From a virus: a stretch of 27,520 nt of DNA. Location of the stretch: the IMG/VR virus record IMGVR_UViG_3300032224_000126, positions 1-27,520 of that record; one strand, given 5' to 3'. This document shows positions 1-27,520 of the stretch, piece after piece (the first letter of the stretch is position 1; every line of letters begins with the position of its first letter). The notes beneath the pieces are model-generated. The model was given only the letters and a program-made list of their open reading frames with translations, was not told the origin of the DNA and searched no databases. The translations under genes and the position numbers were made by a program.

Positions 1-1179
1 GTGGCTTGTCCAATCGTGCCTGGGTGTTTGCCTAAATGCTTTCTTGTCCTCGTCGTATTCCCGCTGATATTGCCTTAATGCCTCTAGCCCATCGTGCGTT
101 CGTTCAGCATCAAACCAACACATCGGCAGCATCTGACGCACCGCCTGAATCCCGTCTTGCACCGACAAGTCAGGCACAATCGCCATGTTGTTGATGCCTA
201 GATACTCACTCAATTGCTCAATAACTGACTTACCCGCTGCTGCTAGTGTTTTAGCCCTTGCATCGTGCGGCAAGTAATGTTTTCCGTATTTATACGGCTT
301 TTCTACGACTATTTTAGCTATTTCTGCGATATTTGCACCAGATATTGCAAAATAATCTATTACATGGATTTCGTTGCGAACGACCTGATACCACCAAATC
401 GCCGTGTCATCACGATAACCCAAGTCCCAGGCTGTGTGCGTAGGTAGGTGCGGATCGTAATCAACACGCCTAACTTGACCAGCATCTGTGATCTTGCGTA
501 TGTCCTCACCATAGAAAGCGCCCAATATAGCCGCCTCAAATGAACACTCGTACTCTTGCAAGAACTGGTCATCGCTGATTTGTGCGGCAGCTGCTCGTAG
601 CTCTGTGTCGGGCAATAGCCCAGACTCACTAGCCTTTAAGACAAGGTGAAACCACTCATCAGGCGTTTTCTTGGCTGTTTCAAATATCTGCCAAAATTGG
701 TTTTTGCCCTTTGGTGTGCCAGCGAACACAGCCCAACCCTGCTTGTCAGATAAGGTCGGGCGAATGACGTTACCCCACACGCTAGGTCTGAAGTCACCAT
801 ATTCATCCATAAACACGCCATCAAAGCCTAGTCCACGCATGGCATCTGCGTTGTCAGCACCAAACAAGCGTATCTTGCCACCAGTTATTAGCTCGATGGT
901 TAATTCTGCCTCGTTGCTCGATGCAAGAACTGGTTGGGCAAAGTGTTTAAGGTAATCCCAAGCCACAGATTTAGCCTGGCTGCGGAATGGCGCAATGTAT
1001 GCAAATAATGGATTTGTGCTTTTGCACATAAGTGCAGCCCGAACAATGTCGTTAATGGCTGCGACTGTTTTCCCCGCCCTTCGATGCGCCACAAGACAAG
1101 CCCAACGTTCGGTGCGGTTATGAAACGGTTTGAACGCATCCCGTGGACTATAAGGCAGCGTTACTTCCCGTCTTGCCAC
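1..1179 (-). CDS. terL: Terminase large subunit (partial, C-terminus cut by window edge)
   Basis: This is the packaging motor ATPase and nuclease that translocates phage DNA into the prohead and cuts it. I translated 393 codons on the minus strand; the frame is still open at base 1. Visible motifs are an arginine-rich Walker A (HRRAGKT, residues about 32-38), Walker B (VFMDE, about 122-126), a coupling-type segment (FAGTPKGKN, about 152-160) and the start of the RuvC-like nuclease (AWDLGYRDD, with Asp about 252). Near the window edge is HDWTSH, typical of the late C-terminal part of this family. The only usable start is GTG at 1179, because an in-frame TGA lies five codons upstream. The gene overlaps the end of the small subunit by 19 bases, which suggests translational coupling. 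The portal gene would be expected beyond the left edge. Confidence 0.95.
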   Translation of the reverse strand, partial: MARREVTLPYSPRDAFKPFHNRTERWACLVAHRRAGKTVAAINDIVRAALMCKSTNPLFAYIAPFRSQAKSVAWDYLKHFAQPVLASSNEAELTIELITGGKIRLFGADNADAMRGLGFDGVFMDEYGDFRPSVWGNVIRPTLSDKQGWAVFAGTPKGKNQFWQIFETAKKTPDEWFHLVLKASESGLLPDTELRAAAAQISDDQFLQEYECSFEAAILGAFYGEDIRKITDAGQVRRVDYDPHLPTHTAWDLGYRDDTAIWWYQVVRNEIHVIDYFAISGANIAEIAKIVVEKPYKYGKHYLPHDARAKTLAAAGKSVIEQLSEYLGINNMAIVPDLSVQDGIQAVRQMLPMCWFDAERTHDGLEALRQYQREYDEDKKAFRQTPRHDWTSH

Positions 1180-1460
1180 TTGACCACCATTTCAATCGGG
1201 CCGTCATTAGCGCCAGTATGTTCGGTTCGTGCAAGTTTGGGAACGTGGTATTCAGCGACTGACATAAAGCAATCGAACGCTGTCTTTGGCCCGTACCGTT
1301 CATCTAAGGCAATGTCCTCAAGCCACTTTTGCAACAGGTGGGCATTACCATCAACGAACGCTGCAATCGCCTCTCTAGCCTTCGCTGTGGACTTATTAGG
1401 CGTACCTACGGCTCGACCACCTACCCTTGATCTAGTTTTAGCTACTTTAGCTTGCTGCAT
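1161..1460 (-). CDS. terS: Terminase small subunit (probable)
   Basis: This 99-residue protein lies directly upstream of terL and overlaps it by 19 bases, the usual place for the DNA-recognition subunit of the packaging enzyme. The N-terminus is basic (TRSRVGGRAVGTPNKST) and is followed by a helical segment (AREAIAAFVDGNAHLLQKWLE) and a YHVPKLARTE motif. I recall that pattern from phage proteins annotated as small terminase or terminase-associated. A GAGAAAG ribosome site precedes the ATG. Position supports the assignment more than sequence does, since small terminases diverge quickly. An alternative is a basic DNA-binding accessory protein of the packaging module. Confidence 0.7.
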   Translation of the reverse strand: MQQAKVAKTRSRVGGRAVGTPNKSTAKAREAIAAFVDGNAHLLQKWLEDIALDERYGPKTAFDCFMSVAEYHVPKLARTEHTGANDGPIEMVVKWQDGK

Positions 1461-1502
1461 ATCTTTCTCAATTGTCTTAGATTTAGATACTTTAAGTTTA
1501 GC

Positions 1503-1787
1503 TTACTTATTGCGTTTGCTGATATTGTGCGCTTTAGCAATAGCATCTGCCTTGCTGCTTGCACCCCATACTTTTAAGGCTAAAGCTAATCTAGTCGGTT
1601 TCCCGTCTTTTTCCATCGGCCCTGCTGTCCCGCCCATTCGTGCGAGAAAACTGGCTCGTCTTGGGTTATCGCCTGATTTAACTGGTGGCTTGAGGTTCAT
1701 GCCCTCTGCTTTGGCACTCGCTCGACCTTTGGCATTTAAACCGCCAGCAGGGTTCTTTCCCTCTTTGCGTTGCCAAGCCGCTGTCAT
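1503..1787 (-). CDS. Small basic DUF6321-like protein
   Basis: This 94-residue, lysine- and arginine-rich protein has the pattern KEGKNPAGGLNAKGR near the N-terminus, then PVKSGDNPRRASFLARMGG and GPMEKDGKPTRLALALKVWG. I recall this arrangement from the DUF6321 family, common in phages of aquatic bacteria; the assignment is from memory and unverified. No catalytic motif is visible. Its charge suggests nucleic-acid contact, which is inference. The ATG overlaps the stop of the preceding 50-codon gene (ATGA), and the small terminase follows 42 bases downstream. A role in packaging or DNA handling is possible from position only. Confidence 0.75.
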   Translation of the reverse strand: MTAAWQRKEGKNPAGGLNAKGRASAKAEGMNLKPPVKSGDNPRRASFLARMGGTAGPMEKDGKPTRLALALKVWGASSKADAIAKAHNISKRNK

Positions 1788-1936
1788 TTCTTCTCGTCTT
1801 TAGCTGTCTTAGCTGATTCTTTGAAGTCTTTAGCCGTAGGTGCGCCTGGTGAGCCTACCTTTCTCATGTGTTCTCCGCTGCCTGCCTTGATCCGCTCTTG
1901 TTTGGCAAGAATGTTGGCGTAAAGTCCCGCTTTCAT
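1784..1936 (-). CDS. Small basic hypothetical protein (50 aa)
   Basis: This is a 50-codon gene with ATGA overlaps at both ends: its ATG overlaps the TGA of the 118-residue gene upstream, and its own TGA overlaps the ATG of the 94-residue gene downstream. The product begins MKAGLYANILAKQERIKAGS and ends in a lysine-rich tail (FKESAKTAKDEKK). It is basic and probably helical, with no catalytic motif. The double coupling and lack of free spacing are the main evidence that it is real. I recall similar short proteins with an N-terminal GLYANI motif in other phages, next to DUF6321-like genes. Function is unknown. Confidence 0.75.
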   Translation of the reverse strand: MKAGLYANILAKQERIKAGSGEHMRKVGSPGAPTAKDFKESAKTAKDEKK

Positions 1937-2289
1937 TTGAACGCCTTTAGCTTATAAAGGGTTGAGTCGATCAGATCGGCAATTTCGTCCACAATATTCT
2001 GTAATTCTGAATCTTTTGGCAATTCATCACGAATGTCTTTCACGAACGCTTTTACGCCTGTGATGTATTTGACGGGATCGGTGGCTAGGTGGAAGTCTTT
2101 GGGGTAGCTCTTAATGATAGAGTAAGCGCCTTGATACGCCTCTGCCCACTTATCGCCCAACTCGATGATCGTGTCGTAGTATTCGTTCAGCGCAACGTGC
2201 TTAGCGTAACTGTCGGTTTGCAAGTGCATAAAGTGTGCATTTGTCCCGCTGTGGAACAAGGTTGCAACGAAAATGGCAGGATAGTCCAT
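1933..2289 (-). CDS. DUF5856-like helical protein (possible ferritin-like fold)
   Basis: This 118-residue protein is predicted to be almost entirely helical. The segment LFHSGTNAHFMHLQTDSYAKH is followed by LNEYYDTIIELGDKWAEAYQG and two further helices. The spacing of His, Glu and Asp residues recalls Dps or ferritin-like bundles, and I associate the LFHS...HLQT pattern with DUF5856 proteins of aquatic phages. That is from memory. No metal-site claim is made. It lies between rusA and a pair of small basic genes in the distal part of the second early operon. A GAGG ribosome site precedes ATG 2289. Confidence 0.7.
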   Translation of the reverse strand: MDYPAIFVATLFHSGTNAHFMHLQTDSYAKHVALNEYYDTIIELGDKWAEAYQGAYSIIKSYPKDFHLATDPVKYITGVKAFVKDIRDELPKDSELQNIVDEIADLIDSTLYKLKAFK

Positions 2290-2296
2290 AGTAACC

Positions 2297-2647
2297 TCAT
2301 AGGGTGGCTATCACAATTGTACAACCGCCGCCAGTTTTTATCACCCCCCTGCCTATTTCTATTTTGTCAAACTGGCTGTCATCGTCAAACACTCCTGCGT
2401 TGCCTAGACTGTCTAGCAAACTTTTAAGTCTGTTATCCAAATCCTGTTTTCGGCGGTCTTTAGGGAATATCGTAATGATGGCTTGTAGTCTGGCATCGCC
2501 AAAATATGGGATTTTGTTTAGTAAAACGTATTCTTTGACGGTTTGTTTGTAGTCCCTTGCGGCTTTAGAAAGTATTGTTCTGCCGTGGAAATTGCGCCAG
2601 TAAGCGTTTACTGACGGTGGTAATGGCAATTGTAGGGTAGCAATCAT
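2297..2647 (-). CDS. rusA: RusA-family Holliday junction resolvase
   Basis: RusA enzymes are small homodimeric endonucleases that resolve four-way DNA junctions, which in phages helps clear branched DNA before packaging. The 116-residue protein has the family N-terminus (LPLPPSVNAYWR), the core KQDLDNRLKSLLDSL with Asp69 and Asp71, and a third acidic cluster GVFDDDSQ (Asp88-90). This matches the three-aspartate site of Escherichia coli RusA (Asp70, Asp72, Asp91). Length is normal for the family. Its ATG follows directly on the TAA of the PP-loop gene. Its place just before the terminase genes fits a role in preparing DNA for packaging. Confidence 0.93.
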   Translation of the reverse strand: MIATLQLPLPPSVNAYWRNFHGRTILSKAARDYKQTVKEYVLLNKIPYFGDARLQAIITIFPKDRRKQDLDNRLKSLLDSLGNAGVFDDDSQFDKIEIGRGVIKTGGGCTIVIATL

Positions 2648-3496
2648 TTAATCCCCACAGAAACAAGCTATACCCTCTTCATCAGGGTCAATTAATGACA
2701 TTTGATCTTGAGTAAATTGCACCATACTGGCGTAACTAGGTCTATCTTTGCGAAATGTTGCGCCGTCAGGTCGTGATGCTAACCCAATAGCTTCCATTTT
2801 TGCCCACCACATTGCACGCTCTGGCTTTTCAGCAATCAATGTAGCGACTTGATTCATTGGTTTAAGGAAACATAAATCGCAATTTCCAGCCAAAGTTCTC
2901 CCTTTGTAGGTAGGCAATTCAAGATTAAACGGTTGTTTTTCCCAAAAATCACCAACATCTTGCACGCTTACTTTAGCCGTAAACAGTGGAATTCGCCGTT
3001 TATCTGCTATTTTTATAGCTCGTCTAGCCTCGTCATACCTCAAACCGATCCAAGATGCGTTTTCTAATTCTGATTTAGTGCAATCGTCAAATAAACCAGA
3101 ATGTTTAAGAAAACACGCCATTGTGCGTATTTTTAGCTCTGAAGTGCAAAACCTAGTAACTGGATTTGGAAGATATTGACGTTTTCGTATAATTGCTTCA
3201 AAGGGTTCACCCTCCCTTGATGCTGTTTCGTATGTGACTTCTTTATACCTGCGTACTGGGTCTTCATGGTCTTGGTACTCAATCCAATGTATTTTGATAC
3301 CCCAATTAACTGAGCAATCGTTTACAAACTTCAGCGTTGCCTCTTCTTCTTTGCCTGTGTTGGCAAAACATACAATTCCGTCATTTGGCATCGTGCCGCC
3401 GTGTGCCTGCAATACCTGGTACAGCATATAGGCTGACGTTCTACCACCGCTAAAGCTAATGCACGTTGGCTCTGTAATTAGATATGGGTTTAACAT
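2648..3496 (-). CDS. PAPS-reductase-family PP-loop protein
   Basis: This 282-residue protein belongs to the phosphoadenosine-phosphosulfate reductase / PP-loop ATP-pyrophosphatase superfamily. An N-terminal ISFSGGRTSAYM gives the nucleotide-binding SGG loop (residues about 16-23). FCTSELK (about 117-123) and GLRYDEARR (about 151-159) are typical of phage members. Cysteine pairs CDLCF (206-210) and CFCGD (278-282) could hold an iron-sulfur cluster. Classical CysH reduces PAPS to sulfite, but phage versions may act elsewhere, for example in nucleic-acid or cofactor thiolation; substrate cannot be told from sequence. Neighbours are nuclease and DNA-modification genes. The start overlaps the preceding gene by 7 bases. 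Confidence 0.85.
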   Translation of the reverse strand: MLNPYLITEPTCISFSGGRTSAYMLYQVLQAHGGTMPNDGIVCFANTGKEEEATLKFVNDCSVNWGIKIHWIEYQDHEDPVRRYKEVTYETASREGEPFEAIIRKRQYLPNPVTRFCTSELKIRTMACFLKHSGLFDDCTKSELENASWIGLRYDEARRAIKIADKRRIPLFTAKVSVQDVGDFWEKQPFNLELPTYKGRTLAGNCDLCFLKPMNQVATLIAEKPERAMWWAKMEAIGLASRPDGATFRKDRPSYASMVQFTQDQMSLIDPDEEGIACFCGD

Positions 3497-3774
3497 TTGA
3501 TTAAATTACGTTCAAATAACTCGCCAATCGTGCGTCGGTGCGCTATTTCCCAAAACTCCCTGCGTTGATCTTTGCTCAGTTTATTACCTTGATCGAGATC
3601 CATGTGGCAGCTAAAGCACAGGGCTGCGACCCTGTAATCTGACGCTTTGATGCCTTTGCCTTTACCGTCTGCTATTTGATTGCTGTGCGCTGCAACCACC
3701 GTACCGTCCTCAATTTCGCAGAGTTGGCAGGGCAGCTGGCGGCAAGCTACTAAGAGTTTGGGGTTTCGGTACAT
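3490..3774 (-). CDS. YbcO/DUF1364-like putative HNH-type nuclease
   Basis: This 94-residue protein has four cysteines in two pairs (CQLC near residue 17 and CFSCH near residue 53) around AAHSNQIADGKGKGIKASDYRVAALC, then a conserved end REFWEIAHRRTIGELFE. This pattern matches the DUF1364/YbcO family of small zinc-binding putative nucleases in lambdoid recombination regions. The role is assumed to be processing of branched or single-stranded DNA. The His of AAHS and the CxxC pairs would be the metal site. The first 25 bases overlap the end of the 58-codon gene upstream. Confidence 0.8.
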   Translation of the reverse strand: MYRNPKLLVACRQLPCQLCEIEDGTVVAAHSNQIADGKGKGIKASDYRVAALCFSCHMDLDQGNKLSKDQRREFWEIAHRRTIGELFERNLIKC

Positions 3775-3926
3775 TTATGTTCTGCCCATTGTTGCAAGTC
3801 TACGACCACAATCTGCATATCCACAGCAACGTCAGCTGCTGCTTCATATTTGCCTTGCAATACAAGTTTTTGGTATTGGTGCAGCATTGCGTTGAGTTTA
3901 ATCAGGCTTTCAGAATAGTCGATCAT
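3750..3926 (-). CDS. Small hypothetical protein (58 aa)
   Basis: This 58-codon gene has an ATG that overlaps the TGA of the 109-residue gene (ATGA), and its end overlaps the start of the YbcO-like gene by 25 bases. The product begins MIDYSESLIKLNAMLHQYQK and is acidic and helical, with a hydrophobic stretch around IVVVDLQQWAEH. No motif identifies a function. It is supported by the coupling pattern and because it fills the gap between two confident genes. It could be a small DNA-metabolism accessory or an inhibitor of a host enzyme; I cannot decide. Confidence 0.7.
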   Translation of the reverse strand: MIDYSESLIKLNAMLHQYQKLVLQGKYEAAADVAVDMQIVVVDLQQWAEHKCTETPNS

Positions 3927-4252
3927 TTTGTTATTTTCTCAATTTGTCGATTACTGGCTTGTTCTGTGCGCCAGGCATCAAACCTCATTTGTGCGCTCGT
4001 CATGCGCCATTTTAATAGCTCGGCCTGTTCGGTTGCTGCCCCGATTGCGTCACAATGAGTTTGATACTTTGGGTGAGCATAAGCCTCTCGCTCTTGACCT
4101 CCAATGCTAGTTTCGCCTGATTCTTTCATCAGAATAGCCTTTAGGCTTGACTTGAACGCCTCCAGTTGCGCCAGTTCGCCTTTTGCTTTGGCATATGCCG
4201 GCGCATTTTCCCAAATGTACTCAATTGCTGGGTGTGGGCTGTATTCACTCAT
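3923..4252 (-). CDS. Conserved phage hypothetical protein (109 aa)
   Basis: This 109-residue helical protein contains the sequence ENAPAYAKAKGELAQLEAFKS near the N-terminus, QEREAYAHPKY in the middle and LKWRMTSAQMRFDAWRTEQ near the C-terminus. I recall this combination from a conserved phage protein of unknown function near recombination and methyltransferase genes. The charged heptad-like pattern suggests a coiled coil. ATGA overlaps join it to the methyltransferase upstream and the 58-codon gene downstream. No catalytic residues stand out. Confidence 0.75.
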   Translation of the reverse strand: MSEYSPHPAIEYIWENAPAYAKAKGELAQLEAFKSSLKAILMKESGETSIGGQEREAYAHPKYQTHCDAIGAATEQAELLKWRMTSAQMRFDAWRTEQASNRQIEKITK

Positions 4253-5270
4253 TTAAGTAACTCCCATGCTGTTGCTGCACATAAAGGGACTTGTCCATTT
4301 CCAATGGCTTTAAGTCTGTCCACCCTAGCGGCCACCCCATTAGCCACTCGACCCACGTTGGGTTCAACGTCCCACCAATTGCCGTTTGTTCGCCCATCAT
4401 TATTGCGTTTGGCAATTGACCCATGTGACTTCGTTTGCCCTGAGATATTTTCTCTGTTGTTGTTTTGAAACTGTTTGCCCCCTTGTAATCCCGTGTCGCA
4501 GGTGTAGGCCACAATTTGACTTTCGTTGGCAAATCCAACTCTTGACCCGTGTTGCTCCTGCCGCTGCTCCCCTTGTGATCTCGTGCTTGCGGTGTCGGCC
4601 ATTTTTTCACATAACTTTGCAATGTTCTGCCCGATTGAGATTTTGCCGTTGGATCGTAATCTTTTGTCGGTCCTCTCGCACTTGCGTCTGGTGTCGGTAG
4701 TTGTAACCGCTTCTTGAGTGCCTTCCGACCATTGCTGCCCCCATCCAAACCCGTTGTGTTCGGTGTGTGAAAGAATGTTTCGTTGTTCGGCTCTGATCCA
4801 AATTCTTTCACGCTGATGGTTTGCACCAACATCGGCAGCTGATACAACGCCCCATTTTGCATTGAACCCCAGCGTGGAAAGGTCTGCAAGGACAACTCCA
4901 AGTCCTCTAGAAGTGAGCATTGGGCTGTTCTCCACAAAGACGTACTGGGGTCTAACCTCGCCAATGATCCTTGCCATGTGTTTCCACATTGAGGATTTAT
5001 TTCCTTCGATTCCTGCGCCTTTACCTGCTGCGCTGATGTCTTGGCATGGAAATCCTCCAGATACAACGTCAACAATTCCTCGCCACGGGTTTCCGTCAAA
5101 GGTTTGTACGTCATCCCAAATCGGAAAAGGCGGGAGAATTTTGTCATTTTGTCGGGCGCACAGTACGCTTGCTGGGTATTGTTCCCATTCAACGGCGCAA
5201 ACAGTTCTCCATCCAAGGAGGTGTCCTCCAAGTATTCCTCCACCAGCGCCTGCGAAAAGAGCCAACTCAT
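4245..5270 (-). CDS. Alternative-frame 341-codon ORF over the whole methyltransferase gene
   Basis: A second minus-strand frame is open for 341 codons, starting 4 bases and ending 4 bases after the methyltransferase. Its ATG at 5270 forms the ATGA overlap with the stop of the 212-residue gene that is usual in this operon, and AGAGGG is better spaced for it than for GTG 5274. The product has repeated W/LPTP segments (LPTPDASARG, WPTPQARDHKG, WPTPATRDYKG) and a tryptophan-rich end (NPTWVEWLMGWPLGWTDLKP). I recall ORFs with these motifs annotated as separate phage proteins. They could simply mirror conserved methyltransferase motifs read in another frame. Translation is unproven and a passenger frame is the default view. 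Confidence 0.3.
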   Translation of the reverse strand: MSWLFSQALVEEYLEDTSLDGELFAPLNGNNTQQAYCAPDKMTKFSRLFRFGMTYKPLTETRGEELLTLYLEDFHAKTSAQQVKAQESKEINPQCGNTWQGSLARLDPSTSLWRTAQCSLLEDLELSLQTFPRWGSMQNGALYQLPMLVQTISVKEFGSEPNNETFFHTPNTTGLDGGSNGRKALKKRLQLPTPDASARGPTKDYDPTAKSQSGRTLQSYVKKWPTPQARDHKGSSGRSNTGQELDLPTKVKLWPTPATRDYKGANSFKTTTEKISQGKRSHMGQLPNAIMMGEQTAIGGTLNPTWVEWLMGWPLGWTDLKPLEMDKSLYVQQQHGSYLNE

Positions 5271-5274
5271 TCAC
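4249..5274 (-). CDS. dcm: C5-cytosine DNA methyltransferase (Dcm-type)
   Basis: This enzyme methylates cytosine at carbon 5 using S-adenosylmethionine; in phages it usually protects DNA from host restriction. With the GTG start at 5274 the protein is 341 residues and shows motif I (LFAGAGGGILGG), motif IV with the catalytic cysteine (GGFPCQDIS, Cys about 77), motif VI (VENS), motif VIII (QRERIWI) and C-terminal motif IX/X (RVDRLKAIGNGQVP). The middle, about residues 165-300, is the variable target-recognition region. AGAGGG lies upstream of GTG 5274; ATG 5298 and GTG 5313 are in-frame alternatives. The stop overlaps the next ATG (ATGA). A second frame is open over the whole gene (see 4245-5270). 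Confidence 0.93.
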   Translation of the reverse strand: MNELALFAGAGGGILGGHLLGWRTVCAVEWEQYPASVLCARQNDKILPPFPIWDDVQTFDGNPWRGIVDVVSGGFPCQDISAAGKGAGIEGNKSSMWKHMARIIGEVRPQYVFVENSPMLTSRGLGVVLADLSTLGFNAKWGVVSAADVGANHQRERIWIRAEQRNILSHTEHNGFGWGQQWSEGTQEAVTTTDTRRKCERTDKRLRSNGKISIGQNIAKLCEKMADTASTRSQGEQRQEQHGSRVGFANESQIVAYTCDTGLQGGKQFQNNNRENISGQTKSHGSIAKRNNDGRTNGNWWDVEPNVGRVANGVAARVDRLKAIGNGQVPLCAATAWELLK

Positions 5275-5905
5275 TCTGCCCTCTTTTGTTAATGTCATAA
5301 AACCAATCGTCACCCGCTGACCACTTACGAGAGCCGTCGACAGTCCAAATATGGCGTGATGCTTGAAAATCTGGAAAGTCAGTCTTTGCCGATATCAACG
5401 ACTGGTCATACCAAAGGCATCGGTTGTTTGGCTGTGCTGCAAATTGCCCATTATCTAGCCGGATAAAGTTAAAACTTTTATGTTCTTCAGCAACTTCAGT
5501 AAATCCGGTGTCTACATCCATACCGTCGGCACAAAAATCTACAGTAAACAAGTATTTACCAAAGTGCCACTCTTTGTCTTTGCCTAAAAATTTAACCCCA
5601 AGGTTACGCAGACCAATCTTTTCGTGGACTGTAAACCTGTACCCCATGCAATCCCAAAGTTGCAGAATGTCAAAATTTAAATCGCCATGCTTTGTATTCC
5701 AAACGTAAGCTTGGATAGGTAATTTGTCGTACAAAGCGCCATACCGTGGCAACAGGCTTTCAATGCGAAATACTTGACCACGGATTGCCTTGATGCTCAC
5801 CCAAATACAAGGCTCAAGCTCACCGTGGCCTTTCTCAAAGTTGTATAAATACTCACGCCGCACAAAGCATTTGATTGGCGGTAAGTTTCCAATGATGTAA
5901 CTCAT
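5267..5905 (-). CDS. Conserved phage hypothetical protein (212 aa)
   Basis: This 212-residue protein contains NLPPIKCFVRREYLYNFEKGHGELEPCIWVSIKAIRG, split here as NLPPIKCFVRREYLY and GHGELEPCIWVSIKAIRG. It continues with LPRYGALYDKLPIQAYVW, FLGKDKEWHFGKYLFTVD and HKSFNFIRLDNGQFAAQPNNR. I recall the family from cyanophages and phages of marine and freshwater bacteria, where it is conserved without known function. Many aromatic and charged residues suggest a compact mixed fold. No signal peptide or membrane segment is seen. It is coupled by ATGA to the winged-helix gene upstream and lies just ahead of the methyltransferase. A link with DNA modification is possible from position only. Confidence 0.8.
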   Translation of the reverse strand: MSYIIGNLPPIKCFVRREYLYNFEKGHGELEPCIWVSIKAIRGQVFRIESLLPRYGALYDKLPIQAYVWNTKHGDLNFDILQLWDCMGYRFTVHEKIGLRNLGVKFLGKDKEWHFGKYLFTVDFCADGMDVDTGFTEVAEEHKSFNFIRLDNGQFAAQPNNRCLWYDQSLISAKTDFPDFQASRHIWTVDGSRKWSAGDDWFYDINKRGQSE

Positions 5906-6198
5906 ATTAAATCAATTTGTTTTGGCATAACTTTCCATTCCCGTTCGGCTCGACCTGATTTGCTTTGCACGTTGCGACCAGTTAGCAGGATTTCATGGTT
6001 GCGTTCTAATTCACTAAGCCGCCTGGCAACTTGATTGCCATCAAGTCCCGTAATCGAGGCTATACCGTCTTTCCCCATTGCCCCATACCTGACTAAGGCT
6101 TGGATGATGATCGTGGCGTGTTGAGCCGCTAAAGACTTTGCAGAGTCAGCAGCAGCCCAACTGGTTAACGGATCGGTGTTTCTAGCAACTTGATTCAT
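5902..6198 (-). CDS. Winged-helix-type putative DNA-binding protein (98 aa)
   Basis: The sequence has the pattern NTDPLTSWAAADSA, then HATIIIQALVRYGAMGKDGIASITGLDGNQVARRLSELER and a GRAEREW end. The central part reads as a winged helix: a helix, a turn at TGLDGNQ and a recognition helix VARRLSELER, with the wing around EILLTGRNVQSKSGR. I recall similar phage proteins described as winged-helix DNA-binding. It could regulate genes in this operon or later, but no target site can be assigned. The start overlaps the preceding 81-codon gene by 17 bases. Confidence 0.75.
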   Translation of the reverse strand: MNQVARNTDPLTSWAAADSAKSLAAQHATIIIQALVRYGAMGKDGIASITGLDGNQVARRLSELERNHEILLTGRNVQSKSGRAEREWKVMPKQIDLI

Positions 6199-6427
6199 TT
6201 TCTAAATATTCCTCGGCTCGGTTTCTAATTGCTGCGGCACAATGCAATGAATTCATACCGTTGTAATTCAATTCATCACAAATTTTCGCGGCTTCTTCCA
6301 TTGCGGCTTGATGAACAAGTTTGGCAAATTGTTTTAATTCGTTTTCGCCGCCCATCAATTCTTTTGGTTCAAACCTTGTTTCAAAACAACCCGCTTCTTC
6401 GGCAAAGGCTTTTAATTGTTCGTTCAT
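6182..6427 (-). CDS. Small hypothetical protein (81 aa)
   Basis: I place the start at ATG 6427, which overlaps the TGA of the gene upstream (ATGA), rather than at an earlier in-frame start at 6490. The product begins MNEQLKAFAEEAGCFETRFE and continues with a helical segment (ENELKQFAKLVHQAAMEEAAKICDEL) and an end rich in Ala and Glu. It resembles short acidic helical proteins common in phage early regions, often near similar AEEAG-type N-termini. No catalytic motif is visible. It is one of a run of six small genes behind the second early promoter. Confidence 0.65.
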   Translation of the reverse strand: MNEQLKAFAEEAGCFETRFEPKELMGGENELKQFAKLVHQAAMEEAAKICDELNYNGMNSLHCAAAIRNRAEEYLENESSC

Positions 6428-6705
6428 TCCGTAACCTCGTAAGTTTTGGCTAATTCCTCGATTGCTTCGGCATACTCGTAAATATTCCAAGTTATTTGTT
6501 TAACGCGGTTTTTGTTAATCCTTTCGTTTTTTATACTTGCGATTTCTCTTTCATGCTTTGCTTGAAGTCTTTTTGTTTGGTCGGAGCGTATAAGCGATTC
6601 CAACCGCTCAAAATTATTAGCAAATCCCGTCCATGTAAATTCGTAATTTTCCTTATGGGCATGAAAGTTAGATGCGGCAATAAAGTCGATTAGCCTTGGA
6701 CTCAT
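6424..6705 (-). CDS. Small hypothetical protein with coiled-coil tendency (93 aa)
   Basis: The start is ATG 6705, overlapping the TGA of the membrane-protein gene (ATGA). An upstream in-frame start at 6774 would add a segment inside that gene and is not preferred. The product begins MSPRLIDFIAASNFHAHKEN and is then highly charged (RLQAKHEREIASIKNERINKNR), probably a long helix, before an acidic end (EAIEELAKTYEVTE). No family is recognised. Its context is a block of small early genes, often the place for proteins that alter host functions; that role is inference. Confidence 0.65.
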   Translation of the reverse strand: MSPRLIDFIAASNFHAHKENYEFTWTGFANNFERLESLIRSDQTKRLQAKHEREIASIKNERINKNRVKQITWNIYEYAEAIEELAKTYEVTE

Positions 6706-6899
6706 TGCATTACCCATGACATAAACGGGACAAGCCCAAAAACAACCCCTAAAAGCGTTAAGCCAACAACCCAAGCGATTGGTGGTATGCGTTCGTCAGC
6801 CCGTGAATAGCGTGTCTGGTGACGCATTGTGCGAGTGGTTCGACCTGTCCAGTTAGAATCACCAAGGTCAGTCAGAAAAGGCCAATTGTGCTTATTCAT
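6702..6899 (-). CDS. Small single-pass membrane protein (65 aa)
   Basis: The start is set by the ribosome site: AGGAGG lies 9 bases upstream of ATG 6899 but touches the alternative ATG at 6908, so 6899 is preferred. The product starts MNKHNWPFLTDLGDSNWTG and has a basic segment (RTTRTMRHQTRYSRADER). A hydrophobic C-terminal helix follows (PPIAWVVGLTLLGVVFGLVP). It should be anchored in the inner membrane with the basic part in the cytoplasm. Function is unknown. The gene overlaps the stop of the gene upstream by 8 bases. Confidence 0.68.
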   Translation of the reverse strand: MNKHNWPFLTDLGDSNWTGRTTRTMRHQTRYSRADERIPPIAWVVGLTLLGVVFGLVPFMSWVMQ

Positions 6900-7155
6900 C
6901 GCTGCCATCCTCCTCGTTTGCTGTCACAGTTTCAATATGGTTAATGTCAATAAAGTGGGTGTACATCGAGCAGGCGCAAATTAACACCTCGTCACGGTCA
7001 ATCTTGATGTACGGTTCGCCGTTACTGTCTATTTTTACGCCATCGGCAAATTGATCCATCAGTTCTGCAATCTTTTTGTCGGTAAGCTCAAGGCTAAGTT
7101 CACGCATTAACTGGCGCTTGCCTTCGTCTGTCATTTGGATGTATGAGTATTTCAT
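6892..7155 (-). CDS. Small hypothetical protein (87 aa)
   Basis: This 87-residue acidic protein begins MKYSYIQMTDEGKRQLMREL and has a helix (TDKKIAELMDQFADGV), then a short strand-like part (PYIKIDRDEVLICACSMYTHFI) and an acidic tail (ANEEDGSDE). No family is recognised. It begins one base after the TAA of the 53-codon gene, so the two are almost certainly co-translated from the promoter near 7361. No membrane segment or signal peptide is seen. Confidence 0.65.
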   Translation of the reverse strand: MKYSYIQMTDEGKRQLMRELSLELTDKKIAELMDQFADGVKIDSNGEPYIKIDRDEVLICACSMYTHFIDINHIETVTANEEDGSDE

Positions 7156-7317
7156 TTATGCAGCCCCTAACAAACGAGCAGCTTCTGACTTCAATTCTTT
7201 GTTGCTGATCTCTGAAAAATCAACGCCTTCCATCATTAACTTCATGTGCAAATCAAATGCTTGGTTGCAATCAAGTGTTGGAAACCATTTCATCAAGTCT
7301 TTTGTTACTTTGTTCAT
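7156..7317 (-). CDS. Small hypothetical protein (53 aa), first gene of the second early operon
   Basis: This 53-codon gene begins MNKVTKDLMKWFPTLDCNQA and is helical throughout. It is the first gene after the promoter/leader cassette at 7318-7385, and its ribosome site (AAAGGTAC) and spacing to the ATG are nearly identical to those of the Erf gene. That leader similarity is the best evidence that it is translated. The stop TAA is followed immediately by the next ATG. Function is unknown. Confidence 0.75.
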   Translation of the reverse strand: MNKVTKDLMKWFPTLDCNQAFDLHMKLMMEGVDFSEISNKELKSEAARLLGAA

Positions 7318-7385
7318 TTTATGTACCTTTATTTGTCGTATGGCGTTGTTGCCATGACTAATATTAAGCTATCTAAATAATAAAA
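7318..7385 (-). promoter_or_regulatory. Second copy of early promoter/operator/leader cassette
   Basis: On the minus strand this region carries a -10 element TAATAT (7361-7366) within the motif CTTAATATTAG, an upstream TATTTAGAT block, a short inverted repeat ATGGC-N6-GCCAT (7340-7355) and AAAGGTACATAAA before ATG 7317. It closely matches the cassette upstream of the Erf gene. The -35 here is poor (ATGCTT at 17-base spacing), so this copy may be weaker or need an activator. The predicted transcript would start near the hairpin. It should drive the operon from the 53-codon gene toward the terminase genes. Confidence 0.7.
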
Positions 7386-7438
7386 GCATAGGTGTTAACC
7401 CTAGTTTTTGCAATTATTTTTAATTTATTTGGATTTTT

Positions 7439-7465
7439 ACAACAAAACGCCCCAATTACGGGGCG
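7439..7465 (-). terminator. Intrinsic terminator of the recombination operon
   Basis: Read on the minus strand, CGCCCC-GTAATT-GGGGCG (7448-7465) forms a 6-base-pair GC stem with a 6-base loop, followed by TTTTGTTG. It lies 38 bases beyond the stop of the exonuclease gene and upstream of the next promoter, so it separates the two early operons. On the plus strand there is no T-run, so it should act in one direction only. Confidence 0.88.
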
Positions 7466-7502
7466 GTCGATGGAACAAGGAGTGAACAACACCGACAATT
7501 TA

Positions 7503-8237
7503 TTATAAGTTGTTTTTACGCTTATAGAACGCTAATAAATACTGAAAGCAATCCCATGCAGAGGCTAAATCCTCCTCTGAATGTTCAATCAGTTTTACAT
7601 CACCTTCGGCAGTAAAGAACACGTTGGCGCATCTGGCTGTTGGTTTTTTAAGACCGTGGCGGTAAGCACTTAATTGCATCAACTGCTCATGGTACGGCAC
7701 AACTTTGTCGAGTTTGTCTTTGCTTTTAAAGTCGATCACGATGTTTTCAGCAATCAAATCGACTTTGCCGCCGAACCCATCATAAGCAAACGAGCGTTCT
7801 GCCTCCCAAGTTTGGTCAGCCCCAAAATGGATTCTAATTGCCGCATCAACTTGGTCAACATAAACTGGGTACTCATCACGTTCGCCACGATAAAACCGTT
7901 CCAAAACGCCGTGCATCTGCGTACCACGATCCATAGCGTCACGACCTGTACTCTTGCTGTCGGACATTACTCGCTCTAACCAGTTTTCCTCTGTTTCACC
8001 AGCTATGCGTGGCAACGTCAACGCCGCCAATAATACTTGTTGTTGCAGCCAAGTGTTAAGACCAGGCTTGGCAACCAATCCCAACACGGTAGTTACTGAC
8101 GGAACTAGGTTGCGCTCTCGTGCGTCCCGAACCGTTGTGTTGCGCTCTTTACCGTTCTTGCCAATGATCTTGTAGGCTGGTGAACCGTCAGCTGCGTACC
8201 AATGGCCTGATTCTGAGTCTGCTGACTTAATAATCAT
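7503..8237 (-). CDS. PD-(D/E)XK exonuclease (RecB/Cas4-like)
   Basis: This 244-residue protein has the RecB-type nuclease signature: RGTQMHGVLE with His about 109, FGGKVDLIAE with Asp about 160, VIDFKSKD with Asp169 and Lys171, and a HEQLMQLSAYRHGL motif (Gln about 185, Tyr about 192). The order H, D, D-x-K, Q-x(6)-Y matches the RecB/Cas4 nuclease group. It shares an operon with an Erf annealase and SSB, so it most likely makes the single strands used for annealing. It is coupled by ATGA to the 71-codon gene and is the last gene before the terminator at 7448-7465. Confidence 0.88.
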   Translation of the reverse strand: MIIKSADSESGHWYAADGSPAYKIIGKNGKERNTTVRDARERNLVPSVTTVLGLVAKPGLNTWLQQQVLLAALTLPRIAGETEENWLERVMSDSKSTGRDAMDRGTQMHGVLERFYRGERDEYPVYVDQVDAAIRIHFGADQTWEAERSFAYDGFGGKVDLIAENIVIDFKSKDKLDKVVPYHEQLMQLSAYRHGLKKPTARCANVFFTAEGDVKLIEHSEEDLASAWDCFQYLLAFYKRKNNL

Positions 8238-8449
8238 TTCCGAGCCTCCATAAATTCGTCTGCAATTTCAAAACAACGAGTTGTTGCTGCTTTTGCCCAA
8301 GTTTGGTCATCAATTGGCAATTTCCAATCACCGGCACACATTCCAGTTAACACTTGAACTGCGACATAATCTCGCAAACTCATGCCTGGCATCATTGAAT
8401 CGTTTTGTATCCATGTTGGGAAAGCCGGTAAAAACTTATCTGTATTCAT
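8234..8449 (-). CDS. Small conserved phage protein (71 aa)
   Basis: This 71-residue protein contains MMPGMSLRDYVAVQVLTGMCAGDWK followed by WAKAATTRCFEIADEFMEAR. The GMSLRDYxAxQxLTG pattern is frequent in small phage proteins of unknown function in recombination/replication operons; the recall is general. It is probably soluble and helical. ATGA overlaps join it to the genes on both sides, so its amount should follow that of SSB and the exonuclease. Confidence 0.75.
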   Translation of the reverse strand: MNTDKFLPAFPTWIQNDSMMPGMSLRDYVAVQVLTGMCAGDWKLPIDDQTWAKAATTRCFEIADEFMEARK

Positions 8450-8589
8450 TTTTGCACCTGTTTGGCTAATGTTTTAAGCATCTCAATTGCATCCTGTAGG
8501 TCTTGCATAGCTCTAGCGTCTAAAACCATTCCTTCGTACCATTGTTGGATGCGCCAACTAATTAAAATTGCCTCCTCTGTTTGATTCAT
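8446..8589 (-). CDS. Small hypothetical protein (47 aa)
   Basis: This 47-codon gene has an ATG that shares one base with the stop of ssb (TGATG) and a TGA that overlaps the next ATG. The product begins MNQTEEAILISWRIQQWYEG and is helical with an amphipathic second half (LQDAIEMLKTLAKQVQK). No family is recognised. It fills exactly the gap between ssb and the 71-codon gene and would be translated by coupling, since no good ribosome site stands alone in front of it. Confidence 0.68.
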   Translation of the reverse strand: MNQTEEAILISWRIQQWYEGMVLDARAMQDLQDAIEMLKTLAKQVQK

Positions 8590-9017
8590 CAGAATGGCGG
8601 ATCGTTAAAATCAGATTCCATCGGAACAAACGTGCCTTCTTTCATGGCTCGATAACCGTCTGTTTTTGATTTTGCTGCCGGTTCATTGGCTTCAGCAGGT
8701 TTTCCACCGAGCATCTGCATTTGGTCAGCAACCACCTCAGTTGTATATTGATCCACGCCATCTTTGTTCTGCCACTTGCGAGTAGTCATACGACCCGCCA
8801 CAAAGACCTGTGAGCCTTTCTTTAGGTAGTCGGCACATATTCCTGCCAACTTTCCAAACGCCGTGATCCTGACCCATTCTGTCGTTTCTTTGGTTGCGGT
8901 CTTATAACCAACCGCAATTGAGAAATTACAAATTGCGTTAGAGTCAGCGGTGTATCGGGTTTCAGGGTCTTTGCCAAGCCGCCCAATGAACTCGCAGCGG
9001 TTAAGATCGTTTGCCAT
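8589..9017 (-). CDS. ssb: Single-stranded DNA-binding protein
   Basis: This 142-residue protein has the OB-fold pattern of bacterial SSB: LNRCEFIGRLGKDPETRY at the N-terminus, ICNFSIAVGYK, TEWVRITAFGKLAGICADYLKKGSQVFVAGRM and TTEVVADQMQMLG. A flexible linker leads to an acidic tip (ESDFNDPPF) like the DDDIPF-type tail that binds partner proteins. It would coat single strands made by the nearby exonuclease and hand them to the Erf annealase. The ATG overlaps the stop of erf (TAATG). Confidence 0.95.
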   Translation of the reverse strand: MANDLNRCEFIGRLGKDPETRYTADSNAICNFSIAVGYKTATKETTEWVRITAFGKLAGICADYLKKGSQVFVAGRMTTRKWQNKDGVDQYTTEVVADQMQMLGGKPAEANEPAAKSKTDGYRAMKEGTFVPMESDFNDPPF

Positions 9018-9583
9018 TATTGTTGTTCCCAGTTTGCTTTAAATTGATCGTATGCAGCCTTTAACGGGATTTGTTGTTCTTTCAAACACACAGTCCATGC
9101 TGCTCTAAATATGTCTTTCAGGCTTTCGTAGCTGACCGCTGATGCCATTTGCGCTACGGTGTTGTCCAACTCGATGCCTTTGGGTTTCTCAACAACTTTA
9201 ACTGGCGCTGATTTAACTGCTGAGTTACCGTCATCATCTTCTGACGCAATGCCAAGCGCACTTTGCAAACTGTAGCGTTTTGCATACGAAATCGCAGATC
9301 CATAGCCTTGAGCATCTTGTTTGCTTGCAGGGATAAACAACGTGCCGCAGCTAAGTTGCTCGCCTGATTCATGTATCAAGACTGTTTCAACTGCTACGCC
9401 ACCGTCTGCCGTATGCAACATCTGCACAAAGGCTAGACCGTTTGCTGACAAAGCAGGCCGCACAGCGTCGATAACCGATGCCAGGCTGCTATATGCAGAT
9501 TTAAAATGTGGGTTTTTACTATCTTTGGCTGCGTGGCTCATTGCTGCTTGAGCTTTTACAAGGGATTTTGCTAATTCATTCAT
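9017..9583 (-). CDS. erf: Erf-family single-strand annealing protein
   Basis: This 188-residue protein carries the Erf signature KDSKNPHFKSAYSSLASVIDAVRP, then LSANGLAFVQM, a strand segment (VAVETVLIHESGEQLSC) and GSAISYAKRYSLQSALGIASEDDDGN. Erf proteins anneal complementary strands and promote phage recombination or genome circularisation. The variable C-terminal third probably contacts partners. It is first in an operon with ssb and a RecB-type exonuclease. AAAGGTAC precedes ATG 9583 and the strong promoter at 9625-9653 lies upstream. Confidence 0.94.
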   Translation of the reverse strand: MNELAKSLVKAQAAMSHAAKDSKNPHFKSAYSSLASVIDAVRPALSANGLAFVQMLHTADGGVAVETVLIHESGEQLSCGTLFIPASKQDAQGYGSAISYAKRYSLQSALGIASEDDDGNSAVKSAPVKVVEKPKGIELDNTVAQMASAVSYESLKDIFRAAWTVCLKEQQIPLKAAYDQFKANWEQQ

Positions 9584-9653
9584 TTATGTACCTTTTATCG
9601 TTAATGGCGGGTATGCCATGACTAATATTAAGCAATCTAAATACATAATGCAA
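9584..9653 (-). promoter_or_regulatory. Early promoter, operator and leader hairpin for the recombination operon
   Basis: On the minus strand a -35 TTGCAT (9648-9653), a 17-base spacer and a -10 TAATAT (9625-9630) form a strong sigma70-type promoter. The -10 lies within an operator-like motif; in plus-strand reading it is ACTAATATTAAGCAATCT (9621-9638) and recurs near 7357 and 9697. Transcription should begin near 9619, exactly where the inverted repeat ATGGC-ATACCC-GCCAT (9604-9619) starts, so the mRNA would carry a 5' hairpin. AAAGGTACATAA leads to ATG 9583. Confidence 0.82.
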
Positions 9654-9680
9654 GTGAAAAACTCACAATTAAAATATTTA

Positions 9681-9718
9681 TTGAGTTTCTTTGACAACTA
9701 ATGTTAAGATGTCTTATG
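9681..9718 (+). promoter_or_regulatory. Regulator promoter and overlapping operator
   Basis: The plus strand carries ACTAATGTTAAGATGTCT (9697-9714), matching the operators of the two minus-strand promoters at 14 of 18 positions. It ends two bases before the regulator's ATG 9716. Two promoter readings are possible: TTGAGT (9681-9686) with TTAAGA (9704-9709) at 17-base spacing would start RNA near the ATG and give a leaderless message; TTGACA (9691-9696) with TTATGA (9714-9719) would start inside the gene. Either way the operator sits where a bound repressor would block its own gene. Confidence 0.6.
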
Positions 9719-9931
9719 AAAACAACAGACATCATTCAAGCATTAGGCGGCACGTTTGCGGTAGCCAAGCTATGTCGTGTCAGTCCTTCAGCCGTAAGTC
9801 AATGGCGAAACAACGGCATAGCAAAGGATAAATTAATTATGTTAGCCACGGAAATTGAAACAAAGTCTAATGGCGCCTGGACTCGCAAAGAAATCCCCAA
9901 CTGGGCGCAAATCTGGCCCGAGTTGAATTAA
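9716..9931 (+). CDS. Cro/YdaS-like transcriptional regulator
   Basis: This 71-residue protein begins MKTTDIIQALGGTFAVAKLC and has a helix-turn-helix (FAVAKLCRVSPSAVSQWRNNG, two helices around residues 14-33). The C-terminus GAWTRKEIPNWAQIWPEL matches the tail I recall from short YdaS/Cro-type phage regulators. ATG 9716 is preferred to the in-frame ATG at 9701, which overlaps the operator. It is divergent from erf and lies next to operator copies, so it probably represses the early promoters and itself. No larger CI-like repressor with a peptidase domain is present here, so lysogeny control cannot be decided. Confidence 0.85.
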   Translation: MKTTDIIQALGGTFAVAKLCRVSPSAVSQWRNNGIAKDKLIMLATEIETKSNGAWTRKEIPNWAQIWPELN

Positions 9932-9965
9932 GATTGTTGGTATGTGAAAGCGGATTCTATTGCTC

Positions 9966-9980
9966 AAGGGTAGTACCCTT
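9966..9980. promoter_or_regulatory. Perfect 7-base inverted repeat downstream of the regulator
   Basis: AAGGGTA-G-TACCCTT is a 15-base palindrome around one central base, 35 bases after the regulator's stop. It could be a binding site for a dimeric protein or the stem of a weak terminator (AAGGG-TAGTA-CCCTT followed only by TTT). Its motif does not match the CTAATATTAAG operators, so a different protein would be needed. The stretch 9981-10041 shows nothing else definite. Confidence 0.4.
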
Positions 9981-10041
9981 TAACCATACTAGTTTGTAGT
10001 TATAAATAGCTTGCATAGTGCAGCGAGTAACATATCAACAC

Positions 10042-10070
10042 TTGACACACCATAAATAGGATGAAATAAT
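10042..10070 (+). promoter_or_regulatory. Strong sigma70-type promoter of the small-RNA unit
   Basis: TTGACA (10042-10047) is a perfect -35 hexamer. A 17-base spacer leads to AATAAT (10065-10070), five of six matches to the -10 consensus. Transcription should begin near 10077 on the plus strand. It is the best promoter in the window by consensus and has no coding region directly behind it. Confidence 0.8.
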
Positions 10071-10076
10071 TACATT

Positions 10077-10190
10077 GTTGTCGTTGCAGATAACTAAGCC
10101 GTTTAAGTCTATATATTGAGCCTTCGGGCTGGCATCCTTAAAAAAGATGTTCTGCAACCAATATATAGATTTAAGCGGCTTTTTTGTTTT
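10077..10190 (+). ncRNA. Predicted structured small RNA ending in a terminator
   Basis: A promoter at 10042-10070 leads into a segment of about 114 bases that folds almost completely. Arms 10096-10118 and 10159-10181 pair over 23 base pairs with only two G-U pairs. Inside, AGCC-UUCG-GGCU (10119-10130) is a hairpin with a very stable UUCG tetraloop stacked directly on the long helix. A second hairpin pairs GCATC (10132-10136) with GATGT (10146-10150), giving a three-way junction. The transcript ends in TTTTTTGTTTT. No open frame with a ribosome site lies within it. I do not recognise the RNA family. It could act by antisense, bind a protein, control transcription, or be a packaging RNA; only its existence is supported. 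Confidence 0.7.
10159..10190 (+). terminator. Intrinsic terminator closing the small-RNA unit
   Basis: The 3' arm of the 23-base-pair helix (10159-10181), with a GC-rich base AGCGGCTT, runs directly into TTTTTTGTTTT (10180-10190). The stem is much longer than an ordinary terminator because the whole RNA forms the hairpin. On the minus strand no T-run follows the helix, so it should act only on plus-strand transcripts. Confidence 0.78.
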
Positions 10191-10557
10191 TAAAGATAAC
10201 TGTCAGGGCGCATTAGCTAATAGAGTGACCACTCGTACCCAGAACAGGTTAAGTAAAGATTCAAGGTTGTATCCGGTGTGACCCGCACCTCTAAGTACCG
10301 AAAGGGAACAGAATATAGACAGACTAGAGAAATCTAGTAAAACCATTTACTCTAGGTGTTGATCTTCTACAGCTGCAAGGACTGCTACTGTTTTAGGGAA
10401 TCTAGGGGTGGGGTGAGCCGCCTGCCATAAGCGTTACAACGCACAGGTCTGTCGTAAAGGATTTATCCTCAACTACTATCAGTAGCTTGCTACTACGGTG
10501 GGTGGGTATAAGGGTAGGGGTACTTTATTCTAAATAATAATAATAAGGGTTAACGCT
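10191..10557 (+). other. Hairpin-rich stretch without a supported gene
   Basis: No convincing coding frame, tRNA or rRNA is visible in these 367 bases. Short hairpins are dense: GGTGTG-ACC-CGCACC (10275-10289), ACTAGA-GAAA-TCTAGT with a GNRA loop (10323-10338), GCGT-TACA-ACGC inside CCTG/CAGG (10421-10447), AGGAT-TT-ATCCT (10458-10469) and GTAGC-TT-GCTAC (10482-10493). The first part of 10324-10355 can instead pair CTAGAG with CTCTAG. Two G-rich runs follow, then AT-rich repeats before the next gene. It may be a long 5' untranslated region, a second structured RNA or an origin; nothing decides between these. Confidence 0.5.
10500..10520 (+). other. Potential G-quadruplex motif
   Basis: Four G-tracts (10500-10502, 10504-10506, 10512-10514 and 10517-10520) separated by 1, 5 and 2 bases fit the canonical G3-N1-7 pattern. 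It lies 37 bases upstream of the 10558 gene and next to AT-rich repeats (10530-10546). TATAAG at 10507-10512, inside it, could serve as a weak -10 element. A role in transcription or replication initiation is speculation. Confidence 0.4.
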
Positions 10558-10779
10558 ATGACGCTCTGGGACTGGATGTTTGTGTTTTACTTGTCAGCCG
10601 CAGTTACGGTTGGTGGCATGATTTTCATGTATCGCACCAGACGCAAACCGCCTACATATCCTAAAGATTGGATTTGTGACGGTTGCGGTCAAGTTTCTAG
10701 CGAATTACGAGAAGGAATGTGTGCGTATTGCACAAATTTCTACAAACCTACGGAACATTGCCGCCAACGGGGTAAGTAG
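10558..10779 (+). CDS. Small membrane protein with zinc-ribbon motif (73 aa)
   Basis: An AAGGG ribosome site lies 8 bases before ATG 10558. The product has an N-terminal membrane helix (residues about 7-25), a basic stop-transfer segment (YRTRRKPP) and a cytoplasmic part with CDGC (40-43) and CAYC (55-58), a four-cysteine zinc-ribbon-like arrangement, plus Cys68. No family is recognised. It is one of only two genes on the plus strand. Its last 32 bases overlap, in antisense, the end of the secreted-protein gene at 10748. Plus-strand transcription here could therefore oppose the end of the late operon. Confidence 0.68.
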   Translation: MTLWDWMFVFYLSAAVTVGGMIFMYRTRRKPPTYPKDWICDGCGQVSSELREGMCAYCTNFYKPTEHCRQRGK

Positions 10780-11314
10780 CGCCAACTGGTGCTTGGGTGA
10801 ACGCTGTTTCACCTGACACCACATGGTTGCCCGTCCAAGGGCTTTCCATGACTGGCCCGTAGCAACTAGCCAGCGTCACGCCTGCAACTTGCTTAGATTG
10901 TTTCTCACACAAGAACGACCACATATTGCTCATGCCGGTGGTTGGTGTGTTGCCAACGGTAAACGAGCGAAACACAGCAGGCTGCACAGTCCAACTTGGC
11001 GCTTGTGGGTATGCAGTCTGTGGTGGCACTCCAAACAACGACCAAACTTTACCCTTTGGTGCATCGCATGATCCTTGCATTAACGTCATGTTTGCTACGG
11101 CATCGCCAGTAAGCACAGGACAGATCGCTACGCCCTCTTTGAACGTCTTGCCTGCCACGGTTATCAGGTTGCCAGTTAAAGCCGTTGGCGAGGCTGCACA
11201 CAAGGCATACTCGCCTTTACAGATGGCTATGGTTTGGGCATGAATTGTCATAAACAACGACGATACCCAAAATAAGATAACTGCGGCAAATACGGCAAAA
11301 AGGGTTTTTTTCAT
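10748..11314 (-). CDS. Secreted cysteine-containing hypothetical protein (188 aa)
   Basis: The N-terminus is a clear signal peptide: MKKTLFAVFAAVILFWVSS, ending in a likely cleavage site after FMTIHA (about residue 26). The mature part has six cysteines (CKGEYALC, ICP, GSC, LCEK, SCYG) that could form disulfides in the periplasm. There is no lipobox or catalytic motif that I recognise. It is the last gene of the lysis cluster and abuts the endolysin gene, so a role in lysis, superinfection exclusion or change of the cell surface is plausible but unproven. It ends in a convergent overlap with the plus-strand gene. Confidence 0.75.
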   Translation of the reverse strand: MKKTLFAVFAAVILFWVSSLFMTIHAQTIAICKGEYALCAASPTALTGNLITVAGKTFKEGVAICPVLTGDAVANMTLMQGSCDAPKGKVWSLFGVPPQTAYPQAPSWTVQPAVFRSFTVGNTPTTGMSNMWSFLCEKQSKQVAGVTLASCYGPVMESPWTGNHVVSGETAFTQAPVGATYPVGGNVP

Positions 11315-11826
11315 TACGCCACCATTGAAGATGCTTTTTGTTTAACGTCTGCAACACGATTTAACCAACCTTTGCCAAATGTTGCAAAAGTGTTTAAAGA
11401 CCGATAAAAGTCTTCTTTGGCTTGGCTGAACCGTTCAATCAGCTCAACAGGATCAACGGCTTGCACAGCTGCCATCGTCATCGGGCCGAACCCGCCATCA
11501 GGCGTTACACCCACCGAGCTTTGCAGCGTCTTGATCGCTCTGCCTGCGCCAGCGTTTACGGCAAAATCAAACATTAGGTAATCAAGACCTACCGGCAACT
11601 CATCACCACGCACAGCGTCAAAAAACTTCTTTTTGTACAACGGCTCGACCTTTTCCGGTGTCAACCCACGCATTTCAGCTTCATCGGACTCACGCCCCAC
11701 CCAGTTTTCCCATGTAGCTTTGGTCACACCAAGGTTGGTCATGCCGCCAGGGTCAGCGGGATTGTTAACGTAACCACCTTCTGACTTGAGCATTAACTCA
11801 AACGATTTTTGCCAATTACTTAACAT
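11314..11826 (-). CDS. Endolysin, GH108 family with C-terminal peptidoglycan-binding domain
   Basis: The protein of 170 residues cleaves peptidoglycan glycan strands at the end of infection. Its N-terminus has the GH108 signature KSEGGYVNNPADPGGMTNLGVT, with the probable catalytic Glu16. The C-terminal half from about residue 90 (FDFAVNAGAGRAIKTLQ, GVTPDGGFGPMT) fits the PG_binding_3 domain that accompanies GH108. There is no signal peptide, so a holin should release it. The ATG overlaps the upstream membrane-protein gene by 11 bases and is served by a GGAAAAG site. Confidence 0.93.
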   Translation of the reverse strand: MLSNWQKSFELMLKSEGGYVNNPADPGGMTNLGVTKATWENWVGRESDEAEMRGLTPEKVEPLYKKKFFDAVRGDELPVGLDYLMFDFAVNAGAGRAIKTLQSSVGVTPDGGFGPMTMAAVQAVDPVELIERFSQAKEDFYRSLNTFATFGKGWLNRVADVKQKASSMVA

Positions 11827-12028
11827 CGTCTTTTCCTATTTTTATACCGGCTATAGTGCCTACAAATGCCCCAACAATCATGTTAAAGGCTGGGTTAATC
11901 AATTTAAATACTTCAGCGTTATCTACACGTTCATCAAATAATCCAACAAGCACAACGCTCACCGTACTCATCAGCACAATGGATAATGACACGCAACAAA
12001 TAACTGTAATTCGATCAGCAACGCTCAT
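11816..12028 (-). CDS. Small two-helix membrane protein, possible holin or antiholin
   Basis: The 70-residue product has a hydrophobic helix at residues about 6-29 (ITVICCVSLSIVLMSTVSVV) and a second at about 43-65 (INPAFNMIVGAFVGTIAGIK), with a short charged tail (KIGKDDVK). Position directly before the endolysin and this topology fit a class II holin or an antiholin. A second candidate lies at 12432-12629, so which one forms the lethal holes cannot be told. The ATG overlaps the TGA of the i-spanin gene. Confidence 0.72.
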   Translation of the reverse strand: MSVADRITVICCVSLSIVLMSTVSVVLVGLFDERVDNAEVFKLINPAFNMIVGAFVGTIAGIKIGKDDVK

Positions 12029-12432
12029 TTGATACTCCGCACCCAGTTTTGCAATTCTGTCAGTTGGAGCGTGGTTTCAGCGCATTGTCGAGCAGAAACT
12101 GTGTCGGCGGTAATTGCATTAGGGCAGCTGGTGGGCTTGGAAATGGTGGGCAAGTTACTGCTACTGGGATTTGGCTGCACCCTGTCAGCGTAATAATTAT
12201 GAACAGCAGACAAACGAGCTTCATATTGATTTGCGATTGAAGTCGATATAGTTTCATGCTCTTTCACCTTTGCAGCGTTAATGGTTTCCTGTGCTTTACC
12301 CAATGCAGCAATCTTAGCCTGAAAAGCAACGAATTTCTTGTGTTCATGGCTGTATCCCATAAAGTAAAAAATTGCACAGGCAGCTAACGCTAACCCGACT
12401 TTAATCATCAAAACTGAGGGTATTGGAAACAT
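12025..12432 (-). CDS. Rz: Rz-like inner-membrane spanin
   Basis: This 135-residue protein has an N-terminal membrane anchor (MIKVGLALAACAIFYFMGY) followed by a charged helical periplasmic part (HEHKKFVAFQAKIAALGKAQ and on), as in i-spanins. With its o-spanin it fuses the inner and outer membranes in the last step of lysis. ATG 12432 is chosen because AAGGGG lies 5 bases upstream and it overlaps the stop of the holin candidate; TTG 12435 is a poorer choice. A second lipoprotein gene is nested inside in another frame, confirming the spanin call. Confidence 0.9.
   Translation of the reverse strand: MFPIPSVLMIKVGLALAACAIFYFMGYSHEHKKFVAFQAKIAALGKAQETINAAKVKEHETISTSIANQYEARLSAVHNYYADRVQPNPSSSNLPTISKPTSCPNAITADTVSARQCAETTLQLTELQNWVRSIK
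12060..12257 (-). CDS. Rz1: Rz1-like outer-membrane lipoprotein spanin nested inside Rz
   Basis: In a different frame, entirely inside Rz, this gene encodes a lipoprotein with a hydrophobic signal segment (LVCLLFIIITLTGC, lipobox LTGC) and a short proline-rich mature part (CPPFPSPPAALMQLPPTQ). That is the classic form of o-spanins. ATG 12257 has a good site (AAAGG, 9 bases upstream) and puts the cysteine at residue 27. ATG 12224 would give a shorter signal (cysteine 16) but lacks a ribosome site. Full embedding in Rz is known from lambda-type pairs. Confidence 0.88.
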   Translation of the reverse strand: MKLYRLQSQINMKLVCLLFIIITLTGCSQIPVAVTCPPFPSPPAALMQLPPTQFLLDNALKPRSN

Positions 12433-12629
12433 CAATGCCCCTTGAAATTGTTGTCATCTATGGTTGCAAAGCCCATATACGAGCCTACAACGGCGCTGAC
12501 AAAGATATAGAACGGCATGGCTATAGTGCCAAGGGTAGGGGACTCAGACACTAGAATAAGCAAGGGAAAGACCAACCCAGCAAGCATAGACAACCATGCC
12601 ATTCTGCGTCGATTCTTCCACCGATCCAT
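12432..12629 (-). CDS. Holin candidate (65 aa, two membrane helices)
   Basis: After a basic N-terminus (MDRWKNRRRM) come a hydrophobic helix (AWLSMLAGLVFPLLILV) and a second (TIAMPFYIFVSAVVGSYMGF), ending in an acidic-polar tail (ATIDDNNFKGH). This two-helix design and the position just before the spanins fit a class II holin. I recall similar proteins labelled as holins in phages of Proteobacteria. The membrane protein at 11816-12028 competes for this role. The ATG shares one base with the stop of a 23-codon gene upstream (TAATG). Confidence 0.72.
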   Translation of the reverse strand: MDRWKNRRRMAWLSMLAGLVFPLLILVSESPTLGTIAMPFYIFVSAVVGSYMGFATIDDNNFKGH

Positions 12630-12700
12630 TAGAACTTAACCACCATGCGCCACAACCAGGCTGTAAAGGCTTGCCACTCTGATTTCAAGTAATCAATCAT
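12629..12700 (-). CDS. Tiny tryptophan-rich gene (23 aa) bridging two lysis-region genes
   Basis: This 23-codon frame fits exactly between two genes: its ATG overlaps the TGA upstream (ATGA) and its TAA shares a base with the next ATG (TAATG). The product begins MIDYLKSEWQAFTAWL and ends in a basic-hydrophobic part (RMVVKF). It has three Trp and an amphipathic pattern that could lie on a membrane. The perfect fit at both ends is the evidence. It may be a lysis modulator, or serve only to carry ribosomes to the holin-like gene. Confidence 0.55.
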   Translation of the reverse strand: MIDYLKSEWQAFTAWLWRMVVKF

Positions 12701-12951
12701 TTGTCTACCTTCGATTCAAGTTTATCGAACAAACGGTCAAGCAACATTTCAACACGATCAAAACGCTTGTCCATTTCTGATTTAAGCGTGTCCATTTCTG
12801 ATTTTTTAACGTAAGCATCGCTTACATGAAGTTTTAAATCTGCAATGTCAGATTTCAATTCTTTGACGGAATCCCACAATTGGCGAGCGAACCAACCTAT
12901 AACGCCTAAACCAGCGCCAGCACCTAAATTTATGAAATTCTGCCAATCCAT
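12697..12951 (-). CDS. Small membrane-anchored coiled-coil protein (84 aa)
   Basis: The start is ATG 12951, three bases after the preceding gene's stop, with GAGG 7 bases upstream; an earlier start at 12981 would lie inside that gene. The product begins MDWQNFINLGAGAGLGVIGW, a weak membrane helix, and continues as a long charged coiled coil with a near-repeat (KSEMDTLKSEMDK). Such anchor-plus-coil proteins occur in phage lysis or tail regions and resemble XhlA-type hemolysin accessory proteins. The assignment is by architecture only. Confidence 0.7.
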   Translation of the reverse strand: MDWQNFINLGAGAGLGVIGWFARQLWDSVKELKSDIADLKLHVSDAYVKKSEMDTLKSEMDKRFDRVEMLLDRLFDKLESKVDK

Positions 12952-12953
12952 GA

Positions 12954-13307
12954 TTACGCCTCGCTTGGGGCTAATGCCCAATCCTGTGCGCCTTCATCCC
13001 AAACGTAATGCTTACCGTCTTTAGGCATTGCAATTGGTGCTTCCCAAAGATAATCTAAACTTAAAATCCAACTAGGAAACGGTTGTGGTGCGTAAAACAC
13101 ATCTTTGGTGACATCATAGATATAACCAATGCCTGCAAAATTACCTCGAAAAGGAGTGCCGCCTTTTAAGTGCTTATTTCCAACCGTGTTGTATGACGTT
13201 GCCAACCATGTGCCAGGGCTTGAATCTACAAACGTGTCAAAAAATTCAGGTTCTGCAACAATAACTTGCGTCACTTTCCCGTCTAATACTTTGGCGAAAT
13301 GTCCCAT
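12954..13307 (-). CDS. Small conserved tail-region protein (117 aa)
   Basis: The sequence runs MGHFAKVLDGKVTQVIVAEP, then FFDTFVDSSPGTWLATSYNT, GGTPFRGNFAGIGYIYD and PFPSWILSLDYLWEAPIAMP, ending DGKHYVWDEGAQDWAL. This pattern of VIVAE, NTxG, NFAGIGYxYD and WxxP repeats is common in small proteins next to tail fibres of aquatic phages. I recall it as conserved but without a firm function. It could be a fibre accessory or assembly protein. AGGAT precedes ATG 13307. Confidence 0.78.
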   Translation of the reverse strand: MGHFAKVLDGKVTQVIVAEPEFFDTFVDSSPGTWLATSYNTVGNKHLKGGTPFRGNFAGIGYIYDVTKDVFYAPQPFPSWILSLDYLWEAPIAMPKDGKHYVWDEGAQDWALAPSEA

Positions 13308-13340
13308 GATGATCCTATTCGATTGAAAAACTAATCAAAG

Positions 13341-14621
13341 TTAAATGTTGTTGGAGTAAAACCCAATTTTTGCAGCAGGAAACAAATATGTCCATCCATA
13401 TGCAATGTTACCGCTTATCCAATTTGGGTTGTCGTTTTGAATGTGGATAAAATTGCCATGCCCATCATTTACTCTATTGCCGGTCATGTAGACTCGATTA
13501 GAGCCATAAACATCTACGATGGGCTGTGTGTAATTGACGTTGGCAGTTTCAATGACGTTGTTTGACAGGTGAATCTTGTTTGTACCGGCAGCTGCGCCCA
13601 ACAATTGAAATGCGCCTGACTGGGCTTGAAACCGAGAGTTAGAGATTTGTATTGAGTTGGAATTTGCATTACCGCCCAACGATACTTGTGCGCCGCCTGC
13701 GTAATTAAAGTAACAATTGTCAATTTGCAACGCCCCGCCAGACATATTCTCAAGCAACATAAACGGCTGCGTCTGACCGCTTGTGAAGTAACAATTTGTA
13801 AACTGTAAGATGCCGCCCGTTTGGTGTACGCCACGCAACGCAGGAGTGCCTGCAAGGGTAATGTATGAGTTAACCACTTGCAACGATCCTGCCGATATTT
13901 GGATGCCGTTAAACGTATCAAATCCTGAGTCGGACATATACACCCACGGATCGCCAGTTGCGCCACGGTACAAATTAAGCCCAAGACTTGAAATATTTAA
14001 AAACTCCGACAACATTAACCCATCAACCCGACCAACATCTAAGGCTTTAGCCGAGCCAAAAAATATGCTGCATTGGCTATTACTCATGCCAAAGCACCAA
14101 AAGTGAAACTGGTTAATGCGTATTGTATCGAGCGACCCGTCGATGTGAATACCTGTGCCGTATGCAGACATTTCTAGCAAATTGATAAACGCACCGCCGC
14201 AATTGCCGGTCATATCAATACCGTTCATTGCGTTAGTGATTTTTAGGCTTGTAACGGTAAATCGAGCAATGTTTACCGCATAAATTGCTACGGGATATTT
14301 GACCAAAGCAGCATAATCAGCACTATCGGGTTGGTCAAAATAAATGCCAAAGTTTTCTAATTGTGGCCCTTCCTCGCCTGATGCAAAAATTAATACGCCT
14401 TGAGCCGACATATTAAATGTGACGTTAACAATCAACCGTGATTGATTGCGCCCGTCACCCGACACCATCTGACCTGGCTGATTAAACGTCAACGGATTAT
14501 CAATTAAGTAATAACCCGTTGGGATATAAATGTGTTGCCCAGTATTAAGCGCCGCTTGAATAGCAGTTGAATCGTCAGTTATACCATCACCGACAGCGCC
14601 GTAATCCTTGACGTTTATCAT
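13341..14621 (-). CDS. Tail spike with pectate-lyase-like beta-helix
   Basis: The N-terminus INVKDYGAVGDGITDDSTAIQAAL is the hallmark of the Pectate_lyase_3 domain in phage tail spikes. About 350 residues of short irregular strand repeats with many Asn, Ser and Gly follow (for example ITNAMNGIDMTG, VVNSYITLAG, FTNCYFTSG, IDNCYFNYAG, ISNSRFQAQ). They fit a right-handed parallel beta-helix. Spikes of this kind bind and often cleave surface polysaccharide. The active site cannot be placed. There is no long head-binding domain, so it probably attaches through the adjacent glycine-rich fibre, to which it is coupled by ATGA. Confidence 0.87.
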   Translation of the reverse strand: MINVKDYGAVGDGITDDSTAIQAALNTGQHIYIPTGYYLIDNPLTFNQPGQMVSGDGRNQSRLIVNVTFNMSAQGVLIFASGEEGPQLENFGIYFDQPDSADYAALVKYPVAIYAVNIARFTVTSLKITNAMNGIDMTGNCGGAFINLLEMSAYGTGIHIDGSLDTIRINQFHFWCFGMSNSQCSIFFGSAKALDVGRVDGLMLSEFLNISSLGLNLYRGATGDPWVYMSDSGFDTFNGIQISAGSLQVVNSYITLAGTPALRGVHQTGGILQFTNCYFTSGQTQPFMLLENMSGGALQIDNCYFNYAGGAQVSLGGNANSNSIQISNSRFQAQSGAFQLLGAAAGTNKIHLSNNVIETANVNYTQPIVDVYGSNRVYMTGNRVNDGHGNFIHIQNDNPNWISGNIAYGWTYLFPAAKIGFYSNNI

Positions 14622-16150
14622 GCAATAAATGTACCGCTAGATGTAAACGTATGAATAGTGTTGCCGCCACTTGATGTTACCGTTCCACCAGTACCACGTT
14701 GCGAGCCGGCGTAAGAAATAACTACAAGTCCTGAACCGCCAGCTGCGCCTGCAAAGGAAGCTATGTTGTAACCACCGCCACCGCCGCCGCCGCCTGTATT
14801 TGCAGTACCAGCAGTGCCAACCGCACCTGAACCACCTGCACCGCCACCACCCGCACCGCCAGCACCCGCCAACCCTGATAAATCGCTGCGCGCGCCACCG
14901 CCACCACCGCCTGCATAAGTAACAGCAGAACCGGAAATAGATGAAGATGTGCCTGCACCACCTACACCCGATTGACTGCTTGCGCCATTAGCGCCAACGG
15001 CACTAGAACCGCCACCACCACCCGCCGGATAAGGGCTTGCAGTTGCGTTATTACCGCCCGTATTACCTTGACCGCTTGTGCCAGCACCACCCGTTGATCC
15101 GCCGCCGCTGTTACCTGCACCGCCACCACCAGAACCGCCAGAACTGCCGTTAGAGGCTGTACCTACGTTATTACTTCCACCGCCGCCACCACCTGTTGCA
15201 GTTACTGACCCGCCAAGTGATGAACTTGACCCATTAACACCGTTTGCCGCAGTTGTAGCACCTGCACCACCTGCGCCAACCGTAATTGTGTATGATGTGC
15301 CAGAGCTTAATGTCGTTGAACTTGCAAGTAAACCACCTGCGCCACCACCGCCTGCGCCGTTATAACCGCCGCCACCACCGCCTGCTACAACAAGGTAATT
15401 AACGGAATAAGTTGGCCCAGAGTTAAACGCATACCAAGCTGCGCTTACTGAGTCATACCACTCTGGCATTTGTGTTGATGTATTTAACCGAATTAAACCA
15501 GCAGCACCAGTTGGTCTTTGAGCAGTTGTCCCAACAGGCATTTTCCATGCGCCAGTACCTGAACTTGTTAATTGAACGCCTGCGCCTGAAAGCGTTAAAA
15601 CACCAGTAACCGTCAGGTTTGCAAATGTTGTAGAAGATACTCCAACCAATTGGAATTGCGTACCATCATAAACAATAACAAACAAATAATTAGCAGTTAA
15701 ATCGCTTGCAACTAACGCTGTTGTGCCATTTTTTGTAATAGATTTTGCGCCTAACGAGCTGATGTTAATTGTCACCGCACCAGTATTTGTATTGGCTGCA
15801 ACAAACGCAAACATTTGACCCGCTGCGTATGCAGTTAACGATGGGCTGACAGTCGCTGTAATCGTGTCTGTTCCCGAAACGGTCAAGAAAGAACCAAACG
15901 AGTTTTGCACTTGTGCAATGTTTGCAGAGTCAGTTGCTGCCGAACCCGCACTTAATCCCGTGAACTTAAAAGTTCCCATGGGAAGATTGGCTGTCGGTGT
16001 AGTCTGACCGTCTTTGGTAAGCGCAGTTGATAGGCCGGTAGCCAAATCAGCGGTTAGCGCATTAAACGCTGTTGATGAGATGACTGTGCCTGTGACAACT
16101 GGCTGACCAGTTGAATTGATTACAAATGTACCGCTGCCGTTATAGCTCAT
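14618..16150 (-). CDS. Glycine-rich tail fibre / adhesin
   Basis: The 510-residue protein has an N-terminal attachment-like part (about 1-235: NGSGTFVINSTGQPVVTG, TINISSLGAKSITKNGT, LIRLNTSTQMPEWYDSVS). From about residue 245 the sequence YLVVAGGGGGGYN opens a long domain of Gly-rich loops separated by short Ser/Thr/Asn parts. It closes with GLVVISY and a C-terminal TIHTFTSSGTF strand. Polyglycine-rich tip adhesins of this sort set receptor specificity in several phages, with variable loops presented on a polyglycine core. AAGAGGTAA precedes ATG 16150. Confidence 0.85.
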   Translation of the reverse strand: MSYNGSGTFVINSTGQPVVTGTVISSTAFNALTADLATGLSTALTKDGQTTPTANLPMGTFKFTGLSAGSAATDSANIAQVQNSFGSFLTVSGTDTITATVSPSLTAYAAGQMFAFVAANTNTGAVTINISSLGAKSITKNGTTALVASDLTANYLFVIVYDGTQFQLVGVSSTTFANLTVTGVLTLSGAGVQLTSSGTGAWKMPVGTTAQRPTGAAGLIRLNTSTQMPEWYDSVSAAWYAFNSGPTYSVNYLVVAGGGGGGYNGAGGGGAGGLLASSTTLSSGTSYTITVGAGGAGATTAANGVNGSSSSLGGSVTATGGGGGGSNNVGTASNGSSGGSGGGGAGNSGGGSTGGAGTSGQGNTGGNNATASPYPAGGGGGSSAVGANGASSQSGVGGAGTSSSISGSAVTYAGGGGGGARSDLSGLAGAGGAGGGGAGGSGAVGTAGTANTGGGGGGGGYNIASFAGAAGGSGLVVISYAGSQRGTGGTVTSSGGNTIHTFTSSGTFIA

Positions 16151-16160
16151 TGATTACCTC

Positions 16161-18788
16161 TTATTGGTTCATAAAAGACGATGGCGTTAAAGTTCCACGC
16201 AAAGCGTCAGCCATCAATCGACTTCTATCCGCTGGGTTTGCTTGTGAGATAAGTTTAGCCGTTGCTTGCGGGTCTAACAATGCCTTTGCCAAGGCTTGTT
16301 GCATTTGGGTATCTGCCTCACCATAAATACGGGTCAAATAACCTCCAATCATTGGCACTTTGCCAATTGACTCAACCAACCCAATAGGCATACCTACTTG
16401 TTGTGCCATGTTTGCCATTGATAACTTTTGAAAAGTATCAGAGCCAGGGCCACGACCTATATTTTGTGCGGTTGTCTTTCTGGCTAAATCTTGAGCAACA
16501 GACTCAAGCGTATTCATTTGATCTGGGGTCATTGTGCGTTCTAAAGTTGCACCTTTAAACCCAGTTGCTATTTTTGCAGTTTGATCGGCATTACGCAATG
16601 CTTGAGCATATTTGGCAGCGGTTTCAGATCCTAAAGCACCGTAATCAGCTAATGCAGGTTGCATCCTGTTGAGCAATTCTTGCCCAATCTGCATTTGATT
16701 GATAGGTTGCGACAATTGTGCAAAATTTTGTTCTGCTTGTTTAAAAGCAGGCTCAACTTTGCTTAATTGGTTTTCTAGCGCACGTTTAACAGTTAACAAT
16801 TCTCTAGTTAAAAATTTGTTTTCTGTTGTTGCAAGAATATCTTTAATTCCGCTAATGGACGAAATAATATTTTCTGGTTTTTGACGCAACACATAATCAG
16901 GTGTTTTTAATTGCGCCCGAGCGTAATCAACAGCATCTGTTGCCGTTTTACTTGTTACTTTAATTTCTTTTAATTGCAACAATCCTTCTTCAGCATCAAT
17001 TGATCCTTTACGGATTCGACCCATAATTGTTCTGGCTGACCTTACGGCTTCAGAATCCGCATCTGACATTCTTCTTGTCAACGCTGTATCTAATTCTTTC
17101 CAAGCATCAGACCCACGTTGTTGAACAGGATAAGATTCAAATAAAGTTTCACGAATTTGATTTAATTCTTTAACTAATTGCGGTCTACCTGTGTTTTTTG
17201 CAGCTAAACGATCAATTAAATTAACAACTCTTGTTGAGTCAACTTGAGCTGTGGATTGTTCGGCTTGCCGATACAAAGGGCTTGTTGTACTTCTGCGAGC
17301 TTGTTCTGCGGCGGCTAGTGACGCTTCATCGCCAGCAATCCCACGCAAGGCTTGAACCCTAGCTGCGTTTTGTTCTAAGCCACGTTGCGTGTAAGGTTCT
17401 GGAAACGCCGCCGCAGCTGTTCGTTGAAGTGCTCCAATACCGCCGCTTTGAGCAACTTCCGCTGCTGTTGGCATTGAACCTGGCACTAAAGACTTTGCTG
17501 CGGTTAACTTTTCTACAATATCGCCAACTCGATCTTCAGGAATAATGTTTCTTAAAACGTTAGCAATAATTTGATTTCTGCCACCCTCATACAAAGGTTG
17601 AATTGCGGCTTGACCTAGTTTGTAAGTTTTACCCGCTGCGGCACTTGCACCGCCTGGCGCTAATGCACCCGCAACTGTTGCACCCAACTCAGCAGCAGGC
17701 CCACCGCCAAATGCTTTTGTTGTACTTCCTGCACCTGACGCTGTGCCACCTGCAATGGTTTGCATAACTGGCGCTTGAGCTAATTGTTCAATAACTTTTT
17801 GAGTAACTGTTGGCGTAACCGCTGCTGGCGCTGCTGCCAATTCAGGCGCAGTCAAACCCGCTAATCTTGTTGGTGCTAAAGCAGTCATTCCCTGAGTCAA
17901 TAACCCTGCTAAACGTGCGCCAGTTGCAGCGCCGGTCATGCCTCTAGTTACATCACCAACTACATTTTCAAATTTGCCTTGAGGTTGTGGCAAACCAATA
18001 GCATTAGCGGCTGATGTTGCCATATCCCGAACTGACGCAACGGGTGGCCCGCCTAATGCTTGTGATGCAGCGCTCATTGGAACTTGAAATGGGGAAAGCA
18101 ACATTGAGCCAACATCGCCCAAACCTTCCATGCCATACCGAGTCGTTAATCCAACTTGGCGTGGGAAATCCTTCAACGCACCCATAACGCTTTCGCCGGT
18201 TGTCGGTTGTTTAACCGGCGGCGGTGCAACATAAGGTGCTGATTTTGGTAATGCAAATTCTGAATTTAAAGCATCAAAGGGATTTGCTTGTTGCGTGTTT
18301 TCAGGTACGCCAAGTCTAAATTCTTCGTTTAAAGATGCAAATGGATTGATTGACGTAGTAACAGGGTTTGCGTCTGATGTCGTTGCGTTAGCCATTTGTG
18401 TGTTGCTCACAGGTTTAAACGTTGGATGCACCTCCCAATGCACAGGGTCTTTTTCCCCATGTGGTCGATGTAAACCAAAGTCTTTTTGCATCCGAGCCAT
18501 AAATTCAGGTGGAATATTTGTACTAATATCCACTGCATTTTCGTGATACATCTGCCTGTTTGGATCGCTTGCTGGGTTGGTGGGCATAAAGATATTAGCC
18601 TCACCATTTGCCGCACGATCAAACAAAGACTGTTGTTTTTCACGACTTCTAGCACCACTTGTAATTGGCAAATCTGTTCCGTATTGCTCACGATAAGCGT
18701 TATTTGCCGCTTGAATTTGAGCTAATAACCGAGGGTCTAAACCTTCAAAAAAAGACCCCCCTGATGTAGGTTGTTCTGGCGCACCCAT
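16161..18788 (-). CDS. Large virion ejection-type protein with N-terminal M15 peptidase domain
   Basis: Residues about 15-125 form a VanY-like M15 peptidase: SGARSREKQQSLFDR (44-58), YHENAVDIS with His82 and Asp87, and DPVHWEVHP with His117, the zinc-ligand set. The remaining 750 residues are Ala-rich helices (for example AVTPTVTQKVIEQLAQAP, AAELGATVAGALAP) with low-complexity linkers. They suit an internal protein ejected with DNA that opens peptidoglycan and crosses the envelope. Order after two other helical virion proteins and before the fibre agrees. Whether it is an ejected core protein or a tail-tip lysin is inference. Confidence 0.82.
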   Translation of the reverse strand: MGAPEQPTSGGSFFEGLDPRLLAQIQAANNAYREQYGTDLPITSGARSREKQQSLFDRAANGEANIFMPTNPASDPNRQMYHENAVDISTNIPPEFMARMQKDFGLHRPHGEKDPVHWEVHPTFKPVSNTQMANATTSDANPVTTSINPFASLNEEFRLGVPENTQQANPFDALNSEFALPKSAPYVAPPPVKQPTTGESVMGALKDFPRQVGLTTRYGMEGLGDVGSMLLSPFQVPMSAASQALGGPPVASVRDMATSAANAIGLPQPQGKFENVVGDVTRGMTGAATGARLAGLLTQGMTALAPTRLAGLTAPELAAAPAAVTPTVTQKVIEQLAQAPVMQTIAGGTASGAGSTTKAFGGGPAAELGATVAGALAPGGASAAAGKTYKLGQAAIQPLYEGGRNQIIANVLRNIIPEDRVGDIVEKLTAAKSLVPGSMPTAAEVAQSGGIGALQRTAAAAFPEPYTQRGLEQNAARVQALRGIAGDEASLAAAEQARRSTTSPLYRQAEQSTAQVDSTRVVNLIDRLAAKNTGRPQLVKELNQIRETLFESYPVQQRGSDAWKELDTALTRRMSDADSEAVRSARTIMGRIRKGSIDAEEGLLQLKEIKVTSKTATDAVDYARAQLKTPDYVLRQKPENIISSISGIKDILATTENKFLTRELLTVKRALENQLSKVEPAFKQAEQNFAQLSQPINQMQIGQELLNRMQPALADYGALGSETAAKYAQALRNADQTAKIATGFKGATLERTMTPDQMNTLESVAQDLARKTTAQNIGRGPGSDTFQKLSMANMAQQVGMPIGLVESIGKVPMIGGYLTRIYGEADTQMQQALAKALLDPQATAKLISQANPADRSRLMADALRGTLTPSSFMNQ

Positions 18789-20407
18789 TATTTAATCCCG
18801 TACTTTTGACGCATGGTAATAGGTTTGCCATCAGCAGACCGACCAATCGGCATATCAAAAACTGAACCTTCAATTTTTGACCATTCGGTGCTAATACTTC
18901 CCAATTTTCCTTTATGAACTTGTGGCATATCCGCTGCTTTTTGGAAATATCCTGATTTACGTTGATCTTGCAATGCCATTGCTTGTGCAAGATCAAGGGT
19001 AAAGTCTTTAGCTTGCGGAGTGTCGGAAAGCATAACAAAAGTTTCTCGACCAGTAATTGCATCACGTTCTGTTTGTGGCCCTTTCTGTGATGCCAACCGA
19101 TCAAGCAATGCTTTTGATCCTTCTTTTTGAAATATTTGAGCGTTTGTTGCAAATTTCTCAGCATCTTTAACGCCTACTGCCGCAAGCATATTGGCAATAT
19201 TTGCTTTAGTTTCAGTACCAAACCCAGTTTGAAGATCAGTATTTCTCAACACAGAAACGCTATCAAGTGTTTTTTGTGCTGTTTGACCTTGCAATTTAGC
19301 TGGTGCAAATACATCTTTGCGCCAATCTTCGTTTAATCCAATGTCAGCAGCTTGCATGACAGGGCTTTCTTTAGTTACAACTGGCGCTGCTTTTGGTGCT
19401 TGACCAGTTGGCATACCCATTGCAGGCAATCCCATGTTTGCCGCTTGAGTTGTTGCAATTGTTCGACCTGTATTTGTGTCAATGGCTTCAGCTGGCGTTG
19501 TTTGCGCTCTACCTGTACCTTTGCCAAATTCTTCTAATCGTTGTATTTCTGAAACTGTTGGGCCGTAACCAGAAACTTGACTAGCAACTAAACCATTAGG
19601 CCCTTGCTGCATTTGTACGCCATTTTTGGGCGCAATATACGTTGGCACGGATTTTCCCGCAGGAATTAAAGCACCGCCTTCAGCTACAGTTGTTGGTGCA
19701 ACATATCCTTGTTTAAAGGCAACGTCTTTCATATATTGATTATATTCTGGACTATCTTTGCCAAACACCGCCCCAATATTTTTCATTTCAGAAGTTGGTT
19801 CAAGCTGTTTAACCAAAGCCTTTAAATACTCTTGTTGCCCCATATTACGCACAAGCATTGCGTTAATTCTTGGGTCGCTGTTAAGCATAGGCATACGCGC
19901 TGTTTGTGAAGTTGCTTGAACTGGCGTTTGTGCCATGCCTGACGCACTAACTGGCATTGCTTGTGCAACTGGTTCTGCCGTTTGTGCAGATATTTGTGCC
20001 ATTGGTTGTGCGGATGGTGGTGGCCCTTCACCATAATTAGTATTTGCAATAGGTTGTTGTTCTAATGCTTTAGCTATTTTTTGCGGTCTTTCCATTGGCG
20101 GTAAATTACTTAAAGCCAATTCTTGATTGGTTGCTTTAAGCATTAAGTCTTGACGAGCTTTGTCCACTTCGTCCATTTGTTGCCCTGCAAGATATCCTTG
20201 CAACACTTTAGCAATCCCAGACAACGGCGAAATGGGCGCTTGAATACCTTGATAACTACCCGCTTCAAGTGGTTGCAAAGCCTGTTGCTGCAATATTTGA
20301 GCCATTTGCTCACGCCGAGCAATTGAACGATAGTCCTCATCATAAGGCCCAGGCGCACGATAACTTTGAGCTGTTGTAACGCTAGGAGTTGCAATAAATC
20401 CAGCCAT
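18788..20407 (-). CDS. Ejection-type virion protein, Ala/Gln-rich (539 aa)
   Basis: The protein begins MAGFIATPSVTTAQSYRAPG and has helical Gln-rich segments (MAQILQQQALQPLE), a Pro/Ala/Gln/Thr-rich linker (about 115-175) and more helical parts (LNEDWRKDVFAPAKLQGQT, AQIFQKEGSKALLDRLASQK). There is no catalytic motif. Size, composition and position upstream of the M15 protein suggest an internal core or ejection protein. The stop and next start are joined as TAATG, so the two should be made in balance. Confidence 0.68.
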   Translation of the reverse strand: MAGFIATPSVTTAQSYRAPGPYDEDYRSIARREQMAQILQQQALQPLEAGSYQGIQAPISPLSGIAKVLQGYLAGQQMDEVDKARQDLMLKATNQELALSNLPPMERPQKIAKALEQQPIANTNYGEGPPPSAQPMAQISAQTAEPVAQAMPVSASGMAQTPVQATSQTARMPMLNSDPRINAMLVRNMGQQEYLKALVKQLEPTSEMKNIGAVFGKDSPEYNQYMKDVAFKQGYVAPTTVAEGGALIPAGKSVPTYIAPKNGVQMQQGPNGLVASQVSGYGPTVSEIQRLEEFGKGTGRAQTTPAEAIDTNTGRTIATTQAANMGLPAMGMPTGQAPKAAPVVTKESPVMQAADIGLNEDWRKDVFAPAKLQGQTAQKTLDSVSVLRNTDLQTGFGTETKANIANMLAAVGVKDAEKFATNAQIFQKEGSKALLDRLASQKGPQTERDAITGRETFVMLSDTPQAKDFTLDLAQAMALQDQRKSGYFQKAADMPQVHKGKLGSISTEWSKIEGSVFDMPIGRSADGKPITMRQKYGIK

Positions 20408-20409
20408 GA

Positions 20410-20706
20410 TTAAGTCCCGTTATTAGCCGTGTAATTTCCACCACCGGCGTTTGCCATATCTGACATCCCGCCGGTTTGAGATTGAGCAAGTTTCATTCTA
20501 GCAAGATAATCTTGCATATCTTGCATATTGTTTTGTTGGCTCATTTGACCGTACATTTTCATCGCATCGGTTGCGCCGCCAAATGGGTTTTGAGCCGCAG
20601 GCATTTGACCTGTATCTTGCCCTTGCAATGGAGTTTGTTGCCCTTGTTGCTGCAACATTTGAGCCATTTTTTGTTGTGGAGTGATATTGACGTATTGATT
20701 AAGCAT
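20410..20706 (-). CDS. Small Gln/Met-rich virion-associated protein (98 aa)
   Basis: The sequence is Gln-, Met- and Asn-rich (QQKMAQMLQQQGQQTPLQG, MYGQMSQQNNMQDMQDYLAR), low in complexity and probably helical in its N-terminal and central parts. It lies between two virion proteins, joined to the upstream gene by TAATG. It could be a small core component or assembly factor. No homology is recognised. Its QQKMAQMLQQQ segment resembles the MAQILQQQALQ segment of the next protein, which may point to shared ancestry. Confidence 0.65.
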   Translation of the reverse strand: MLNQYVNITPQQKMAQMLQQQGQQTPLQGQDTGQMPAAQNPFGGATDAMKMYGQMSQQNNMQDMQDYLARMKLAQSQTGGMSDMANAGGGNYTANNGT

Positions 20707-22175
20707 TATAGTTTCCCGTAATTAACCATCATATAACCGCTTGGATGCGGAATAATTGCATCTGGCATTACTTTAGCAACTTCATCTGCCATCACGCCAC
20801 GTTCACGATTGCCAAAAATATCATACTCATAAATACCAATTCCAAGTGGGTGAGTACCAATTTGGACAATATTTGATTTCAATCGACGATCTGAAAATTT
20901 ACTTGCCAACATTGCACCTGAAGTCAGCGCACCAAACAATCCTGATGTCGTGGCATTGTTGCCTGCTTGTTGGATACCGTAATTTTGCATGGCATTTTGC
21001 CCTTGAGCTTGCGTACCCGCAAACGTAGGCGCTGGTGCAGCTGATGTACCTTGATAACCTTGGAATTGAGGCAACTGAATCTGCGACCCGCCCATAAGCC
21101 CAATGACTTCGTTGATTGGCTGCGCCCGTAGCGCCAAGTCCTGCGCCAATTGCTGTTGCTGTGCGGTGTTCTGAAACTGAGCTTTGTTTAATGCTTGGCT
21201 GTATTGTGTGCCTTGGGTTTGCATCCCTTGACCGTAATTTTGACCCATTGCTGAGTTGTACAGCCCTGCGCCTGACAATTGCGATTGATTTGCAAAGTTG
21301 CCAAGAGTTTGTTGTTCGTTCAACCCTTGTTGTCGAGCTGCCATATCCAAGTTAATGCCTTGAAGTGCGGCTTGGCTATACAAATCGTTTTTGCTTAATT
21401 CACGGTTTCTAAACGCCGCGTCATAGGCGGCTGTGCCAGGCGCCAAACCTTGATTTGCCAACGCTTGCTTAAATGACGTATCGCCTTGTTGAATCGTTGG
21501 ATTTAGACGTTGAAGAATTAAATCTTGAGCCGTTGTTCCCGCATTGATTGGCATTGCTGCAAGGTTGCTTGTATCAAGCGACATTTGCAACGGTACGCTG
21601 CTTTTAGCATTGTAATTATTAGCATTTGGTACAGCGTTGTACCCACCGTAATCATGTTCAATTGCCGTTGTTGTTGGCACAAACGGTTGCGACAACATAG
21701 CTTGAGCATTGGCAATGCCAGTTTCACCAAGATTGGCTAATGCAGTTTGCACACGCTGTTGCGAATTTAATGTTTGCTGCGCTTGTGGTGTAAGGGTTTG
21801 CGTAACCGTAGGTTGACCGCCACCAGTCATGTAGGCATCACGAGTTGGCGCAGCGCCTCGTTTTGCTTGTGCTGCATCGTAGCCTGCTTGGTCAAAATAA
21901 CTAGCGCCAGTTGTCGTATCGCCTTCAGGACTGCCTGCCCGCATAAATGTATTACGGTCTACATTGCCAGCGTTATATTTAGCCGTAGCCGCATCATATG
22001 AGGCTTGGTCAAATGTTGGGCTAGAGTAAGAAACCGTTTGATTCCCAAATGGCGTATACATATTTGGGTTTGACATAACGTTAGACTGTTTAGCCGCCGC
22101 AAGGTTATCAATACCTTGTTGCTTGGCTGCGCCGACATAATCCGGTGTTGGTGGTGTTGCCGCTGACTTACCCAT
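20706..22175 (-). CDS. Virion protein with short C-terminal S74-type chaperone segment
   Basis: Of 489 residues, the first 420 are Ala/Gln/Asn-rich and helical (QASYDAATAKYNAG, QAGYDAAQAKRGAAPTRDAY, an internal near-repeat), as in ejection proteins. The end from about residue 425 reads SKFSDRRLKSNIVQIGTH, GIGIYEYDIFG and RGVMADEVAKVMPDAI, the core of the peptidase S74 intramolecular chaperone. It is only about 65 residues, shorter than full self-cleaving S74 domains. GGGGTAGAAA precedes ATG 22175. The main role is probably structural; the S74 part may have become fixed as a folding or attachment element. Confidence 0.8.
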   Translation of the reverse strand: MGKSAATPPTPDYVGAAKQQGIDNLAAAKQSNVMSNPNMYTPFGNQTVSYSSPTFDQASYDAATAKYNAGNVDRNTFMRAGSPEGDTTTGASYFDQAGYDAAQAKRGAAPTRDAYMTGGGQPTVTQTLTPQAQQTLNSQQRVQTALANLGETGIANAQAMLSQPFVPTTTAIEHDYGGYNAVPNANNYNAKSSVPLQMSLDTSNLAAMPINAGTTAQDLILQRLNPTIQQGDTSFKQALANQGLAPGTAAYDAAFRNRELSKNDLYSQAALQGINLDMAARQQGLNEQQTLGNFANQSQLSGAGLYNSAMGQNYGQGMQTQGTQYSQALNKAQFQNTAQQQQLAQDLALRAQPINEVIGLMGGSQIQLPQFQGYQGTSAAPAPTFAGTQAQGQNAMQNYGIQQAGNNATTSGLFGALTSGAMLASKFSDRRLKSNIVQIGTHPLGIGIYEYDIFGNRERGVMADEVAKVMPDAIIPHPSGYMMVNYGKL

Positions 22176-22614
22176 TTTCTACCCCTAGAAATCGGCAATT
22201 TTCTTTTGCCAATGTCAAAAATATAATATCGCCATCAAGTGAGGCATCTTTCAATCTTGCTTCTTCAGTAAAACCCATCTTAGTAACCAATTTTATGCTT
22301 TTTGCGTGATTACTGACCACAGGCACAATAATCTTTTTGCAATTACAAACATTAAAAGGGTAATCAAATATTGCTTTTAAATACCCTTTTGTCATACGTC
22401 CTTCAATTGCTATATGACAGAAAATGCTTTGCCGATTCCAATTCTCGTAAATTACGCCTGCAATTGTTACCCCATCTTTTTGCAAACCAATTGCACTTGA
22501 TCCTTCTGCAAAAAACTCACCTGCTATCCTTTTTGCTACCCAATGGCCTATTTCAGCGCCTTGGACTATATGCCAGCCCAACCTTGTTGGTAAACAATGT
22601 CCGTCGATGCCCAT
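22168..22614 (-). CDS. GNAT-like acetyltransferase
   Basis: The core contains AIGLQKDGVTIAGVIYENWN, HIAIEGRMTKGYLKAIFDYPF, CKKIIVPVVSNHAKSIKLVTKMGFTEEARLKDA and DGDIIFLTLAKENCRF. These correspond to the GNAT fold with the conserved N-x-x-S/A-x-x-x-x-x-K-x-G-F acetyl-CoA region. I recall the same type of gene among virion genes of other short-tailed phages. The acceptor is unknown; a phage or host protein is possible. ATG 22614 gives 48 bases of overlap with the preceding gene; a later start (for example TTG near 22581) is possible. Confidence 0.82.
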   Translation of the reverse strand: MGIDGHCLPTRLGWHIVQGAEIGHWVAKRIAGEFFAEGSSAIGLQKDGVTIAGVIYENWNRQSIFCHIAIEGRMTKGYLKAIFDYPFNVCNCKKIIVPVVSNHAKSIKLVTKMGFTEEARLKDASLDGDIIFLTLAKENCRFLGVENG

Positions 22615-24101
22615 AGAATTGTCGTTCCTTGAGAGGCAGTTTTAAACTGTGTTGCAGCGCAATAACCGATGCCAGTTACGCCTTGCCAGTTGTTTGTGAT
22701 AACTGTATCTGTTGCCCAATAGCCCACATCCCACAGCGCAACATCCCATTTAGCAGCAGTTTGTGGGCTAAAACTTAGCGCCGCAGTTGTGTCTGCCAAA
22801 TCAAAATCTATGTTTAAACCGATGAAAATTGACGGTGTGCCGTTGGTAAATATTGATGGTCTAGCTCTAGTAAAATATTTTTTTACGCCACGAGCATCAA
22901 AATAGTTAAATGCTTGCAACGCATAACCGTTTATGTCGCTAGTGTCATTGGCGTAGTTGTCATCCCAAGCGTGGGCAACAAATCCATTACCACCCCAATA
23001 TGGCTCATTGTCAAAGATTGTCCAACAATTAGCCGCTTGGCCTGTGAAATTGCACCATGCTTTAGTGATGTTATTCATCACATACTGTTGTTGTTGACCT
23101 TCTGAAATTGGAACATTGACCGTTAAAGCATTGTGCTTAGGATCAAAACTAATATCCCATCCAAAATTAGTTCCATAAGACTGCGTTGCAGCAGAAAATG
23201 CACCTTGAATCTTGTCCGACAAAGCAATTCTTGGATCAAGTCTAGATGATTGCAAACTAGCTGCAAGTGGGTAAAGACCGTTGTAAGTGAGAATAATAAT
23301 ATCCCCACCGTATTTCATTAGGCATCGCTTGCCAACGGGCTTACCAATGCGCCAAACGCCCACTAGCGCCCATTTCGTAGCGTCTGAGGGGTCAGTACCC
23401 GAATAAACAATAACCTCGCCGTTAGACGTTATAAACACTAAGTTATCGTCTACGCCGTAACCCGCATCAATCGTCCAAGTACCCGCTGCAACCAAATAGC
23501 CGCCAAGCTGGGCAACCGCACTCATGTCAATGTATGCTGCTGCACCCGCAATGCTCAAAGTTGGCAAATACCATGCTTTAAGCGTAGCAACTTGCGTAAA
23601 CCAAACTTGATTCTTAAACGTGGTGATGTTGCTAAACGTTGATGCAGTAACTCCAGTAATGGTTGGGTTTGTCCAAGTTGTGCCGTTATATAACAATGGC
23701 GCATCCACACCATTAACCGCATAAATGTACCCACCAGCGGGAGTTGTGACGTTGGTGTATTCCCATTTTGCGTTACTCAAGCCCGTCTTAACCGCTGCGC
23801 CAACCGCACCACCAAGCGTACAGTCATAAATTGACGTACCAGCAATCGCAAACAATTTGTCTGTTGCACCGCTTGAATAACCCATCAACGTCTGAACTTG
23901 ACCTGTGATGCCGGTGGAATACTTGCTGTAGCCGCCACGCAACACTACGTTGTTAACAGTCGGAAACAAGTTAGTTAATTGAACGGCATCAAGCGTATCC
24001 ATGTTTGCAATAGAATCTCGCACGTTCCAACCACCGATAGGCGCTGGCAACGACTGAACACGAGCTGCCGTGCCTTGTACAAGTCGATTAGGCGCAAGCA
24101 T
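22566..24101 (-). CDS. Tail hub / stabilisation-like structural protein
   Basis: This 511-residue protein starts with VQSLPAPIGGWNVRDSIANM, DAVQLTNLFPTVNNVVLRGG and LMGYSSGATDKLFAIAGTSI. I recall this combination as a large beta-rich virion protein in short-tailed phages, usually labelled tail or stabilisation protein. Repeats of about 50 residues (TSIYDCTLGG, WTNPTITGVTASTF, VFITSNGEVIVYSG) suggest a beta-propeller. Order after the adaptor-like gene fits a head-to-tail connector or hub. Its ATG is joined to the stop upstream by TAATG. Confidence 0.78.
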   Translation of the reverse strand: MLAPNRLVQGTAARVQSLPAPIGGWNVRDSIANMDTLDAVQLTNLFPTVNNVVLRGGYSKYSTGITGQVQTLMGYSSGATDKLFAIAGTSIYDCTLGGAVGAAVKTGLSNAKWEYTNVTTPAGGYIYAVNGVDAPLLYNGTTWTNPTITGVTASTFSNITTFKNQVWFTQVATLKAWYLPTLSIAGAAAYIDMSAVAQLGGYLVAAGTWTIDAGYGVDDNLVFITSNGEVIVYSGTDPSDATKWALVGVWRIGKPVGKRCLMKYGGDIIILTYNGLYPLAASLQSSRLDPRIALSDKIQGAFSAATQSYGTNFGWDISFDPKHNALTVNVPISEGQQQQYVMNNITKAWCNFTGQAANCWTIFDNEPYWGGNGFVAHAWDDNYANDTSDINGYALQAFNYFDARGVKKYFTRARPSIFTNGTPSIFIGLNIDFDLADTTAALSFSPQTAAKWDVALWDVGYWATDTVITNNWQGVTGIGYCAATQFKTASQGTTILWASTDIVYQQGWAGI

Positions 24102-25009
24102 TAATTTGTCCCGTAGCCAGTATCAGGAATATTGTCGTAGCCGATCAAGACTGTGCCTGGTCGAGGTGCAAACGACAAGTTAGCCGCTGACGTATCCTGC
24201 GCCCGAACAATCTCAAATTCCTCAATATAGTTGCGGTACATTGCCGTGGTATCAAAGCCTTTAGCCTCAAAATACTTGAGTTTAGTAGCCAATACCATAA
24301 GTCGGTCAGGATAAATACAAGTATCTGTGTCGGCGGTAAACGATGTTTTTACAACGCCTGTATCCGACAATGCCCAACCATTTGACCGATATTCGTAGCC
24401 AAGCAGCTCATTAGTCGAAACGCCAGGCCAAATCTGAAAGTATTTACCAAGCAGTCGATAACGAATCCGTGGGCCGGTTGAGATAAAGCCAGACAACAGC
24501 CATTCCCATTGCTGTGCGCTTTCAGGGCCAAGCATTTCCCAATGTTTTGATTTGTCCCAATGGGTTCTAGGAACGGTTGATTCGTAATCTGAGGGTAATG
24601 CGTACTTCACCTTTTCAAAAGTGACTGTAGCCCCTGTATACGTCCCTGTGGAGGGTAGATTAACCGTTACTTGCGTGGATGAATCAACCGACTCGATATA
24701 ACAAGCGTTTGAAATGCCGTTGCCCACCACTTGATATGTTGAATCAAGTCCAGCAGTCGAAGGGATGCCGGTGATGGTGTAAGTGTTTAGCGTCACGTTA
24801 CCCGTTGTTTGGGTATAGACCGTGGTGAATGTGTATTGTTTCGTTAATTGCCGCCAGTCATGCTTTCGTAAGAACTCATAACCGGCTGCATTCATTAACG
24901 CCAAGATTTGAATTACATCTTGGTTAGTATTTGATGCCACAGTTGTTGGCGTTGATACCCCAAGCTCGTTAGTGACTTGGGTTACTAGCTGTAGCATCGT
25001 TGATGACAT
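24101..25009 (-). CDS. Head-tail adaptor-like protein
   Basis: The 302-residue protein begins with a helical segment (LQLVTQVTNELGVSTPTTVAS, then DVIQILALMNAAGYEFLRKHDWRQLTK). This fits the helical ring domain of P22 gp4-like or T7 gp11-like adaptors. A strand-rich insertion (TYQVVGNGISNACYIESVDSSTQVTVNL) and a C-terminal helical part (DRLMVLATKLKYFEAKGFD) follow. Such proteins sit beneath the portal ring and start the tail. The ATG lies directly after the TAA of the 178-residue gene. Confidence 0.78.
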   Translation of the reverse strand: MSSTMLQLVTQVTNELGVSTPTTVASNTNQDVIQILALMNAAGYEFLRKHDWRQLTKQYTFTTVYTQTTGNVTLNTYTITGIPSTAGLDSTYQVVGNGISNACYIESVDSSTQVTVNLPSTGTYTGATVTFEKVKYALPSDYESTVPRTHWDKSKHWEMLGPESAQQWEWLLSGFISTGPRIRYRLLGKYFQIWPGVSTNELLGYEYRSNGWALSDTGVVKTSFTADTDTCIYPDRLMVLATKLKYFEAKGFDTTAMYRNYIEEFEIVRAQDTSAANLSFAPRPGTVLIGYDNIPDTGYGTN

Positions 25010-25546
25010 TTAGTCCTCTTTTTTTGGCCTCCCAACCTTCTTTTCCGACAACTGAGCCATCAAAGCCGCTAACTGCTCTTTTACTTCAGCAAGTTCCGAC
25101 TTAGTGTGTTCAATCTCAGTCTGACTAGAAGATTGGTTTTTAACTGACAAATAACGCCTAGCCTGTTCTCGCAAACCTACAGCACCCATACCAATGCGTT
25201 GCAACTGGTTATCGGTAGCGGTAGCAACTTGCTCAACGGTCTGAAACTTAAAGATTTGCAATTCTGCCATTTGCATATCATTAAAATTCTCAGGATCGTC
25301 TTTCACCCATTGACTCAAAGGCACGCCAATAACTTCTGCGTTATTGTTTTGCATTTGAAAATACAACCATTGACGAGCAAAACGTTGTTTATGATCGTCC
25401 CGAACGGGTTGGTCAATAATCGTCGTTTTATCGCCTGGCACTATGATTCTAACAAACGGCTTTTCTTTGTACGGCTCTTTATCGTAAACGTAAAACTCGA
25501 CGTGTAGGTGAGAATCTGCGTTATGAATATCGCTGTCTAAAGCCAA
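25010..25546 (-). CDS. Conserved phage protein with coiled-coil end (178 aa)
   Basis: The N-terminal part reads LHVEFYVYDKEPYKEKPFVR, IIVPGDKTTIIDQPVRDDHKQRF, GVPLSQW. The middle has FQTVEQVATATDNQLQRIGMG. The last 50 residues are a coiled coil (HTKSELAEVKEQLAALMAQL) ending in a basic tip (KKVGRPKKED). I recall the PGDKTTxxDxPVR motif from proteins between head and tail genes in short-tailed phages. The QTVEQVA...G..LR part resembles a helix-hairpin-helix-type repeat. Function is unknown; head completion or scaffold support is possible. Confidence 0.75.
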   Translation of the reverse strand: MALDSDIHNADSHLHVEFYVYDKEPYKEKPFVRIIVPGDKTTIIDQPVRDDHKQRFARQWLYFQMQNNNAEVIGVPLSQWVKDDPENFNDMQMAELQIFKFQTVEQVATATDNQLQRIGMGAVGLREQARRYLSVKNQSSSQTEIEHTKSELAEVKEQLAALMAQLSEKKVGRPKKED

Positions 25547-25547
25547 T

Positions 25548-25910
25548 TTATGCCCCTGTTAATGTTACCCATGTGGTTGCGGAAGTTGCTTTTACTAGCA
25601 TTGTTTTGCCATTTGCAAGAGTTACGCTTGCAGCAGCATTGTTCATCGTGCTGCTTGTATTATAAGGATAGACGGTAATGGTCTGACCAGAATTATTAAA
25701 AATAATCATTTCAGCGCCGGTTTCAGTCGGTGGCAATTTAACGCCAGTCGATGCAGCTGAAGTGGTAATTGTGTTGTTTGACAAGCTCAATTGCAAAGCA
25801 TCTGCTGCTGTTGAACCAGTAGCGACTAGGCCGACAGCGCCATCGCCACAAATGACTTGAGCAGTAAGTGATGAATTGCCTGCGCCCATAATTCTTGATG
25901 GAAATGCCAT
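25548..25910 (-). CDS. Small beta-rich virion protein (120 aa)
   Basis: The sequence is Ser/Thr/Ala-rich with short strands (SSLTAQVICGDGAVGLVATG, ALQLSLSNNTITTSAASTGV, MIIFNNSGQTITVYPYN, KTMLVKATSATTWVTLTGA). This pattern is typical of a small beta-sandwich or trimeric virion protein. I recall similar proteins in the head-completion region of other phages. AAGGATTATC precedes ATG 25910. It could decorate capsid or fibre. Confidence 0.68.
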   Translation of the reverse strand: MAFPSRIMGAGNSSLTAQVICGDGAVGLVATGSTAADALQLSLSNNTITTSAASTGVKLPPTETGAEMIIFNNSGQTITVYPYNTSSTMNNAAASVTLANGKTMLVKATSATTWVTLTGA

Positions 25911-25925
25911 GATAATCCTTAAAGT

Positions 25926-26693
25926 TTAGTTACTCATCGCTTTTGCCATTTGGTGCAAAAGCCCATCGCCACATACTTCAATCGTAACATCATCAAAGCC
26001 TGCTACGACATTCTGAAAATCTGTTACCTGTTGTGCCATCCACGGCGCACACTTGTACGTCACATCGTCAATCATAGCGTCAATCACACGTTCAGCGTTA
26101 TTACTTTCTTGCTTGTAAGCATGGTGTTCGCCATTTCGGTAGCTTGAATCCATGCCAAACATAAAGATACGCTTAAAACCCTGCAATTGCGCCAATATCA
26201 GCGACAAAATGCCAACAGTTGTAAAACCGCCCATTAAATGAACTGGTCGAGCCTTTTCATGCTCAAGCAACTCATAAACGCCAGGCGTATTGGCGTGTAC
26301 TAACACCACTTTATAGCCTTCCAACGCATCAAATACTGAATCGTCGCATTGGCTTGTGATGTAAAACGTAGTCGATTGCTGTGGATTCTGAACAAATCTC
26401 ACATTCTCTGGTCTAGCATCAAGCATCACCATTACGTCAGGAATGATGCCTTGACTTTGCAAATGATCGTAAGAACCATTCATTGCCCATATCTTTGCGC
26501 CGTTTTGATGACGGACTTTTAACTGGTCAATCGTGTCAACCAGACTCGGCCCACCACCAACAAGACAGACGCTGCCTTGGGGTGACTCGTCAAAATCAAA
26601 CCAAGGCAGCGACCTTTTTACGGATCGCTGCACATTGCCTAACAAAACGTCAGGCTCTGTGTTTCCAACTACATCAAGTACAGCTTCAATCAT
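25926..26693 (-). CDS. DUF115 / MptE-like protein (possible glycosyltransferase relative)
   Basis: The 255-residue protein has the DUF115-type pattern: GSVCLVGGGPSLVDTIDQLK (about 40-59), KIWAMNGSYDHLQSQGIIPD, VMLDARPEN, a GGFTTVGILSLILAQLQG segment (about 155-172) and RIFMFGMDSSY (about 175-185). The superfamily includes archaeal 6-hydroxymethylpterin diphosphokinase MptE and the bacterial Maf proteins that add nonulosonic sugars to flagellin. Which reaction applies here is unknown. It lies between a decoration-like protein and virion proteins, so a sugar-transfer role on the particle is possible but is inference. Confidence 0.78.
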   Translation of the reverse strand: MIEAVLDVVGNTEPDVLLGNVQRSVKRSLPWFDFDESPQGSVCLVGGGPSLVDTIDQLKVRHQNGAKIWAMNGSYDHLQSQGIIPDVMVMLDARPENVRFVQNPQQSTTFYITSQCDDSVFDALEGYKVVLVHANTPGVYELLEHEKARPVHLMGGFTTVGILSLILAQLQGFKRIFMFGMDSSYRNGEHHAYKQESNNAERVIDAMIDDVTYKCAPWMAQQVTDFQNVVAGFDDVTIEVCGDGLLHQMAKAMSN

Positions 26694-26695
26694 TA

Positions 26696-27229
26696 TTAAG
26701 TGATTTGTGACTGGAGATGTGGACGGTTTAAGGTCACGGTAATGGTAGAAGTCGTAGAAGTGACGGTAGTCAAGTTTGCTGAACGAGCAGCAACCAATTG
26801 CAGACCGGCAGATGCCAAGACTTTTACACGACCAGCTGTAGCCGACAAGAACAGAGTAACGTTAGGAGCAACGGTAACGGCTGTTTTCTTGATGACTGCA
26901 TGACCAGCGATTTGATACCTACCGTAAAGACCGGCTGTACAGGCGCTCATAGCGACTGCGACAGGTACGTCTTGAGCAGCGGTATTGACAACCAAAGTTG
27001 TTTGGTAAGTTGTAGCGTTGTAACGCACAACCGATCCAACAACAGTTGATGCCACGCCTAACAGCAGGATGAATTCACCCTCGCCGTAGGTTGGATCAAA
27101 TGCACGAACGATAGTACCGAGAACAGCTGGGGGCGTAGGGATAGTAGTGCCGCCTGCTGTAGTAGTACCAGAGTCCGTTTGAGCAATTTGCAGGAGTCCT
27201 GCACGTGGTTCGTCGAATGTATATGCCAT
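26696..27229 (-). CDS. Head decoration-like protein (177 aa)
   Basis: Directly downstream of the capsid gene, this protein contains VLGTIVRAFDPTYGEGEFIL, VASTVVGSVVRYNATTYQTT, VPVAVAMSACTAGLYGRYQI and GHAVIKKTAVTVAPNVTLFL. I recall this strand-rich pattern with DPTYGEGEFI from small proteins next to capsid genes in many phages, usually described as decoration or hypothetical structural proteins. AAAGGAAACC lies before ATG 27229. No catalytic motif is present. Confidence 0.78.
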   Translation of the reverse strand: MAYTFDEPRAGLLQIAQTDSGTTTAGGTTIPTPPAVLGTIVRAFDPTYGEGEFILLLGVASTVVGSVVRYNATTYQTTLVVNTAAQDVPVAVAMSACTAGLYGRYQIAGHAVIKKTAVTVAPNVTLFLSATAGRVKVLASAGLQLVAARSANLTTVTSTTSTITVTLNRPHLQSQIT

Positions 27230-27240
27230 GATGGTTTCCT

Positions 27241-27520
27241 TTAAGCGATCAGAACGCCGCAGAATTGCGGGCCTGAAGAGGTGAGGTTGCCGGCAAATCC
27301 GATGAGCTTAACGATTGCGTCTTGGTTAACTGCTTGACGCTCGCCGCCGATTGGCACGAAGTTACGATCAGCGTGTGGACGGAACATGATGTATTTCGTG
27401 TTCAAGAACCACATATGGTTTGCTGTTGCGGCTGAACCGATACCACCGTCCAGAACCACATCAGATGCCATACCTGCGCCGTAGTATTTCAACGATGCGA
27501 AACCAGCGCCAGCTGACGAA
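27241..27520 (-). CDS. Major capsid protein (partial, C-terminal end)
   Basis: The frame is open from the right edge to the stop at 27241, so only the last 92 residues are seen. The segment ASLKYYGAGMASDVVLDGGI, NHMWFLNTKYIMFRPHADRN and NQDAIVKLIGFAGNLTSS matches the end of a phage coat-protein family I recall by NTKYIxxRPHADRNFVP and NQDAIVK. The apparent start at 27492 is a TTG inside the frame and should not be taken as the true start. Its place ahead of a decoration-like gene agrees. Confidence 0.82.
   Translation of the reverse strand, partial: SSAGAGFASLKYYGAGMASDVVLDGGIGSAATANHMWFLNTKYIMFRPHADRNFVPIGGERQAVNQDAIVKLIGFAGNLTSSGPQFCGVLIA

Follow-up and report, generated by a model that had tools for sequence, protein, structure and literature searches.

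The window, by which we mean the whole 27,520-nucleotide stretch of DNA analyzed here, represents part of the genome of a P22-like phage and carries, at positions 10042–10190 and entirely on the plus strand, a promoter, an RNA of ~110 nt, and an intrinsic terminator. As judged from aligned relatives, the conserved core of this RNA is a 5' hairpin (P1), a pseudoknot (PK1), and a long terminator helix (P2), and the comparison makes it near certain that both the RNA and PK1 are real. Because several relatives carry the RNA just ahead of their DNA-replication genes, a role as a switch that controls phage replication is probable, and we infer that the switching is pseudoknot-based. With this locus, an RNA family not yet catalogued is added at a key decision point for P22-like freshwater phages, a widespread group; its covariation is very strong and includes a pseudoknot that is hypervariable yet strictly Watson-Crick. 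Its features are as follows.

9716–9931, plus strand: P22-Cro-like regulator (PF14549), with its ATG at 9701 or 9716; constant neighbor of the RNA.
10042–10070, plus strand: promoter, with −35 TTGACA (10042–10047), a 17-bp spacer, −10 AATAAT (10065–10070), and TG preceding the −10.
10077–10094, plus strand: 5' hairpin P1, with stem 10077–10082/10089–10094 and 6-nt loop GUUGCA (10083–10088; N-U-N-R motif).
10083–10090, plus strand: 5' strand of pseudoknot PK1, GUUGCA, extending to GUUGCAGA.
10096–10118, plus strand: 5' arm of long helix P2 (terminator stem), from covariation.
10119–10130, plus strand: inner hairpin with UUCG loop, from folding; missing or replaced in some relatives.
10131–10151, plus strand: second inner hairpin, from folding, with loop CUUAAAAAA; varies among relatives.
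10151–10158, plus strand: 3' strand of PK1, UCUGCAAC, in the junction linker.
10159–10181, plus strand: 3' arm of P2, from covariation.
10180–10190, plus strand: U-run of the intrinsic terminator, from sequence; also retained in relatives.
10194–10545, plus strand: RNA B, a second conserved structured RNA, with ~17 covarying pairs and 336 G-U versus 7 A-C cells.

The promoter scores 11/12 and is the sole 11/12 site in the window (~0.003 such sites are expected by chance per 150 nt), and the predicted transcript start, ~10077, is the first base of P1. A −10-like element is also found directly 5' of P1 in L246 and L074, relatives that came from the covariance model and not from a promoter search. 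The segment 10074–10190 has a minimum free energy of −44.9 kcal/mol (z = −6.8), which 0/200 shuffles equal, and no ORF of at least 60 aa overlaps 10042–10190. These results bear out the initial annotation, which had described a promoter-to-terminator unit with a near-consensus promoter (TTGACA/17/AATAAT), a 23-bp closing helix (10096–10118/10159–10181) whose two non-Watson-Crick pairs are both G-U, a UUCG hairpin, a second hairpin, and a T-run from 10180, all of them present as described. It had also placed the unit beside a regulator in a plus-strand island, and this neighbor proved to be the P22-Cro-like gene.

In most relatives the promoter spacer (window 10048–10064) contains a hairpin right after TTGAC, with a variable, covarying stem and a constant loop GGAAAGAC; in the window this hairpin is disrupted. 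Viral contigs that seem unrelated (L348, L350, L360, L369, L378, and L380) also contain the motif, in up to three copies per locus, some of them without a −10. Between cro and the promoter, window positions 9932–10040 may form another structured element, whose ends (GUUGGUAUGU...ACAUAUCAAC) pair and whose inner arms differ with compensation in L096; in other relatives this interval is taken up by a different element (GCCTTTAGCAAGC...).

The Cro-like gene is likewise followed by a homologous RNA in dozens of IMG/VR contigs and in two GenBank phage genomes. Relatives were gathered by IMG/VR scans with the regulator, the Erf protein, the lysozyme, and the tail spike, the GenBank relatives were found via the regulator protein, and a covariance model added GenBank MW202674 (68.7 bits), L074, L162, L152, and L067. 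Another relative, MW202520, is a ~34-kb genome from a freshwater spring with no integrase or repressor annotated, and it is from the spring origin of two GenBank records that we take these to be freshwater phages. In MW202674, small minus-strand ORFs annotated as proteins over the RNA (4881–5099; L333) are probably spurious. The earlier statement that no known family matches agrees with Rfam 15, in which the 10042–10190 RNA had no match at the gathering score, whether taken from the window or from L245, L246, L097, L068, L125, L160, or L164. A permissive Rfam search of 9600–10700 returned chance-level matches only (E 2.5–3.2), as did a nucleotide search of phages and plasmids with 9950–10560, where the chance matches were short. 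Scanning bacterial genomes with the regulator yielded six distant homologues, all without the RNA, and the covariance model gave no hit among 300 genomes of a single order (reached via a Burkholderiales MAG), a weak negative since few candidates were scored per genome.

Across 25 distinct aligned sequences, 97.3% of the cells of P1, PK1, and P2 pair, compared to 38–44% when the partners are slid by 1–3 columns. Within this alignment, 97.4% of the cells of the 23-bp P2 are paired and 12 of its 23 pairs show double changes, while P1 has 96.7% of cells paired and three pairs with double changes. Changes on both sides affect 20 pairs and 90 cells, and no shuffle attains the observed values; homologues had been proposed as the place to look for uncompensated breaks of the helix, and the opposite emerged in the form of these 90 compensatory cells. 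G-U cells outnumber A-C cells by 74 to 6 across the alignment, indicating a conserved RNA that is read from the plus strand and upholding the earlier suggestion that RNA pairing, rather than DNA symmetry, is kept.

The initial annotation overlooked both the 5' hairpin (10077–10094) and the pseudoknot (10083–10088/10153–10158). In PK1, the P1 loop (10083–10088) pairs with a linker inside the long helix (10153–10158), and the pairing is extendable to 8 bp (10083–10090/10151–10158). All 144 of 144 cells are Watson-Crick, with no G-U, in the 24 correctly aligned sequences of the main groups; this count leaves out the row of L118, which is misaligned by one base and likewise has a perfect 8-bp PK1 partner. 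Across all groups we found 15 different 7-nt strands, each complementary to its own linker, and when loops and linkers were swapped between RNAs of the main groups the average energy was −5.5 kcal/mol, versus −11.5 kcal/mol for an RNA's own pair. The P1 loop starts with N-U-N-R in 33/33 listed RNAs, the motif in L074 lying one position 5' of the listed segment.

The inner hairpins, by comparison, differ among relatives in number (one or two), order, and sequence. The three-way junction that had been offered as the hallmark of the RNA is thus present in the window and is only a variant within the family, which is better described as a pseudoknotted terminator; the rest of the earlier reading, namely the promoter-terminator unit, its strand, its pairing, and its novelty, stands. 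Two simple explanations can be weighed against these data. The position downstream of cro and the intrinsic terminator at the end would suit a plain terminator for cro transcription whose additional structure arose by chance, an explanation that is contradicted by the covariation of the pseudoknot and by the promoter that relatives retain between cro and the RNA, leaving it very improbable. The size, the closing helix, and a junction that includes loop pairing recall phage packaging RNAs of the phi29 pRNA kind, and a packaging-type role was among the candidates named earlier. Its location speaks against this role: in MW202520 the unit lies at ~6.5 kb, the terminase genes being found at 31–32.7 kb, a distance of ~25 kb in the numbering of that genome, and the RNA adjoins cro and the replication genes. 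With the interior junction not conserved and no match in Rfam, we find a packaging RNA scarcely credible.

The position of the RNA relative to genes points elsewhere. An ATG lies 11–23 nt past the U-run in 12 distinct relatives, leaving little room for a separate promoter, and the terminator stands between the promoter and the following gene, as in an attenuator; in the window, it is RNA B that follows. The first gene after the U-run often encodes a DUF1376 protein (PF07120, E 2.6e-19) in a replication operon. MW202520 is of this replication-gene type, its DUF1376 gene being followed by a gene annotated as replication protein P, and the leader RNA likewise precedes a replication gene in L318, L323, L324, and L373.

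We therefore favor, with a confidence that falls just short of even, a structured leader at the head of a replication module, equipped with a promoter and an intrinsic terminator of its own; in this leader the pseudoknot would work against pairing at the base of the terminator. PK1 would form first during transcription because both of its strands are transcribed before the 3' arm of P2, and in a folded window prefix ending at 10158 the PK1 strands are already paired. With PK1 in place, the base of P2 would be unable to close fully and the polymerase may read through into the replication genes (in the window, into RNA B), while closure of P2 would stop transcription and release a stable ~110-nt RNA. 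Candidates for setting this balance are the Cro-like protein at the promoter, an antisense RNA, a host factor, or kinetics alone; no ligand or binding protein was found for the leader. The at least 15 natural loop/linker pairs make the switch hypothesis directly testable.

Geometry and energy are consistent with such a leader. In the main groups P1 and P2 are 0–2 nt apart in most sequences, and PK1 ties the apex of P2 to the bases immediately 5' of that helix. In a rough rigid-body model built for the single sequence L122 (5/9 cases), combining PK1 with all 23 P2 pairs breaks two linkers by 14.6 and 12.6 Å; the residual drops from 438 to 6.4 as the four outer P2 pairs open, and only then is there a near fit. 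In light of this coarse model, a strict mutual exclusion of pseudoknot and helix was softened to the statement that outer pairs must open. PK1 has an energy of −6 to −12 (mostly −8 to −11) and the outer 4–5 P2 pairs, which constitute the terminator base, −7 to −12, so that the two are similar in most sequences. Taken together, these observations suggest a co-transcriptional contest between the pseudoknot, which would allow readthrough, and the closed helix, which would terminate.

The groups located directly before genes (L097, L116, L140, L196, L323, L326, MW202520, L340, L373, L022, and L068) have a P1-P2 linker of ~11–14 nt, with which pseudoknot and terminator could coexist unless a second pseudoknot occupies the linker. 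Within this linker, 5–7 nt can base-pair with the loop of the first inner hairpin, and the pairing varies on both sides between groups (UCCAAC/GUUGG, UCAGCA/UGCUGA, UGGACA/UGUCCA, and GCAAC/GUUGC). The swap test for this second pseudoknot was moderate (−7.6 for own versus −4.8 for swapped partners, with 14% of swaps equally good). L094 and L096 are without a good PK1 and have the second type of pseudoknot alone. Since most gene-proximal relatives have the second pseudoknot, the sequence just 5' of the terminator would pair with its apex in these groups, too.

The complete promoter, the strong terminator, the predicted 5' end flush with P1, and the retention of the same RNA before differing downstream elements would also fit a stand-alone small RNA acting in trans on host or phage mRNA or on a protein, the pseudoknot providing compactness and nuclease resistance. 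We consider this less likely than the leader, given the start codons 11–23 nt past the U-run in 12 distinct relatives and given that no seed-like unpaired segment common to all groups was seen and the inner loops differ. Loop and linker might alternatively pair between molecules, in dimers, in rings, or between a finished RNA and a nascent leader, bringing about copy-dependent self-control or phage incompatibility. The full helix and the pseudoknot together are a poor fit in cis in the main groups, and the pair is hypervariable but strictly Watson-Crick while the loop retains N-U-N-R. A hypervariable Watson-Crick pair with a conserved loop motif resembles antisense kissing loops. Ornate RNAs such as GOLLD, described in PMC12286853 as forming homo-oligomers, also count in favor of pairing between molecules. 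A cis pseudoknot, however, is the simpler account of the same covariation, and we regard the intermolecular arrangement as unlikely.

We compared the proposed leader to known systems. In the pistol ribozyme, as in PK1 here, the loop of P1 base-pairs with a linker located within the following helix; unlike in that ribozyme, P2 comprises ~20 bp and ends in a U-run, and neither pistol nor any other ribozyme was matched in Rfam at E up to 5 for window positions 9600–10700. The rep leaders of pT181 and pIP501 have an intrinsic terminator directly before the replication gene that is switched by a countertranscript. Our RNA is similar in that, in relatives, its terminator directly precedes a replication gene, and differs in its conserved internal pseudoknot and in that no countertranscript was seen. 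The titles cited in PMC10724649 include one on pT181, as well as titles that present a loop/leader pseudoknot as a molecular switch in the ColIb-P9 and IncL/M replication leaders and one that gives the ColIb-P9 loop motif as 5'-rUUGGCG-3'. As in the repZ/repA leaders of these plasmids (IncI-alpha ColIb-P9 and IncL/M), a hairpin loop pairs with a downstream element of the leader. A replication gene follows in some relatives and RNA B in the window, and the UUGGCG of the cited title also occurs as the loop of MW202520, L097, and L323, paired with a CCGCCA or CCGCCAA strand. In contrast to ColIb-P9, the window loop is GUUGCA, and unlike the IncI and IncL/M leaders our RNA contains an intrinsic terminator within the same fold, so that control would be transcriptional. 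The plasmid systems have an antisense Inc RNA encoded opposite the hairpin, and their pseudoknot activates translation by way of a leader peptide. Here a promoter scan gave only a weak 9/12 site on the minus strand (10341–10312) and, by eye, no minus-strand terminator stands next to P1; an RNAI-like antisense gene opposite P1 was rejected as having no convincing promoter or terminator. Because no antisense RNA was found, the window loop differs, and the terminator is built in, we do not class the RNA as a member of the IncI/IncL-M type; by analogy, it resembles a phage version of the plasmid replication-control pseudoknot leaders, built into a transcription terminator. The gene order, with a Cro-like gene, a terminator, and O/P-like genes (e.g., in MW202520), also resembles the early right operon of lambda (cro-nutR-tR1-O-P), unlike which it has its own promoter between cro and the terminator, a pseudoknotted terminator, and no N-like protein identified.

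Downstream of the RNA the window has no replication gene and instead has RNA B, which is probably reached by readthrough from the upstream unit. RNA B follows the leader in the main groups, the window included, and falls into three divergent types (the window type, the L125 type, and the L160/L164 type). In tblastn searches, the two replication proteins of MW202520 were absent from six records of ~34–35 kb (G404–G407, G409, and G412), at whose loci (L122, L104, L134, L164, L074, and L102) the leader is followed by an RNA of the RNA B kind, and both were present in MW202520, G408, and G411. This distribution suggests that RNA B and the DUF1376/P-like genes (MW202520 6662–7751) are alternative modules in the same place, a reading to be taken with the caveats that distant versions may escape tblastn and that a replication protein of its own is annotated in MW202674. 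It is conceivable, though in our view quite doubtful, that the phages of the window type swapped a protein-coding O/P module for an RNA-based one, in which a pseudoknot-gated leader would control the ~350-nt RNA B as an origin or primer RNA that recruits the host replication machinery, and the hypervariable loop-linker pair would set compatibility between phage groups. No switch in GC skew of the kind expected for an origin was seen at RNA B. The L160/L164 type overlaps the Rfam family RF02932, Betaproteobacteria-1, at ~80 bits, and by eye no similar leader lies upstream of the Betaproteobacteria-1 loci in bacterial genomes. On the minus strand of L125, positions 213–279 match the int-alpA RNA (Rfam RF02996), barely over the cut-off.
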